DNA of 64,000 bases. Source: Desulfomonile tiedjei DSM 6799. Lineage in GTDB: Bacteria > Desulfobacterota > Desulfomonilia > Desulfomonilales > Desulfomonilaceae. The notes under the pieces were generated by a model. It was not told where the DNA came from. It saw only the letters and a program-made list of their open reading frames with translations, and ran no database searches. The stretch lies in assembly GCF_000266945.1 (NCBI RefSeq), contig NC_018025.1, positions 3,038,001-3,102,000 of the forward strand, in the 5' to 3' direction. Position numbers and translations under genes: made by a program. Shown here in pieces: positions 1-64,000 of the stretch; position 1 is the stretch's first letter, and the number at the start of each line of letters is the position of its first letter.

Positions 1-835
1 TTCCGATGGGAGCATAGGCGGCAATGAAATTATTCTTTGCACCTCTGTCCGGATCGTCGGTGCTGTTCACGGTTCTCCACGCAACCATTCTCATGAACGG
101 AACAGTTCGGGCAATATCCTCAGGCGGGGTGAGTTTCATATTGTGGCTGAAGACGTATCCGACCCTCGAATCCTCCAGCTTCACCTTGTACCAGACATCT
201 TTCTTGAATTGATCCGAGGACGGGTCATCTGCAGCGGCTGCATCTTCAAGCGACTGTCCCTGGGGACCGGATTTTCCTCTCGTGGAAGACGCGAGAGGAC
301 GTTTCAAGGTTACCACTCTCTCGTACATTTCGAATTTCTTGCCCGGCTCCAGTGTTTCCATTATGTCAGGATCACGGCCGGGTTCCAGGCGAAAATGGGC
401 TTTGGTCTTAAGAACACCTTCGGCCTGCACAGGCATTCCCTCTATGGAACGCCTCAATTCGTTCATTTTGACAATAGTCTCTTGACCGCCTACCACCTTC
501 TGATCGACGTACCCTTCTCGGCCGTCACGAACACGAACACGATACCAATTCTCTCCGACTCTATCGACGAGGTGCACAGGTGTCTCAGCAGGTATCTTGA
601 TGAGCACTTCAGAATTTCCGTTGGCCGTCTGGTGAACATTACAGGCTCGAAGAGTAATCCCTTCCCGCGGAGTGAACGTTTGTCTCGGTCGAACGTTACC
701 CTTCAACTTCTTGAGTATCTCGCGTTGAAGCGTCTCCACTTCCTGACATCCTGAAAGCGGCAGGCAAAGAACACTCAAGCAGAGGCATAGAAATATAGAT
801 AAACGGTTAAGGCTCAGTTTATTACTGCACTGCAT
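1..835 (-). CDS. SH3-domain lipoprotein, 5' part of gene (cut by left window edge)
   Basis: The reverse strand is open from an ATG at 835 to position 1, about 278 codons, with the C-terminus outside the window. The N-terminus has a hydrophobic stretch (residues about 12-27) ending in the lipobox LSGC with Cys30, so a lipid-anchored envelope protein is expected. Two segments (about 60-115 and 145-235) look like bacterial SH3 domains: each has a WY(R/K)V strand followed by a GYV motif, as in SH3_3 proteins that bind cell-wall peptides. A GGAG lies ten bases before the ATG. The lipobox and open frame are seen directly. The SH3 assignment is from pattern, and the ligand is unknown. Confidence 0.78.
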   Translation of the reverse strand, partial: MQCSNKLSLNRLSIFLCLCLSVLCLPLSGCQEVETLQREILKKLKGNVRPRQTFTPREGITLRACNVHQTANGNSEVLIKIPAETPVHLVDRVGENWYRVRVRDGREGYVDQKVVGGQETIVKMNELRRSIEGMPVQAEGVLKTKAHFRLEPGRDPDIMETLEPGKKFEMYERVVTLKRPLASSTRGKSGPQGQSLEDAAAADDPSSDQFKKDVWYKVKLEDSRVGYVFSHNMKLTPPEDIARTVPFMRMVAWRTVNSTDDPDRGAKNNFIAAYAPIG

Positions 836-1278
836 CTCCACGAATCTCCAGGGGTCCCTCCCGAAGACGCAGCTTATATCGGTTCATGGGAGAAATCAAC
901 ATAGTATCTTGTGAATTCGTTGCTTGTTTTTGCTGCCGAACCGGGCTTTTGGTACGAATTGCAAGGAGGCAGACTCAACATTTGAGCGGCATCGAAGTCT
1001 GCAGCAGTCTTTTACGAGGATCCGAGAGTTGTTCCTTACCGGCATTCAAACTGCATCCATGCGGTTCCACACAATTCACTTGTGAATGTGAACAAAGCAT
1101 GTTAGTTTCAAAGATTATTTTGTGAAAGCTATTACAGCCCCATTTCCGAATAGTTGGGCAGCTTCACAAGCTATTCAAGAAATCGCCGTCATATTTTCTC
1201 TGGAGTCCGATTTCGCGTGCGCTTTGTGGCATTGGACAAAATGAATGGGCTTCGGCCCCTCATCCGATTGGGAAAAAC
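836..1278. other. intergenic region between divergent lipoprotein gene and glmM
   Basis: This 443-base gap lies between two divergent genes, so it should carry promoters for both. I see no convincing -35/-10 pair, RNA gene or repeat. The one open frame (886-1125) has no good ribosome binding site and a composition unlike the neighbours, so I do not call it a gene. Confidence 0.5.
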
Positions 1279-2634
1279 ATGTCGAGAAGGCTCTTCGGAA
1301 CAGATGGAGTAAGAGGCATTGCCAATATCGAGCCCATGACTGCCGAGACCGCGCTTAAACTCGGACGGGCCGTAGCATATTTGGCTAGCACAACCCCAGA
1401 CAGACAACGGCATCGAATACTCGTGGGAAAAGATACCCGTATCTCGTGCTACATGTTGGAAACCGCTCTTACTGCAGGAATATGCTCAATGGGGGTCGAC
1501 GTCCTCCTGGTCGGCCCGATACCGACTCCAGGCATAGCTTTCTTGACTGCCAATATGAGATGTGACGCAGGAGCGGTCATTTCCGCCTCACACAATCCTT
1601 TCCAAGACAATGGCATAAAATTTTTCTCACGAGATGGATTCAAGCTTTCTGATGACGTGGAAGCTGAAATCGAAAAGCTGATGTTTTCAGATTTTCTGGA
1701 TGAAGTCAGGCCTACTGCAGACAAAATCGGCAAAGCCCAACGGATAGAAGATGCACTGGGAAGGTACGTAGTGTTCGTCAAGAATTCGTTTCCCAGACAT
1801 CTGAATCTCGAAGGCATCAATCTGGTGCTGGATTGTGCAAACGGGGCAGCCTACAAAGCAGGCCCTCTGGTCTTCGAGGAATTGGGAGCAAAGGTTCATC
1901 TGACCGGTGCAAATCCAAACGGGCAAAATATTAATCTAAACTGCGGTTCTCTCTATCCGCAAGTGATGTGCGACGCAGTTCGGTCCACTGGGGCTCACGT
2001 TGGAATCGCTCTTGACGGAGATGCGGACAGAGTTATCTTTGCGGACGAAAAAGGCAATGAAATTAATGGAGATCAAATCATGGGAATCATTGCCGCCGAT
2101 ATGATCGAACGGAACGCATTGCAAAAGCACACGGTGGTGGCCACAGTGATGAGCAATGTGGGTCTGGAGATAGCTTTGCGTGAAATGGGAGGACATCTGG
2201 TCCGTACCGCAGTGGGCGATCGATACGTTGTCGAGTCTATGCTGAGAGATGGGTACAACTTTGGTGGCGAACAATCCGGCCATTTGATTTTCCTGGATCA
2301 TAATACTTCCGGTGACGGCATTCTTTCAGCTCTCCAAGTGCTAAGAATTATGAAGAAATCTGAGAAGCCTCTTTCTGAATTGGCTGCACGGGTGACACTC
2401 TTTCCCCAGTACCTCAAAAACGTTGAAGTGCGGAGCAAAAGAAATCTGGACGAGATTCCGCAAATCAAAGCCGTGATTCAAGAGTGTGAAGAAAAATTCA
2501 GAGATAAGGGGAGGATTTTGATCCGATATTCTGGTACTCAGCTCATGTGCAGAGTCATGGCTGAAGGGGAGAACGAGAGCGAAGTCCAACAGGTGGTGGA
2601 AAGAATAGCAGATGCAATCTCCACTTATTTGTGA
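1279..2634 (+). CDS. glmM: phosphoglucosamine mutase
   Basis: The 451-residue product converts glucosamine-6-phosphate to glucosamine-1-phosphate in the cytoplasm, on the way to UDP-GlcNAc for peptidoglycan and lipopolysaccharide. The N-terminal LFGTDGVRG signature, the phosphoserine loop ISASHNP (Ser104), the metal loop DGDADR (residues 246-251) and the C-terminal phosphate loop RYSGT (from Arg416) are all present and in order. Length matches the family (about 445). The phosphate loop continues QLMCR where many family members have EPLxR, a modest departure. The gene overlaps kdsD by 23 bases, which suggests co-transcription of cell-envelope genes. The start fits the family N-terminus, although the ribosome binding site is weak. 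Confidence 0.96.
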
Positions 2635-3613
2635 TGAAACGCTACCTGCCCTGGAAATTGCCAGGCGGGTGCTTCAGACGGAAATTGAAGGAATAATGGC
2701 AGTTCTGGAGCGTCTGGACAGGACGTTCGAGCTGTGTGTCGATCTTCTCTATTCTCTCCGGGGCCGTATTATCATCACTGGAGTTGGTAAGTCAGGCCTG
2801 ATAGCCAGAAAGATAGCGGCAACTCTGACGAGCACAGGATCTCCGGCAATTTTTGTGCACCCGGTAGAAGGTTTGCATGGCGATCTGGGCATAGTGAATC
2901 GGGACGATGCTCTTATTGCTCTCTCCAACAGTGGGGAAACCACCGAGATTACCTCTCTGGTAGCTACTATTAAGAAGCGAGGCCCGCTGGTCATCGCCCT
3001 GACCGGGGTAGTCTCTTCAACTTTGGCACGAATGGCCGATCAGGTACTTGATTGCCGGGTTCCCCGGGAGGCTTGTCCGCTCAATATGGCTCCTACGGCC
3101 AGCACGACTGCGGTTCTTGCCCTGGGGGATGCTTTAGCTGTTGCGCTCATGATAAGGAGAGGATTTCGCAAAGAAGACTTTCTCCGTCATCATCCGGCAG
3201 GAAGCCTTGGCGAACGTTTGAACCTGAAGGTCGCGGATATAATGCTTCGCAGGCCTGCAGCTCCTGAAGTAAATCAATATGCATCCCTCCAAGACGTTCT
3301 CTGTTCGATAAACAAGCAGAATCTCGGGTTCGCACTTGTAACTGAAGGAGCGAAACTCTTGGGCATCATTACGGATGGAGATCTCAGGCGAGCGCTGTCG
3401 GAGAACTGCGGTATCTATGATTCTGTGGCCGGCAAACTGATGACTCCCAATCCGTTGACCATAGACGAAGGCAGGACTGCAGCGGAAGCGCTGGAGATCA
3501 TGGAAAGAAAGCTTATCACAGCATTGGCCGTATTGGACCAAGATGGGAATCTCACCGGAATCATCCACCTTCACGATTTACTGGGCAAAGGAGAAGTCCG
3601 TTTTTCGCCCTGA
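2612..3613 (+). CDS. kdsD: arabinose-5-phosphate isomerase (KdsD/KpsF/GutQ family)
   Basis: A 333-residue sugar isomerase that interconverts ribulose-5-phosphate and arabinose-5-phosphate, the first step to KDO for lipopolysaccharide. An N-terminal SIS domain (about 40-175) contains the motifs GVGKSG, SNSGET and [11 protein letters not shown]. Two CBS domains follow (about 205-260 and 275-325). Length and domain order match KdsD/KpsF. The start lies inside the end of glmM (23-base overlap, different frame), so the two are probably translated from one message. Family members may serve LPS, capsule or sugar-alcohol pathways. The glmM linkage favours the LPS role, as inference. Confidence 0.93.
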
Positions 3614-3714
3614 CCAGCGATTCCGGTAGCTTGAAAGATGCTCTGCGCAGCACATGATCTGTACAAAAGATGGTGTCTCGTCCCGCTTTCGCGGACGCAT
3701 ACATTGGAGGATTG

Positions 3715-4092
3715 ATGATGAAGATGAAGAAAGAGGATTTGGAATATTTCCAGGGTATACTGCAGAAACAATTAGACGATTTGGTTCGCGGAGCAGGCAG
3801 AACTGTGGACGATATGACCGAAATCGAATCCAAAAGTTCATTCCCGGACCCTACCGACCGAGCAGCCCTCGAATCGGACCGTAACTTCGAATTGCGCATT
3901 CGCGATAGGGAGAGAAAGCTTATAAATAAAATACGTAAGGCTTTGGACAAGATTGAAGATGGCTCATTCGGTTTTTGCGAAGTCTGCGGCGAGCCCATTG
4001 AATTTAAGCGATTGGAAGCACGACCGGTCACAACTCATTGTATAGAGTGCAAGACAACTGCGGAAGAAGAAGAGAAGATCCGACGATTATAG
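3715..4092 (+). CDS. dksA: DksA/TraR-family zinc-finger protein
   Basis: A 125-residue protein of the DksA/TraR family, whose members bind the RNA polymerase secondary channel and, with ppGpp, adjust promoter use. The N-terminal half is a predicted coiled coil and carries DPTDRA, matching the DxxDxA tip motif of true DksA. A four-cysteine zinc finger follows (Cys88, Cys91, Cys109, Cys112; C-X2-C-X17-C-X2-C). The frame is open upstream to 3670, but GGAGG at 3706-3710 points to the ATG at 3715 or 3718, and the family N-terminus agrees. It stands alone between kdsD and a hypothetical gene. Several paralogues are usual in this lineage, so it may not be the main DksA. Confidence 0.88.
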   Translation: MMKMKKEDLEYFQGILQKQLDDLVRGAGRTVDDMTEIESKSSFPDPTDRAALESDRNFELRIRDRERKLINKIRKALDKIEDGSFGFCEVCGEPIEFKRLEARPVTTHCIECKTTAEEEEKIRRL

Positions 4093-4321
4093 GCAATATC
4101 CGATCATGCTCAGGAAAATATGTAGCGAGCTTCTACAACGAAGAGGATAATAATGCAGCAATGTGCGCGTTTGTAACTCCTTCCATAGACATATTCGTTC
4201 TCGCGTTAGAAATTTCTTTTTGAAAAAAACCGGGAATTTCTGAAACTTGTCATTGAAAAACCTTTTGATACGCGCTATATTTTTAGAACACCTATACATT
4301 CAGTGAAAAGGATTTGATGTC

Positions 4322-5014
4322 ATGAGAAGAGGCAAGAACCTTATGGGGCCAAGCGAATTTATTGGCGAAATGCCTCGAGAGCAAATCGTTGATTCGGCAA
4401 ATGTGGATACTCGTTGTACGTGCGATGCAGGAAGTGAATTGTTTCCAAGGTCATATATGAGCAGAAAAACTACTGCAAAAGATGAAGAAGTAAGAGACGA
4501 TCCCACTGAAACCGATCGTTTTCAGGAACCCACAGTTGCCCAGCAATCGGTTTCCAGAAAAGCGTTGAAATCGAAAGTTCCCAGTTTAAGAAAAACGAAA
4601 ATAACATTGCATGGTCGTATATCAGAATTGTTTTCCGGAAAACTGACGACCAAATCACCTGCGGTTTCTGAAACTCCGGAGACTTTACAATTGGATACAG
4701 TCGAAACGGTTGATGCAACAACAGACATTCGTGAAGAAAAAGTCATTAGCGAAAGTGCATCCCAACAAATCGCTGCAGAACCAAAACCAGCGGCAATACC
4801 CATTACAGAGACCGTGATAATTCCGACTCCTGTAAAAAGGCGACGCATTCCAAAAGAAGAATTGGCTGCAGAACCGGCCAAGCCTTTGAAGATTATTCGA
4901 CGCAGGCGAGAAGAAGAACCAAAGGTTTTTGAGACTTCCCGTCATGGTGTGCCCAAATCCATGTTGGAAGGAACAACGATTGGATTAGATGAGGAATTGG
5001 AACCTGCCAGATAA
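4322..5014 (+). CDS. hypothetical charged, probably disordered protein
   Basis: This 230-residue product matches no family I recognise. It is rich in Lys, Arg, Glu, Pro, Thr and Ser, has no membrane segment or signal peptide, and its middle (about 80-190) is low in complexity with alternating basic and acidic runs. The C-terminal 40 residues contain two basic clusters (KRRR, RRRR) and end in a more ordered-looking acidic stretch, which could be a docking segment. AAAAGGA precedes the ATG by nine bases, a good ribosome binding site. An internal ATG at 4457 is an alternative start. It sits between the DksA-like gene and the DUF4416 gene on the same strand. No function is proposed. Confidence 0.65.
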   Translation: MRRGKNLMGPSEFIGEMPREQIVDSANVDTRCTCDAGSELFPRSYMSRKTTAKDEEVRDDPTETDRFQEPTVAQQSVSRKALKSKVPSLRKTKITLHGRISELFSGKLTTKSPAVSETPETLQLDTVETVDATTDIREEKVISESASQQIAAEPKPAAIPITETVIIPTPVKRRRIPKEELAAEPAKPLKIIRRRREEEPKVFETSRHGVPKSMLEGTTIGLDEELEPAR

Positions 5015-5083
5015 TGCTCAATCCCGATTTTCTCTGTTCAAAGTCCTCTTCTCAACCATCCTGGCATCCCCAAAGAGAATTGC

Positions 5084-5638
5084 ATGAGTACCCCCGTCGT
5101 TCCCGAATTTGCAAGGCTCGTACTAAGCGTATTGTGCCCCGACGAAAACATACTTCCGGTGATTAAGCCGCTCTTGGAGAGAGAGCTCGGGCCCGTTGAG
5201 GAAGAAATCGGGCCGTTGGAATTTCCTTTTACGTCTTACTATGACCGTGAGATGGGGCCCGGAATCCGACGTTGGTTGTGGGTGTTCGAGCATCTTTTGG
5301 ATCGAAGTCGTCTTGCGCCTGTCAAGTGCTTGACGAATCGAATAGAACAGACGTATACCATTGACGGCAAGCGAACATTCAATCTCGATCCGGGATTCAT
5401 GACCCTCGGGAATTTCGTCTTGGCCACAGGCAAGAACAATGCCCATAGAATATATCTAAAAGACGGCATATTTGCGGATCTTACTCTCATTTACAGATCG
5501 GGATCTTACCACCCTCTGGAATGGACATATCCTGATTATGCCGACAACGGGTTGATTTCGATTCTCAACCAGTTGAGGGAGCAATACAAATGCAGGTTAA
5601 CGGAGCCGGCATGCGCACGCGCCCCATTAAGAGCATGA
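5084..5638 (+). CDS. DUF4416 family protein
   Basis: A 184-residue protein recognisable as DUF4416, a family of unknown function common in deltaproteobacteria and other anaerobes. Typical features seen here are an N-terminal segment with a conserved FPFTSYYD, a central NRIEQTY, and the C-terminal blocks LATGKNNAHRIYL, GIFADLTLIY and WTYPDYA. There is no signal peptide or membrane segment. The 3' end overlaps the start of yicC by up to 49 bases, so the two are likely co-translated. DUF4416 next to YicC and RpoZ suggests a link to RNA metabolism, which is inference from neighbourhood only. Confidence 0.88.
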   Translation: MSTPVVPEFARLVLSVLCPDENILPVIKPLLERELGPVEEEIGPLEFPFTSYYDREMGPGIRRWLWVFEHLLDRSRLAPVKCLTNRIEQTYTIDGKRTFNLDPGFMTLGNFVLATGKNNAHRIYLKDGIFADLTLIYRSGSYHPLEWTYPDYADNGLISILNQLREQYKCRLTEPACARAPLRA

Positions 5639-6501
5639 CCGGGTTCGGCCGGGGCCGCTCGGCTTCCGGCGAAGTTGAAATCATCACGGAAATCCGCGCG
5701 GTAAACCACCGTTTTCTCGATCTCTCCGTCAAGCTCCCGAGAGCATTTAACGTGTTCGAGCCGGCAATTCGGAAAACCGTTACAGATAGTGTGCACCGCG
5801 GAAAATTCGATATAATGGTTACTCGTAGTGCCGGGAAAAACGGCCTTGTCGAGGTGACTCTGGACGAATCGCTTGCGACCGGCTATTTCAACTGTTTGAA
5901 GCGAATACAAGAAAAATTCAATCTTACAGCGGAGATAAAGGCAAGCGACATTATCGGGCTGAAAGATGTAGTCGTTCCAGTCGAACGGGACGATCTCGTG
6001 GAAAGCGAATGGCCGCTTCTGGAAGAGAGCCTCGGGACTGCAATGAGAGCACTGGATGAAATGAGATGCGCTGAGGGCGCAACCTTGTGGAATGATATCG
6101 AAAACAGATTGCTCTCAATCAAAGAAACCGCTTCCCGGATTTCGCCGCTGGTCCAACAGGTAGTGGTTGCGGCTAAAGAACGTTTGGAGAGGCGGATCAA
6201 AGAACTTACAGGCGGCATGGAATTGGACCCGGACCGGCTTACTCAAGAAGTTGCGATTATTGCGGATAAGTCGGACGTGACAGAGGAATTGATCCGGCTG
6301 AACAGTCATCTGGAGCAGTTCATGGGATTCTTCTCCGAAGGTTCGCCCCTGGGAAGAAAACTGGATTTTCTGCTTCAGGAAATCAACCGGGAAGTCAATA
6401 CGTTGGGATCGAAATCAGCATCTACGGAAATTTCATCGCACGTTGTTTATATGAAATCGGAACTGGAGAAGATCCGGGAACAAACACAAAATATAGAATA
6501 A
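5590..6501 (+). CDS. yicC: YicC/YloC family endoribonuclease
   Basis: A 303-residue member of the YicC family, which in E. coli takes part in degradation of small regulatory RNA. The N-terminal SMTGFGR signature, the central DxLxLKDV-like region and the C-terminal family block near [16 protein letters not shown] are present. Three starts are possible. ATG 5590 has the best ribosome binding site (GAGGGAG, eight bases upstream). ATG 5611 gives a product closest to the usual length (about 290). ATG 5635 begins at the signature itself. rpoZ follows after 11 bases. In many bacteria gmk lies between yicC and rpoZ, but it is absent here. Confidence 0.93.
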
Positions 6502-6512
6502 GTGAGACACAA

Positions 6513-6758
6513 ATGGCGAGAGTAACAGTTGAAGATTGTCTGGAGAAGGTGGAGAATCGTTTTGCTCTGGTGATCCTTGCATCCAAGAGAACGAAAGAAT
6601 TAAAAAGAGGGGCGCCTCTGACGGTGCGCGACAGAGACAACCGAGAGGTTGTCATGGCTTTGAGAGAAATAGCGGCATCCAAAGTGTTGGCGAAAATGCC
6701 GACGGCTGAAGAATCCCTGGACAAAAAAGAAGCACCTATATCGATTGAAAAGGACTAA
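6513..6758 (+). CDS. rpoZ: DNA-directed RNA polymerase omega subunit
   Basis: The 81-residue product is the small omega subunit that helps assemble RNA polymerase around beta prime. The family pattern is clear: a start [10 protein letters not shown], the helix with [12 protein letters not shown], and the block VVMALREIA. Length is typical (70-90). It lies 11 bases after yicC and overlaps the rlmB frame by 14 bases, placing it inside a compact operon from the DUF4416 gene to the short gene at 7524. No ppGpp-site assessment was made. Confidence 0.94.
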
Positions 6759-7524
6759 ATCCTCAACCAAGACTGTTCTTTATGGGGTTCATCCGGTCCT
6801 GGAAAATTTCAGGGCAAGAAAACGCTTGATAGAAGAAGTCTTTATTTCCCGAGACAGCAGACTGGACTCATTGACTGCCCAGTTTGAACTCGCCGGAATC
6901 CCCATAAACAAGATGAATCCCAAAGATCTCGCTGCGTTTTGCGGATCTCAGCATCATCAGGGCATTGCAGCATCTGTGGGACCGTTTCCCTATGCGGATT
7001 TGAGTGATTTGACGTCCCAAGAGGCAGAAGGTTTGCTGGTAATCCTCGATGAGATTCAGGACCCATCGAACCTGGGCACAATACTGAGGAGTTGCCACTG
7101 TTTGGGAGCTTCGGGCGTCGTTCTCACGAAGGATCGTGCCGTTCCTGTGACTCCTGCTGTAGAAAAGGCCGCTGCGGGCGCTTCTGCTCATGTCCTGGTT
7201 GCGAGAATCGTAAATTTGGCTCGGGAAATTGACGGATTAAAAGATCTGGGATTCTGGATTTACGCTGCCGACGCGCGCGCGAGTTCCTCAGTGTACGCCA
7301 TGGATCTTACCGAAAAGATCGCAGTTGTGTTCGGTTCCGAATTCAGCGGTATCCGAAGACTCGTCCGTGAAAAATGCGATGGCACAATTTCGATTCCCAT
7401 GTTGGGCACGATAGATTCTCTCAATGTGGCCCAGACAGCAACGGTGATTCTTGCCGAATCACTCCGGCAACGGCTCGTGAAAAAGCCTGAACTCCTTCTG
7501 CATGCTTCTCACGGTTCTAAGTAA
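6745..7524 (+). CDS. rlmB: 23S rRNA (guanosine-2'-O-)-methyltransferase RlmB, TrmH/SpoU family
   Basis: A 259-residue SpoU-type methyltransferase that by family methylates a ribose in 23S rRNA (G2251 in E. coli). The N-terminal substrate-binding domain begins with the usual [10 protein letters not shown]. The C-terminal knotted SAM domain carries the three SpoU motifs: [20 protein letters not shown] and the final [14 protein letters not shown]. The only plausible start is a TTG at 6745, inside the last codons of rpoZ, with no clear ribosome binding site, so translation is probably coupled to rpoZ. Other TrmH-family members modify tRNA, but overall length and motifs fit RlmB best. Confidence 0.9.
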
Positions 7525-7913
7525 TGCGGTTGACAATTAGTCCGAATCCGGATTTTGCTCTACTCGACATGGAATTGGATCTGGTTATCGCACTATACGA
7601 AGAAAGAAGTCCGGAGATATTCTTGCAGAGTGGGACACCCCGCCCGGATCGGCATTTTCTTCTTGGAATGGCTCAAACCATCGTGGTTGCCGTCGAAGAA
7701 TCGGACAAAGATTCCGTGCTCTTTCTTGAATCGGGCGCTGCTGAACTTCAAGACTCGGGCGAATTGAGAACACTTCATTCAAGCTTACTGATAGTGCGCA
7801 GCATTGAAGGGAGGTTCTCGGCGATTGTCTTCGGAGATCCGCGCCAAGCCAGACGTCTGGCACGTCGTGCAGAACGTTGGTTTACCGGAACGGTTCGTTT
7901 GGACATACCATGA
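7524..7913 (+). CDS. hypothetical protein, coupled to rlmB
   Basis: A 129-residue protein I do not recognise. It starts at the ATG that overlaps the rlmB stop codon (TAATG), a typical translational coupling, and its codon use resembles the neighbours. There is no signal peptide or membrane segment. The sequence looks like a compact alpha/beta fold, with a conserved-looking core of hydrophobic strands (TIVVAVEE, SLLIVRS) and an Arg-rich helix near the C-terminus. Position suggests a minor role linked to RNA modification or to its operon partners, but nothing in the sequence shows it. Confidence 0.7.
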   Translation: MRLTISPNPDFALLDMELDLVIALYEERSPEIFLQSGTPRPDRHFLLGMAQTIVVAVEESDKDSVLFLESGAAELQDSGELRTLHSSLLIVRSIEGRFSAIVFGDPRQARRLARRAERWFTGTVRLDIP

Positions 7914-8023
7914 GTCTCGATCCTGCCGAGTAGTACCATTGTTGATAGTGGGACAAATTTGGGAACAAGTTATCGGTGCCGGTATCTAAACGAAAAAAGT
8001 TTCCGGCAACGTTGGAGGTTTCA

Positions 8024-8374
8024 ATGTATGGAAAATCTGCTGCTCTTGTGACTGTGATGATTCTGCTCTTGACCGTTACCGCGTTCGCTCAGAGGGACAT
8101 ATCGGGAAACTATGAGGCCTCAGTCATGGGATCGACAATACGGGCCAATATAGAACAGAACGGCAGCAACATTCAGGGAGTGGCACACGTGTATTCGGCT
8201 GGAAAGAAAAACACTTACCATTTCTCGGGCGTCACGGATGGAAATCGGTTTCAGGCAAGCCATTATAGTGGACATGTCTTTTCCGGGAATGTCACGCCCC
8301 AGGGGGATCTTGTGGGTGTTTTGAGGACAAAAGGCGGACACAAAGTCTCCGTTCATGCCTCCCGCCGTAACTGA
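8024..8374 (+). CDS. small secreted hypothetical protein
   Basis: A 116-residue protein with a classic signal peptide: a short basic start, a hydrophobic core (about residues 7-20) and a cleavage site after AFA. The mature part of about 95 residues repeats beta-strand patterns (SGNYEASV, HFSGVTDG, HYSGHVFSGNV), suggesting a small beta-sandwich or beta-barrel domain in the periplasm. The frame opens earlier at 7976, but GGAGG at 8014-8018 decides for the ATG at 8024. It is followed by two small genes on the same strand. Function unknown. Confidence 0.75.
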   Translation: MYGKSAALVTVMILLLTVTAFAQRDISGNYEASVMGSTIRANIEQNGSNIQGVAHVYSAGKKNTYHFSGVTDGNRFQASHYSGHVFSGNVTPQGDLVGVLRTKGGHKVSVHASRRN

Positions 8375-8383
8375 GAGGGTTCA

Positions 8384-8572
8384 ATGCAGAAGTCGACCGC
8401 TGCCAAAATACGCACGTTGTGGTTCCTGACAGCAATGATCCCCTTGATGATGATAGCTGGACTTGTGGGCGTTCTTTCATTGCTGCTTACATCTCCTCTC
8501 ATGGTGTACGGAGGAATGTGCAAAAAACATATTAAGAGTCCGTGGCGCAAGTCATTGATGTCACCTCGATAA
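8384..8572 (+). CDS. small membrane protein
   Basis: A 62-residue product with one or two hydrophobic helices (about residues 12-42) and a basic C-terminal tail. GAGAGGG lies a few bases before the ATG. It starts ten bases after the secreted protein gene, so the two may be one unit. No family recognised. The short length leaves some doubt that it is a gene, but the ribosome binding site and spacing support it. Confidence 0.5.
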   Translation: MQKSTAAKIRTLWFLTAMIPLMMIAGLVGVLSLLLTSPLMVYGGMCKKHIKSPWRKSLMSPR

Positions 8573-8587
8573 CCGAGCGTCCGTTAC

Positions 8588-8806
8588 ATGATCGACAGGA
8601 GATATTACCGGATTAGAGGTCAAAAATGGGAGGCGCGTTTCTTTCAAAAAGGAGAACGTTTTCCCGATACAGCCATTGACGTACCCAAACAGGGCGTATG
8701 GGCTTGCCCGGAACTCCAGGGATGGGACCAAGCCCGTTTTCTCGGGAATTCATGGCGCTTCATCAATTTGGATATAGATGTCAGTTACCTTCCGGAAAAT
8801 AGGTAG
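8588..8806 (+). CDS. small hypothetical protein
   Basis: A 72-residue cytoplasmic-looking protein rich in aromatic and basic residues (six Trp, several Tyr and Arg), with no signal or membrane segment. It begins 15 bases after the small membrane protein gene and its end overlaps the convergent lipoprotein gene by 26 bases. The amino-acid composition looks like real coding sequence. No family recognised. Confidence 0.45.
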   Translation: MIDRRYYRIRGQKWEARFFQKGERFPDTAIDVPKQGVWACPELQGWDQARFLGNSWRFINLDIDVSYLPENR

Positions 8807-9569
8807 GCATTCTCTGCGCCAGTGAAGAATCAACAACTCCTTTGTCTTCGTCTTCTTCCTGATTTTCGCGCCCTTTTATATCCTGAGCTTCATAGCGCTG
8901 ATTCTCGCTGATTTGATTCAGTCTTTGATTCAATGAAAGTATTTGCGGGTCATCTTGAGCGAGCAGCGACCAGGAAGCAAACTCAGTCTCATCAACATCA
9001 CCATTCTTAAATTTTATAGCCACTTTTTTGATTTCGCCGGATTCCATAATCGCCAGGTTGACTGATTGTATGCGCTCGAACTCGTTCTGGTTTGAAGGAA
9101 CGATTTCCGTGGTCAGCACGTCATCATGCTGTTCGCTTTTCATCACAGAGAACTTCCGGAGACTACCGTTGCCGACACTCTGTATGAGAAGCATTAGAGG
9201 ATCCGCAAATTTGGAAAGATCTCGCTCACCGTGAATTTTGAAGACTTCCACATCCGAGCCGTCGTGGGTCATCGTGATTATTTTCCCGTTTGACAGAATC
9301 TCGACGTTAATGTCTCCGGTGAGGGTAAGCTGAAATTTATTCGGCTTCTGAAAAAGGAGAACACCTTTGGCTTTCATCTCGCGATTAAAAACCGAATTGC
9401 GCCGCGTCTTAACGAATTCCGTTCGAAATTGCTTTATAAGACTGGATTTCTTCTCAGCCTCGTTGATTACGTCTCCCAGTTCAAGGTTCTTGGTAAGATG
9501 CTTGGAACCGCAGCCGTTCAGGAGTATGGCCACAGACAATGTACATGCAATAATTAAAAGTATGCGCAA
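8781..9569 (-). CDS. lipoprotein with LolA-like fold
   Basis: A 262-residue lipoprotein: a hydrophobic N-terminus ends in the lipobox LLNGC (Cys20). The following 190 residues resemble the LolA/LolB-like family that binds lipid or lipoprotein acyl chains, with the strand pattern FRTEFVKTR, KAKGVLLFQKPNKFQL and a later NGKIITM. The last 50 residues are acidic and probably disordered. It is therefore an envelope protein possibly involved in handling lipids or lipoproteins. The fold is judged by pattern only. Its 3' end overlaps the small gene on the other strand. Confidence 0.72.
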   Translation of the reverse strand: MRILLIIACTLSVAILLNGCGSKHLTKNLELGDVINEAEKKSSLIKQFRTEFVKTRRNSVFNREMKAKGVLLFQKPNKFQLTLTGDINVEILSNGKIITMTHDGSDVEVFKIHGERDLSKFADPLMLLIQSVGNGSLRKFSVMKSEQHDDVLTTEIVPSNQNEFERIQSVNLAIMESGEIKKVAIKFKNGDVDETEFASWSLLAQDDPQILSLNQRLNQISENQRYEAQDIKGRENQEEDEDKGVVDSSLAQRMPTYFPEGN

Positions 9570-9753
9570 AATTGCCTCTCTGCTGAGATGTCCCCATTCA
9601 TTACACTGTCACTTTTCGTCTTATTTTGTTCAAAAAAAGCGCTCTGCGCAACCCCTTTTGGATTTTCCAAAGGAAGAAATTCGATTGAGAGCGCCCACCT
9701 ATACCGATTCTCGAAAGTAATCACGGATTGTCAAGAGCAGTTCCCAGCAATTG

Positions 9754-9831
9754 GTAGCGCCGGCCTCCGTGCCGGCGAACAATTCACCGAACAAATCAAT
9801 AAGTTCTCGCCGGCAGGGACGCCGGCGCTAC
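9754..9831. repeat. GC-rich nested inverted repeat
   Basis: Two GCCGGC hairpins (GCGCCGGC-loop-GCCGGCG, and CGCCGGC-loop-GCCGGCGC) face each other, and the outer arms GTAGCGCCGGC and GCCGGCGCTAC are also complementary, so the 78-base unit can fold as one long cruciform. Similar 'gtgccggc' pieces recur near 18360 and 35740, so it belongs to the dispersed repeats of this chromosome. It occupies most of the gap 9570-9906 between two reverse-strand genes, and nothing else is visible there. Confidence 0.7.
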
Positions 9832-9906
9832 TGATTCTTCCCATAGCAGGCATTGGATTCCATCAAGACTTTCGATAACCGCTATAAGAGCGCTCTCACG
9901 CAGTTC

Positions 9907-12042
9907 CTAATCACGATCCTCCGGTTTTTGCCCGGGTCTATGAGGAGGCCCCGGTCTGGGAGGCTCCGGTCGAACTTGTTGTTGTGGCTGAGGCCGTTCC
10001 TGTCGTTGTGGTTCCGGTCTGACCTGAGGTTGTGGTTGAGGCCGTTCCTCTCGACGTGGTTCGGGCCGAACCTGGGGTTGCGGCTGAGGCCGCTCTTGCT
10101 TTGTTTCCGGTGCTCTTTCGGGTCTTCCGGGAGGTTCCGGTCTTTGCGGTCTCATTTCCGGTGTCCGCTCAGGTCGGGACGGCCGTTCCGGTCTTTCAGG
10201 TCTGACCTCCGGCTTTTCAGGAACTCCAGGGCGTTCCGGCCTTTCAGGCCGTTCGGGTTTCACTTCAGGCACCCGTCCAGGCATTCCGGGGCGTTCCGGT
10301 TTCACTTCAGGTCTCTCAGGTCTTTCCGGACGCGGACGTTCAGGTCTCACCTCTGGAGGTCTTTCAGGTCTTCCGGGCCGCTCCGGGCGCTCTGGGCGCT
10401 CTGGTCTTTCAGGTCTGACCTCCGGCTTTTCAGGAACTCCAGGGCGTTCAGGCCTTTCAGGGCGTTCCGGTGTCACTTCAGGTATCCTTCCGGGTCTTCC
10501 TGGACGTTCAGGTCTTTCAGGTCTTTCGGGTCTCCCCGGAAGCACACCGGGCGGCAATGGCGGCCTCTCGGGTCCAGGGCGCTCAACATCGGGAGGACCG
10601 GGTCGCCTGGTGCAACGGCCTTCGAGACAGGTCAGCCCCAGGGATTCGCACGAAACACAATTCGAGCCGCGCCTTTCCTGACAAGCTCCACAGGGCCGGT
10701 GCACGCAACGGCCTCCTACGCAGGTCATGCCGAGTTCTCCGCAGGACACGCAACGGCTGCCATTCCAGAAAGTGCATTGATCGCATTCTCTGCGCGGAAC
10801 GCATCTACCGCCTCTGCAGACTCTGCCCATTTCTTCACAGGGCACACATCGTTGCCCGTTCCAGAATGAGCAACTCGGGCAATCTTTCCGGACACACCTG
10901 CCGTTTTGACATACAAGGCCGAGTTCTGCGCAGGGGATGCAGCGATTATTGCGGAAGACCGTGCACTCACGACATGATTTTTGGACACATCGACCGCGTT
11001 CGCAGTCCAGTCCGAGCTCTCTACAGGGTACACAGCGTCTTCCGTTCCACACAGTGCATTCGCGACAACGGGACGGAACACATCGACCGTCCACACATTC
11101 TCTTCCTACGTCCCGGCATGGAAGGCATCGTCTGCCATCCCAGACAGTGCATCTGCGACAGTTCTTCCGCACGCATCTTCCGCCGATGCATTCCATGCCA
11201 ATCCAATCGCATGGCACGCAACGATCTCCATTCCAAACTTCACAGCCTCGGCATGGTCTCACTGGAACCCACGGAACTGCAGGCGGATAATAGACGTCAA
11301 CCCCGACCTCCGGGACAGCTCCGTAGGAAGGCGGCTGTATGATGTAGGTTTCTTCACAAGAAGGTACGTCTTGAGGGAGGGTTCCGGGGATAGTGGTCTG
11401 GTCGATAAGATCCTTCATCGTCTGCGATGAAACTGTTACCGGTTTTGTAGGCTCCTTGCGCTCATCGATATCGGATCGCTGGCAGGATGTCAGGAGCTGC
11501 TCTGCCGGCAATTCGTCCAGAATGTTCTTCACTCGAACACGGCCCCAAATCACAGTCACCGTAGTCTGCTTCGGATTGTACACGTTCACCACGAAGTCCA
11601 CAGGCCGATCTGTCGGTTCCACATTGATGAGGGCTGTGGGGGTTACGATCGTATAAGATGAAGGAGGATCCGAGTTGGGCAGCTTGTGGACAAACCGGAT
11701 AATTCCTTCGGTCATATCTGCGCTGAAGTGGCTCGTCTGCCCTGATTTTTCCAGATCGTAGAAGTAGATTTCAGACAACTGTCCCATGGAAGTATGACTG
11801 TTGTTAACGAATGACACCAGCCCTTTACTGTCTTTGTCGCTTTGAAACGTATCTCCAATTGCTACGGGGTCACCTTTATTTGCCTGTCGGAACTCCGACT
11901 CATCGGAGTGCCGCATGTAAACGCCTCCTTCCACCGCCTGAACCGAACCTATCTGTTGAGCAAATGCTGGAATTATCCATACACCGGCGACCAACAGATT
12001 TGTCAAAAAGGCTGTGAGAATCCGGCGATATGCGGTTTTCAT
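9907..12042 (-). CDS. secreted FecR-domain protein with seven six-cysteine repeats and Pro/Arg/Glu-rich tail
   Basis: A 711-residue exported protein. Residues 1-28 form a signal peptide ending AFA. A FecR-like beta domain follows (about 30-185; contains VEGGVYMR, GDTFQSD, a VNVYNPKQTTVTV strand). Residues 264-477 are seven tandem repeats of 31-32 residues, each C-X2-C-X7-C-X2-C-X6-C-X4-C, 42 cysteines in all, with consensus WNGxRCVPC and GxCxxGRCV. The tail (about 480-711) is low-complexity, built on RPERPERPG. The frame opens at 12105, but GGAGGAGG just before the ATG at 12042 decides the start. Disulfide-rich repeats plus a stiff Pro-rich tail suggest a surface or matrix protein. FecR domains occur in regulators and in surface proteins, and no sigma factor is nearby. 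Confidence 0.85.
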   Translation of the reverse strand: MKTAYRRILTAFLTNLLVAGVWIIPAFAQQIGSVQAVEGGVYMRHSDESEFRQANKGDPVAIGDTFQSDKDSKGLVSFVNNSHTSMGQLSEIYFYDLEKSGQTSHFSADMTEGIIRFVHKLPNSDPPSSYTIVTPTALINVEPTDRPVDFVVNVYNPKQTTVTVIWGRVRVKNILDELPAEQLLTSCQRSDIDERKEPTKPVTVSSQTMKDLIDQTTIPGTLPQDVPSCEETYIIQPPSYGAVPEVGVDVYYPPAVPWVPVRPCRGCEVWNGDRCVPCDWIGMECIGGRCVRKNCRRCTVWDGRRCLPCRDVGRECVDGRCVPSRCRECTVWNGRRCVPCRELGLDCERGRCVQKSCRECTVFRNNRCIPCAELGLVCQNGRCVRKDCPSCSFWNGQRCVPCEEMGRVCRGGRCVPRRECDQCTFWNGSRCVSCGELGMTCVGGRCVHRPCGACQERRGSNCVSCESLGLTCLEGRCTRRPGPPDVERPGPERPPLPPGVLPGRPERPERPERPGRPGRIPEVTPERPERPERPGVPEKPEVRPERPERPERPERPGRPERPPEVRPERPRPERPERPEVKPERPGMPGRVPEVKPERPERPERPGVPEKPEVRPERPERPSRPERTPEMRPQRPEPPGRPERAPETKQERPQPQPQVRPEPRREERPQPQPQVRPEPQRQERPQPQQQVRPEPPRPGPPHRPGQKPEDRD

Positions 12043-12543
12043 ACTATCCTCCTCCGAGTGTGAACGAAAAAAAGGTGATTTCCCCCAATTTGCGGTTCTT
12101 TTCAAGGGTCATTACTCATATGAAATACCGACAAAGAATACTAATTTCAGGTTAGGGACAATCAAACAGGAACTCCGTTTCTATCGGGACATTATCGAAA
12201 AATATTAATTGAAGGTAATTCCGAACAAAGAGAACTTGACGCCACGGAAAGTACCTTTGTTTTAGGTTTACAAAACCTACTCTCGCTGTCAAGATCTTGC
12301 ATCTCCGAAGTGCTCCACATCTTATTGAGAATTTTCGGGAAAAGTCGCTTGTTATAAATCTGTATCAGCGGGGACTTGTGTATGAAAAAAATGAAAATAA
12401 AATGGGATATGAGAGAATACAGGAAACTCTGGACTGCGCGAGTCGGGACAATCGAGGAAACCGGATTGCATGAAAGACAATGCCGATGATTCAACGTTAT
12501 TCAGGGTTGCGATATTTCAGCAAAAGCTCGTTTGGGATGAAAC
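12043..12543. other. AT-rich intergenic region between divergent genes
   Basis: A 501-base gap that must hold the promoter of the FecR-protein gene (reverse) and of the gene at 12544 (forward). It contains a small palindrome AGGTTT-aca-AAACCT at 12264-12278 and A/T-rich stretches, but no -35/-10 pair I would defend. A 35-codon forward frame (12382-12489) is too weak to call a gene. Confidence 0.5.
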
Positions 12544-13089
12544 ATGGAAAAATTCGATACGCTTGATTTGACCCGAAAAAAGAGAGCTCCAGAATACGAG
12601 AAAAAGGTAAGAGAAGACGATACCGTCAGTACTCCGAGTCGATTGGATGTGTCGACGCAGACGGAACAAGCCCATATGCGGCATCTCGTAGAAGATCATC
12701 TGGAAGAAAAGGCGCGCAAGGCTTCTCGAAGAAAATGGGGAGGTCGCGGTTTGATCGCTCTCGGCTGTATGCTCCTCTTCACGTCTTGTCCATTGTATGC
12801 GTTTACCTTGATCGGTCCGGAGACAGTGCTCACCGCACTGGCCATGATCGCGGGAGGGAGCGCGCTTCTCGCGTGGCGTCCACGTCTCAAAGATACCAAT
12901 GAAGCCATTATCGTCGCGGCGAAATACGGTAACTGTCTTACGGCGACACGCTTGGCCCTTGAACTCGACGTCACTCTCGACAGAGCGGAAAGAATCATCC
13001 AGGAACTTGTGAAGAGCGGAATAGCGGAAATCGACCTCATGCACAAGGATTCAACGAATTCAATTGTGTACAAGATCAGGGGACTCTAG
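12544..13089 (+). CDS. membrane protein with C-terminal winged-helix-like domain
   Basis: A 181-residue protein of unknown family. The N-terminal 65 residues are charged. Two hydrophobic helices follow (about 70-90 and 95-115), separated by a short turn. The last 60 residues look like a small helix-turn-helix or winged helix: NCLTATRLALELDVTLDRAERIIQ is the typical spacing of helices that start transcription-factor domains, followed by SGIAEID and a beta strand. The combination suggests a membrane-bound regulator or adaptor, which is inference. The gene stands alone, with divergent and intergenic DNA on both sides. Confidence 0.68.
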   Translation: MEKFDTLDLTRKKRAPEYEKKVREDDTVSTPSRLDVSTQTEQAHMRHLVEDHLEEKARKASRRKWGGRGLIALGCMLLFTSCPLYAFTLIGPETVLTALAMIAGGSALLAWRPRLKDTNEAIIVAAKYGNCLTATRLALELDVTLDRAERIIQELVKSGIAEIDLMHKDSTNSIVYKIRGL

Positions 13090-13169
13090 TGCCGAGTCCG
13101 TATTGAGATGACAACTAACCCGATCGAGAACTTCTTATACTGATTCGCTTCTCTTTTGATGATCTGGGA

Positions 13170-13236
13170 GGCTGGAGTATCCCTCGCTCCGGACGACGCA
13201 GAGCCGTCTAATCATTCCGCTCAGGACACCCCAGCC
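13170..13236. other. possible structured element in the gap before sbcD
   Basis: In the 313-base gap between 13089 and sbcD, GGCTGG (13170-13175) pairs with CCAGCC (13231-13236), with further short pairings inside (GT/AC, CC/GG, CGGA/TCCG, GACG/CGTC) separated by small bulges. It could be a degenerate dispersed repeat, a regulatory leader, or chance. The rest of the gap shows nothing. Confidence 0.3.
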
Positions 13237-13402
13237 TTCGCTATCTTATGTGCACAACTGCGAAATGGTATTACATCTGTCTCCTGCAATTCTAAGTCCT
13301 GACCTGCATCAGTTTTCTTCAATGAGAGAAAAATTACTCGAAACACTTCTCAACTCACCCCGTATTGGAGTATAAAGTTCGCCTCAGAGATCGAGAGGAT
13401 TC

Positions 13403-14554
13403 ATGAGATTCGTACATACCGCAGATTGGCACCTGGGGCGGATTCTGCATGGGCAACGACTCATAGAGGATCAGGCCCATGCGCTAGGGCAGCTAGCGCT
13501 CTTCATCAGGGACTGTAATCCGGATGCTCTGCTAATTTGCGGAGACGTTTATGACAGGGCAGTTCCTCCTCCGGATGCAGTGGAATTGCTCGATGAATTC
13601 CTGTCAGAGATGGTTACGGATCTGAACCTGACAGTGATCGCTATAGCCGGAAATCATGACAGCCCTATTCGTATGGATTTCGGGGCCAAGGTCTTTTCCC
13701 GGCAAGGACTGCACGTATTCGGCTCGGTCACTGAAAAATTTCTTCCGGTTATTCTCCACGACGCACACGGAGCGGTGAGCTTTTATAGCCTTCCCTATGC
13801 AGAACCTGCCCTGGTGAGAGAAAAGCTCTCGTGTGAGGAACTGACGGGTCATGAATCCGCTATAAAGGCCATGTTGGACACCCGGTCGCGAACCCCGGGA
13901 GAACGGTCAGTACTCCTTGCTCATGCATTTATCTCAGGATGTGAAGAGGCAGAATCAGAGCGTCCTCTCAGTATAGGCGGCGTTGACTGCGTCAACGCTT
14001 CCGTTTTCTCGGATTTCCATTACGTTGCTCTGGGACATTTGCACAGGCCTCAGACCGCAGGAGGGTCTCAGATCCGTTATTCAGGTTCTCTGCTCAAGTA
14101 TTCTTTCTCGGAGGCGGACCACAAGAAGGTTGTGCACCTGGTTGAGTTCGACCGTGACGGCACGTGTCAGGTGGACAGCGTTGCTCTGACCGTCAGACGG
14201 GACGTTCGTCGCATCTCCGGATTTCTCACCGACATTCTTCAAGGACCGGCAAATGGCGAAAGTCGCGACGATTACCTACTTGTATCCCTTTTGGATCAGA
14301 CTCCCATCCTTGATGTAATGGGCAAGATCAGGGAAATCTATCCCAATACTCTGCATATCGAACGGCCTCATCTGGAAGCAGGAGGGGGAAGCGGCCGAGC
14401 CCCCGGCGATCACCGAAAACTGAGCGATGCCGATTTATTTGCTGCGTTCTATCAAGAAGTTACCGGAAACGAGCTGTCGCAGGAGCAGGCTCAGGCTTAT
14501 GACACCATCGTGAGCGCTTTGAGACAGAAGGACCGGGAGTCGGCAATCCCATGA
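13403..14554 (+). CDS. sbcD: nuclease SbcCD subunit D
   Basis: A 383-residue Mre11-type phosphoesterase, the nuclease subunit of SbcCD, which cleaves hairpins and processes DNA ends during repair and replication. The metal-binding motifs are intact: HTADWHLG, GDVYDR, GNHDSP and GHLHRPQ. The C-terminal part corresponds to the capping domain and SbcC-binding region. Length is close to E. coli SbcD (400). The stop overlaps the start of sbcC by four bases (ATGA), so the two subunits are co-translated, as usual for this pair. Confidence 0.96.
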   Translation: MRFVHTADWHLGRILHGQRLIEDQAHALGQLALFIRDCNPDALLICGDVYDRAVPPPDAVELLDEFLSEMVTDLNLTVIAIAGNHDSPIRMDFGAKVFSRQGLHVFGSVTEKFLPVILHDAHGAVSFYSLPYAEPALVREKLSCEELTGHESAIKAMLDTRSRTPGERSVLLAHAFISGCEEAESERPLSIGGVDCVNASVFSDFHYVALGHLHRPQTAGGSQIRYSGSLLKYSFSEADHKKVVHLVEFDRDGTCQVDSVALTVRRDVRRISGFLTDILQGPANGESRDDYLLVSLLDQTPILDVMGKIREIYPNTLHIERPHLEAGGGSGRAPGDHRKLSDADLFAAFYQEVTGNELSQEQAQAYDTIVSALRQKDRESAIP

Positions 14555-17500
14555 AACCGTTGAAATTAGTAGTGAAGGCATTCGGCCCTTATCCGGACGA
14601 ACAGATATTCGATTTTCGGACGTTGCGTAATCGTATGCTCTTCCTGATTCATGGGCCTACAGGATCCGGAAAAACAAGTGTCCTGGATGCCATGTGTTTC
14701 GCTTTGTATGGCGTCTGCTCAGGAATGCACAGGGAACCCAAACAAGTGCGCAGCGATCATGCTTCTTCTGACGTGCAAACCGAAGTGCAGTTTGATTTCA
14801 GCCTCGGGCCTGATGTGTACCGGGTGTACCGAAAACCCGAACAAACGCGTCCCGGCAAAGGAGGCAAGACATCGATAGTAAGACCGGAAGCAATCCTCCA
14901 CAAACGTACCGGCCTGGAATCCGATGAGATTGAAGGCACTGTTGTAGCGACTCAATGGAAACGCGTCACAGAAGAAATCGAGCGGCTGGTCGGTTTTCGT
15001 AGCGACCAGTTCCGGCAGGTCGTGATGCTGCCACAGGGCGAGTTTCGGCGTTTATTGTTGGCCGATTCAAAGGAAAAACAGGCCATTCTGGAAGTCTTGT
15101 TCAGAACGGAATTCTATCGACGAATCGAAGAAGCGCTGAAGCAAGCCGCAAGAGATTTGGAACTGCAGATCAAAGATGCCCAGACTAAGCTCGGATTCCT
15201 TTTAGGTCAGGCAGATGCCACATCCGCGGATGAATTAAGAGAGCGGAGATCCGCATTGGAGCATCGATGTTCCGAATTCCGGCAAAAATTGAAGCATTTA
15301 AAGCGTTCTGAAGAACAAACCCGAGATCAGTTGAACGAGGGAAGGGCAGCTAGAGAAAAGCTCGATGAGCTGAATGCGGCAAGAAAGGCGCTCCAAAACC
15401 TGGAACTGAAGACCGAAGCCTACGACGCACAAAAGAATGTTTTGGCTGCAGCTCACAAGGCCGCGGCAGTAATTCCTCAGGCTAACATGCTCACCTTGCG
15501 GACTCAGGAATCGGATGAGGCAAACCGTCGGCTCGATCAAGCGAGGAAAGATCTTCAGGGCGCAGCAGAACAGAAAGAAAGCGCCTCGCAGGCTCTTGCA
15601 GCGGAGGAAGAAAAGGCACCGGTCGTCGAGAAGTACAAACAGAGATTCGCCCAATTGGAAAATCTCACTCCGCAGGTAAAACAACTGCAAACTGTGCGGC
15701 AGGAGTTATCTCGAGCGACAAAAGAGTTCCAACAAAGAGAAGCAGATCTGCAAAAGACAAGAGAAGCCTTGGAGAAGTGTAAATCGCAGATGGCGGAAAT
15801 TCTGCCCGAACAGGAACGAGCTGAGAAGGCCGCCGCACGCGAGGAGTTCTACAGCCTCAAGATTGCTGAAATCGAGCAAGCATACGCAATTTTCAAGAAA
15901 CTGGAATCCCTGAATGCCTCCGAAAATATCGAGTCGAAGTCTCTCCATGGAATATCGGATGAGCTCTCCCAAGCCGAAGCGCATTTAGCGAAGGCACTTG
16001 TCGAGTACGATCACCTTGAACAAGAGTGGATACGCGGGCAAGCAGCCTTATTGGCCTCTAGTCTCTCAGAGGGCGTTCCCTGTCCGGTATGTGGTTCAAA
16101 AGAACACCCGGCTCCTGCTCCTCTGGACCTGAAGACACCGGATCTGACTCGAATCAAACGAAAGAAGGCCCAAATAGATCAGTTCCGCTCCAAAGTAGAG
16201 GAATGCCATCGAGAAAAGACTCAACGGGAGCTTGCCCTCATGCAAATACGTTCAGAGGCTGAAGCCCGCAAGGAAGCGCTTGGTTCTCATGGAAACAAGG
16301 AGCCTCTCGAGCTGCAGGCCGAGCTCAAAAATTTAAAGCTTGAATTGAAGAAATCACAACAGGCGCGAAAAGTAGCGGCTCTTCTCGCAGAACAGGCCGA
16401 AAATCTTGAGCGTTCCATATCCGGATGTGAAGATACGTTTTCAAAAGCGGAAGTTCGACGAACCGAATCTCTATCTCGCTTGCAGACTATTCAGGCACAG
16501 TGTGCCGCTCTGAAAGAGCAACTTCCGGAACATATGCAGGAACCGGAGAAGTTCGAACGTGAAAAAACCTCCGTGAAAAAGAAGATTGCGGCCATGGAAG
16601 CCGATTTGAACAAAGCGCGAAACGCGGCATTGCATGCCAATGAGCTTTTCCACGGATTTCAGGCCGGCCGGAAAGCCGCTGAAGATACGGCTGCAGTTGC
16701 ATCGAGCCGACTGCTTATCCAGAGAGAAGAATTTCACAGGAGTCTGAAAGAAGCTCAATTTCCTGACGAGAAAGCGTTCCTTGCAGCAAAAAGAACCTCT
16801 GAAGAAATCAGACTCATGGAAACGCGCATTCGGGAATTCGAGGGCAACTTAAGAGCAGCCAAGGACAGGGTTCATCGAGCCGATGCGAATGCCGAAAATC
16901 TTGCGGAACCCGATATGGGGACGCTGCAAAAGGCCGCGCAGGAAGCTCGAAAGTCGCTCGAAGAAGCATTACGGGAAGAAGTGAAGCTCAATGAGGAGCT
17001 TCAGCGAGTGACGCGCTTTCTCTCCGATCATTCGACAATCGGCAAACAGCTTGTCACATTGGAATCGCAATATTCCCTCACAGGCTCCATATCTCAGGCG
17101 GCAAACGGAACGAACCGGGACAGGATTACGTTTCAGCGGTTTGTTCTTGCCGCTCTCCTTGACGATGTTCTCGCTGCGGCTTCCAAACGACTCAAGATAA
17201 TGAGCAACAGCCGGTTTCACCTGCATCGAGTGACGACGCAAGCGGATCGCAGAGTTCCGGGTGGACTGGATTTAGAAGTGCACGACACATTCACCGGGAC
17301 TTCAAGACCTGTGTACACTCTATCCGGAGGGGAGAGTTTCCTCGCATCTCTGGCCCTGGCGTTAGGGCTTGCGGATACTGTGCAGGCTTATGCCGGAGGA
17401 ATCCACCTGGACACGATTTTCGTCGACGAAGGATTCGGCAGCTTGGACCCGGAGGCTCTGGACCTCGCCTTACGCGCGCTGATGGAGCTGAAGCAGGAAG

Positions 17501-17610
17501 GCAGACTGGTGGGAGTAATCTCTCACGTGCCCGAGCTCACAGAACGAATCGATGCTAGGCTGGAAATCATACCGGGTAAGAGAGGGAGTTCAGCTCGATT
17601 TGTAGTCTAA
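14551..17610 (+). CDS. sbcC: nuclease SbcCD subunit C (Rad50-like ATPase)
   Basis: A 1019-residue SMC-like ATPase that opens access of SbcD to DNA ends. The N-terminal Walker A GPTGSGKTS, a long coiled coil (about 180-860), the zinc hook CPVC at residue 511 in the middle of the coil, and the C-terminal signature LSGGES with Walker B TIFVDEGFGSLD are all seen. Length and layout match SbcC. It forms a two-gene operon with sbcD. A short inverted repeat (CGCTTC-TCAA-GAAGCG) lies ten bases after the stop but has no T-run. Confidence 0.97.
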   Translation: MKPLKLVVKAFGPYPDEQIFDFRTLRNRMLFLIHGPTGSGKTSVLDAMCFALYGVCSGMHREPKQVRSDHASSDVQTEVQFDFSLGPDVYRVYRKPEQTRPGKGGKTSIVRPEAILHKRTGLESDEIEGTVVATQWKRVTEEIERLVGFRSDQFRQVVMLPQGEFRRLLLADSKEKQAILEVLFRTEFYRRIEEALKQAARDLELQIKDAQTKLGFLLGQADATSADELRERRSALEHRCSEFRQKLKHLKRSEEQTRDQLNEGRAAREKLDELNAARKALQNLELKTEAYDAQKNVLAAAHKAAAVIPQANMLTLRTQESDEANRRLDQARKDLQGAAEQKESASQALAAEEEKAPVVEKYKQRFAQLENLTPQVKQLQTVRQELSRATKEFQQREADLQKTREALEKCKSQMAEILPEQERAEKAAAREEFYSLKIAEIEQAYAIFKKLESLNASENIESKSLHGISDELSQAEAHLAKALVEYDHLEQEWIRGQAALLASSLSEGVPCPVCGSKEHPAPAPLDLKTPDLTRIKRKKAQIDQFRSKVEECHREKTQRELALMQIRSEAEARKEALGSHGNKEPLELQAELKNLKLELKKSQQARKVAALLAEQAENLERSISGCEDTFSKAEVRRTESLSRLQTIQAQCAALKEQLPEHMQEPEKFEREKTSVKKKIAAMEADLNKARNAALHANELFHGFQAGRKAAEDTAAVASSRLLIQREEFHRSLKEAQFPDEKAFLAAKRTSEEIRLMETRIREFEGNLRAAKDRVHRADANAENLAEPDMGTLQKAAQEARKSLEEALREEVKLNEELQRVTRFLSDHSTIGKQLVTLESQYSLTGSISQAANGTNRDRITFQRFVLAALLDDVLAAASKRLKIMSNSRFHLHRVTTQADRRVPGGLDLEVHDTFTGTSRPVYTLSGGESFLASLALALGLADTVQAYAGGIHLDTIFVDEGFGSLDPEALDLALRALMELKQEGRLVGVISHVPELTERIDARLEIIPGKRGSSARFVV

Positions 17611-17745
17611 AGCGCTTCTCAAGAAGCGATCAACCGCTCACCGTTATTGAAAGGCATCACCGCTCACCCGGTTTTTCCTCAACGTCATTTTATTCGGTCA
17701 GCCATATCAAAAAGTTGAAAGCAAGAACATACATCTAACAGAATC

Positions 17746-17985
17746 TCAAAAAATGTGAGTTAATCGAGAACCGAGACGGAACATACCTACAATCACCATT
17801 AGCCAGGAGGCTAAATTCAAAATAGATACATACCTTGGCACTATTCCTGCGTCCTGTGGTGCTTTCAGAAATTCTGTAGGGGCATCTAGACCTGACTTCT
17901 TGTACGCATTGCAGGTCAGATGTCTGGTAACAACAAGTCCAATGACTCCTCCCACAACCAAGATCACTCCTTGGGCAATATTCAT
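17746..17985 (-). CDS. small membrane protein
   Basis: A 79-residue product with two hydrophobic helices (about residues 3-21 and 54-72) and a polar loop between them. The first helix is glycine-rich (VVGGVIGLVV). A GAGG lies about ten bases upstream of the ATG. It is convergent with sbcC. No family recognised. The clean two-helix pattern supports a real gene. Confidence 0.6.
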   Translation of the reverse strand: MNIAQGVILVVGGVIGLVVTRHLTCNAYKKSGLDAPTEFLKAPQDAGIVPRYVSILNLASWLMVIVGMFRLGSRLTHIF

Positions 17986-18062
17986 CTGTTTATGACCTCA
18001 AGCATCAATTAGCAGTAGTCTGTTTCAAAAACTATCAACTACGTCTTAACTCTTCTCGCAAC

Positions 18063-18288
18063 TATTCAGTTACGCATGGGAGAGATATCTTCGGCCCCGA
18101 AGGGGCTACGTAACAAGAAACAATAGCCGTGGGTGCAAGCCCACGGAAGCGATACGGCAAATCCTTTGTTCTCGGGACCCTGAAAAGGGTCCATCAATCA
18201 CATTTGGGAATCATTGCCTGTTGGTAGACCCTTTCAGGGTCGTTGAACCATACTTGTGGATATCGCACTGTCCACGGGTTGACCAAAC
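18063..18288. repeat. mosaic of short palindromic repeats
   Basis: A string of hairpin units: ATTCAGTTACGCATGGG (end motif of another repeat family, see 49700); GGCCCCGAAGGGGC (18092); CCGTGGGTGCAAGCCCACGG (from 18126); GGACCCTGAAAAGGGTCC (18176); GACCCTTTCAGGGTC (18224). The same units in the opposite orientation occur at 53215-53431. They occupy the gap downstream of icmF and contain no gene. Confidence 0.75.
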
Positions 18289-18508
18289 TGTCTCAAAATT
18301 CTCGAATGCACAACACATCGTGCCACGATTCATCATCCTTGTAGGGGCAGGTCTCGTGCCTGCCCTTCCGCAATGACCGGCACGGAGGCCGGTCACTACC
18401 GGGCACCCACGAGGGGCGCCCCTACAATCAGGCCGTGAAGATGATGAGAATTTCGTGCCACGATTTGGGATGAATTTCGACTTTTGAGACAGCTTCTGAC
18501 ACCCGTGA
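18272..18508. mobile_element. non-autonomous (MITE-like) element with IS1182-type ends
   Basis: A coding-free element bounded by inverted ends: left CACGGGTTGACC...CTGTCTCAAAA (inner end 18289) and right TTTTGAGACAG...CTGACACCCGTG. These match the ends of the intact insertion sequence at 51510-53214, including bases outside TGTCTCAAAA. Inside are two copies of CGTGCCACGATT in opposite surroundings and the palindromic unit GTAGGGGCAGGT...GCGCCCCTAC (about 18342-18425). A second copy, with diverged ends, lies at 35544-35718. Mobilisation by the IS transposase is inferred. Confidence 0.7.
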
Positions 18509-18554
18509 CTATTATTGGACCGCCCTTCCAGGGCGCAGATTGCCTGCTGCTCGG

Positions 18555-21500
18555 CTACATGCTCCTCCTGTACTGTCCGCCTGCCTGAAACAAGGCTCGG
18601 GATATCTGTCCCAACGAACAGTATTTGACTGTCTCCATGAGTTCTTCAAAAATGTTTCCGCCCGTCTGAGCCACTCTGAAAAGTCTGTTCAGAGAAATAT
18701 CGCACATGGCTTTGTTTCTTTCCTGGAATTCCTGTAACCGCGTAAGCTGCGATTTTTTCTCATCCTCGGTGGCTCTGGCCAACTCGACTTTACATAGATC
18801 CTCGTAATCCGCGTAAGGGTTGATGAAGGTGTTTACTCCGATAATGGGGTATTCGCCGGTTGATTTCAGGTTTTCATAGTAGAGCGATTCATCCTGGATC
18901 TTGGTGCGCTGATATCCGGTTTCCATTGCTCCGAGAACGCCGCCCCTCTGGGATATGCGATCGAATTCCTGAAGCACCGCTTCTTCGACAAGGTCCGTCA
19001 ATTCCTCGATGACAAAGCTTCCTTGATTGATATTATCGATTCTGCTGATGCCCCATTCTTTATTAATGATTAGTTGAATGGCCAGCGCGCGGCGAACCGA
19101 TTCCTCTGTGGGAGTCGTGATTGCCTCATCATAGGAATTGGTGTGCAGAGAATTGCAGTTGTCGTAGATGGCGATAAGCCCCTGCAACGTAGTCCGAATG
19201 TCGTTGAACTGAATGTCCTGCGCGTGCAGCGATCGTCCGCTGGTCTGGACATGATATTTGAGCATCTGGGAACGTTCGTTCGCACCGTATTTTTCTCTCA
19301 TGGCGATTGCCCAGATGCGCCGAGCCACCCGGCCGATAACGCTGTATTCAGGTTCCAGTCCGTTGGAGAAAAAGAACGACAGATTGGGAGCGAACGCGTC
19401 TATGCGCATGCCACGGGATAAATAGTATTCGACGTACGTGAAACCGTTGGCCAGAGTCAGGGCCAGTTGCGTAATCGGATTAGCCCCGGCCTCGGCAATG
19501 TGATATCCGGAAATAGAAACGGAATAGAAGTTGCGCACTTCATTTTGGATGAAATATTCCTGGATATCCCCCATCATTTTCAGCGAGAAATCTGTGGAGA
19601 AAATGCAGGTGTTCTGTCCTTGATCCTCCTTGAGTATGTCAGCCTGCACGGTGCCTCTGACATTCATCAGGACGTCAGCCTTGATTTTCGCTGCTTGATC
19701 CGGAGCCGGTTCCCCGTGCTGGGCCCTGTATTCGTCCAATTTCTGATCTATGGCAGTGTTCAGGAACATTGCCAACATGATGGGGGCAGGTCCGTTAATC
19801 GTCATGGAAACGGACGTATTGGGAGAGGCAAGATCGAAGCCTCGATAGAGTTCCTTGACATCGTCCAGGGTGCATACCGATACTCCGGAAGTTCCAACCT
19901 TCCCATAAATATCAGGACGTTCCTCCGGGTCCATACCGTAGAGAGTTACGCTGTCGAATGCCGTGGATAGTCTCTTGGCTTCGTAGTTTTCCGATAAGTA
20001 CTTGAATCGTCTGTTTGTCCTGAACGGATCTCCTTCTCCGGCAAACATGCGTGTAGGATCTTCATCCTGGCGCTTGAACGGGTAAACTCCGGACGTGTAA
20101 GGAAACATTCCCGGCAGGTTTTCTCGGAGTCTCCATCTAAGAATCTCGCCGCGATCCTGGAATTTCGGAAGCACGATTCTGGGCAAAGACGTCCCGCTCA
20201 GGGTTTGGAAGCGGAGAGGAACATGGATTTCTTTCCCCCGAACCTTGAATACATATTCCTTCCCGGAATATGCATGCTTCATTTCCTCCCATTCGCCAAC
20301 AAGACGCAGGGCCCTCGGATCGAGCCTTCTTTCTATGCTTTCCTGCAGGTGCTTTATCGATTCGAGCGCGTCCGAGTGCTCTTCTATACCTTCTTCTCTC
20401 AACGCTTTTGCCGCTGCGTCGAGTTGCCAAATTCTTCGGACAAGGTTCTCCTGCTCCTTTCCCCATTCATGGTATCTTCTGATGACTGCCGCAATTTCGG
20501 ACAAATACCGAGTTCGTTCCGGGGGAATGATGATGGTCTTTGAAGACGATTTCTTATCAGGCCTGGCCTTGTAGCTCGTTACCCAATTAACTCCGGTTTT
20601 ACGGTTTATTTCCTCAACAATGCCGACATAGAGACTGGTCACTCCGTCATCGTTGAAACGTGATGCAATAGTTCCATAGACCGGGAATTCCTCGAGAGAC
20701 GAACCGAATGAGATTTTGTTACGCTGAATTTGTTTTCGAACATCGTGTATGGCGTCTTCCGACCCTTGCCTGTCGTATTTGTTGACAGCAACGAGATCCG
20801 CGAAATCCAGCATGTCTATTTTTTCGAGCTGGCTTTGGGCTCCGAATTCTGATGTCATTACATACAGAGCCACATCCACAAGCGGTACAATTGCTGCGTC
20901 ACCCTGGCCGATACCGGCTGTTTCCACAATAATCAGATCGAATCCTGCAGCTTTGAGAACCTCGATGGATTCTTCCATATGTGCCGGAATTTCCATGCCG
21001 ATGTTGCGCGTGGCGAGGGAACGATAGTACACCCGGTCGTTGTAAATGCAGTTCATTCTGATCCGGTCTCCCAACAGCGCTCCTCCAGTTTTGCGGCGAG
21101 TCGGGTCGACGGAAATTATCCCCACAGTCTTCTCTTTTTGATCGTTCAGAAAACGGAGCACTATTTCGTCTGTGAGCGAAGATTTCCCTGCTCCACCTGT
21201 TCCGGTTATTCCAAGAACGGGTACCTTCTTATCACCCACTTTGCTGTGGAGAGCATCTCTTATTGCCGGTAAGTTTCCGTTCCCGCATTCCTTTGCTACT
21301 TCTACGGCAGTGATGGATCGAGCTATGAGTCGCCACTGCAAAGGCGCGAGTTCTTCGACATCTCCGTCCATGTTGCCGTCCGTCGTGGAAAAATCACTGA
21401 GTTCAAGGAAATGGTTTATCATGCCCTGCAGGCCAAGTCGGCGGCCGTCATCCGGACTGTAGATCTTGGCCACGCCGTACGTTTCCAGTTCACGAATCTC

Positions 21501-21824
21501 TTCCGGAACGATTACACCGCCTCCGCCTCCGAAGACTTTGATGTGAGGCGCTCCTTTTTCCGCCAGGAAATCCACAAGATATTTGAAGAATTCAACATGG
21601 CCGCCCTGATAGCAGCTTACTCCTATGGCCTGAGCGTCCTCTTGTATTGCTGCTGTCACAATTTCCAGGACCGATCGGTTGTGTCCCAGGTGAATCACTT
21701 CCGCGCCGGAAGCCTGGAGAATTCTCCGCATAATATTAATGGCTGCGTCATGGCCGTCGAAAAGAGAAGCTGCCGTAACAACGCGAACGTGATTTTTCGG
21801 CAGATATGGAGAAGGCACCGACAT
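18555..21824 (-). CDS. icmF: fused isobutyryl-CoA mutase IcmF (B12 domain, G-protein chaperone, mutase)
   Basis: A 1089-residue fusion enzyme that interconverts isobutyryl-CoA and n-butyryl-CoA using adenosylcobalamin. The order is: B12-binding domain (1-140, DGHDAAI), MeaI-type G-protein chaperone (about 165-410, Walker [10 protein letters not shown]), linker, and mutase domain (about 540-1089). Two residues known to separate isobutyryl-CoA mutase from methylmalonyl-CoA mutase fit IcmF: Phe594 in RMFAG and Gln737 in GQNTC, where methylmalonyl-CoA mutase has Tyr and Arg (F598 and Q742 in Cupriavidus IcmF). AGGGGG before the ATG at 21824 decides the start over an ATG nine codons upstream. It stands alone, flanked by repeats. 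It fits metabolism of butyrate or branched acids. Activity on other acyl-CoAs is possible. Confidence 0.95.
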
Positions 21825-21921
21825 GTTTACCCCCTGGAGCGGCTTAAGCATTCAAACAGTCTATGATGAATTAGCGGGCGTCTCGATCCAAGCCACCCGG
21901 AACCTTTCGGGAGCACTCGCC

Positions 21922-22188
21922 TCATATGATAAGGGCACGATCGCGACGAAAAACAAGATCACCCACAAGAATCACGACATCACGAATTCCATCTCGTTCA
22001 GACAATGCAAAGCAGTTATGGTAAAGAGATTTGTACGGTGACGATAACCTTGTACCTTTACTGAAGCCGTCGCCTACGGCTTCAGATCGACTATTTTTCC
22101 GAGTATGGGCGATGACAGCCGGATAGGGGACCAGTCCGGCCGGACCGCATTGAGAGATTACATTTTCAGGGATAGTTCGAAAAGCCAC
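21922..22188 (-). CDS. doubtful short ORF upstream of icmF
   Basis: A GTG at 22188 lies two bases after a perfect GGAGGTGA and opens an 88-codon frame ending 97 bases before icmF on the same strand. No family recognised. The frame runs through a dispersed hairpin repeat (22061-22085), and its amino-acid composition is not distinctive, so it may be only a chance ORF. The rest of the gap 21825-22477 holds the repeat and the promoter listed separately. Confidence 0.25.
   Translation of the reverse strand: MAFRTIPENVISQCGPAGLVPYPAVIAHTRKNSRSEAVGDGFSKGTRLSSPYKSLYHNCFALSERDGIRDVVILVGDLVFRRDRALII
22061..22085. repeat. short hairpin repeat (REP-like)
   Basis: CTGAAGCCGT and ACGGCTTCAG form a perfect ten-base stem around the loop CGCCT. 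Sequences of this type are widespread dispersed repeats in environmental bacterial genomes. A T-rich stretch follows on the forward strand, but no forward gene ends here, so a terminator role is unlikely. Confidence 0.6.
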
Positions 22189-22426
22189 TTTCACCTCCGA
22201 AAAGGTCGAAAGCACTGAAAGGGGGAACTCACTGTTACTTACCATAGTATATCACGACGAGGTACTCAACAGGAATAGCGGTAAAAGAGCATTTGCACTA
22301 TGCGGAGTACTGTCCGTCGACTGTTATTTCGGAGTCGAGCATAGAAGATTGTTGACCGCTCCCGTTGACCTCATTTCAGTGCAACTACAAAATGTTGAGA
22401 ATGTCCGATCTGTCGAGAGTAATTCC

Positions 22427-22456
22427 TTGACAGCCAGCTTGGGTGTGATATATATT
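22427..22456 (+). promoter_or_regulatory. sigma-70-type promoter for the gene at 22517
   Basis: TTGACA at 22427-22432 and TATATT at 22451-22456 are separated by 18 bases, close to the consensus for the main sigma factor. Transcription would begin near 22463. It precedes the outer-membrane-like protein gene and is the best promoter match noticed in the window. Confidence 0.65.
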
Positions 22457-22516
22457 CGCTTGTGATCATATAATGTTATGTTTATTTCTTTATTGCCTCG
22501 GAAAAAGAGGTATGGA

Positions 22517-23383
22517 TTGAAGATCTATAGGCAAATCACTCCGCGGATACTTCTGTCGGCCGTGCTGACACTCCTCTTATTGTGCCCCGGAATCTCCGGT
22601 GCTCAGGATGCGTCATGGTGGGGTTCATCGTCCTGGTTCGACTGGTCGGACTTCAGAGGGTCTGCCAATGTCAGGCTGTTCTTTGCCCGGCTCTCGTCAG
22701 CAAATGCAACCATCAACGGTCAAGATGTGGACTTGAAGGAAAGATTCGACATCTCGGGCGATCCGGAGGTAATGAAAGAGGCGTGGTTTCAGCTCAATAT
22801 CGATAGGTTAGGTTTAAGATTACATATAGAAGATCATAAATTCCAGGGTTCCCCTGTTTTGTTGCCACCACCATTGCCGCCCATAGTATTTGGAGAACTG
22901 GATTTCGGCGCGATCCGTGCAGGTGTCGATCTTGATGTAATTCGGTACCCATTTCTTAGATTGGGAGCCAATTTCGATTACGGATTCGAAGTCCCGAAAT
23001 TCGTCGATGACCGGACCGGCCGCGTGGAGTACAAGACTTCCAATCCGGTTACCATCGGACTTCATGGATATGCAATTCCCGGCCGCATTCGGGATATTCC
23101 GATTTTTGCTCAAGCACGTGCGCGATTCCCGATTCCTTTGGTTAAACAGAATCCTGACATCAAGATAACGGACTGGGAAGTGTCAGGGGGAGTGCGCCCG
23201 TCAATCTGGCAAACAAGTCTCTACGGATTTTCGACCTTTGCCGTCAGCCTGGAGGGCGGTTTTAGATGGGTCAATCTGAATATGGATGCTACTCCTGATC
23301 GTATTCAGACAGCGCAACCCATTCAAGCCAATTTGAAAGCACAGTGGCAAGGCGCGTTTGTTCAATTGGGACTGATCTTCTAG
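22517..23383 (+). CDS. exported, probably outer-membrane beta-barrel protein
   Basis: A 288-residue protein with a signal peptide (hydrophobic residues about 9-24, cleavage near SGA) and a mature part made of alternating strands with many aromatic residues, ending in a terminal strand that finishes with Phe (FVQLGLIF), the usual end of an outer-membrane barrel. A central proline run (LLPPPLPPI) probably forms a loop. I recognise no specific family. Start choice: AAAGAGG precedes a TTG at 22517 that gives a good signal peptide, whereas the upstream ATG at 22478 has no ribosome binding site and would sit only about 15 bases from the predicted transcription start. The longer form (301 residues) remains possible. 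Confidence 0.7.
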   Translation: MKIYRQITPRILLSAVLTLLLLCPGISGAQDASWWGSSSWFDWSDFRGSANVRLFFARLSSANATINGQDVDLKERFDISGDPEVMKEAWFQLNIDRLGLRLHIEDHKFQGSPVLLPPPLPPIVFGELDFGAIRAGVDLDVIRYPFLRLGANFDYGFEVPKFVDDRTGRVEYKTSNPVTIGLHGYAIPGRIRDIPIFAQARARFPIPLVKQNPDIKITDWEVSGGVRPSIWQTSLYGFSTFAVSLEGGFRWVNLNMDATPDRIQTAQPIQANLKAQWQGAFVQLGLIF

Positions 23384-23476
23384 AAATAAGCTAGCTTGGC
23401 AGCAATCCTGTCGATTTCTCACGCGCAGAAAAACTCACTTCCTCTTCTCAAGCAAAACAGGTCTGGAAAATCCCAA

Positions 23477-24751
23477 TTACTCTTCGGTTCCGTGAAGTCT
23501 GAATCCTAGAAGGTACCTTCTCAAGATGTCGAGCCCCTGCATTGCGGCAAGGGTGCGTACCCAGTCGCGTATTCCCGGCATCAAGAAGCCTCTGGACAGC
23601 GTAGTTTGCTCAGTGGCAAGGCCAACATAGAAAGTGCCTACCGGTTTTTCCGGGGTGCCACCCGAGGGACCGGCGATACCTGTTACAGATACGCCAATAT
23701 CTGCCTTTCCAACTACCCTGGCTCCTTCAGCCATTTCTCGGGCACACTGATGAGATACTGCTCCGTACGTGCTGAGCGTTTCTCCAGACACGTTCAACAG
23801 CGCTGATTTCATTTCATTCGAGTAACTGACGACAGACCCCATAAACACGGAAGAAGAACCGGGAACCCGTGTGATCATGTCTCCTATCATTCCACCGGTT
23901 ATGGATTCGGCGAGTGAGAGCTTCAGATTACGCGCCTTCATAAGACCCAGAACCACTTCTTCGATGGAACTCCCATCCTCAGAGATAATATTCTGTTCGA
24001 GCCGTTCTCTAATGACATTGAGCTTCGTACCGAGAATGTGGTCGGCAAGCTCTTGCGTTGTTCCCCGAGCGTCCAGTCTCAATCTGATTATGGGAAATCG
24101 CGGGAGGAACGCCAGGTGGTAGCTGTCTTCGTCTTGAGCGACATCCGCCAGGATTTCCCCGAGTTTGGATTCTGAAAAGCCATACACAATAAGGGTACGT
24201 GTTCTGAAAACGTCCCGAGAAACCCCGAAACGTTCGGCTATCCTGGGGAGTCCTTGCTCTCTCAACATCCTGATCAATTCGCGAGGCACACCGGGGAAGA
24301 ACAGAGCAACGCGGCCGTTCTTCTCGATCATAAATCCGGGTGCCGTCCCATGATCGTTGGGAATCGGAGTCGATCCGGCAGGCAACATGGCTTGTTTTGT
24401 ATTGGACGGTGCCATGGGCCGTTGCCATTGCCTGAATCGGTCTTCGATGCGAGCCAGTTGCTCTTTATCAAGCTTGAGATCCACTCCCAGAAACGAGGCT
24501 GCCGATGCTGCAGTCTTGTCGTCTTCAGTAGGTCCCAGCCCCCCGGATACAATAGTGATCGACGCCCTTGCCATCGCATTTTCCAGTGCATCGGCTATGA
24601 GCGCCGGGTCGTCTCCAACGGAAGACATACCTTTCACCGTAATGCCGGCGGTTCGCAGCTCACGGGTAATGGTTTCCCGATTTGTGTCGGTAATCACCCC
24701 GTTAACGATTTCGTTTCCGATCGTGAGTATCCATGCGTCCAAGTTATCCAT
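23477..24751 (-). CDS. cinA: CinA family protein (nicotinamide-nucleotide amidohydrolase)
   Basis: A 424-residue two-domain protein. The N-terminal half (about 1-170) is a MoaB/CinA-type domain with TIGNEIVNG, VSGGLGPTEDD and FPGVPREL. The C-terminal half (about 260-415) is the PncC-type amidohydrolase that deamidates nicotinamide mononucleotide, with LAESITGGM, GSVVSYSNE and GVTGIAGPSGGT-like motifs intact. It belongs to pyridine-nucleotide salvage. The frame extends six codons further, but GAGG before the ATG at 24751 and overlap of that ATG with the polA stop (TAATG) show a start coupled to polA. Confidence 0.94.
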   Translation of the reverse strand: MDNLDAWILTIGNEIVNGVITDTNRETITRELRTAGITVKGMSSVGDDPALIADALENAMARASITIVSGGLGPTEDDKTAASAASFLGVDLKLDKEQLARIEDRFRQWQRPMAPSNTKQAMLPAGSTPIPNDHGTAPGFMIEKNGRVALFFPGVPRELIRMLREQGLPRIAERFGVSRDVFRTRTLIVYGFSESKLGEILADVAQDEDSYHLAFLPRFPIIRLRLDARGTTQELADHILGTKLNVIRERLEQNIISEDGSSIEEVVLGLMKARNLKLSLAESITGGMIGDMITRVPGSSSVFMGSVVSYSNEMKSALLNVSGETLSTYGAVSHQCAREMAEGARVVGKADIGVSVTGIAGPSGGTPEKPVGTFYVGLATEQTTLSRGFLMPGIRDWVRTLAAMQGLDILRRYLLGFRLHGTEE

Positions 24752-27417
24752 TAGTGAGCCTCGTCCCAATTTTTTCCGATGGCGGTATCCACTACAAGTG
24801 GTATGGACAGCGGATATACGTGTTCCATCTCCCTCTTGAGAAGGGTTTGCGCTTCCCGAGCAACGTCTTCCCTGACTTCCAAAACAAGTTCGTCGTGTAC
24901 CTGAAGGATCATTCGAGCCGGAAGGCCGGTCTTTTTCAATGCATCGTGGACACGAATCATCGCAAGTTTCATGAGATCCGCGGCGCTTCCCTGAATGGTA
25001 GTATTCACCGCCATCCTTTTCGCAGCCTGCTGAGCGATCTTGTTGGGATTGTTCAAGTCCGGCAAGAAACGTTTGCGGCCGAGTATGGTTGTCACATACC
25101 CATCCCGTTTGGCTCTTTCAGGCACTTCCTCCATGTACTGGCGAACTCCCGCGTACGTCCGATAATAGTCTTCCAGATATTGTTTGGCCATTTTAAGCCC
25201 CACACCGATTCTGCCTGCGAGCTTGAAGGGACCCATTCCATATATGATACCGAAATTGATCTCTTTTGCTCTGCGTCGCATCTCCGGCACGACCTCGGCA
25301 AGCGAACATCCGAATACGTCCGCGGCTGTAATCGCGTGAATATCTTCACCGGCAATAAAAGCTTGTTTGAGCCGCTCATCTCCGGAAATATGTGCAACAA
25401 GGCGCAATTCGATCTGTGAATAATCCGCGGCCACGTACGCGTACCCGTCATCGGGAATAAAAGCTGCTCTGATTTTACGACCTTCAGTGCTGCGAATCGG
25501 AATATTCTGGAGATTGGGATCTGAAGAAGAGAGGCGACCCGTTGCCGTAACCGCTTGATTATAAGAGGTATGAATGCGCCCGGTCTCAGGATTCACCAGG
25601 TTTACGAGGGAGTCCACGTACGTGGATTTCAATTTGTAAATCGAACGGTATCCCAGAATCAGCCGAGGAAGCTCGTGTTCCAGTGCGAGTTCCTCAAGAA
25701 CTTCAAGCGATGTGGAAAGACCGGTCTTGGTTTTCTTCACACCTTTTAATCCCAGTCTCTTGAATAATATCTCCCCAAGTTGCTTGGGCGAATTGATGTT
25801 GAAAGGCTCTCCAGCCATTTCGTAGATGGCTTCTTCCGAAGATTTGAGCATCTCCCCGAATTCTTCTGATAGAGTTCTCAGATACGGAATATCTATTCTG
25901 ACACCGGCGATCTCCATATCCACGAGAACGGGAATAAGCGGGAGTTCCACCTCGTTCATAAGCTTCGTGAGGCCTTCGGTTTCCAACCGGGGACACAGTA
26001 TTTCAGCAACTCTACAGGTCACTTCAGCGTCTTCACACGCGTATTTCGTGGCATTTTCAATATCGACTTCAGAGAACAGGATCTGATTCTTGCCTGTACC
26101 AATGAGTTCCGTAATTCTGATGGTGCGGTGCTCGAGACAACTTTCAGCCAGATCGTCCAGGGAATGCCCGCGCCGCGAAGGGTCCAAAAGGTAGGACGCC
26201 AACATAGTATCACACGTGATTCCCTTTACCGTAATTCCTTCCCGTTTGAGAACGATCATGTCGTACTTTATGTTCTGACCGAATTTGAAAATCGTCTCGT
26301 CTTCCAGAACCGGTCGCAGTACTGTCAGGACTTCATCCTTTTTCAGTTGACTGCCCTGAGTATGTCCCACAGGCAGATAACAGGCTTTTCCACTCTCTGC
26401 GCAAAAAGAAAGCCCCGCAAGTTTTGCTCGCATGGGTTCCGTACTGGTGGTCTCGAGATCGACTGCAAATCTTCGAACCCGCCTGAACGTTTCTACCCAT
26501 TCAAGCAGTTCTTCCATAGTGGAAATAGTGCAGTACCCGGAAAAATCGAGACACCTTCTGGCCGGTAATTCCTCCAGAAGCTTCTTGAACTCCAATTCCT
26601 TGAAAATCTCTCTGAGCGCCTCTGAATCCTGTTCCTGAACAACAAGATCTTCAGGCTGAACAGGGAGCGGCACTTCAAACCTGAGTTCCGCAAGTTTTCT
26701 GCTCAAGAACGCGTTATCCTTGTTTCCGACCAGCTTCTCCTTCACACTTTTTTGAGCCACTCTGTCGATATTTGTGTATATGCCCTCCAATGAGCCGAAT
26801 TCCTGGAGAAGCGCTATAGCTCTTTTCGGACCGATACCCGGCACACCGGGTATGTTGTCGGACGAATCTCCGACCAATGCCAGGAAATCCAACATTTGCT
26901 CGGGAAAAACCCCGAATTTCTTGGAGACCCCTTCGCGATCGTACGTGACGTCCCGTTGAGGATCCCACATGCTGATGCCATCGCTAACGAGTTGCGTCAG
27001 GTCCTTATCTCCAGAGACAATCGTGACTTTCCAGCCTTTGTCCGCAGCCAGCCGACTCAGAGCGGCAATAATGTCGTCAGCCTCGAAGCCGGGTACAGAG
27101 ATACTCGGGATTCGATACGCTTCGACTATTTCATGGATTCTTGGGATCTGAATCTGCAAATCGTCCGGTGTCGGTGGTCTGTTTGCCTTGTATGCCGGGT
27201 AGATTTCATACCTGAAATTGGGACCCTTGGCGTCGAAGATTACGGCGATTCGTTTCGGAGCCCGTTCACGCATGGTCTTTGCCAGCATGTTGCAGAATCC
27301 GAATATCGCGTTCGTCGGAAATCCCTTGGAATTCGACAGGCCGCCCATGGCGTGGTATGCGCGATAAATGTAAGAACTTCCGTCTATTAGATATATCTCT
27401 TCATTTTTCTTTGTCAT
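24751..27417 (-). CDS. polA: DNA polymerase I
   Basis: An 888-residue DNA polymerase I for Okazaki fragment maturation and repair. The 5'-3' exonuclease domain (about 1-290) has the family N-terminus YLIDGSSYIYRAYHA. The 3'-5' exonuclease region (about 310-490) keeps its acidic pair (VDLETTS), so proofreading is probably active. The polymerase domain (about 500-888) has motif A DYSQIELR, the motif with NFGIIYGM, and motif C QVHDELVLEV. Length is normal. It overlaps cinA by one base. The gap of 80 bases to the upstream helicase gene on the same strand allows one transcript. Confidence 0.97.
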   Translation of the reverse strand: MTKKNEEIYLIDGSSYIYRAYHAMGGLSNSKGFPTNAIFGFCNMLAKTMRERAPKRIAVIFDAKGPNFRYEIYPAYKANRPPTPDDLQIQIPRIHEIVEAYRIPSISVPGFEADDIIAALSRLAADKGWKVTIVSGDKDLTQLVSDGISMWDPQRDVTYDREGVSKKFGVFPEQMLDFLALVGDSSDNIPGVPGIGPKRAIALLQEFGSLEGIYTNIDRVAQKSVKEKLVGNKDNAFLSRKLAELRFEVPLPVQPEDLVVQEQDSEALREIFKELEFKKLLEELPARRCLDFSGYCTISTMEELLEWVETFRRVRRFAVDLETTSTEPMRAKLAGLSFCAESGKACYLPVGHTQGSQLKKDEVLTVLRPVLEDETIFKFGQNIKYDMIVLKREGITVKGITCDTMLASYLLDPSRRGHSLDDLAESCLEHRTIRITELIGTGKNQILFSEVDIENATKYACEDAEVTCRVAEILCPRLETEGLTKLMNEVELPLIPVLVDMEIAGVRIDIPYLRTLSEEFGEMLKSSEEAIYEMAGEPFNINSPKQLGEILFKRLGLKGVKKTKTGLSTSLEVLEELALEHELPRLILGYRSIYKLKSTYVDSLVNLVNPETGRIHTSYNQAVTATGRLSSSDPNLQNIPIRSTEGRKIRAAFIPDDGYAYVAADYSQIELRLVAHISGDERLKQAFIAGEDIHAITAADVFGCSLAEVVPEMRRRAKEINFGIIYGMGPFKLAGRIGVGLKMAKQYLEDYYRTYAGVRQYMEEVPERAKRDGYVTTILGRKRFLPDLNNPNKIAQQAAKRMAVNTTIQGSAADLMKLAMIRVHDALKKTGLPARMILQVHDELVLEVREDVAREAQTLLKREMEHVYPLSIPLVVDTAIGKNWDEAH

Positions 27418-27497
27418 TAAAAGCCTCTTGTAACGAGCAGGGAGATGAGTTGAGCGGGCGGCGTTCTTGAAACGTCTTTTTTCCTGGCATCACGTCA

Positions 27498-30470
27498 TCA
27501 CATCTTCACACGTTCCAATCCCTGCAGAAGTTCGGCAAAAAGCGGATGCTCCCGGAGAACCGGTCCATGGCCCAGCAGGATGAGTTTGGATCTGGCTCTA
27601 CTCAGTGATACGTTCAGGCGCTTTTTGTCCGCGAGAAACGTCGTGACACTGTCCGAACGAGCCAAGGATAATATTATAACCTCGCGTTCACCACCTTGAA
27701 AGCTATCCACAGTGTCGGCAGAAAGAGAAGAAATGTGACTTCCTCCGGAAGCCAATTTTCGTCTGATGAGCGACTGCTGCGCACGATAGGGCGTGATTAT
27801 CCCTATTTCATGGGGAGCCATTCCCGAGTTGACAAGAGTCTCGGTTATCCGGCACGCAATCTCCGCTTCTTCAGGGCGAGCCTTGGAATTCTCTGCACCA
27901 TCGATGTCGACGAAGACCACCGGACGTTCAGGATCGATAATGCGGTTCACGCGAGGATCGCGAGAATTTGTGAGATCCAATTTCAGACGACGAGTTGCCG
28001 CTTCCTGCGAGGGCTTCAGCAATCCCTGGTAAAAGAGACGTGACGGGATATTCTGGATTTCCGTGTTCATCCTGTACTGGATCTCCAGAGAGGATACTCT
28101 CTGGCGGTCGGCTTCATCGAACAGACGTTCGAATAACGAGCGTTCGAGCAAAGCGCCTTCCGAAGTAGGATCCTGATTCTGCACCTTTACCACCGGCGGT
28201 AACTGAAGATGGTCACCTCCGAGAATAAACTTTGGTGCCATGGAGATCGGCCCCAGAGTTGAAGGCTCATCCAGTTGGCCTGCTTCGTCCACCACAACTC
28301 TATCGAATTTCTGCCTCAGAAATACAGGATGTGCTGTGCATTGATACGCTGTTGCTCCTACAAGCTGAGTTTCAGTCACCCGTTTCTTGAACGCTTTGAA
28401 ATCGTGTTCTTTTGACGCCAGTTCCTGAAAGAGCGCGGTAGTATTGTGAGTCAGTTCCAATGCCCGTACGAATTCTTTGGATACGTTGAAGCGACCGCCG
28501 ATTCTGAGGAAATTTCTTACGTCCAGATCGATAAGCGCCAAAAGAAGACGGTCCAGGGCAACATTGGTGGGACATGCCACCAGTACCCGCTCGCCTCGTT
28601 CCAGGCATTTTCGGATCAGACGCGCAAGGACTCTGGTTTTTCCGGTGCCGGGGGGGCCGTGGATGAGATGAAATGTCTGACAACCAAGCGCTTCCTGGAC
28701 TGCAGATTCCTGACGTTCGTTTAAACTCCACGAGATGTTTTCTGGAGAAATGGTACTTTCATGCTGAACGTTATCATGTGTATGGACTTTATTTTTGTTG
28801 GCCTTTGCTTGTCTTATCTCAGGCTTTATCTCCTCCGATCCGTCATGCACCACACTCGCTATGACTTCCTTGTCTGCTTTATCGAAAAAGCTGAAGAGAG
28901 CATGGCGTGCAACTTCACGCCCGCGGGAGAATGGAATTCGGTCGAGAAACCAGCCCTCGGACCGGTTGGTGACGCAATTGCACCATGCCCCGGGCTCTTT
29001 CCGATTATTCCAAAAGATGGGGATCCTCACCCGTACCGTTGTTTTTTCGTCAGCACACTCTTTTACTCTGCAACGAAAGGCTTCGGGTCCACATGGATCT
29101 CCTCTGTGGACTATGATTTCCTCTCCGGGCAACAAATCCGCGGACGATTCGGAAAGCACCAGTTCTTTCAGCAGGGTTCCGCTCTGGCCGTTTTCCGACG
29201 GAAAAGGATCTTCGCCGGAAGAATTGTCATCCTGATCGTTGATACCGTTTTCGGAATCGATTCGTTCGGGGGATCTCACCTCCTGAATTTCCAGGGTGAT
29301 GCCCTCGCTCACACGGTCCTTCAGGGTTGCAGCATCGAGAATACGTGCAAATTCGGCTTCCTGAGCCCAGGCATCAGCGGAAAGCACGCGAAACCATCGA
29401 TCATAGTAGCGCCGCTCCGATTCGTTCGGAAAAAATGCCTCAGCAGCATTCCCGAATAGACGGTTACAATGAAATCTTGAGAAGCATTTGCCGTTCCTTC
29501 CGCACACCATGTCCCCTGACACGCTCTGGTTCACGGTGTAGGAGTGTTTCAGGAACAAAATCCTGTTGCGTCCGGAAAGAACGAGATTTTTCTTCTCATT
29601 TTCCAGTTCCTTCAAACGCTCGGCTTTTCCGGTGGCTGAATAGAGGATGTACCCTTCCGAATTCCGGGGTGAATTCTCCGAGAAAATGAGCGAATAGGCA
29701 CACAACTGCAAAAGATGGTCGTCGACGGGTACTTTTCCGGATTTCAGTTCCAAAACCGTTGAGTTGTCTTCCCGTCTGAGTATGGCATCCGCACGTCCTT
29801 TTAATCCCCATCGGACGGACATCCGATCCATTTCCACTTCAGCATAATCGAAGCTGGGACTGTTTCGTTTCAGCCATGACTTGATATTGGAAAAATGTGT
29901 GCGAGCCTCTGCTTCCAGCGATTTCAAGTGGATTTTAATATCGGAACCGGGAAGCACCGAGACGAGGGAAGGTAAAGCCTTGCGAAAGGCCTCCTGAAAT
30001 GTGCGTTCCGACGGTTCTCCCAGACGAGCCAGAAGATGTTCGAAAAGGGTGTGGATCAGCTTTCCTTTTGCCATCCAAAACGGTTCTTCGGGTCCAACCC
30101 GAAACCTCACATCCGCAGAGCGAATGCAAGCGGCAGCCTCAACCGCTTCTGTCACACTGACTACTCGACATGGTTCCAGCACGAGATCGGAGGTTGGCGT
30201 CACTCCATAAATGTATGAACCATCATCAAGCCGGTTGTTCAGTTCGAGACCGAAGCAGACTACTTGAGCGCCTTCCCAGCAGAGCAGAGGAAACTCATAC
30301 AAATCCTCACGGACGAAATCCGGAAAAATTACGAATACTCGGGACGAATCGTCATCAGTCGACAGCTCGATACCGCGAAAAAGATAACCGCCTTTTGGTG
30401 CGGTCCTCGGTTCCGAAGAAATTCGTTCTATTTTGCCGGTTATTGAATGGTCTTTTTCACAAACGGGCAT
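27498..30470 (-). CDS. Dna2-like protein: RecB-type nuclease fused to Upf1/Dna2-family helicase
   Basis: A 990-residue fusion. Residues about 150-330 contain a PD-(D/E)XK nuclease of the RecB/Cas4 type (GRADAIL, then LELKSGK with the E-x-K pair near residue 241), and Cys residues before (AAACIRS) and after it (CGRNGKCFSRFHC) that could hold an iron-sulfur cluster as in Dna2, Cas4 and AddB. The second half (about 580-990) is a superfamily 1B helicase: GPPGTGKT, VVDEAGQL, a GGDHLQLPP motif, IQYRMN, DSFQGGEREV and SLSRARS. It probably unwinds and trims DNA or RNA-DNA ends. The domain order resembles eukaryotic Dna2. The frame opens from a GTG at 30506, but AAGG lies before the ATG at 30470. It is next to polA. 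Confidence 0.88.
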   Translation of the reverse strand: MPVCEKDHSITGKIERISSEPRTAPKGGYLFRGIELSTDDDSSRVFVIFPDFVREDLYEFPLLCWEGAQVVCFGLELNNRLDDGSYIYGVTPTSDLVLEPCRVVSVTEAVEAAACIRSADVRFRVGPEEPFWMAKGKLIHTLFEHLLARLGEPSERTFQEAFRKALPSLVSVLPGSDIKIHLKSLEAEARTHFSNIKSWLKRNSPSFDYAEVEMDRMSVRWGLKGRADAILRREDNSTVLELKSGKVPVDDHLLQLCAYSLIFSENSPRNSEGYILYSATGKAERLKELENEKKNLVLSGRNRILFLKHSYTVNQSVSGDMVCGRNGKCFSRFHCNRLFGNAAEAFFPNESERRYYDRWFRVLSADAWAQEAEFARILDAATLKDRVSEGITLEIQEVRSPERIDSENGINDQDDNSSGEDPFPSENGQSGTLLKELVLSESSADLLPGEEIIVHRGDPCGPEAFRCRVKECADEKTTVRVRIPIFWNNRKEPGAWCNCVTNRSEGWFLDRIPFSRGREVARHALFSFFDKADKEVIASVVHDGSEEIKPEIRQAKANKNKVHTHDNVQHESTISPENISWSLNERQESAVQEALGCQTFHLIHGPPGTGKTRVLARLIRKCLERGERVLVACPTNVALDRLLLALIDLDVRNFLRIGGRFNVSKEFVRALELTHNTTALFQELASKEHDFKAFKKRVTETQLVGATAYQCTAHPVFLRQKFDRVVVDEAGQLDEPSTLGPISMAPKFILGGDHLQLPPVVKVQNQDPTSEGALLERSLFERLFDEADRQRVSSLEIQYRMNTEIQNIPSRLFYQGLLKPSQEAATRRLKLDLTNSRDPRVNRIIDPERPVVFVDIDGAENSKARPEEAEIACRITETLVNSGMAPHEIGIITPYRAQQSLIRRKLASGGSHISSLSADTVDSFQGGEREVIILSLARSDSVTTFLADKKRLNVSLSRARSKLILLGHGPVLREHPLFAELLQGLERVKM

Positions 30471-30561
30471 GAACCTTAATGTAGCACAGCCGGTCAGGCG
30501 AGACACAAGGAATTGTCGGCACTGAAGGAAAGTGCTTGAAAGAATTTGTTTCGCTGCTACT

Positions 30562-31314
30562 CTAGAGATTATCCAAAAAACGTTGCACCGTCCGTCTTCC
30601 TTCCTCGAGCGAGTGTCGTTCCAATTCGAGAGTCATTGTTCCGTCATATCTTCGGTGCTTCAGCAACCCCAGAATACCATGAAAATCGATTACACCTTCT
30701 CCGATGGGCAGGTGAAGATCGTCTTCAACACCTTTTCCACCGCGATTGTCATGCAAGTGGACATGCCTGATGAACGGCCCCAATCTCTCGATGATTTCGA
30801 ATGAAGTATTTGTCTTCGCGAGCAGTTGACCATGTCCCACGTCTAATGTGAGAACAAGGTCGGGAACCACTGCAAGAACCGCCTCTATATCCGCGGCGCT
30901 CTCGGACAGATTTTCCAGACTAACGGACACATTTCGCTGTCGTCCGAAATCGACCACCTGTCGTAATGCGTTCTTTTTCTCCTCAATTATGGTGCGCTTC
31001 ACAAACCGATGATCCACCCACATGTGAATCGTCAACAGAGTAATGTTCATGCCGTGCGCGATATCGATGGTTTCTATAAGGGCAGGGACGTATATGTTCC
31101 ACAAATTCTTCGGATCGTTTGGAGGTCCCTCGTGCGGGCCGTGAGCGAGAAGAAAGAAAGTGTCATTTCCCATGTTGCGCACATTCGATTCCGACCACAG
31201 AGCCCTCGAAGCTTTGTCACGAATAACGACTTCTCCAAAGTCGAATTCGAGCGCCTGGAGAAAATCGATATCCTCGGGATGTCGCACATGGCCGCCGAAA
31301 AACATGAGGAACAA
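30562..31314 (-). CDS. sugar phosphate isomerase/epimerase family TIM-barrel protein
   Basis: A 250-residue protein of the xylose-isomerase-like/AP endonuclease 2 superfamily. The metal-binding motifs typical of the barrel are visible: HGPHEGP, TIHMW, SLENLSES, LTLDVGHG, HVHLHDNRGG and a final TLELER. Such enzymes isomerise or epimerise sugars, and the exact substrate cannot be read from sequence. A TTG at 31314 has AGGA upstream, and an ATG three codons later is the alternative start. It shares the strand with the helicase gene but is separated by 91 bases. Confidence 0.87.
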   Translation of the reverse strand: MFLMFFGGHVRHPEDIDFLQALEFDFGEVVIRDKASRALWSESNVRNMGNDTFFLLAHGPHEGPPNDPKNLWNIYVPALIETIDIAHGMNITLLTIHMWVDHRFVKRTIIEEKKNALRQVVDFGRQRNVSVSLENLSESAADIEAVLAVVPDLVLTLDVGHGQLLAKTNTSFEIIERLGPFIRHVHLHDNRGGKGVEDDLHLPIGEGVIDFHGILGLLKHRRYDGTMTLELERHSLEEGRRTVQRFLDNL

Positions 31315-31459
31315 CGAGTCCTGAGAAGAAGCCGAAAGCCAGCCCGTTAGCTGCGCAACCCTCTTTCAGAACAATTCTTTCATAAGATAGAGATTACCCT
31401 GCAGGAGTGTCTCCAAAAGCAAGGCAAAAAGCAACCAAAACTATCGACAGGACATGTTC

Positions 31460-32644
31460 CTATTTCAACCCGATTTCCTCGTCACTCAGATAACAGGCAG
31501 GATCGGGTGCCCAGACGTCTCCATGAACTGCTTCAGCTCGTACCCGGAAATTTCCACCGCATACGGACAGCCACGTGCATTGCGAGCATCTCCCTTTCAC
31601 GTGATTTTTCTTATCCTTTAATTTCATGAGGAAATCATCGTGTGTGTCTGTCCAGATTTCGCTGAATCTCTTCTCCCGAACATTGCCGAACGTATGGTGT
31701 CTCCAGAACTGGTCAGCATGGACACTTCCGTCCCAGGAGACACATCCGATACCTCTCCCTGAATTATTCCCTTCATTCATCTGGAGCAGTTTCAAGACCT
31801 CCCGGGCACGTTCCGGATCTTCTCTTTTGAGCCGAAGATAGAGGTACGGACCGTCTGCATGATTATCCACGGTGAGAACCTCCACAGGAAATCCTTTATC
31901 GTGGAGCATTTTTGTCCGGTCCATGATCAGGTCCACTACATAGCGGGTCTGTTCGTGATCGAGATCCTCTTTCATCAAATCCGTGCCGCGCCCAGCGTAC
32001 ACCAAATGATAGAAACATATTCTCGGAATGGCCAGGTCTTCCACAAGGTCAAAAATGCCGGGAATATCTTCATAATTTCTTTTGTTGATCGTGAACCTCA
32101 GTCCCACTTTGAGGCCGACAGCCTGACAATTCTTTATGGCAGATGCAACTCTCCGGAAAGTACCGGGTACGCCGCGGAATGCATCATGCACTTGTTCCAG
32201 ACCGTCCAGGCTAATCCCTACATATGAAAGCCCGATTTCCTGAAGCTTTTCCGCCATTCGCTCGTTGATCAGGGTTCCATTGGTCGATACTACGGCTCTG
32301 CGGCCCAAGTTAACCGCGTACTGGATCAATTCCAGGATGTCCGGCCTGATGAGCGGTTCGCCTCCGGAAAAGAGCACCACGGGCGAGCCGAATTGAGCGA
32401 GATCCTCGATGAGGGATTTTCCTTCATCCAGGGACAGCTCACCGCCATAATTCCGGTCTTCTGAATGCGAATAGCAATGGACGCATTTGAGATTACATCG
32501 GCGGGTTACGTTCCACACAACGACCGGCTTCTTGTCGGCCGAAAACTGGAGCAAATGGGAAGGCAGTTCTCCCGAACGGCGTCCGTAGCGCAAGGGATCC
32601 GATGCTTCTACCGCGCCGCAGTACAACTTGGATATTCCGATCAT
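31460..32644 (-). CDS. ahbC: 12,18-didecarboxysiroheme deacetylase AhbC (radical SAM)
   Basis: A 394-residue radical SAM enzyme. Its N-terminus (MIGISKLYCG, then SHLLQFSADKKP) is characteristic of AhbC, which removes two acetate groups from 12,18-didecarboxysiroheme to give iron-coproporphyrin III in the siroheme-dependent haem pathway of sulfate reducers and archaea. The cluster motif C-X3-C-X2-C is at Cys50, Cys54 and Cys57, with GGEPL following. A second cysteine group (CSQCTWLSVCGG) near the C-terminus fits a SPASM-type extension with an auxiliary cluster. GAGG lies seven bases before the ATG. The other tetrapyrrole genes of the window are 13 kb away. AhbD is a related enzyme, but the N-terminus favours AhbC. 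Confidence 0.88.
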   Translation of the reverse strand: MIGISKLYCGAVEASDPLRYGRRSGELPSHLLQFSADKKPVVVWNVTRRCNLKCVHCYSHSEDRNYGGELSLDEGKSLIEDLAQFGSPVVLFSGGEPLIRPDILELIQYAVNLGRRAVVSTNGTLINERMAEKLQEIGLSYVGISLDGLEQVHDAFRGVPGTFRRVASAIKNCQAVGLKVGLRFTINKRNYEDIPGIFDLVEDLAIPRICFYHLVYAGRGTDLMKEDLDHEQTRYVVDLIMDRTKMLHDKGFPVEVLTVDNHADGPYLYLRLKREDPERAREVLKLLQMNEGNNSGRGIGCVSWDGSVHADQFWRHHTFGNVREKRFSEIWTDTHDDFLMKLKDKKNHVKGRCSQCTWLSVCGGNFRVRAEAVHGDVWAPDPACYLSDEEIGLK

Positions 32645-32830
32645 TCCTGAGTCCTCGAGTCAAATTCTGGGTAAGCTGAAAGCCTATCTTGGTTGTCATG
32701 CCGTAGCATTTTTCCCGAGTCGATTCTTGCTGAGAGACAACTGGCTATTTCAAGAAAAGGCTTGTGAATTCTTCATAAAACCACTTTAGAAGATAACCTC
32801 TCTTTCGATACAACGCAATAACCACGCGAT

Positions 32831-33295
32831 TTACGATACACAACAAGAACCGGGAGAAGATTTCAACAGTGAAAAATAATCCTGGAGTATGGTGGCGTGA
32901 TCGAACGCGAGTTGTGAGGGAAGAGTTTCATAGGTAAAGACTCCCAGTTCCCGGGCATCATCACCGGCAACGGGAATGCCATCCGACTCGGCTGTGAATA
33001 CGACGCTCAGTGTATGGAATCTCGGATCTCGATCCGGCGCCGAATAGACTCCCAGGAGCTTCAGGTTCGATATTTTGAGAGATGTCTCTTCTTCCGCTTC
33101 GCGTATGGCTGCATGTTCAGCGCTTTCACCGTAGTCGATAAAACCTCCCGGAATGGCCCATCCGTACGGGGGATTCTTGCGTTTTATCAATATTATTCCG
33201 CCAAAAGTGCGGATGATTATGTCCACCGTAGGTATGGGATTTTTGTACACGGATACTGTCTGTCCACAGTTTGAACAAACGATCAGATTCTGCAT
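32831..33295 (-). CDS. Nudix hydrolase with N-terminal zinc ribbon
   Basis: A 154-residue Nudix hydrolase, a family that cleaves nucleoside diphosphates linked to other groups. The Nudix box begins GGFIDYGES and continues with REAEEETSL, which has Ser where the consensus has Gly near the end; the metal-binding glutamates are present. An N-terminal CSNCG pair could form half a zinc ribbon. The C-terminus ends in two adjacent cysteines. The substrate (ADP-ribose, NADH or similar) cannot be told. It is a single gene divergent from groES. Confidence 0.88.
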   Translation of the reverse strand: MQNLIVCSNCGQTVSVYKNPIPTVDIIIRTFGGIILIKRKNPPYGWAIPGGFIDYGESAEHAAIREAEEETSLKISNLKLLGVYSAPDRDPRFHTLSVVFTAESDGIPVAGDDARELGVFTYETLPSQLAFDHATILQDYFSLLKSSPGSCCVS

Positions 33296-33450
33296 GACAC
33301 ACTCCCGGAACTATTTCAGACCAGAATAGCGTCGTGATTGATGGGACGTCAAGAACGCTTCCAATCGTGGCTTCCTCGGTACACGATGACTCGTGTCGCA
33401 AGATTAAAAATGTTTTTTTTCGGTGAAGGGGTTGACAACTGCACCCGATA

Positions 33451-33477
33451 TTGGCACTCACTAATACAGAGCGCTAA
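33451..33477. promoter_or_regulatory. CIRCE operator (HrcA binding site)
   Basis: TTGGCACTC, nine bases, then GAGCGCTAA: this differs from the CIRCE consensus TTAGCACTC-N9-GAGTGCTAA at only two positions. It lies 42 bases before groES, where HrcA would repress the chaperonin operon until heat stress. A TTGACA at 33432-33437 just upstream is a possible -35 box, though no matching -10 is clear. Confidence 0.88.
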
Positions 33478-33518
33478 CAACGCGACTCGTACATGATATT
33501 ATTGCCTGGAGGTAGACC

Positions 33519-33806
33519 ATGAAATTTCGTCCTCTACATGATCGAATTCTTGTGGAGAGAGTAGAATCCGAAGAAAAGACCGCAGGCGGGATCATACTCC
33601 CCGATACCGCCAAAGAAAAGCCCCAACAAGGAAAAGTTATTGCTGTAGGTCCCGGCAAGAAAACCGAAGACGGCAAGCTGGTTCCCATGGACGTGAAAAC
33701 CGGCGATACCATCCTGTTCGGAAAATATTCGGGAAGTGAAATTAAGATCGATGGTAATGAGTACCTCATAATGCGAGAAGATGACGTACTGGGGATCGTA
33801 GAATAA
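33519..33806 (+). CDS. groS: co-chaperonin GroES
   Basis: The 95-residue GroES, the lid of the GroEL folding chamber. Family blocks [27 protein letters not shown] and the C-terminal [13 protein letters not shown] are intact, including the mobile loop that contacts GroEL. GGAGG precedes the ATG. The CIRCE element at 33451 indicates HrcA control. It forms an operon with groL, which begins 68 bases later. Confidence 0.97.
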
Positions 33807-33859
33807 CTTGTTGCGCTGAAATTCCACAAGAAAACAATTCTGAAAACTGACACATTTAA

Positions 33860-35506
<1,647 letters not shown>

Positions 35507-35543
35507 GGTAAATTTTCCAAGAACTGGATGGTGCAGAGAGAAA

Positions 35544-35718
35544 CTATCTCAGAATTCTCGAATGCAGAACAATCGTGCCACGATTCTCCATCCGAGTAGG
35601 GGCAGACCTGTGTGTCTGCCCTTATTTGGGCGGACTCGCAGGTCCGCCCCTACAATCAGGCCGGGAAGATGATGAGAATACGTGCCACGGTCTGGGATAA
35701 ATTTCGATTTTCGAGACT
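35544..35718. mobile_element. second non-autonomous (MITE-like) element, related to the one at 18272
   Basis: This 175-base element just after groL shares with 18272-18508 the left part (CAGAATTCTCGAATGCAGAAC, then CGTGCCACGATT and GTAGGGGCAG) and the right part (GCCCCTACAATCAGGCCG, GATGATGAGAA, CGTGCCACG). Its end bases have diverged (CTATCTCAGA and TTTCGAGACT), so it is probably an old, inactive copy. The central arm is shorter. A GCC-rich fragment (35741-35766) resembling the repeat at 9754 follows. The rest of the gap 35507-35847 is empty of genes. Confidence 0.72.
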
Positions 35719-35816
35719 CCGGACCAAACCACGAGCCGGTAGTGGCCGTGCCTCCGTGCCGGCCAAGACAGCTTTGTGGAATCCATGATTCTGACAGAAG
35801 TTACAAGCTACATTGA

Positions 35817-35847
35817 GAAAAGGGAGCCATTTGTGAGCTCCCTTTTC
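35817..35847 (-). terminator. hairpin after pyrI
   Basis: GAAAAGGGAGC and GCTCCCTTTTC form a perfect 11-base stem around a nine-base loop, starting directly at the pyrI stop codon. Its T-rich arm is inside the stem, so termination would rely on the hairpin and a weak U-tract. It is the likely end of the pyrC-pyrB-pyrI transcript. Confidence 0.6.
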
Positions 35848-36336
35848 TTATCTGGTAGACAGCTCTTTTTCTTTGTACTTGATAAGAGGACCAAAGAACT
35901 CAGTTTCACAGTAATAACATCGCAAGGTTATGGGGTCTTCGCGTACGACGAGGAATTTTCCCGGAACTTCCTCGTGATTGGTTATGCAGAACCTGTCAGG
36001 GCAGATCACGATATCTCCGACCCGCTTGGGAATCTCGACTTTGTGTTTTTCAATGACAGAGCCGTTATAAATACGGGTGATAGTTGCGTGGGGAGCTATT
36101 AGCGAAACGACATTGAGCATGTCTCGGGTGAGACTCAGGTTCTCAACCTTGATGATGTCTTTTCTCTTCATGGAAGGGGATTCGAAATTGATACCGATGG
36201 CAACGATATCTCCTGTTTCTCTTGCCAATCTGTTCAATCCCAGCAACTGGGAAATCAACAAGGCTTTGCCTTCAGGTATGTGATCTATAACAATTCCTCG
36301 TTCGATTTTGGCAATGGTGACGGTTCTTTCCTTCAT
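35848..36336 (-). CDS. pyrI: aspartate carbamoyltransferase regulatory subunit
   Basis: The 162-residue regulatory chain of aspartate carbamoyltransferase, which binds CTP/ATP and holds the catalytic trimers together. The N-terminal allosteric domain contains GIVIDHI and IGINFESPSM-type motifs. The C-terminal zinc domain has four cysteines (ICPDRFC and RCYYC: C-X4-C ... C-X2-C). The start overlaps the pyrB stop by four bases (ATGA). With pyrB it makes an allosteric E. coli-type holoenzyme, so feedback by CTP is expected. Confidence 0.96.
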   Translation of the reverse strand: MKERTVTIAKIERGIVIDHIPEGKALLISQLLGLNRLARETGDIVAIGINFESPSMKRKDIIKVENLSLTRDMLNVVSLIAPHATITRIYNGSVIEKHKVEIPKRVGDIVICPDRFCITNHEEVPGKFLVVREDPITLRCYYCETEFFGPLIKYKEKELSTR

Positions 36337-37271
36337 GCGACTGCCCCCAGTATCAAAGCAAGAAGCGTTTCCCGGACAAACAGCCCGTTACGGGCCTGCT
36401 GGAAATAATAAGCATGTTTGGTGTGGTCCACATCAGGTGCGATTTCGGTGACACGAGGCAAAGGATGCATGACCTTCATACTCGGCTTGGCATCTTTTAG
36501 CATTCCTGCTTCCAACCGATAAATGCTTCTGAACTTTTCAGCCAACGCTGTCTTCTCTTCCAGACGCTCTTTCTGAATTCTTGTCATATAGAGGATATCT
36601 ACTTCCCCTATATAGTCTTCAATTCTCCGTGCCTCGCTAAAAGTGACTCCCCGATCTGCTGCGGCCTTGCATTTATCCAGGAGAAAACCCGGCATTGCGA
36701 GGTCCCTGGGAGAAATAAAGATGAGATTGCATTTATCGTATTTGAGCAGCGCTTCAGTTAAGGAATGCACTGTCCTGCCGTTTGCCAGATCTCCGACCAT
36801 GGCCACGGTGATCCCGTCGAGAGTGCCCTGAGTTTCTTTTATCGAATAGAGATCCAGCAGGGTCTGAGTGGGATGCTGGTTCGGGCCGTCTCCTGCATTG
36901 ATGACCGGAATGTCTGCGGCTTCTGCAGCTAATCTGGCAGCGCCTTTCAACGGATGACGAATAACCATTACGTCAAAGCCGTAGCCATCGTGCATTTTCA
37001 CTGTGTCCCAAAGAGACTCTTCTTTTACCGCGGACGTGTAACTTGCATCGTAAAAACCTCCGACCCTTCCGCCAAGGTTCCTCATCGCCACTTCAAAACT
37101 GGTTCGGGTTCGGGTGGAAGGTTCGAAAAAGAGCATGGCAGAGACTTTGTCGCTGCACAGTGTCTTTTTCAGAGGATGCTCTCGAACCGTTTTGACTTTG
37201 CCGAGAATTTCGTCAATTTCCGCGCGAGTCAAATCGTTCATGGAGATGATATCCTTGCCTTTAAAGTTCAT
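36333..37271 (-). CDS. pyrB: aspartate carbamoyltransferase catalytic subunit
   Basis: The 312-residue catalytic chain makes carbamoyl-aspartate from carbamoyl phosphate and aspartate, the committed step of pyrimidine synthesis. The carbamoyl-phosphate motif FEPSTRTRTSF, the HPTQTLLDLY block and HPLPRV are present. The frame extends 41 codons upstream, but the family N-terminus and the AGGA before the ATG at 37271 set the start. It lies between pyrC (79 bases upstream) and pyrI (overlapping). Confidence 0.96.
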   Translation of the reverse strand: MNFKGKDIISMNDLTRAEIDEILGKVKTVREHPLKKTLCSDKVSAMLFFEPSTRTRTSFEVAMRNLGGRVGGFYDASYTSAVKEESLWDTVKMHDGYGFDVMVIRHPLKGAARLAAEAADIPVINAGDGPNQHPTQTLLDLYSIKETQGTLDGITVAMVGDLANGRTVHSLTEALLKYDKCNLIFISPRDLAMPGFLLDKCKAAADRGVTFSEARRIEDYIGEVDILYMTRIQKERLEEKTALAEKFRSIYRLEAGMLKDAKPSMKVMHPLPRVTEIAPDVDHTKHAYYFQQARNGLFVRETLLALILGAVA

Positions 37272-37350
37272 TCCTGAACACCTCTTCCTTCTATGGCCGC
37301 GGTTCGCAACACTCACGTACGCGCTCGTAGTTGAAACCAGTGAAAATCTG

Positions 37351-38667
37351 TCAGAGCGAATCTTCGTAGAAAGTATAACCTTGTCCCCGGACAATCGTCT
37401 TCATTACGGTACCCGGGAATCGATACCCCGTGAAAGGAGACCATCCGCAACGAGTTCGGAAAAGGCCGCGTCCCTGGATGCCGACGCGGTCGACAGATAC
37501 CTTTGCGTGCAGATCCAGGATCGTGAATGACGCTGCAAACCCCGGTTTAATGTGCCCCTGTGCGATAGCCAGATTCGGCGCGAATAGTTCGGAAGGGACC
37601 ACTGAAAGCGCTTCCGCGACGCGTTGGGGAGTGAATCCCTGTTTTTTGAGCAACCAGCAGACGAATTGTCCTACCGTGTCCAGATGCGGCATTCCCGGAG
37701 CACCAGCGAGCTTGTCTTGAATCGTATGCGGCGCATGGTCGGTGGCGAGAATGTCAACCTGGCCCGTCTTGAGAGCCTCCATGAGAAATGCTCGATCTGT
37801 TTCACTCCTGAGAGGCGGATTACTCTCGAGCAAATTTACATTGGGAATTTCCCGCCATCCGGGAGCAGAGACTTTTCCGTTGTTGACGTGGAAGAACAGA
37901 TGATGAGGCGATGCTTCCGACGTTACTCTGGTGCTTGCATTCCGATTGTACTCCTGGATAGTCGTCACGGCCTCTTGCGTCGATACATGGCAGATATGAG
38001 TTTTCAGACCGAATTTGGTTGTCAGATCCAGAATTCTGCGCACAGCGTTGCTTTCGGCTTCCGGTGGTCTCGTTTTCCAGCGAGGTCCTTTCCCTGCGTT
38101 TTTCTGCAAAATCTCCGGGTCTTCGGCATGAAAGAAAAGCCTTCTGCCCCTGTATCGCTCCAGGGTTTCTTCCAGATCGGACCAGGAATCAAAAGCCACA
38201 GTAGAGGGAGTTGAATCAAGGTACACTTTGTAAGGGATGTCTCCCCATGGTTCGGAATTCCTTGTTACGCACGCGAACAGCACGACAGGGCAGGGGGACG
38301 ATTCTGAGATTCTGAGTTTTGCCTCGTAACCTTCAGGGTTATCCGGAGGGGACGGATCGTTCGGCATGGCGCCAATTGCTGTAACCCCGCCGTTTATTGC
38401 CGCATTTCCCGCGCTGGTGAATATTTCTTTCTTGCAGGCAGATTGCCACTTCTCCCACTCAACTGAACCTGGCTCAGTCGGCTCAGGGTACTCGCGGGCA
38501 TGCACGTGAGCATCGACGAATCCGGGGAAGATCAACTTATCTGCAGGTACCGAGTTCCGGGAGTCCTCAACGGAAACAACAACACCGGATCCCGGATCGA
38601 TACCGATCCGAGCCGGTCGAACACCTTCGGGAAATACGGTCTGCCCTGTGATGGAATAGGCGTCCAT
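37351..38667 (-). CDS. pyrC: dihydroorotase-type amidohydrolase
   Basis: A 438-residue metal-dependent amidohydrolase, most likely the dihydroorotase that closes the ring of carbamoyl-aspartate. It has the metal ligands in order: DAHVHARE, a MPND motif (usual MPNT), FHAED, HICHVST, PHHLFF and TDHAPH, matching class I dihydroorotases. The longer frame begins at 38754, but AGAGGA before the ATG at 38667 is the better start. Its position directly before pyrB-pyrI supports the pyrimidine role over other members of the superfamily such as allantoinase. Confidence 0.88.
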   Translation of the reverse strand: MDAYSITGQTVFPEGVRPARIGIDPGSGVVVSVEDSRNSVPADKLIFPGFVDAHVHAREYPEPTEPGSVEWEKWQSACKKEIFTSAGNAAINGGVTAIGAMPNDPSPPDNPEGYEAKLRISESSPCPVVLFACVTRNSEPWGDIPYKVYLDSTPSTVAFDSWSDLEETLERYRGRRLFFHAEDPEILQKNAGKGPRWKTRPPEAESNAVRRILDLTTKFGLKTHICHVSTQEAVTTIQEYNRNASTRVTSEASPHHLFFHVNNGKVSAPGWREIPNVNLLESNPPLRSETDRAFLMEALKTGQVDILATDHAPHTIQDKLAGAPGMPHLDTVGQFVCWLLKKQGFTPQRVAEALSVVPSELFAPNLAIAQGHIKPGFAASFTILDLHAKVSVDRVGIQGRGLFRTRCGWSPFTGYRFPGTVMKTIVRGQGYTFYEDSL

Positions 38668-38717
38668 AAGTCCTCTTTTGCCTGTTACTTCTGAATCCTG
38701 AGGGAAAATCCGGATCG

Positions 38718-39242
38718 TTACGCTTCTTGCATTGCCTGAATCAGAGCCCTGCAAAATGCAGGCAAGTCTTCAGGCTTACGCGAGGTAATGAGATTTCCAT
38801 CTCTGACCAATTCGGCGTCTTCCCAACGAGCACCTGCATTGATCATGTCGTCTTTGATTCCAATGTAAGAGGTGGTCTTCTTATCTTTGAGAATGCCGGC
38901 ACTTGCGAGCATCCATCCTCCGTGGCAGATAGAGGCAACAACCTTTCCTTTGTTGAACATGTCTTTGACAAGGCCGACCATTTCCGGATGAATGCGCATT
39001 TTGTCCGGCGCGTAACCGCCGGGAATAACGATGGCATCGAAATCATCGAATTGCACCTGGGAGGCATTTATGTCCGGGCGGATGGGAATTCCGTATTTTC
39101 CGTGGTACTCCGAAGCCGAACCCGATCCCACTACCACTACTTCGACTCCTTCTTCTTTGAGCCGGTAATAGGGGATCCACACCTCAAATTCGTTGTAAAT
39201 ATCCTCCACTAAAATGATAGCTTTCTTGCCGGTCAATTTCAT
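38718..39242 (-). CDS. DJ-1/PfpI family protein
   Basis: A 174-residue member of the DJ-1/PfpI superfamily. The nucleophile elbow ASICHGGWML carries the conserved Cys-His pair, and the acidic partner near the N-terminus (NEFEVW) fits the PfpI type. Family members act as glyoxalase, deglycase or protease-like stress proteins, and the exact activity is not readable. AAAGGA precedes the ATG. It starts 40 bases after hypA on the same strand and ends 50 bases before pyrC. Confidence 0.9.
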   Translation of the reverse strand: MKLTGKKAIILVEDIYNEFEVWIPYYRLKEEGVEVVVVGSGSASEYHGKYGIPIRPDINASQVQFDDFDAIVIPGGYAPDKMRIHPEMVGLVKDMFNKGKVVASICHGGWMLASAGILKDKKTTSYIGIKDDMINAGARWEDAELVRDGNLITSRKPEDLPAFCRALIQAMQEA

Positions 39243-39281
39243 GAATCAATTCCTTTCGTCAGGTCTGGTGTAGAAAAGAAC

Positions 39282-39638
39282 TTAGCTTGAACCATCTTCA
39301 ATTTCCAGTGAAGCTATTCTCATTTCATCGCGTCCCTGAATTATGTGAACCGACGTGGAAGAACATACGGGACACATCGGCTGGTAATCTTCCAGAGTGA
39401 CTTCTTTCTTACAATCAAAACAATAGAGCTTTATTGGTATGATATGAATGTCCAGTGCGGCGCCTTCTGCAATTCCCCCCTTCGAGAGGACTTCGAAACC
39501 GAATTCTATCGAAGCAGGCATGACTCCCGTCAGCGCGCCGAATTCCAGACTTACCCTGACAATTTTTTTTGCATTATGGAGTGTCGCTTGCTGTTCGAGG
39601 ATTTCCATGATGCTCTGAACAATCGCCATTTCGTGCAT
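39282..39638 (-). CDS. hypA: hydrogenase maturation nickel metallochaperone HypA
   Basis: A 118-residue HypA, which delivers nickel to [NiFe]-hydrogenase. The N-terminal MHE holds the nickel-binding His2, and a four-cysteine zinc site (CFDC ... CPVC) lies at about residues 73-92. Length is typical (113-118). It is apart from any hydrogenase or hypB gene in this window, next to the PfpI gene. A 21-base palindrome lies 112 bases upstream. Confidence 0.94.
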   Translation of the reverse strand: MHEMAIVQSIMEILEQQATLHNAKKIVRVSLEFGALTGVMPASIEFGFEVLSKGGIAEGAALDIHIIPIKLYCFDCKKEVTLEDYQPMCPVCSSTSVHIIQGRDEMRIASLEIEDGSS

Positions 39639-39749
39639 GTATCACTCTTTTCATCAAATGCATGAGAATACTTGTGGTCTCTTTCTTACAAGAAGTCTAA
39701 TCATTTTTGCAGGTTGCTCAAGGGCACTGGAATGATACGGAATATGCCT

Positions 39750-39770
39750 GTTTTGTAAATTTTACAAAAC
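39750..39770. promoter_or_regulatory. perfect 21-base AT-rich palindrome upstream of hypA
   Basis: GTTTTGTAAA-T-TTTACAAAAC is symmetric over its whole length. It lies just after the stop of the gene at 39773 and 112 bases before the hypA start. The shape resembles operators of redox or FNR/CRP-type regulators (TTGTnnn...nnnACAA), but a weak terminator for the upstream gene is also possible. Confidence 0.4.
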
Positions 39771-39772
39771 TC

Positions 39773-40132
39773 TCACCTTGCCCAAGCAGGCAGTTGCCAC
39801 TGGGCCGATCTGTTGACCTCCTGAAAAAGCCCCTGTCCGGCGAGATCCATAAATAAGCGATACGTGCCCTGTATATCATTGTTCATGTGCGAGCTGAAAG
39901 CGACTCTTTTGCCCCTGTAAGAATAAATTGTTATCATTTCACCGGAAGGCGCTGCATAGAAATCCATGGTGGTTTCTTTTCCCGGAATATCGGCAGCATG
40001 ATCGGATGTTGAGGTGGTAAGGTGTTTCAGGGTACTCAGATCGGGTAACCGATATCCTTGTTGCGTTTTTCCCTCATCCGGATAGAACAGGGAAAGGAGA
40101 AGCGCGAAAACAATGGTAACAACTATTCGCAT
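39773..40132 (-). CDS. small exported hypothetical protein
   Basis: A 119-residue protein with an N-terminal hydrophobic helix (about residues 3-14) that looks like a signal peptide, followed by a periplasmic domain with alternating polar and aromatic strands (FYAAPSGEMITIYSYRGKRVAF). The longer frame begins at 40198, but GAAGGAG six bases before the ATG at 40132 decides the start. No family recognised. It is divergent from the gene at 40405. Confidence 0.72.
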   Translation of the reverse strand: MRIVVTIVFALLLSLFYPDEGKTQQGYRLPDLSTLKHLTTSTSDHAADIPGKETTMDFYAAPSGEMITIYSYRGKRVAFSSHMNNDIQGTYRLFMDLAGQGLFQEVNRSAQWQLPAWAR

Positions 40133-40404
40133 GGATAACTCCTTCTCGATCCTGTATGCTGGACCGAAATCTATATCAAAGAAGTATGTTATCGACAACC
40201 CGAACGCGGCCGTTTCTCAAAGACCGCGCAGGTCAGCTTCTTTCCGCCACGATTTGACGGCAGCGCTCTGAGACGGTGCATCTGCTCTCGACGCATTTCA
40301 TCCGAGATGTCGATGGCGGAAAAAAACGCAATATCGTACATCTTGAACCAAAACTCGTATATAATGATTTCGCGCAAATGGCCTTGTCACATATGGAGTG
40401 TTCA

Positions 40405-40917
40405 ATGCTTTTCGATCGGATGGAAAAGGAAGAACTCAGGCGGTACCTGGATTTCTTGATGTGGCATTATCGGGTCATGGATGCATTTTGGTACCTGAAT
40501 CTCGAAGAAGCATACGATTCAAAAACAGCCGACCACTTCAATGAAAAAGTGTGGGGTCGCGTGGCTGGGCTTGCCGCCAGAGACATCCTTCAACGGTTCA
40601 ACATAGAAGAAAGAGGACTTGAAGGTTTCGTCAAGGCTCTCCAGTATTTTCCCTGGAGTATTATCGTCGGCTATGACATTGAACAGAAGCCGGGAGAACT
40701 CATCATTTCAGTCCCCGAGTGCCCGACCCAGACCGCACGGATGAAGAGGAATCTGGGCGAATACAGTTGTAAAGAGATGCACAAACGTGAGTTCACGAGT
40801 TTTGCGCAGCAAGTGGATCCTGCCATCAGAGTGGAATGCGTCCATGCACCTCCTGATCCCCATCCTTCTGAGCGAATCTGCAGGTGGCGATTCACTGTAC
40901 ATGAAGATCGTGTCTGA
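40405..40917 (+). CDS. DUF6125 family protein
   Basis: A 170-residue protein that I recognise by its N-terminal block ([45 protein letters not shown]) as the DUF6125 family of anaerobes. The C-terminal half contains four Cys ([31 protein letters not shown]) that could bind metal. GGAG six bases before the ATG at 40405 sets the start, and a TATAAT at 40360-40365 fits a -10 box. Function unknown. It precedes the DnaB-like gene on the same strand with a 63-base gap. Confidence 0.78.
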
Positions 40918-40980
40918 AAATCTCAGCCCATTTGCCTGAATTGTTCTCCAGGGGCATGGGCTTCTTAATGGTGTGAAACA

Positions 40981-42504
40981 ATGTCGAAAGAGCTCGAAGC
41001 AAAAGTTCTGGTAGCCCTTCTCAGCGATCGGTACCTACTCAGCAGAGTGATGTCCGACGGCTTTAGCCCGGATATCTTTGCGGACCCTAATTACAAAATA
41101 ATTTTCAAAACTGCATACGAGATGAGTCAGCTTCCGGGCCAGGTGGTGGATTGGATCACCATTGAATCCAACCTCAAGAACAGGAACTGGTTGACTCCGG
41201 AACTGATTCAGGCAATTTCGGTGTTGAAAACCGATGTCGTCCCCGAAGCCGATCAGATGATGGCGTACGTGGAGATTCTCAAAGACCGGGGACTTCGCGA
41301 GAAAACGCTGAAATTGTCCCAGGTTATGGCAAACTACGCCCTGGGAAAAGGACAATACCAGGACCAGGATTTCCTCGACTTCAGCTCCAGAATTATCCAG
41401 ACACTCATCGAGCTGCAAAAGCAGAAGGTAAAGAAGCGTATCACTCCTCTGAAAGAGACAATCAGAGAGATCAACGAGACCACCAACCGTCCGAGGGTCG
41501 AGAAAAAGCTTCTGGGGTTTTCCATATATCCTCATGAGCGGCTGGAGCACTTGTTATCGGGTATTCGGAAAGGCTTTTACTACGGCATAGCCGGTCCTCC
41601 CAGAAGGGGAAAGACAACCTTCGCTCTGGATCTTGCATCGAGACTGGCCGAAAAAAACAGGTTTCCTGTTCTTTTCTACACCTGGGAACAGACGCGTAAG
41701 ACCCTGGCAGCACGCCTTTTGGGCCGCGAATGTTATATCAACCCGGTCAAGCTGCTCACGGAAGTCAACCCGGAAGAGCAGCAGAGACATGCCCTGGTTC
41801 AGAAAGTGATCGAACGCTCCCAGGCATACAGCAATCATCTTTTTGTCATTGAAGCGGGCCGGCAGGACACGATTGAACGTATAAAAGCTCAGGCGTACAA
41901 CGTGATGCATGAATTCAGAACCAACCACATTTCCATTTTTTTCGACTACTTGCAGAAAATTCCCCTGGGCAGGCAGTACGAGGACATTCGCGGCCAGGTG
42001 AATGAAGCCTCAGCCCAACTTGCGGACTTAAGCCTTGAGCTGGAATGCCCGGTTTTCGCTATCTCGGCGATGGACAAAGAGGGTTGCAAGCTGGACGAAA
42101 AGCCACCGTCCTATGACGAATTTTCCACCACTCTCTATGCCCGACCGACTATGCACAATTGCGTGGGCGGGGGAGACTTGGAGTATGACCTGGATGTTGC
42201 GATGGTCCTATCCAAGGATTGGATAGCGACAAAAAACCTTCATGACCGACTGAGCATTAAAGGCAAGGAAGCAAAGATGCCGGATCTGCCTCAAATCGAT
42301 ATCATCAACCTGCACATTGACAAGAACCGGGATTCGGCCGGTGAGTCATCGCCGACCATACAATATGCGTTTTTCATTAATATTAATAAATTCGTGGAAG
42401 TGGGCTATAAGACAGAAGAGGAATACACCAAAGAATTCAAAGGATTCGCAAAAGCTGAAGATATGTTCGGCACTTTGTTGGATACCGGCATTTTCAAACT
42501 CTAG
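40981..42504 (+). CDS. DnaB-like RecA-fold ATPase/helicase
   Basis: A 507-residue protein with a DnaB-like layout: an N-terminal helical domain (about 1-140; LLSDRYLLSRV and DPNYKIIFKTAYEM resemble the DnaB N-domain), a linker, and a RecA-fold ATPase (about 180-480) with Walker A GPPRRGKTT (near residue 205), Walker B-like ISIFFDYLQ, and HIDKNRDSAG near the end, all as in replicative helicases. The sequence is divergent from housekeeping DnaB, so it is more likely a paralogue. It is followed after 13 bases by an ATPase gene. Role in replication, repair or defence is unknown. Confidence 0.8.
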   Translation: MSKELEAKVLVALLSDRYLLSRVMSDGFSPDIFADPNYKIIFKTAYEMSQLPGQVVDWITIESNLKNRNWLTPELIQAISVLKTDVVPEADQMMAYVEILKDRGLREKTLKLSQVMANYALGKGQYQDQDFLDFSSRIIQTLIELQKQKVKKRITPLKETIREINETTNRPRVEKKLLGFSIYPHERLEHLLSGIRKGFYYGIAGPPRRGKTTFALDLASRLAEKNRFPVLFYTWEQTRKTLAARLLGRECYINPVKLLTEVNPEEQQRHALVQKVIERSQAYSNHLFVIEAGRQDTIERIKAQAYNVMHEFRTNHISIFFDYLQKIPLGRQYEDIRGQVNEASAQLADLSLELECPVFAISAMDKEGCKLDEKPPSYDEFSTTLYARPTMHNCVGGGDLEYDLDVAMVLSKDWIATKNLHDRLSIKGKEAKMPDLPQIDIINLHIDKNRDSAGESSPTIQYAFFININKFVEVGYKTEEEYTKEFKGFAKAEDMFGTLLDTGIFKL

Positions 42505-42517
42505 CAAGAAGAACACT

Positions 42518-43237
42518 ATGTACCTGCAGTCAATCACCATAGAACGCGATCGGTTTCCGGCAACCGATGTGTTCCCGTTCAATGTTGCGGCCTTTCTGAA
42601 TACCGAACGCATCGAGTTTTCATCCAATATCGTCTTTTTCGTGGGCCGGAACGGCTCGGGTAAATCTTCGCTCCTGGATGCAATTGCCCGTAGAAGAGGA
42701 CTCCTTCCCTGGGGTGGGACTAAAACGCACAAAGTGCACAAGAATCCTTATGAAACCGGATTAGCGAACTTTATAAATTTGAACATGCTTCGCAGAAACC
42801 CTTACGGCTTTCACTTCAGAGCGGAGACGTTTTTTAATTTTGCAGCATCGCTGGACGACATCATCATGGATGATCCGGCCAGGGATACTTATTTTGGTGG
42901 TTCGTCTTTGCACACCTTGTCTCATGGAGAATCCTTTCTCGCATTCTTCCGCGGGTACAGTTTTCAACTGGATGGACTCTATCTCCTGGATGAACCCGAA
43001 GCGGCTCTATCGCCCGAAAACCAGGCGGAATTTGCGAGAATAATAAAGACATGTGCGGGAGACGCGAATAAACAATATGTTATTGCAACTCATTCTCCTA
43101 TCATCTTGGGCTGTCCGGGTGCTCAGATACTGAGTTTCGACATGCAATCGATCGAAGCGGTTTCATACGAGCAAACAGGATCGTATCGATTCTACAAAAA
43201 TTTCCTTAAGAATCCTCGCGAGTTTTTCGATTCTTAA
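42518..43237 (+). CDS. predicted ATPase (COG3910-like, ABC/RecF type)
   Basis: A 239-residue soluble ATPase with Walker A GRNGSGKSS (near residue 46), an ABC-type signature LSHGES, Walker B LLDEPEAAL and a switch His in ATHSP. The short form without coiled coil matches the predicted ATPases of COG3910, whose function is not known. An open frame runs upstream inside the DnaB-like gene, but translation must begin at the ATG at 42518, 13 bases after that gene. The pair is probably co-transcribed. Confidence 0.85.
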   Translation: MYLQSITIERDRFPATDVFPFNVAAFLNTERIEFSSNIVFFVGRNGSGKSSLLDAIARRRGLLPWGGTKTHKVHKNPYETGLANFINLNMLRRNPYGFHFRAETFFNFAASLDDIIMDDPARDTYFGGSSLHTLSHGESFLAFFRGYSFQLDGLYLLDEPEAALSPENQAEFARIIKTCAGDANKQYVIATHSPIILGCPGAQILSFDMQSIEAVSYEQTGSYRFYKNFLKNPREFFDS

Positions 43238-43286
43238 TATTAGAGATCAATTGCCTCGTTTATGGTAGAGGAGGAATCCGGAGACC

Positions 43287-44450
43287 ATGACAATACAATC
43301 GGACCGTGTGGCATCACCTCCTACCGATGGCCTGGACAGCATTCTCATACATAACATTCTGGAAAGTATGGGCGATTCGCTTCTCGTTTTGGGCGAACAC
43401 GGGCAAGTCCTGTACGCAAATAGGGCCACAAAAGACATCCTCGGATACTCCTTGGACGATCTCAAGACAAAGGGATTAAAGGAACTTTTCTTTGTCGATC
43501 CCAGTAATTTCGATTTCAACCAGGTTTTTCTGGACGCTATTTGGAAGAAGTGTATCAACTCCTATAGTGAGGTCGATTATCATCATCCTGATGGTTCCGT
43601 TCGGCGACTGGCCGCCACCACGTCTTATTTTCTGGCAGACGGGGAACACGAAAGCTTTTTTATAGGATTTATCGCATTATTCAAGGATGTGACGGAAGTA
43701 TTCCGATTACGGCGAATAGAAAAGGAGCTTACCGAAGAGAAGGAGCGAATTGCCAAAGAGAAGATATCAAGCCTGCAGAAACTGGCTATGGGAGTGGCTC
43801 ACGAAATTCGAAATCCCGTGGTGACCATGGGCGGCTTTGCTGCAAGAATTCTCCGGGATTTGCGAAATCCCGAAGAAACGCGCCAGTATGCAAAGAATAT
43901 TCTGGAAGACGCCCGAACCCTTGAAAAAATCGTCGATCACGTTCAGTTGTACTGCAATTTGCCTCCCGTTAACATTCGGGAGACCAATCCGACAGAAGCG
44001 GTGCTTGCGGCTATCTCGGCACTCTCTTCGTCTGCGGAATCCGAAAACGTGACGTTAATGTTCAGGGATCTCATTCACCAGAAACGTACGGTATGTCTCG
44101 ATCCGGACCTTGTTCAAATGGCAGTGGAAAATCTCCTGGAGAACGCCATCCACTTTTCGCCCAAAGATTCTACCGTGGAAATCGGAACGTACGCTCATGA
44201 CGATGAGTTCACAATCCAAGTGCAAGACTCCGGCTCAGGAATAGAGGAAAAGGATAAGAGCTTCATATTCGATCCCTTTTACTCTACGAGACGGCGCGGT
44301 CCCGGTATGGGGCTCGCGATCGTCGAACGAATTGTGAGCGAACATGGAGGTCGATTAGAAGTGGAGTCCGCTCCTGGAATCGGAACTGTTGTACGGATTA
44401 TTCTGCCTCAAAAATCGATTCCGCGTATCGATGAATCAGAAACAAACTGA
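43287..44450 (+). CDS. sensor histidine kinase with PAS domain
   Basis: A 387-residue cytoplasmic kinase without membrane helices. A PAS domain (about 15-135) is followed by a coiled segment, the HisKA domain with GVAHEIRNPV (phospho-acceptor His172), and the HATPase domain with the N box ENLLENAIHF, G1 QVQDSGSGI and G2 GPGMGLAIV. GGAGG lies well placed before the ATG. No response regulator is next to it, so the partner is elsewhere. Its 3' end is 15 bases from the convergent diguanylate cyclase gene. Confidence 0.93.
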   Translation: MTIQSDRVASPPTDGLDSILIHNILESMGDSLLVLGEHGQVLYANRATKDILGYSLDDLKTKGLKELFFVDPSNFDFNQVFLDAIWKKCINSYSEVDYHHPDGSVRRLAATTSYFLADGEHESFFIGFIALFKDVTEVFRLRRIEKELTEEKERIAKEKISSLQKLAMGVAHEIRNPVVTMGGFAARILRDLRNPEETRQYAKNILEDARTLEKIVDHVQLYCNLPPVNIRETNPTEAVLAAISALSSSAESENVTLMFRDLIHQKRTVCLDPDLVQMAVENLLENAIHFSPKDSTVEIGTYAHDDEFTIQVQDSGSGIEEKDKSFIFDPFYSTRRRGPGMGLAIVERIVSEHGGRLEVESAPGIGTVVRIILPQKSIPRIDESETN

Positions 44451-44465
44451 AATTGCAGTGGCGGC

Positions 44466-45698
44466 CTAACCGATGGCTTGTTCAGAGATAGCTTGGGCAC
44501 TGCGTACACAGTTTCTTCCTGCTTTCTTTGCATCGTAAAGGGCGGCATCTGCCACACGAATGACCTCGTCCATATTCGCGAATGCCGATCTTCGAAAAAC
44601 CGCAATTCCAAGGCTGACGGTTACGGCGATTTTGCCATCGTTGGTGGAAATCTCTCTGCTGCCTATTGCCGATCGGATTCTTTCGGCAAAGCTGAAAGCG
44701 CCAGACTCATCGCAAGCGGGAAGTCCGATGAGGATCTCTTCGCCTCCGTACCTGCCAACCACGTCATAAGGCCTTACGGAGTCGGAAATCCTGTCTGCTA
44801 CCTCTTTGAGAACCGCGTCTCCTGCGAGATGTCCGTGATTATCATTGATCTTCTTGAAATGATCGAGATCGGCCATGATTATGGCCAACGCCTTATCCTC
44901 CCGATTACACCGTGCGATTTCTCTTTCTAGCGAATCGAAAAGCGCTGCACGGTTCAACAACCCTGTGAGAGCATCGTGAGTGGCTTTAAAATGGAGAGCC
45001 TCTCTTGTATGCATAAGGTCGGTGATAAGTTCTTCCCGTTCCTTATCGGCGCGCTTGCGCTCGCTTATATCTGACACATTACCCATATTGGCAGGGGTGC
45101 CTCGATAATCGAGCACCGTCGCGAGAACTTCCACCCAGGTGATCGTGCCGTCCCTGCAAATGAAGCGGAATTCGTACTGAGATACCACCGGTTGACCGTT
45201 CACACGGGCGATATCGCGTTCCCTCACCATGTTTCTGTCGTCTTGATAGACATGCTGCCAAAAGCTGGTGCCGACAAGCTCGTCATGAAGATAGCCGGTA
45301 ATTTCGCAAAACCTTTCGTTCACATACACCAGCAATCCCTCAATGTGAATGTAAATGCCTGTAAGGGAATTCTGAGCGAGAAGTCGGTATCGTTCTTCAC
45401 TCTCTGCCAGATCTCTTTCCGCTCTCCTGATTTCGGAGGATATTTTCGTAATGTACACTGCATAACTCAAGAAACAGATCACCCACACAATCGGCACGAG
45501 AGCCTTATGGGATGCAATGATGTTCAAGCCCGGATCAAGATTAGGATTTTCAAGAAAAAGAAAATGGTTGATCCCCCATTCAAGAAACCATAAGGCCATG
45601 CCAAGAACGAGCAGAAATGCTGTGGCACGGAATTCTCGTTGCCTTAGATTTTTGCGTTCGGTTTTCTTTTGAATCTCGGGACCACTCGGCGTTTGCAT
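44466..45698 (-). CDS. membrane-anchored PAS-GGDEF diguanylate cyclase
   Basis: A 410-residue protein that makes c-di-GMP. Two N-terminal membrane helices (about 25-42 and 65-85) precede a PAS domain (about 105-220) and a GGDEF domain (about 245-405). The active-site motif is GGEEI (near residue 317), preceded by an I-site RPYD five residues upstream, so product inhibition is likely. The frame extends to a TTG at 45833, but GAGGG before the ATG at 45698 gives a better start. The upstream region overlaps the divergent sirC start region. Confidence 0.9.
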   Translation of the reverse strand: MQTPSGPEIQKKTERKNLRQREFRATAFLLVLGMALWFLEWGINHFLFLENPNLDPGLNIIASHKALVPIVWVICFLSYAVYITKISSEIRRAERDLAESEERYRLLAQNSLTGIYIHIEGLLVYVNERFCEITGYLHDELVGTSFWQHVYQDDRNMVRERDIARVNGQPVVSQYEFRFICRDGTITWVEVLATVLDYRGTPANMGNVSDISERKRADKEREELITDLMHTREALHFKATHDALTGLLNRAALFDSLEREIARCNREDKALAIIMADLDHFKKINDNHGHLAGDAVLKEVADRISDSVRPYDVVGRYGGEEILIGLPACDESGAFSFAERIRSAIGSREISTNDGKIAVTVSLGIAVFRRSAFANMDEVIRVADAALYDAKKAGRNCVRSAQAISEQAIG

Positions 45699-45860
45699 GT
45701 ACCCTCGCGCCAGTGCATAGTAATCTTCGCAAGTGTATAGCAACTGGGTACTGATGAGAAACAAAGATTGGCCCTTCGTGAAATGTTTCTCGGCAACACG
45801 AAGAATTGACCGCGAATGAGTGCTCGTGTACAATTGTATACTTTGTTCAGGAGGAGATAT

Positions 45861-46541
45861 GTGAAGCCCTATCCCGTAATGATGAATCTCGAACAGCGAA
45901 AGGTCCTGGTGATTGGCGGTGGGCGAGTTGCCCGTCGTAAGGTGGGAAGTCTCTTGGACAGCGGCGCTTCAGTGGTCATCATATCTCCTGAACTGGACCT
46001 TGAGCTACGGAACCTTGCAGATAAAGCAGCGATAGAATGGGTCCGTGCAGAATTTGACGAATCGCTGATGGATGCCCATTCCGATGCTATCCTGGTATTC
46101 GGCACCACAGACAATCGCGAGGTAAACGTTCGAGTTTATAGGGCGTGTGTTGCGAGAAAAATTCCGTGTAATATAGCTGATGTGCCTGATCTGTGCACAT
46201 TCATCGTGCCCGCGGTCATCACTCAGGGAGACCTGATGATTGCGGTGAGCACAGGAGGATCGTCCCCCGCGTTAGCGAGAAAAATCCGCGAAGACCTGGA
46301 GCAGCGTTTCGGGCCGGAATATGCGGAAATGACCAGAGTCATGGGGGAACTCAGAAAACTCATCCTTGCTGAAGGCAAGTCTTCGGACCAAAACAAACTT
46401 CTTTTTACTGAAATCGTGGATTCGGGAATTCTTGACGCGTTGAAAGAAAACGACCGCGATCGGGTGATCCAAATTCTTCGATCCATATTGCCGACTGACG
46501 TAAATCCTGAATCTGCAGTGAAGAATTCCCCGGAAAATTGA
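45861..46541 (+). CDS. sirC: precorrin-2 dehydrogenase (SirC/CysG N-terminal type)
   Basis: A 226-residue NAD-dependent dehydrogenase that turns precorrin-2 into sirohydrochlorin. The nucleotide-binding loop VIGGGRVARRKV, the GTTDNREVN segment, NIADVPDLCTF and VSTGGSSPALARKIRE are the family signatures. It is the short form without the methyltransferase half. The best start is a GTG at 45861 with AGGAGGAG upstream, although the frame opens at 45816. It leads the tetrapyrrole cluster (sirC, CcsA/HemX, hemA, hemC, cobA-hemD). Chelatase activity, as in Met8p, is possible. Confidence 0.93.
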   Translation: MKPYPVMMNLEQRKVLVIGGGRVARRKVGSLLDSGASVVIISPELDLELRNLADKAAIEWVRAEFDESLMDAHSDAILVFGTTDNREVNVRVYRACVARKIPCNIADVPDLCTFIVPAVITQGDLMIAVSTGGSSPALARKIREDLEQRFGPEYAEMTRVMGELRKLILAEGKSSDQNKLLFTEIVDSGILDALKENDRDRVIQILRSILPTDVNPESAVKNSPEN

Positions 46542-46559
46542 TACGGGAAGGGTGATGTG

Positions 46560-47411
46560 ATGGACCTGATTTTTTTCAAAATTGCCATCGTCCTCTATCT
46601 CGGTGCCTCACTGGGCTATTTGCTATTTCTTCTGCTCAGTTCCGATACCCGCGCACGAGTGGGTCTTTGGTTTGCGGTGGCTGGATTTGTATGTCATTCA
46701 CTCTCGATTCTTCACAGGGCAATTTTTTCCGGTTTTTTCCCTTTGGCCACTCCCTTTGACGCACTTTCCTTTTTTGCCTGGATCATCGTCTTGTTGTTCC
46801 TGATTATGTATTACCGGGACCACAGTCCCATTTTCGGGTCAATAGGCGTTCCTCTGGCTCTGGTATTGATGCTTTTCGGCTCCACACTGTCTTACCAGAT
46901 CAACGAACCCATTGTGCCGATCCTGAAAAGTTGGTGGCTGCCGATTCACGTTTTATTGGCACTTGCCGGAAATGGGATTTTTTCCATAGTAGCCATCGGC
47001 GGCCTCATGTACATTTTTCAGGAACGCTTGATAAAAACCAAGAAGATAGGGAGGATGCACAAACTGCTTCCTTCTTTGAATACCCTGGACACAATCAATC
47101 GGCACGGATTGCCCCTCGGCTTTTTCCTCCTTACTTTAGGAATAATTTCGGGAGCATTATGGGCTGGAAGTGTTTGGGGCTTTTATTGGAGCTGGGATCC
47201 GAAAGAGACCTGGAGCTTGATTACATGGTTTGCGTACGCCGCCATGGTGCACCTGAGGATTGCACTCGGTTGGAGAGGTAAGAAAGCCGCATTACTGGCA
47301 ATCGCAGGCTTTGCGCTGGTCATGTTCACGTTTGTCGGGGTGAGCGCCCTTATTGGCGGACACCATGCTTTCGGGCCGGAAGCTTTCAGAATCAGGACCC
47401 GCGGGCTATGA
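46560..47411 (+). CDS. CcsA/HemX-family cytochrome c assembly protein
   Basis: A 283-residue integral membrane protein with about eight helices. The tryptophan-rich haem-handling segment GFYWSWDPKETWSLITW near the C-terminus marks it as a member of the CcmC/CcmF/CcsA family. Such proteins carry or present haem for cytochrome c maturation, while HemX-like members next to hemA may instead regulate glutamyl-tRNA reductase. GAAGGG precedes the ATG (a GTG directly before it is an alternative). Its stop overlaps hemA by four bases, linking haem handling to the first step of synthesis. Confidence 0.9.
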   Translation: MDLIFFKIAIVLYLGASLGYLLFLLLSSDTRARVGLWFAVAGFVCHSLSILHRAIFSGFFPLATPFDALSFFAWIIVLLFLIMYYRDHSPIFGSIGVPLALVLMLFGSTLSYQINEPIVPILKSWWLPIHVLLALAGNGIFSIVAIGGLMYIFQERLIKTKKIGRMHKLLPSLNTLDTINRHGLPLGFFLLTLGIISGALWAGSVWGFYWSWDPKETWSLITWFAYAAMVHLRIALGWRGKKAALLAIAGFALVMFTFVGVSALIGGHHAFGPEAFRIRTRGL

Positions 47412-48742
47412 GCATACTCGTCATAGGATTGAATCACGCTACCGCACCGGTTGAGATCCGGGAAAAAGTGACATTCCCCGGAGACTCCGAGGGCCATAGT
47501 ACGCGCTTTTTCTCCGGTTTGGACGGTGTGGAAGAGGTCATGATTCTCTCCACCTGCAACAGGGCGGAGGTGTTCGTCGTTGCCGATGATGCGGAAGCCC
47601 GCAAAGAAGCGATTGTCCAGGGAATAGGGCAGGTTCACGGCATCGATCCCGAGCCTATCAGAGATTTTCTTTATATCAAGACCGAAGCCGAAGCTGTTCG
47701 GCACGTCTTCCGCGTAGCCTCCAGCCTGGATTCGATGGTTATCGGTGAGCCTCAGATTCTGGGCCAGGTAAAAGAGAGCTTTAGAAAAGCAACTAAGGTC
47801 AACGCTACAGGACCTATACTCAATCGATTGATGCACCGCTCTTTTTTCTCGGCCAAGCGAGTTCGAACGGAGACGGAGATCGGGTCTGCAGCAGTATCCG
47901 TTGCGTATGTGGCTGTGGAACTGGCCAGAAAAATTCTCGGAGAGTTGGCGGATAAGGCGGTTCTCCTTGTAGGCGCAGGAGAAATGGCCGAACTTGCCGC
48001 CCGGCATCTCATTGCGCAAGTAACGCGACCCATTGTCGTAGTGAATCGTACATTCGAAAATGCATGCTCCCTTGCCGTAGATTTACGAGGACTTGCATTA
48101 CGTATGGAGAAACTGGAAGACGGGCTGATCGATGCGGATGTCGCGATCACTTCCACGGGAAGCTGCGAACCGCTTATTACGAAAGACCGCATGAATCGCG
48201 TCATGCGCAAGAGACGGTACCGTCCGATCTTTATCATAGATATCGCCATCCCCAGGGACGTAGAACCGCAGGTCAACGACATCGATGGAGTGTACCTTTA
48301 CAATATCGATGACTTACAGGCAGTGGTCAGTGAAAACCTGGGAGAGCGAAAACAAGAGGCTCTCAAAGGTGAGAGAATCGTGGAAGAAGAGGTCGGCAAA
48401 TTCATGAACTGGAAGAGTTCATTGGGCTGTACTCCCACCATTATCGCTCTTCGCGAGAAACTGGAGACGATCCGAACCGGCGAGCTCACGCGAATGAACG
48501 GAAAACTCTCGCGACTGAGCCCTGCCGAAAGAGAAATTGTAGAGCTGATATCCAAATCCATCATCAACAAGATTGCACACGATCCCATACTGTTCCTGAA
48601 GAAGGCGGGAGGCAGAACCAGGGAATCTTTTTACCTGGATACCGCCCAGAGAATGTTTGGGCTCGACGCGAATCGGCTTGAAGAACACCGTACGGAAGAA
48701 TCATCCATTGAAGAAGAAATTGACGATAGGTACCAGGGGTAG
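47408..48742 (+). CDS. hemA: glutamyl-tRNA reductase
   Basis: A 444-residue enzyme for the first step of C5 tetrapyrrole synthesis: glutamyl-tRNA to glutamate-1-semialdehyde. The catalytic Cys50 is in ILSTCNRAE, the GEPQILGQVK loop and the NADPH site VLLVGAGEMAELAARH follow, and the C-terminal dimerisation helix is present. It starts inside the end of the CcsA/HemX gene (ATGA) and overlaps hemC by 35 bases. hemL and hemB, the next two steps, are not in the window. Confidence 0.97.
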   Translation: MSILVIGLNHATAPVEIREKVTFPGDSEGHSTRFFSGLDGVEEVMILSTCNRAEVFVVADDAEARKEAIVQGIGQVHGIDPEPIRDFLYIKTEAEAVRHVFRVASSLDSMVIGEPQILGQVKESFRKATKVNATGPILNRLMHRSFFSAKRVRTETEIGSAAVSVAYVAVELARKILGELADKAVLLVGAGEMAELAARHLIAQVTRPIVVVNRTFENACSLAVDLRGLALRMEKLEDGLIDADVAITSTGSCEPLITKDRMNRVMRKRRYRPIFIIDIAIPRDVEPQVNDIDGVYLYNIDDLQAVVSENLGERKQEALKGERIVEEEVGKFMNWKSSLGCTPTIIALREKLETIRTGELTRMNGKLSRLSPAEREIVELISKSIINKIAHDPILFLKKAGGRTRESFYLDTAQRMFGLDANRLEEHRTEESSIEEEIDDRYQG

Positions 48743-49664
48743 TGCTCTCGCACTGTGGCAGGCCCGCTATGTTGCCTCGGTCATCGAGGAACGCGATCCG
48801 GCAATCCAGGTGGAACTGAAGATCATCAAGACCCGAGGAGACAAAATCCTCGATGCTCCGCTGGCACTAATCGGCGGAAAAGGATTATTCACAAAAGAGA
48901 TAGAAGACGCTCTTCTCGAAAGATCTGTCGATCTTGCCGTGCATTCCATGAAGGATGTTCCTACCGAGCTACCGGACGGTTTGCGCATTGCTGCAGTCAT
49001 GGAACGCGAGGATCCGCGGGATGTATTCATTTCCGCAAACGGACAAGATCTTGAGAAACTACCCCAGGGCTCTCGAATCGGAACTTCAAGCCTCAGAAGG
49101 AAAGCCTTCCTGTTAAACAGATTTCCCGGTTTGGACATCATCTCTATCCGGGGAAATGTGGATACCCGATTGAGAAAAATAGAGACCGAGCATCTCGCGG
49201 GAATAATTCTGGCTGCTGCCGGAGTGCTGCGGTTGGGATTCCAACAGAGGATAACTTCGTTCCTCGACACGGGATTCATGATTCCCGCAATCGGGCAGGG
49301 AGCACTGGCAATAGAAACCCGCATGAATGACCCGGAAGTGGAATCTGTCGTTCGCTCTCTGAATCACGCAGATACGGAACTGTGCGTGAGAATCGAACGA
49401 GCTTTCCTTCTCCGGATGGGAGGCGGGTGCCAGGTCCCCATGGCTGCTCATTGTACGAAAAAAGACGGAGCAGTTCACGTTAACGCGGCAGTTGTGCATC
49501 CTGATGGAAGTCCGCTGCTGAAGGAAACTTTTTCGGGAAAAGTCGAAAATGGAAGTATCGGGGTTGAACTCGCTGACACGCTCATTCAGAGAGGTGCAGA
49601 CGCTATTCTCAAGACTGTCCTCTCGGATGATTGGGAGCCCGGACCAGCCATGGACATCGTTTAA
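48708..49664 (+). CDS. hemC: hydroxymethylbilane synthase
   Basis: A 318-residue enzyme joining four porphobilinogens into hydroxymethylbilane. Family motifs LTIGTRGSALALWQA, DLAVHSMKDVPTELP and RGNVDTRL are present, and the Cys that holds the dipyrromethane cofactor is Cys241 (GGGCQVPMAAHC; Cys242 in E. coli). There is no ATG: the most likely start is a TTG at 48708, giving the usual N-terminus MKKKLTIGTRG, with GGAAG upstream and inside the end of hemA. The 35-base overlap suggests coupled translation. Confidence 0.95.
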   Translation: MKKKLTIGTRGSALALWQARYVASVIEERDPAIQVELKIIKTRGDKILDAPLALIGGKGLFTKEIEDALLERSVDLAVHSMKDVPTELPDGLRIAAVMEREDPRDVFISANGQDLEKLPQGSRIGTSSLRRKAFLLNRFPGLDIISIRGNVDTRLRKIETEHLAGIILAAAGVLRLGFQQRITSFLDTGFMIPAIGQGALAIETRMNDPEVESVVRSLNHADTELCVRIERAFLLRMGGGCQVPMAAHCTKKDGAVHVNAAVVHPDGSPLLKETFSGKVENGSIGVELADTLIQRGADAILKTVLSDDWEPGPAMDIV

Positions 49665-49699
49665 CAGCAAAAGAACAGCAGAGCAGGATTGACAAGTAA

Positions 49700-49863
49700 C
49701 CATTCAGTTACGAGGTGTAGAGAAGATCTTCTCCTGTGATCATGATACCACTGACTTTCAAAATCCCCCCTAACCCCCCTTTATTAAGGGGGGATTGGCA
49801 CGTGCTTTCTTCCCCCCCTTTATAAAGGGGGAAGGGGGATTTTTCCCACGCATAACTGAATGG
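49700..49863. repeat. dispersed element with CCATTCAGTTA inverted ends
   Basis: A 164-base unit between hemC and cobA-hemD. Its ends CCATTCAGTTACG and CGCATAACTGAATGG are inverted copies. Inside are two G/C-rich palindromes CCCCCCTTTATTAAGGGGGG (near 49774) and CCCCCTTTATAAAGGGGG (near 49813). The outer 60 bases on each side are found again, inverted, in the larger element at 60632-61097. The right end contains an ATG that extends the cobA-hemD frame but is not the preferred start. Confidence 0.72.
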
Positions 49864-49907
49864 AAACATTGACAATAAGAGTATCTGCTTCTCTGCAGGA
49901 TGAAGAA

Positions 49908-51506
49908 ATGATTGAGAACAAAGACAAACGAACCCCGGGAACAGTGTATTTGGTGGGCGCAGGCCCCGGCGATCCCGGCCTGATCACGGTGAAGGGACTT
50001 GAAAAGATACGATCTGCGGATGTACTCGTGTATGACTATCTGGCTGGGGCTGCGATTATTGCTGAAGCCAAACCGGAAGCGGAACTGCTCTATGTAGGGA
50101 AAAAAGGGAAAAACCACACCCTCGAACAGGTGGATATTAACGAACTTCTGATAAAAAAGTCCCGAGAAGGCAAGACCGTCGTTCGCCTGAAAGGCGGAGA
50201 CCCTTATGTATTTGGCAGGGGCGGTGAAGAAGCGGAAGAACTCTTCGCTGCGGGAATTCCTTTCGAAGTTGTCCCTGGAGTGACTTCAGCAGTTGCAGCT
50301 CCCGCATATGCAGGCATTCCGGTTACTCACCGGGATCACGCCTCCATGGTGACGTTCATAACCGGACATGAAAACCCTGAAAAAGAGGAATCCGCAATAG
50401 ACTGGGATGTGCTGGCCAGAAATCCGGGAACCCTGGTTTTTCTCATGGGAGTCAAGAATCTGCCGAATATCTCCGAATCCCTCATCAGCTACGGCAAGGC
50501 TCCGACCACTCCGGCAGCTCTTATTCGGTGGGGAACCTTGCCGGAACAGGTCTCGCTCATTTCGACGCTGTCAGAGATTCCCCGGGAAGCGGAGCGCCGA
50601 GGAATCCAAGCTCCCGCGGTCCTTGTCGTAGGTACCTCTGTGACCTTGCATGATACCTTGGGCTGGTTCGAAAAGAAGCCGCTTTTCGGAAAACGCATTC
50701 TCGTTACCCGCGGCAGCGAACAATCACGCAAAATGGTGCAGGCAATTTCCACATGCGGTGGGGAAGCGGTGCTTTTTCCCACAATAAAGTTCGTTCCACC
50801 AACAGATTACGAACCGCTGGATTCTGCAATCAAGAACATTTCCGCATATGATTGGATCGTCTTTACCTCCGTTAATGGTGTGGAGAAATTCTTCCAGCGT
50901 TTTTTCGAAATCTCGGACGATATCCGCACATTGGCAGGACCAAGGATCGGGGCAATCGGGCCGGTTACAGCGGAATCCATACGGAAGCATCGGCTGAGAG
51001 TGGATCTCTTGGCAAAAGAGTTCATCGCCGAAGGTGTCCTGGACATGCTTCCCGAAGGAGAGGTTCGAGGAAAGCGTTTCTTGATTCCCAGGGCAGAAAA
51101 AGCGAGGGAAGCGCTACCAGACGGTCTCAGAAATATGGGCGGCCTTGTGGACGTGGTTACTGTGTACAGGACTGTTTTGCCCGAAGACACTGATGTTGCC
51201 CGCATCAAGTCAATGTTTGCAGACAAGAAAGTGCACGCGGCAACTTTCACGTCGTCATCCACAGTGAGCCATTTCATTGAGATGATGGGAAGCGAAGATT
51301 TAAGCACGCTCTTGAACGGTACCCTGATCGCCTCCATAGGACCGATAACCTCGGCAACACTTACGGAAAAGGGCCTGCCGGTTCACGTGGAAGCGAAAGA
51401 ATACACCATTCCCGGCCTCGTAAGCGCCCTCGTGGAATTTTATCAAAGCGATAGGCAAAAGTTACATGCGGAATGCGATGAATGCCCCGAAGGGGCAGCC
51501 CAATGA
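49908..51506 (+). CDS. cobA-hemD: fused uroporphyrinogen-III C-methyltransferase/uroporphyrinogen-III synthase
   Basis: A 532-residue fusion. Residues about 8-250 are the SAM-dependent methyltransferase (GPGDPGLITVKG, RLKGGDPYVFGRGGEE, TGHENPEK), which makes precorrin-2. Residues about 265-525 are the synthase HemD (RILVTRGSEQS, FTSVNGVEKF, TFTSSSTVSHF) that closes the uroporphyrinogen III ring. Thus one protein takes hydroxymethylbilane to precorrin-2. Start: the frame opens at 49860 inside a repeat, but AGGATG before the ATG at 49908 is preferred. The last codons (CPEGAAQ) are encoded by a dispersed GCCCCGAAGGGGC palindrome, so the C-terminus may have been extended by a repeat. Confidence 0.94.
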   Translation: MIENKDKRTPGTVYLVGAGPGDPGLITVKGLEKIRSADVLVYDYLAGAAIIAEAKPEAELLYVGKKGKNHTLEQVDINELLIKKSREGKTVVRLKGGDPYVFGRGGEEAEELFAAGIPFEVVPGVTSAVAAPAYAGIPVTHRDHASMVTFITGHENPEKEESAIDWDVLARNPGTLVFLMGVKNLPNISESLISYGKAPTTPAALIRWGTLPEQVSLISTLSEIPREAERRGIQAPAVLVVGTSVTLHDTLGWFEKKPLFGKRILVTRGSEQSRKMVQAISTCGGEAVLFPTIKFVPPTDYEPLDSAIKNISAYDWIVFTSVNGVEKFFQRFFEISDDIRTLAGPRIGAIGPVTAESIRKHRLRVDLLAKEFIAEGVLDMLPEGEVRGKRFLIPRAEKAREALPDGLRNMGGLVDVVTVYRTVLPEDTDVARIKSMFADKKVHAATFTSSSTVSHFIEMMGSEDLSTLLNGTLIASIGPITSATLTEKGLPVHVEAKEYTIPGLVSALVEFYQSDRQKLHAECDECPEGAAQ

Positions 51507-51509
51507 TAG

Positions 51510-53214
51510 CCGTGGGTGTCAGAAAGCGTCTCAAAACCTGCGCACTGCGGCGAATCACGCAAGCCGGACGGGAGGACCTGCTTCTGGGAAAAAAGCAGTC
51601 CCGTCAAGTGAAGATCAGGCGAGGTTCGATCCGAGTGTACTGTCCGTTATAAGGTCATGGTCTCCCTCCGGCTGCTTACGTGAATGCCACCTCGCCGGAT
51701 ACCCAATGGTGGTAGAGCTTCCTGAGATTTATGGTCGTGCAAATAAGGTCCCACTGGGCCTTTACGTTGTCGATTCCGGCCACGGTCCATCGCCGAAAGC
51801 TTAATGCGCTCTTGATCCAGGCAAACGGTGGCTCGATAATCTTCTTTCGAGTCTTCAGGCGCTCTTTGTTCTCTGGTTTTTCCCTCTTGCTGCGGTGTCG
51901 TTCTAGGGCCGCCTCGTAAACGCTGAGGTCTATGAGGCGTCCGTTCTTGCTCTTGGAGCATTTCCAGCGATTGGGACACGTTAGAAAATCCTTGCAGTGA
52001 TACCTGCGAACCTCATTGTGGTTCTTGCCGTTAATTTTCCGCTGATGAAAAGGCAACAAGCGCCCTTCAGGGCATATGAAGCAATCACGCTCCTGATCAA
52101 AGACGAACCGGGATCGGTGATAGAGATCCTCATCCGCACCTCTCTCGGAAACAATTTCCCCTGACGATTTCCCGATAAGAATGCCGTATTCTCGCTCATG
52201 GGCCAGACCTATCTGCCCTGAGGAAAAATATCCCCCGTCCGCCACATTTTCCTCTGCCACAGCGCCCAGATTCTCTTTCACCTTGTCGAGCATGGGGACC
52301 AATTGCCCGTTGTCGGCCCCATCCGTGACCACATCTGCGGCCACGATAAGGCCGCTCTTTTGGTCGGCAACCGCCTGAGCGTTGTACGACAAGTCTTTGG
52401 TCCGGCGATTCTTCATAAAGCGAGCTTCCGGTTCCGAAGGGTGAACTGACTTCTTGTCCGATTCATCCAACTCCTTCAGAGCCTCTTGTATCCGCTGTTT
52501 CCGTTTCAATCCGTCTTGCATGGACTGCGGAAGGCGATACTCACCGGTCTCTTCCCGCTCGGCTCTCTCTATCTCAGTCATCGCATCGGCAATCGTGCGG
52601 TCCAATCTCTCCGAAACACTTTCCAGAAACCTCTCCAGGTGCTCACGACCCCGAGCCTTGTCGTTGGATGAGACGGCTTGGATCTTGGTCCCGTCCACGG
52701 CATGAAGAGCTAGACCGATCAGATCGGCCTTCAGAGCAACACGAATCGACTGTCTGAACAGATGCCTCAATGATTTCTTGTTCGCCTTGAAGAATCGCCA
52801 TAAGGAATTATGATCCGGAGCATTCATCCCCGTCAGCCAAATCAGCCCCATATTCTCAAGGCAACCCTTCTCAAGCTTACGGGTACTCCTGATCCGATTG
52901 AAGTATCCGAAAAGCCACACCTTCAACAGAAGATCTGGCGCATACGGAGGACGTCCTGTATCGCTGTCGGGAACCTCGATTCCCAACTCGGACAGATCCA
53001 AGGAATCCACGAAATCTCGGATAAAGCGCGCCGGGTGATCCTTAGCCACCCAGTCTTCCACTGACGGCGGAAACATCAAGATCTGTTCGTAATCGGCCCG
53101 GATCTGTTTGCCCATGACAGCCTCGTGGTTGTTGAATTCCTCTCCTTTCTAGTACATCTCTTGGCAAATCGCGAGCCCAAAATGGAGTTTTGAGACAGTT
53201 TCGTCAACCCACGG
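51510..53214. mobile_element. intact IS1182-family insertion sequence
   Basis: A 1.7-kb element with one transposase gene on the reverse strand. Its inner ends are GTCTCAAAAC (51528) and GTTTTGAGAC (to 53196). Taken outwards to CCGTGGGT, the two ends can be aligned over 28 bases with 22 identities by eye. The outer boundary is uncertain because CCGTGGGT is also part of a common palindrome unit. No clear target duplication was found. It sits directly after cobA-hemD. Confidence 0.82.
51676..53115 (-). CDS. IS1182-family DDE transposase
   Basis: A 479-residue transposase without frameshift or stop. N-terminal DUF772-type block (QILMFPPSVEDWV, RPPYAPDLLLKVWLFGY) and the DDE residues in AVDGTKIQ, VADGGYFSSG and IEPPFAWIK fit the IS1182 group; a Cys-rich insertion (CICPEGR, CPNRWKC) is also typical. 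GAGG lies six bases before the ATG. The element looks potentially active, and related coding-free elements at 18272 and 35544 share its ends. Confidence 0.95.
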   Translation of the reverse strand: MGKQIRADYEQILMFPPSVEDWVAKDHPARFIRDFVDSLDLSELGIEVPDSDTGRPPYAPDLLLKVWLFGYFNRIRSTRKLEKGCLENMGLIWLTGMNAPDHNSLWRFFKANKKSLRHLFRQSIRVALKADLIGLALHAVDGTKIQAVSSNDKARGREHLERFLESVSERLDRTIADAMTEIERAEREETGEYRLPQSMQDGLKRKQRIQEALKELDESDKKSVHPSEPEARFMKNRRTKDLSYNAQAVADQKSGLIVAADVVTDGADNGQLVPMLDKVKENLGAVAEENVADGGYFSSGQIGLAHEREYGILIGKSSGEIVSERGADEDLYHRSRFVFDQERDCFICPEGRLLPFHQRKINGKNHNEVRRYHCKDFLTCPNRWKCSKSKNGRLIDLSVYEAALERHRSKREKPENKERLKTRKKIIEPPFAWIKSALSFRRWTVAGIDNVKAQWDLICTTINLRKLYHHWVSGEVAFT

Positions 53215-53431
53215 AAACGATGTATCAAGATCTCGTTATTGCCGACCCTGGAAGGGTCTTCCCAATTATGTTCATGGAATTGTTGCGTTCTTGGGCGACC
53301 CCGCTAGGGTCGTCTGCCAAGGATTGTGGCATGCTGTTCCACGGGTTGCACCCGTGGCTACTGTTCCCGCCCCTCCGGGGCTTGAGCCCCTTCTTCCCCC
53401 CGATCACTGAATGCATACTGGACAAATCCTT
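53215..53431. repeat. mosaic of short palindromic repeats beside the insertion sequence
   Basis: The units GACCCTGGAAGGGTC (53249), GACCCCGCTAGGGTC (53299), CCACGGGTTGCACCCGTGG (53339) and GCCCCTCCGGGGC (53370) follow one another. They are the same kind of units, in reverse order, as in 18063-18288. No gene is present. The unit order on both sides shows that the element at 18272 and the insertion sequence lie in the same repeat context. Confidence 0.72.
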
Positions 53432-54598
53432 TCAATCCTTTGTGGCTGCCTCGCGGAATATTTCCAGCATTTTTCGGTGGTTCTCGGCCAATGAATAATT
53501 TGCCGCAGTATTCCTCGCCGCGGCCGAAGCAGCACGTAAATTCCCAGAATCTAAGAAAAACTCCATAGCATCCGCCAATTCTTTCACATCGCCGGCCTTT
53601 TGCAGGACAGCACCGTCAACCCCATCGGTAATTATACCGGCTGCACCGTTCCAAACCGTTGTGATCGCAGGTAGTCCTGAAGCCATTGCCTCGAACACGA
53701 CGAGAGAGCATGCATCGTAAAACGTGGGTAAGACAAACACGTCGCACGCGTCGTAAAAGGCTTCCGGCTCTTTGGTGGGGCCGGGGAATCTCACCGCTTC
53801 GACCAGCCCGAGTCTTTCAACAAGACGCGTAAGCGCAGGTGTCGGCTGGTTGCCTGCTATGACGAGTCCGAATTTTCCCGGACCGATGTTCCGCTGCAGC
53901 AATCCTGCGGATTCGATGAGATAGCGCACTCCTTTTTTCCGGAAATCGTATGCCATGAAAAGGAAAAGAATTTCCTCGTCGCCAAAGCCCAATTTTCTTC
54001 TGAATTCCGATCTGCCCGGAAAATTCGCCGATCCGAAACGATTGAGGTCGATTCCATTGTACACGAGCCGAATATCCGAAGGATCCATGTGGAAATAGGA
54101 CGCAATGTCGTCTCGCACCATGTGGGAAATGGCAACGATCGTGGGCCGCGGATTCAATCTGAATGGCGCGGATTCGATCCAGGCTCGGGCATGATACTTG
54201 GGACTGAGAAGAGCAGTCGCATGCTTCAGAAACCGTACAAGAGGACTTTCAATTGCCAGAAGCTTTCTTTTCGTGGTTAAAGCGTGAACTCCACCGTGGC
54301 TCTGGTATACATTCATGGTGATGGTGTTTCCGAACCCGAGAATTACGTCAAAATTCTCCGAAGACACCATGCTTTTATGGCGAAGTGCGAAATCGATTAT
54401 CCGCACAGACGGGGGCACCCATTTGGGCAATCTCCTGATTTCGTGAAATATTGCCGTCTTCGGTGCGCCGTCCCAGGAATGGCCGTACAGGTGAACTTCC
54501 CATCCCGCGCGGACCAGGGTTTCCGCAAGCTGAACCGCATAGGATTCCGCTCCGCCGCCGTACCGGCTGAAATTCTCGATTGCGAGCGCTGCTTTCAT
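53432..54598 (-). CDS. glycosyltransferase family 4 (WaaG-like)
   Basis: A 388-residue GT-B glycosyltransferase, probably for lipopolysaccharide core or surface glycan. The N-terminal domain starts with a glycine-rich GGGAESYAVQLA motif, and the nucleotide-sugar domain has the family motif FYDACSLVVFEAMASGLP (the E-x7-E pair) and NGAAGIITDG. This motif resembles WaaG-type glucosyltransferases, but the sugar and acceptor cannot be read. It lies downstream of a second glycosyltransferase on the same strand, beyond a strong hairpin. Confidence 0.9.
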   Translation of the reverse strand: MKAALAIENFSRYGGGAESYAVQLAETLVRAGWEVHLYGHSWDGAPKTAIFHEIRRLPKWVPPSVRIIDFALRHKSMVSSENFDVILGFGNTITMNVYQSHGGVHALTTKRKLLAIESPLVRFLKHATALLSPKYHARAWIESAPFRLNPRPTIVAISHMVRDDIASYFHMDPSDIRLVYNGIDLNRFGSANFPGRSEFRRKLGFGDEEILFLFMAYDFRKKGVRYLIESAGLLQRNIGPGKFGLVIAGNQPTPALTRLVERLGLVEAVRFPGPTKEPEAFYDACDVFVLPTFYDACSLVVFEAMASGLPAITTVWNGAAGIITDGVDGAVLQKAGDVKELADAMEFFLDSGNLRAASAAARNTAANYSLAENHRKMLEIFREAATKD

Positions 54599-54689
54599 GT
54601 CTGACTGAGCCGTGGATAGAAAAGGAAAGAAAAAATCATTTCTTGATATGCCTTGAATCCTTGTTATACCGATCCGCTATCAAAGAAGG

Positions 54690-54735
54690 AAGATTCGGGG
54701 AAACCCTTCTTGTAAGAAGTGTTTCCCCGAATCTT
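54690..54735 (-). terminator. strong hairpin terminator after waaE-like gene
   Basis: AAGATTCGGGGAAAC and GTTTCCCCGAATCTT form a perfect 15-base stem, with an inner CTTCTTGTAAGAAG loop that can also fold. The stem begins in the last codon of the gene at 54734 and is followed on the reverse strand by CCTTCTTTGA. It probably ends transcription of that gene before the next glycosyltransferase. Confidence 0.75.
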
Positions 54736-55528
54736 ACTCCTTTGAATGTGCATTAGTATCAGGCAAGCTTTTCTCCCAGGCTTTGGCATGTTTGAGAAAC
54801 ACGTAAAACGAACTGTTGACAGCGATAATAAACCCGGGAATTCCATCGAGAATGCCGAGTTTCCAGATGGCACATTCGAGAAACTTTCCTGCCGCGTGGA
54901 ACAGTCCGAACAGAATATGGATCGGTCCTGCAGGTCTCCTGTGATCCGCGTGGACAGTGGAAAACCGATTTATGGTGTCGATCTGATCGCTGATATCTCT
55001 GTACACATAATGGAGAATGGGACACTGTAACTTATTGATAATACCGGAAACTTCCAGTTTCTCGTGAAGTCCGTCTCCGGTCCATGTTCCGAATCCTTTC
55101 TGTACAAGCCGAATCTTGCGGTCCGGATACCATCCTCCGTGCCGTATCCAGCGATTGAGATATCGACTCAAACGAGGTAATGAGAATCCGTGAACCTCAT
55201 GGCCACACGATCGGATTGCTGCCGTAATCTCATTGGCACTTTCAGGAGAAATGGCCTCATCTGCATCGAGCGATAATACCCATTGACCTGAGGCTGAATC
55301 CATAGCGAACTGCTTCTGGGCAGCGTAGCCCATCCAATCCTGGTGAATGACTCGAGCCCCCAAAGACCGACACAATTCCACAGTTTCGTCGGTACTGCCG
55401 GAATCCACGACGAGTACTTCATCGGCAAATTTGACGCTGTCGAGGAGCGCACGGATACGATCCGCTTCGTTCTTTGCGATAACGGCAACGCTGAGCAATG
55501 GCTGTTGTGAATCCGGGGATTGCGTCAT
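54734..55528 (-). CDS. waaE: family 2 glycosyltransferase (WaaE/KdtX-like)
   Basis: A 264-residue GT-A glycosyltransferase. LSVAVIAKNEADRI, VVDSGSTDET, and the metal-binding LSLDADEAIS are the usual family 2 blocks. Further on, GGWYPDRKIRLVQKG and HEKLEV fit the WaaE group, which adds glucose to the lipopolysaccharide inner core (by homology). The C-terminal part has a hydrophobic stretch that may bind the membrane. Another core transferase is possible. Confidence 0.87.
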   Translation of the reverse strand: MTQSPDSQQPLLSVAVIAKNEADRIRALLDSVKFADEVLVVDSGSTDETVELCRSLGARVIHQDWMGYAAQKQFAMDSASGQWVLSLDADEAISPESANEITAAIRSCGHEVHGFSLPRLSRYLNRWIRHGGWYPDRKIRLVQKGFGTWTGDGLHEKLEVSGIINKLQCPILHYVYRDISDQIDTINRFSTVHADHRRPAGPIHILFGLFHAAGKFLECAIWKLGILDGIPGFIIAVNSSFYVFLKHAKAWEKSLPDTNAHSKE

Positions 55529-55640
55529 GGCAGGGGATCATAAGGAGAGGATGCGTTCATGTCAATGCGTTCCGAGCACAACACACGAGTTAACATAATA
55601 TATCTTATCGGACATAGCGGGCAGGTGGTACGGCCTGGCA

Positions 55641-56012
55641 TCAGTGTTTCCGAGGATCTATCGGGTTGACCTGAACCTCTATGCCGATAACCCGAATGAT
55701 CCGGGCCAATTCTTCTGCATCTTCTTTGTGTGCATGAGCTACGACACAGGACCCAAGGTGATCCACTTCCCAGGCTATGGAGAATGCCTGTTCCTCGGTT
55801 ACTCCCAATGCGATCATGGTGATGTCCATGACCTCACGGTACGTGTTGTGATCGTTGTCGATTATCCGGATCTCGAACAGTTCTTCATCAGGAGTCTGCG
55901 AATCGCGGGGATTCCGAGTTTTTGTGACCGGATCGAAGCCGCGTTTTGTATAACAATGAATGACCGGAGAATTCGGGTTCTCAGCCACAAAATGTTCAAA
56001 GATGTTGTTCAT
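55641..56012 (-). CDS. clpS: ClpS-like adaptor protein
   Basis: A 123-residue protein whose second half resembles ClpS, the adaptor that brings N-end-rule substrates to ClpAP: DNDHNTYREVMDITMIALGV is the ClpS start of the domain, followed by EEQAFSIAWEVDHLGSCVV and HKEDAEELARII. The N-terminal 55 residues differ from typical ClpS and carry NPRDSQTPDEE. The start at 56012 overlaps the stop of the OsmC gene (ATGA). No clpA is nearby. The family call is good; function in degradation is inferred. Confidence 0.8.
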   Translation of the reverse strand: MNNIFEHFVAENPNSPVIHCYTKRGFDPVTKTRNPRDSQTPDEELFEIRIIDNDHNTYREVMDITMIALGVTEEQAFSIAWEVDHLGSCVVAHAHKEDAEELARIIRVIGIEVQVNPIDPRKH

Positions 56013-56401
56013 TCCACTTTCAAGGTGGTATCCGGCTGTATTTTGAGGGTTTTTGTTACCGCGCATCCTTGAGCGATGGCTGTGAAAGCTCTGATGTTTT
56101 CGTCCAACTGGTCGGCAGCATTGCGGATCGTTACGTCGATCTTGGAGATCCTTTCAGGTCTTTCCTCGTATTCCCATTGGACTTCCGCCTCAAGTCCCTT
56201 CAATTCGATGTCATGGCGTCTTGACGCCCAGACCACCCCGGTGAGCATCTCGCATGAAGCCACCGCAGCGGCAAAGAGTTCCGACGGATTCGGTCCCGAG
56301 TTTTCTCCTCCAAATTCTTCCTTGAGGTCAACGATGAAACTCCAGTTATCGGTGATTACCTCTACTTTGCGCGGACCGGTTTGCTTGAGCAGGAGCTTCA
56401 T
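56009..56401 (-). CDS. OsmC family protein
   Basis: A 130-residue OsmC/Ohr-type protein. The family core is clear: GENSGPNPSELFAAAVASCEM with the reactive Cys, the RISKIDVTIR strand and the final IAQGCAVTKTL with the second Cys. Such proteins reduce organic peroxides using two cysteines, which both appear here. It overlaps the ClpS-like gene by four bases and starts 29 bases after the ACT-domain gene, so the three probably form one operon. Confidence 0.9.
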   Translation of the reverse strand: MKLLLKQTGPRKVEVITDNWSFIVDLKEEFGGENSGPNPSELFAAAVASCEMLTGVVWASRRHDIELKGLEAEVQWEYEERPERISKIDVTIRNAADQLDENIRAFTAIAQGCAVTKTLKIQPDTTLKVE

Positions 56402-56430
56402 GATCCGAACCGTTCCTTCCTAAGAATGCT

Positions 56431-56925
56431 TCAAATCGTATTGTTCGGGAAAAGTTCCAGCGCTTTTTGCAGGTCTGACACCTTGAATATGAACAATGCC
56501 GATTTGCTGTCCGCAAACCCTGATCCATACGTGTAGGAAATGTTTATGCCGGCATCCCCGAAGGCCTTGGAAATACGGCAGAGGATTCCGGGTTTGTTTT
56601 CCAGCACCAAGCCGATTACATCGCGCATTTTTACCTGATACCCTTCTTTATTCAGCATTTCTACAGCCTTTTCCGGATTATCGGTTATCAGGCGGATCAT
56701 GGAATATTTGGCAGACTCTTTCAGGATTGCTTCATAATAATCTCTGGGAGCGACTCTTCTCCCGGTTTGTCCGCGTACTTCATAGAGAGCCAGCAAGTAC
56801 TCGTTGGCATCTTGGATGCTCATGGCCTCTATGTTGATATGCTCATCCTTGAGTATCCCGGTGAACTTTGCCAGTTCTCCGGGAGCGTCTGCAAGCATTA
56901 CTTCCAATTGCTTTCTAATAGACAT
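56431..56925 (-). CDS. tandem ACT-domain protein
   Basis: A 164-residue protein made of two ACT domains (about 1-75 and 85-160), each a beta-alpha-beta-beta-alpha-beta fold that binds amino acids or similar ligands. DAPGELAKFTGILKDEHINIEAMS and ENKPGILCRISKAFGDAGINISYTY-type blocks are the two starts. Unlike enzymes such as IlvH it has no catalytic partner domain, so it is a free-standing sensor. It leads the group with OsmC and ClpS. Confidence 0.88.
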   Translation of the reverse strand: MSIRKQLEVMLADAPGELAKFTGILKDEHINIEAMSIQDANEYLLALYEVRGQTGRRVAPRDYYEAILKESAKYSMIRLITDNPEKAVEMLNKEGYQVKMRDVIGLVLENKPGILCRISKAFGDAGINISYTYGSGFADSKSALFIFKVSDLQKALELFPNNTI

Positions 56926-57209
56926 GACAAACTCCGGTTTCGCTGTAGGATGAACACCAATTATGCCTCAAAAACAAAAAGCCTCAATAGAAATTTGTGC
57001 TTCTTGGCGATTTGCATAGATTTGCAAGCTTTTACAGCCAAATGAACGAAAGATGATCCAACTTGTCCTTTCCATATGGGCGAAATGGGCCTATACTTCG
57101 TTCACGGCTTAGATCCCTGCGGAGCGGCTCTGAGAATCATAGGCCCTGCCCAGAGTAATCGCCCTCTCGATCCAAAACCTTTCACTCTCGTCGTAACCGG
57201 AGGTCCTTT

Positions 57210-58472
57210 TTGGAAGCCCCACGCCTGGAGCACACCTATTTGAGCAATCTGCTGAATCAGCGGGTGACTTCTGCGGACGGCAAAATCCTGGGGAAAGTTC
57301 AGGATCTGGTTATTGATGCGGATCTTCCACAGCCCGAAGTGAAAATGTTGGTCTTCAGGTACGGTTGGGACCGGAAATTTTTCTCTGTGCCCTGGGAATC
57401 CGTCGCCAACATCCAGGAATACGGAATAACTCTCAAGAGCGATGCGATTCCCGAGTCTCCGCAGTTACAGCCATTGCCCGAATCTCATATTCATCTGAAA
57501 GACTTTCTCCTCGACAAACAGATCGTTGATGTTCACGGCGCAAAAGTCGAACGGGTAAACGACCTTCAATTCTTCATATCCGACGGCCGATTGTTCCTTC
57601 TTGCAGTGGATGTAGGATTACGCGGTCTTTTGCGACGACTCGGATTTGAAGACGCGGTATTGCGTTTCTTCCTCTGGTTTTTTGATTACAATCTGAAAGA
57701 AAAATTTATCGCGTGGAATTACGTTCAGCCACTCTCAGATCCGGATCGACTCAGACTTGAGGTGCCTCAAAGCAAGCTTGCAGACCTGCATCCCGCGGAT
57801 CTGGCAGACATTATCGAAGATATGGATGTCCATGAACGTGCAGCGTTCGTCGAGTCTCTTGACGAAGAAGTTGTCGCTGATGTGATGGAAGAAATGGACC
57901 CCAAGGTCCAGGTATCCATTATCCGGGGCCTTGGGCCGGAGAAAGCCGCTGACATTCTGGAGGAAATGTCCCCTGATGAAGCTGCCGACTTGATAGCCGA
58001 CCTGCCCCAGGAGACTGCTGATGACATTTTCGAGGAAATGGACGATGCGTACGAGGAACAGGTCAAAGATCTTCTTTCCCACGAGGAGGATGAGGCCGGC
58101 GGTCTCATGACCACACAATTTCTCGCATTGCCCCCGGACAAGACCATTGTCGATGCTCTTGCGCATATACGTCTGCACGCGGATGAGGTAGATGTCATCT
58201 ATTACTTGTACGTGGTTGACGCGGAATCCAGATTATTGGGCGTCACCAATTTGAGAGAACTGCTGTCTTATGAAATTTTCACTCCTCTCGAGAGGATTAT
58301 GACAACGCGGCTCATTACCGCGAAAATCGATGCCGAAGCCGAAGACCTGGCAGACCTGTTCGCAAAGTACGGTTTTCGTGCTGTTCCCGTTGTAGACGAT
58401 GACAACCACATCAAAGGGGTTATCAGATTCAAGACCCTTTTGGAAATACTAGCCCCGCATTTGGGAAAGTGA
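57210..58472 (+). CDS. soluble MgtE-N/CBS protein with PRC-barrel N-terminus
   Basis: A 420-residue cytoplasmic protein. The N-terminal 180 residues hold PRC-barrel-like segments (TSADGKILGKVQDLVI and the later VDVHGAKVERVNDL). Residues about 195-300 are the helical MgtE N-domain (LHPADLADIIEDM, VQVSIIRGLGPEKAADIL), and 310-420 are two CBS domains. The transmembrane channel of MgtE is missing. The start is a TTG with GGAGG eight bases before it, with no ATG candidate near. The NRAMP transporter gene begins 13 bases after it, so the protein probably acts as its metal-sensing partner. Confidence 0.88.
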   Translation: MEAPRLEHTYLSNLLNQRVTSADGKILGKVQDLVIDADLPQPEVKMLVFRYGWDRKFFSVPWESVANIQEYGITLKSDAIPESPQLQPLPESHIHLKDFLLDKQIVDVHGAKVERVNDLQFFISDGRLFLLAVDVGLRGLLRRLGFEDAVLRFFLWFFDYNLKEKFIAWNYVQPLSDPDRLRLEVPQSKLADLHPADLADIIEDMDVHERAAFVESLDEEVVADVMEEMDPKVQVSIIRGLGPEKAADILEEMSPDEAADLIADLPQETADDIFEEMDDAYEEQVKDLLSHEEDEAGGLMTTQFLALPPDKTIVDALAHIRLHADEVDVIYYLYVVDAESRLLGVTNLRELLSYEIFTPLERIMTTRLITAKIDAEAEDLADLFAKYGFRAVPVVDDDNHIKGVIRFKTLLEILAPHLGK

Positions 58473-58485
58473 TCTGGAGCGCATT

Positions 58486-59775
58486 GTGTCAACCATGCAA
58501 GACAATGCGGTTTCTCGGTCTTTCGGAAGTCTCCTCCGGAGTCGACTCGTATCGTTATGGGGAATTCTCATTCTTATGGGGCCCGGCATCATAACGTCCA
58601 ATGTGGATAACGATGCGGGTGGCATCACGACATACTCTCTGGCAGGCGCCGAATTCGGCCTGAGTCTTCTCTGGTCATTTATCCCTATCACCCTGGTGTT
58701 GATTGTGGTGCAGGAAATGGGTGCGCGAATGGGCGTTGTATCGGGTAAGGGCCTGTCCGATCTCATTCGCGAGCGGTTTGGTGTCAAGATTACGTTTTAT
58801 CTCATGATTTTGCTTGTCATCACCAATCTCGGAAATACTCTGGCTGAATTTGCAGGAATTGCAGCGTCTCTGGAGATTTTCGGAATGTCTCGTTATCTCA
58901 CGATTCCGCTCAGCATTCTGTTTCTCATGTGGCTTCCGGTAAAAGGCACGTATAGATCGGTGGAAAAAATCTTTCTCACCGCGTGTGTATTTTATATTGC
59001 ATATGTAATTACCGGTTTTCTCGTGCAACCCGATTGGGCGGAAGTCATTCACTCCACTGCCGCACCAACATTGAGAACCGATACCGCTTTCCTGGTGATG
59101 CTCGTCGGACTCGTGGGTACGACCATCGCTCCCTGGATGCAGTTTTACTTGCAGGCATCGGTAGTAGATAAAGGTCTCAGTGCAAAGGACCTGAAAGCAG
59201 TTCGCATCGACGTAGTCGTTGGGTCGGTGCTCGTAAGCGTGGTTGCTTTCTTTATTGTCCTTGCCTGTGCCTCGACCCTCTATAAAGCGGGCATCAAGGT
59301 GGATTCCGCGGAGCAAGCTGCTCTTGCGCTGAAGCCGCTGGCAGGGGAATACTGTACATGGTTGTTCGCTTTCGGCTTATTCAATGCTTCCATGTTTGCC
59401 GCTGCTATTCTGCCGCTTTCCACTGCATACACGGTGTGTGAAGCCTTCGGCTGGGAATCCAGCCTGGATAAGAAATTTTCCGAAGCACCTCAGTTCTATG
59501 GTCTGTATTGTTTCATCATATTCTTTTCAGGCCTTTTCATCCTCATTCCAAGTCTCCCGCTGATTTCCATCATGTTTGTTTCCCAGGTTATAAACGGACT
59601 GGTTTTGCCAGTTGTTCTCGTGTTCATGCTGTTACTCATCAACGATCCGGCAGTAATGCGCAAGAGCACCAACAGTACCCTCATGAACATCATTTGCTGG
59701 GCTTCGACCATAGGACTTGCAGCACTGAGCGGTTTCACCGTGTGGTCCGGTCTGATTGCTCTGCTAGGATTTTAA
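58486..59775 (+). CDS. NRAMP-family divalent metal transporter
   Basis: A 429-residue membrane protein with about eleven helices. The first helix carries GPGIITSNVDNDAGGI, close to the NRAMP metal site (usual DPGN); here Asn-Val-Asp-Asn-Asp replaces the common pattern, so metal choice may differ from Mn/Fe, and the NRAMP-related magnesium transporters (NRMT) show such changes. Helix 6 has MFAAAILPLSTAY. Start at the GTG 58486 (GGAG upstream), with an ATG three codons later. It is paired with the MgtE-N/CBS gene, consistent with magnesium or manganese transport. Confidence 0.85.
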   Translation: MSTMQDNAVSRSFGSLLRSRLVSLWGILILMGPGIITSNVDNDAGGITTYSLAGAEFGLSLLWSFIPITLVLIVVQEMGARMGVVSGKGLSDLIRERFGVKITFYLMILLVITNLGNTLAEFAGIAASLEIFGMSRYLTIPLSILFLMWLPVKGTYRSVEKIFLTACVFYIAYVITGFLVQPDWAEVIHSTAAPTLRTDTAFLVMLVGLVGTTIAPWMQFYLQASVVDKGLSAKDLKAVRIDVVVGSVLVSVVAFFIVLACASTLYKAGIKVDSAEQAALALKPLAGEYCTWLFAFGLFNASMFAAAILPLSTAYTVCEAFGWESSLDKKFSEAPQFYGLYCFIIFFSGLFILIPSLPLISIMFVSQVINGLVLPVVLVFMLLLINDPAVMRKSTNSTLMNIICWASTIGLAALSGFTVWSGLIALLGF

Positions 59776-59778
59776 TGC

Positions 59779-60525
59779 ATGAAATATTCAGGACCTGATC
59801 CTCAAAGACGTCACGATTCTCTGATTTCCGCGGATGAAGGCCTCTCGATGTTCAACGAGATCGCCGGTTTCTATGACCGCACCAATAAAATTCTCTCATT
59901 GGGACTGGACGGATACTGGAGAAGAGTCGCAGTGAGGACTCTCGATCCGCAACCCGGTCGTGTGTACCTGGATGTGGGGTGTGGCACCGGAGACGTTTCG
60001 CTGGCCATCGCAACACATTCCCACGCGATGGGCCGGGTGATCGGCATAGATCCTTCCGAAGGAATGCTGCGCAGAGGAATCGAAAAGGTTGCTCGGAAAG
60101 GATTGCAGGAAAGCATTTCCATGCTGCGGGGAGATGTGCTGAACCTGCAATTTCCCGACGCCTCATTTGACGGTGCCATAGCAGCCTTTTGCATACGAAA
60201 CGTAACGGATCGCAAAAGAGCGCTTTCCGAGATACATCGAGTGCTTCGGCCGGGTGGATTGTTCGTAATCCTGGAGTTGATCGAGCCTGACGGACCGCTG
60301 ATGAAGCCGCTGTTCAGATTGTATTCCAAAGTGGTGATGCCGATTATTACCGGATTGATGTCTTCGATTCCTGCGTACCGCTACTTGAGTGATTCAATGG
60401 CGGAATTTCCCAGACCTGGAGTCTGGGCACAATTGATGTCCGATGCAGGCTTTTCTGAAACCGGTTCAAGACCTCTGACCGGCGGGATTGCAAGAATTTT
60501 TACCGGAAAGGTTCCGATCGCCTGA
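59779..60525 (+). CDS. menG: demethylmenaquinone methyltransferase (UbiE/MenG type)
   Basis: A 248-residue SAM methyltransferase that adds the ring methyl of menaquinone. SAM-binding YLDVGCGTGDVSLAIA and the UbiE blocks MFNEIAGFYDRTN, GIDPSEGMLRRG and RPGGLFVILELIEP are seen. The organism is probably an anaerobic respirer, so the quinone is menaquinone. It starts three bases after the NRAMP gene, in one direction. UbiE enzymes also act in ubiquinone synthesis, which is unlikely here. Confidence 0.92.
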   Translation: MKYSGPDPQRRHDSLISADEGLSMFNEIAGFYDRTNKILSLGLDGYWRRVAVRTLDPQPGRVYLDVGCGTGDVSLAIATHSHAMGRVIGIDPSEGMLRRGIEKVARKGLQESISMLRGDVLNLQFPDASFDGAIAAFCIRNVTDRKRALSEIHRVLRPGGLFVILELIEPDGPLMKPLFRLYSKVVMPIITGLMSSIPAYRYLSDSMAEFPRPGVWAQLMSDAGFSETGSRPLTGGIARIFTGKVPIA

Positions 60526-60631
60526 GATCCGAAATAGGCATTTGTTCGTTGGAATTATTTGTTCTAGGCGGTATCCGCCACCGTAGAGTCAACAACAGCG
60601 CCAACAGAATAATCCTTTGTCTATATGTATC

Positions 60632-61097
60632 CATTCAGCTATTCGTGGGAAAAATCCCCCCTTCCCCCCTTTATAAAGGGGGGTTAAGGGCATAGGCGTC
60701 AAAATAAGGATGTCCAAGCTCAACCTTCCTGGTGGGGAGCGGCACTCTGCCCGCATGGGGATGGAAAACCTGCACGAGCAGCATGGGAATCCACCATTCA
60801 GCAACGAACTCTACGCTTGTCATTGCGAGGAGCGGAGCGACGTGGCAATCGCCTGACGCCCCTCCCAGAATAGAAGAAGTTGCTTCGGGTTGCTCGCATG
60901 AGAGCATCAACGTCCACGAACGATGCGGTTCGCTTCGCTCACCAGCATCCTACGTAAGTCTTCATGAGCCGGCGTCATGCAACAAAGGCTGATCAACCGC
61001 GAGCTTATTCTAACGCTTATGGAGGTTAGGGGATTTACAATGTTAGAGAGATCGTGATCGCAGGAAAAGATTCTCTCTACCCCGTTTGACTGAACGG
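60632..61097. repeat. second, longer copy of the CCATTCAG-ended element
   Basis: A 466-base gene-free unit. The left end TCCATTCAGCTATTCGTGGGAAAAATCCCCC matches, inverted, the right end of the 49700 element; the right end GAATCTTTTCC...GACTGAACGGTTACTTGTC matches the left flank of that element. Between them are CCCCCCTTTATAAAGGGGGG (60663), and a CATTGCGAGGAGCGGAGCGACGTGGCAATC unit (about 60820-60852), a widely dispersed bacterial repeat. The element fills the gap between menG and sdhB (60526-61105). Confidence 0.7.
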
Positions 61098-61105
61098 TTA
61101 CTTGT

Positions 61106-61807
61106 CTATGATGATTTCGTTTTCTGAATTTCTCCCTTGATTATATTGATGGATTTGGTGACCGGGATTTCCTTGGGACAAACCCGAGTGCATTCGAAGT
61201 AGTTGACGCATCCCCAAACTCCATCGGGATAATCCAACTGCTTTAACCGTTGCTCATATTCCAGATCCCTCGAATCGAAGATACGACGAAACGCTTGGAC
61301 CAGTGCGGCAGGACCGAGATACTGCTCGTTCTCGTTCGACACGGGACAAGCCCCCACACAACACGCGCACAAAATACATCGGATAACTTCATCAACTTTC
61401 TTCCGATCTTCAGGAGTCTGTAGCCGCTCTTTCTCGGGTACGTCACCCGCGATGATGAAAGGCCGCACCCATGCCACTCTGTCAAAGAACACTGTCAGAT
61501 CGACTATGAGATCCTTCAAAACCGGAAACGTGGGTAATGGCTCGATCAACACTTCCGATTCAGCGTAGTCTTTCACCAATTTTTGACAGGCAAGAGCACA
61601 TCTGCCGTTAATCTTCATGGCGTCAGATCCGCATACACCGTGAGCACAGGACATCCTGTACGACAGCGTTCCATCCTGTTCCCATTTGATTCTATTCAAG
61701 CAATCAAGGAGCCGCTCCCAGGGCTCTGCTTCTACCGTGTAATCTTGGAAATACGGTTCCGCATCCTTTTGGGGATCGAACCTGAATATCTTGAATTTCA
61801 TCTGCAT
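61106..61807 (-). CDS. sdhB: succinate dehydrogenase/fumarate reductase iron-sulfur subunit
   Basis: A 233-residue electron-transfer subunit. [2Fe-2S] site: CAHGVCGSDAM and a later CALAC, with Asp in the third position as in E. coli SdhB. [4Fe-4S]: CILCACCVGACP. [3Fe-4S]: CVNYFECTRVCP. All clusters are therefore accounted for. It starts 28 bases after sdhA. No membrane anchor subunit gene (sdhC/D) follows or precedes it in the window. Direction of the reaction (succinate oxidation or fumarate reduction) is not decided by sequence. Confidence 0.95.
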   Translation of the reverse strand: MQMKFKIFRFDPQKDAEPYFQDYTVEAEPWERLLDCLNRIKWEQDGTLSYRMSCAHGVCGSDAMKINGRCALACQKLVKDYAESEVLIEPLPTFPVLKDLIVDLTVFFDRVAWVRPFIIAGDVPEKERLQTPEDRKKVDEVIRCILCACCVGACPVSNENEQYLGPAALVQAFRRIFDSRDLEYEQRLKQLDYPDGVWGCVNYFECTRVCPKEIPVTKSINIIKGEIQKTKSS

Positions 61808-61835
61808 TGGGGAATCCTCGGCAACATAACGAATT

Positions 61836-63557
61836 TTAATAGACCCTGGCTTTAGGCTGAAAACGGGTAATCGTCACCGGCTTGAACGAGATCTCCGGTC
61901 GGCCGTCTTTCTTCTGAACTAAGGTGTGTTTGAGCCAGTTCTTGTCATCCCGATCCGGGTAGTCTTCCCGAAAATGGGAACCGCGGCTCTCGGTTCTGGT
62001 CAGAGCGGAAACTACCGTGACTTCGGCCAGTCCCAGAAGACATCCCAGTTCCACAGCTTCCGTCAAATCCGTATTGAAAAGTTTCCCTCGATCATCGATG
62101 GAAACCTGAGAGTATCGTTCCCTGAGCTGCTGCAATTCATCGAGTGCTTGGCGTAATCCCTGCTCATGACGAAATACCGAACATTCGAGAGACATAACTT
62201 GCTGCACCAATTCTCGAATTTTGACGGCCTTTTCCCCGTTTGCCCGGTTCAGTATACTGTCGATTTTCGCGCGACTGTTGTCCGTTGCATCTTTCATGAG
62301 TGTCGACCGGTCCAGTTGTCGAACGTCCTTGCTTATAGCCTGCCCTGCCCGCCTGCCAAAAACCACGAGATCCAGCAGTGAGTTACATCCGAGCCGATTC
62401 GCTCCATGCACGGAAATGCACGCACATTCACCTGCTGCATAGAGGCCGGAAATAGGGTTGTTCTCTGCATCGAGAACTCGTCCGTCCAGATCCGTGGGAA
62501 TTCCCCCCATCATGTAATGGCACGTAGGAGCTACGGGAAGAGGCTCAGTCGCCACGTCCACTCCCACATAGATTTTGGCAAACGATGAAATGTCCGAGAG
62601 TTTTTGCTGCAGAAGATCCTTGCCCAGATGAGTTAAATCCAGATGCACGAAATCTCGACCGTCAATTCCGCGATCGTTCCGAATCTCCGTGACAATTGCT
62701 CTGGAAACGACATCTCTTGCTGCAAGGTCTTTTATCGTCGGTGCATACTCCTCCATGAATCGCGCGCCATAACGATTTCGCAGCACCCCGCCTTCGCCTC
62801 TTGCAGCCTCGCTGATGAGGACCCCGAGTCCATAGATTCCCGTTGGATGGAATTGCACGAATTCCATATCTTCCAACGGAATGCCTGCTTCATATGCGAG
62901 ATACACTCCGTCGCCGGTGTTTGCGAAACAGTTGGAACTCGTCTTGTAGAGCTTTCCGTATCCGCCGGTAGCAAGCAGAATGGCCTGTGCATGAAAAACG
63001 TGCAATTCTCCGGTGGCCAGTTCATAGGCTGTCAGGCCGACTGCCCTTCCCTTTTCCATCAGTAATTCAATTATATGGAATTCCGAATACGTCTTTACAC
63101 GCCGCCTGAAAGCTTCCGAATACAGTGTATCCAGGATAACGCGGCCTGTTCTATCTGCCGCATAACATGCTCTTTTGACTGGACCTTCTCCGAAATTCCT
63201 GGTGTGACCTCCGAACGCACGCTGCGCGATGCGGCCGTCAGGAGTACGGCTGAAAGGCACTCCTATGTGCTCCAGCTCGTAAATGGCCCTGACAGAATCC
63301 AGAGCGAGTACTTCTGCTGCATCCTGATCCGTCAGGTAATCACCGCCTTTCACGGTGTCATACATATGCCATTCCCAGGAATCAGGCTCCTCGTTGCCGA
63401 GAACGGCTACTATTCCACCCTGTGCGGCTCCGGAATGCGACCTTGTTGGATACACTTTGGTTATGACCGCTACATCGGCATGTTCTCCGATTTCAAGAGC
63501 TGCACGAAGACCTGCAAGACCGGAACCGACGATTATCACATCGTGTTTAAAAATCAT
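61836..63557 (-). CDS. sdhA: succinate dehydrogenase/fumarate reductase flavoprotein subunit
   Basis: A 573-residue FAD protein. The nucleotide-binding VGSGLAGLRAALE, the FAD-linking His in RSHSGAAQGG, the substrate loop FHPTGIYG, a later EAARGEGG, HLGKDLL and NRLGCNSLLDLVVFGRRAG are all in place, so it is catalytically complete. The frame extends 41 codons further, but GGAAGGAAAC before the ATG at 63557 is the better start. Gene order is citrate synthase, sdhA, sdhB on the reverse strand, which joins three steps of the citric acid cycle. Confidence 0.96.
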   Translation of the reverse strand: MIFKHDVIIVGSGLAGLRAALEIGEHADVAVITKVYPTRSHSGAAQGGIVAVLGNEEPDSWEWHMYDTVKGGDYLTDQDAAEVLALDSVRAIYELEHIGVPFSRTPDGRIAQRAFGGHTRNFGEGPVKRACYAADRTGRVILDTLYSEAFRRRVKTYSEFHIIELLMEKGRAVGLTAYELATGELHVFHAQAILLATGGYGKLYKTSSNCFANTGDGVYLAYEAGIPLEDMEFVQFHPTGIYGLGVLISEAARGEGGVLRNRYGARFMEEYAPTIKDLAARDVVSRAIVTEIRNDRGIDGRDFVHLDLTHLGKDLLQQKLSDISSFAKIYVGVDVATEPLPVAPTCHYMMGGIPTDLDGRVLDAENNPISGLYAAGECACISVHGANRLGCNSLLDLVVFGRRAGQAISKDVRQLDRSTLMKDATDNSRAKIDSILNRANGEKAVKIRELVQQVMSLECSVFRHEQGLRQALDELQQLRERYSQVSIDDRGKLFNTDLTEAVELGCLLGLAEVTVVSALTRTESRGSHFREDYPDRDDKNWLKHTLVQKKDGRPEISFKPVTITRFQPKARVY

Positions 63558-63633
63558 GTTTCCTTCCGAGTAGTTAGAGCAATGCGTATCAGTATGTTCT
63601 CGATGAATGCAGGAAAACAGACTACAGACGTTT

Positions 63634-64000
63634 CTATCTTCTGGAGTCCACAGGTTCGTATACGCACCCCATGAGTCCACAGTACTGCCCCACGTATTCG
63701 GCTTGAGGTCTGTACAGCATGGGTTTATCTTGAGCCTCTGCGAATTTCTCCTCGATTATATGGCTGCACCAACCGGCAATACGGGATATGGCAAATATCG
63801 GAGTGAAAAGATCCCGGGGAATACCCATCATGTGATACACGGGTGCGCTGAAGAAATCCACGTTCGGTCTGATTTCACTTTTCCCGCGTCTATCGAACTC
63901 CCGGACTGCCACTCGTTCCACTGTCTTGGAGAGGTAATCCCATTTTTCCTGGCCCGTTTTTTTGCCGAGTCGGGTAGCCATCTCTTTCAGGTAAACTGCC
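63634..64000 (-). CDS. gltA: citrate synthase, C-terminal part (cut by right window edge)
   Basis: The last 121 codons of a citrate synthase-family gene; the start lies beyond position 64000. The visible part contains the catalytic NVDFFSAPVYHMMG (Asp of the active site), IFAISRIAGWCSH and the end block MLYRPQAEYVG, all typical of the C-terminal small domain. An in-frame ATG at 63981 is internal, because the frame continues upstream to the edge. It precedes sdhA by 76 bases. 2-methylcitrate synthase is an alternative, but the sdhAB neighbours favour citrate. Confidence 0.9.
   Translation of the reverse strand, partial: AVYLKEMATRLGKKTGQEKWDYLSKTVERVAVREFDRRGKSEIRPNVDFFSAPVYHMMGIPRDLFTPIFAISRIAGWCSHIIEEKFAEAQDKPMLYRPQAEYVGQYCGLMGCVYEPVDSRR

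Follow-up and report, generated by a model that had tools for sequence, protein, structure and literature searches.

Desulfomonile tiedjei DSM 6799 encodes a protein in which a FecR-type domain is followed by seven copies of a cysteine-rich repeat and a long Pro/Arg/Glu tail. The locus raises the question of what such a repeat is and which role it could have in the cell envelope. The window, the whole stretch of DNA that was analyzed, comprises 64,000 nucleotides of a contig of 6,500,104 bases; the genome holds one further small contig.

Gene and Domain Layout

The gene lies on the minus strand. As read from the sequence it starts with an ATG at 12042, ends with a stop codon at 9907-9909 and encodes 711 amino acids. 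From the N to the C terminus the protein consists of a signal peptide, a FecR-type head, a linker, the cysteine array and the tail. The following features were assigned.

9907..12042, minus strand: whole gene, 711 amino acids and stop codon; ortholog in the same genus (L003/L033) with 63-66% identity over the part available
12048..12055, minus strand: ribosome-binding site GGAGGAGG, 5 bases ahead of the ATG, read from the sequence
11959..12042, minus strand: signal peptide, residues 1-28 (MKTAYRR...IIPAFA / QQ), Sec-type, assigned by eye without a predictor
11356..11958, minus strand: FecR-type head, residues 29-229 (Pfam, model mab8e11bc85ec, PDB matches)
11482..11484, minus strand: codon of Cys187, invariant in 12 of 12 aligned FecR heads (alignment A3)
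11356..11358, minus strand: codon of Cys229, likewise invariant in 12 of 12 (alignment A3)
11254..11355, minus strand: Pro/Tyr-rich linker, residues 230-263 (sequence, alignment A2)
10612..11253, minus strand: array of seven six-cysteine units, residues 264-477 (sequence pattern, model m4c72ef225844)
9910..10611, minus strand: Pro/Arg/Glu tail, residues 478-711 (sequence)

Judging from its N-terminal sequence, the protein is almost certainly exported. Inspection of the signal peptide region revealed no lipobox cysteine. The linker exceeds the length of its counterparts in the orthologs from the genera g5 and g7 (alignment A2). The tail, originally put at 230 residues, is present and comprises 234, of which 170 are proline (76), arginine (51) or glutamate (43). 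It contains no aromatic residues and carries a net charge of +11; the net charge was positive for all seven arrays and for all six tails available. A comparison with PHROGs gave a single weak match, located in the tail (E 0.029), and a promoter and terminator scan yielded nothing above chance level. Two frames on the other strand (9853-10869 and 10470-11342) overlie the repeats and were not taken as genes.

The FecR-Type Head

Pfam FecR (PF04773) matched residues 65-170 with 26.4 bits against a cut-off of 24 (E 9.9e-6). The same family matches six of the 12 aligned heads (E up to 0.01). The structural model of the head (mab8e11bc85ec, built from 12 sequences) reached a pLDDT of 90.8 and a pTM of 0.87. 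It was superimposed on PupR (6ovk_R) with a Z score of 16.9 over 140 aligned residues and an rmsd of 2.5 (Foldseek E 2.3e-6), and on BDI_1681 (4m0n) with a Z score of 16.1. According to this model it is practically certain that the head has the FecR fold. Residues 2-96 of the model additionally matched the "Cell surface anchoring domain" 5ix9, presumably from the Marinomonas ice adhesin, with a Z score of 10.5, 75 of 76 residues aligned and an rmsd of 2.4 (Foldseek E 4.7e-3). According to the accessible part of PMC13090378, Marinomonas primoryensis is the organism in which this anchoring domain was originally described, and such retention modules are periplasmic.

By sequence, the profile of the heads found no chain in the PDB, and the whole protein gave nothing below E 0.2 there. 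The NCBIfam models for LapA retention, LipL45 and Lsa33 each match seven of the 12 heads; the head encoded in the window stays below all three cut-offs. C187 and C229 form the head's own invariant pair and are the two of the 44 cysteines that lie outside the repeat units.

The fold is that of PupR and FecR, which speaks for a FecR-type signal transducer whose cysteine array senses a signal and acts on a sigma factor. We consider this scarcely credible. No anti-sigma N-domain was found, Pfam yielding FecR alone for the whole protein at E up to 1. By eye and in the model the beta head directly follows the signal peptide, with no preceding cytoplasmic domain and membrane helix. Fec-type signaling was rejected on this architecture. 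Furthermore, neither a sigma factor nor a receptor nor any other Fec-type gene was present among the four neighboring genes that were scanned.

The Six-Cysteine Array

The seven units start at residues 264, 295, 326, 357, 388, 420 and 451. All fit the pattern C-x2-C-x7-C-x2-C-x6-C-x4-C exactly and together hold 42 of the 44 cysteines of the protein. The original prediction had described 42 cysteines in perfectly spaced 31-residue units. The number of cysteines was right and the spacing nearly so, five steps between units measuring 31 residues and one 32. This longer step, ahead of the last-but-one unit, recurs in all seven arrays. The pattern was not matched once in 2000 shuffles of the protein, and translation of the 64-kb window in all six frames gave no other match to the strict unit pattern.

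In comparison with the ortholog from the same genus, the first, second and third codon positions of the array differ in 53, 23 and 121 of 213 codons, respectively. Since these differences are concentrated at the third position, the array is under purifying selection. In six of six cases the units of the two proteins match best at the same position, with identities of 0.77, 0.67, 0.73, 0.63, 0.73 and 0.77. The last unit has no tryptophan in any of the six arrays that reach its end. The matching register, the recurrent 32-residue step and the third-position bias together argue against a fresh product of slippage; the sequences indicate an old array whose register has been preserved.

Searched alone against Pfam, the array gave no family at E up to 10. 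A scan of the whole protein with NCBIfam showed no match over the array, and the array profile found no convincing chain among the PDB sequences (best E 0.46). Hence neither Pfam and NCBIfam nor the PDB sequences yielded a known family that has this repeat. The six-cysteine module is real, conserved and uncatalogued in Pfam and NCBIfam. The Pfam FecR match, the head model and the array without a Pfam match, together with the signal peptide seen by eye, bear out the original description of an exported FecR-domain protein with an unrecognised cysteine repeat.

The array model (m4c72ef225844, seven sequences) reached a mean pLDDT of 78.7 and a pTM of 0.32, at which the arrangement between units is not trustworthy. 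It exhibited short strand pairs and, in six of the seven units, a helical turn of at most four residues. Its first PDB match was LRP2, followed by insulin receptor, R-spondin and TNF receptors, none with a Foldseek E below 0.1; one VIA row was obtained (1ext, Z 2.1). Such weak matches do not count as evidence of a new fold. They do recall modules that bind ligands, and the protein might accordingly be read as a surface adhesin or binding receptor with furin-like or TNF-receptor-like domains exposed at the cell surface. The match of the first part of the head to an adhesin anchoring domain would fit such a role, as would Lsa33, an FecR-type protein of Leptospira described as laminin-binding in the accessible part of PMC5553009. 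We nevertheless regard an adhesin or receptor as rather improbable, all Foldseek matches of the array lying above E 0.1, the sole VIA row reaching Z 2.1 and an outer-membrane route not having been found.

Occurrence of the Module

The whole protein matched 18 of 41 genomes (its own and 40 others), many of them through the FecR head alone. The array alignment A1 detected the module in nine of the 42 genomes from the class, each of them one of the 18 from the window's own family, and in at least three of 395 genomes of a phylum sample, again all from this family (best nine candidates per genome scored). In a collection of 84,980 species a whole-protein scan confirmed no relative. A pattern-based scan with A1 gave six loci there, which correspond to six genomes already found; their MAG titles read Desulfomonile tiedjei, uncultured Desulfomonile sp., Syntrophaceae bacterium (two) and Deltaproteobacteria bacterium (two). 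No array was found in plasmids, phages or viral contigs. Within the collections searched, the module is found in one bacterial family only.

Seven of the 18 family genomes encode a FecR-array protein. The number of units is seven in the window, six plus a cut seventh in G001 and five in G007, G012, G014, G015 and G016; one of the five units has four cysteines in each of the last four genomes. Two more genomes contain the module in mini-proteins only, which have no FecR head and comprise one unit in G002 (L030) and two in G005 (L029). By eye these start like signal peptides, and some of their spacings are changed, those of G005 among them. The module is very likely an autonomous domain.

Probable Pairing of the Cysteines

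The seven arrays provided 38 units, 35 of them distinct. All six cysteines are intact in 34 units. In the other four both Cys2 and Cys5 are absent, and neither was ever lost alone. These are always the first units of arrays from the genus g5, which form one clade. The search pattern demanded cysteines 1, 3, 4 and 6. Apart from the truncated seventh unit of L003, however, no array has a leftover cysteine outside its matched units, so the pattern did not conceal units with other losses. In the G005 mini-protein, aligned by eye, Cys2 and Cys5 are likewise missing from the first unit, with two extra cysteines elsewhere. The losses may descend from a single event; L006 and L007 are near-copies. As the two residues were lost jointly, a disulfide between C2 and C5 is a simple explanation, and the sequences favor this bond.

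We searched the 18 family genomes for the families VKOR, DsbA, DsbB and Thioredoxin_4. The window genome has a VKOR match in a 452-amino-acid frame that it shares with DsbA and Thioredoxin_4 matches. DsbB was found in none of the 18 genomes. VKOR was not found in six of the nine module carriers (G005, G007, G012, G014, G015, G016); it was present in nine of nine non-carriers, the match in G013 being weak and partial. Comparing VKOR presence in carriers (3 of 9) and non-carriers (9 of 9), a Fisher test gave p 0.009, a value which ignores kinship and is not proof. G007 has a DsbA match, though VKOR was not found. The five remaining genomes belong to one genus (g5), and all four families went undetected in them. 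Among the non-carriers DsbA is absent in G003 and G013, and Thioredoxin_4 in G013. Completeness amounts to 82-83% for G014, G015 and G016, 97% for G012 and 99% for G005; with two enzyme-less carriers 97 and 99% complete, incompleteness is unlikely as the whole reason. In the enzyme-less carriers either another oxidant acts or the cysteines are unpaired there. This apparent lack, set against 28-42 cysteines per array, bears on disulfide formation outside the cytoplasm in sulfidogenic anaerobes.

DsbA-family matches with one in-frame TGA were observed in seven genomes (G000:C1:1203217-1203786 and places in G001, G004, G007, G008, G009 and G017). They possibly represent selenocysteine-containing DsbA-like proteins.

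The original prediction had all cysteines either paired outside the cytoplasm or possibly binding metal. For D. tiedjei we consider pairing likely, in keeping with the joint loss of Cys2 and Cys5 and with the VKOR- and DsbA-type matches in the window genome; the five of nine carriers without the enzyme families searched do not fit it. Because of this gap we kept a second reading, in which known disulfide catalysts are lacking and the reduced cysteines of the array bind metal or react with sulfide. Each unit has two CxxC pairs that recall a zinc ribbon, 34 of the 38 units have an acidic residue, a possible ligand, at position 17, and according to the accessible part of PMC7773648 the growth of Desulfomonile species is coupled to sulfate reduction, with sulfide as a product. 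However, the joint loss of Cys2 and Cys5 would break both a C1-C2-C3-C4 site and a C5-C6 pair with four cysteines remaining. Histidine occurs in just five of 38 units, and neither a Pfam family nor a convincing PDB chain (best E 0.46) covers the array. Metal or sulfide handling thus appears unlikely.

Two Kinds of Proposed Stalk on Similar Heads

In the closest heads from G004, G006, G008, G009 and G011 a Thr/Pro-rich or Gly/Thr-rich low-complexity region replaces the cysteines; the frame of G009 ends at the contig end. Among the 14 heads placed in a tree, those of the cysteine type, seven in all, form one group (support 81/78, recovered in 86% of 200 bootstrap trees), and five other heads group weakly (39/71). 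We read the Cys-rich and Thr-rich regions as alternative stalks on one kind of head. One bacterial family would then hold similar heads with two very different stalks. The window genome encodes a second FecR-type protein (G000:C1:5500040-5500654, L002) in an open frame of 828 amino acids. Its tail, as far as it was read, is rich in Arg and Gln, and a cysteine array is absent.

Directly upstream of the FecR gene, on the same strand, all five loci of the Thr-rich type (L047-L051, from the five genomes named above) carry a gene for a large protein with many TPRs, with at most one small frame between the two genes. The first half of the TPR protein is hydrophobic by eye and gave no Pfam match above the cut-off. 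We take its layout to recall TMTC-type O-mannosyltransferases. By this analogy such a layout would suit glycosylation of the Thr-rich stalk, and the two proteins may be a dedicated glycosylation pair. Relatives of the TPR protein occur elsewhere in the window genome and were not found in G005, G007, G012, G014, G015 and G016.

Gene Neighborhood

Both loci from the window's genus place the gene next to sbcC- and sbcD-type genes and the gene of a 181-amino-acid protein. Downstream of it in the window follows a LolA-like gene (8781-9569, minus strand; PF03548, E 2.1e-7). The four neighbors scanned in the window were LolA, SbcD and two proteins without a family. LolA is normally soluble; by eye, a lipobox-like LLNGC was observed near the N terminus of the LolA-like protein.

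In the genera g5 and g7 the FecR gene directly follows a glycosyltransferase-like gene in four of five loci (L034, L035, L036, L038; the family assignment rests on L034), and L037 has an intervening gene. The gene of a small exported protein follows in five of five loci. Beyond it lie nifU- and nifS-like genes (by eye), where the loci extend so far. The small protein (L034:4316-4642, export judged by eye) contains CxxC and CxC cysteines and has no Pfam match. It was rejected as a partner: 13 of the 18 family genomes have it, and neither of the two genomes from the window's genus yielded it. The neighbors differ between the lineages, and no partner gene common to both was seen in the loci compared. 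A 479-amino-acid open reading frame elsewhere in the window (51676-53115, minus strand) resembles an IS transposase by eye.

Proposed Role in the Envelope

The computations support the gene, its architecture, the fold predicted for the head, the existence of the module apart from the FecR protein and the module's restriction to one family in the collections searched. From these we infer disulfides, stalk geometry, location and binding. The signal peptide would export the protein from the cytoplasm. The beta head would fold outside the cytoplasm and tether the protein to a component of the periplasm or outer membrane; this reading draws on its fold, which it has in common with the PupR/FecR periplasmic domain and, over its first part, with the domain that anchors a large adhesin. 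The seven modules, short predicted hairpins with probably three disulfides each, Cys2-Cys5 among them, would form a stiff basic stalk. The aromatic-free, Pro-rich basic tail would be an extended disordered arm, probably touching acidic envelope polymers. The protein would not signal to a sigma factor in the known manner of FecR.

The chances that the array acts as a stalk or spacer in the envelope seem to us evenly balanced, and the whole reading, in which a disulfide-stiffened stalk bears a FecR-type head in the envelope, could equally well prove right or wrong. Against the stalk stand the five of nine carriers in which all four disulfide-enzyme families are missing, the restriction of the C2/C5 losses to one genus (perhaps one event), and the Pfam FecR match in just six of 12 aligned heads. 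Given the low pTM of the array model and its lack of a convincing structural match, the rigidity of the stalk stays conjectural. Moreover, no lipid anchor, outer-membrane route or partner was identified, and the neighbors vary by lineage. A surface adhesin, a metal-binding layer or a scaffold, the roles first suggested, are likewise hypothetical.

A bolder idea is that the module is a new family-restricted, load-bearing element of the envelope which matures without a known disulfide catalyst in one genus. It might even be part of the collar, a collar-like wall invagination described as distinctive of Desulfomonile in the accessible part of PMC7773648, the link being shared taxonomy alone. We hold this idea to be a long shot. 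If true, maturation without such a catalyst would mean that these anaerobes have either a thiolate-metal stalk or a route of periplasmic oxidation that has so far escaped notice. The role of the protein is still unproven; the module is a real conserved building block.

Comparison with Known Systems

The literature search, with most subscription journals outside its range, returned no paper that pairs a FecR domain with cysteine-rich, none on the Desulfomonile tiedjei genome and FecR, and none that joins retention module, LapA and FecR.

With the FecR/PupR periplasmic domain (PF04773) the protein shares the fold of its head (Z 16.9 to 6ovk_R) and a Pfam match above the cut-off. Unlike those regulators it has no anti-sigma N-domain, and the head is followed by the cysteine array and the tail. 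The first part of the head also shares the fold of the LapA-type retention domain (NF033682; 5ix9). In contrast to LapA-type adhesins, NF033682 scores 17.2 and 20.2 bits here against a cut-off of 50. LapA leaves the cell by type 1 secretion, whereas the protein encoded in the window has a Sec-type signal peptide by eye. A LapG-type protease (PF06035) was found in none of the 18 family genomes and in one of 14 control genomes. The accessible part of PMC13090378 gives the LapA-type cleavage motif as [T/A/P]AAG; the 711 residues contain no Ala-Ala pair and thus no such motif. LapA-type retention as such was rejected on the sub-cut-off score, the protease not found and the missing Ala-Ala pair.

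LipL45 and Lsa33 of Leptospira are likewise exported FecR-type proteins, and their profiles match parts of the head. The likeness is limited to head residues, which score 23.4 of 350 and 12.5 of 420 bits, respectively. The accessible part of PMC5553009 calls both of them FecR proteins and describes Lsa33 as a laminin-binding protein with predicted surface exposure.

Furin-like, R-spondin, insulin-receptor and TNF-receptor modules are also tandem and cysteine-rich and were among the best, weak structural matches of the array (E >0.1). They belong to animal proteins, however, and the array has no sequence match to them. Their cysteine spacing differs from that of the array. On present evidence the protein is a variant of the exported FecR-domain proteins and not a new kind of system; it adds to these proteins an uncatalogued six-cysteine module that also stands alone.
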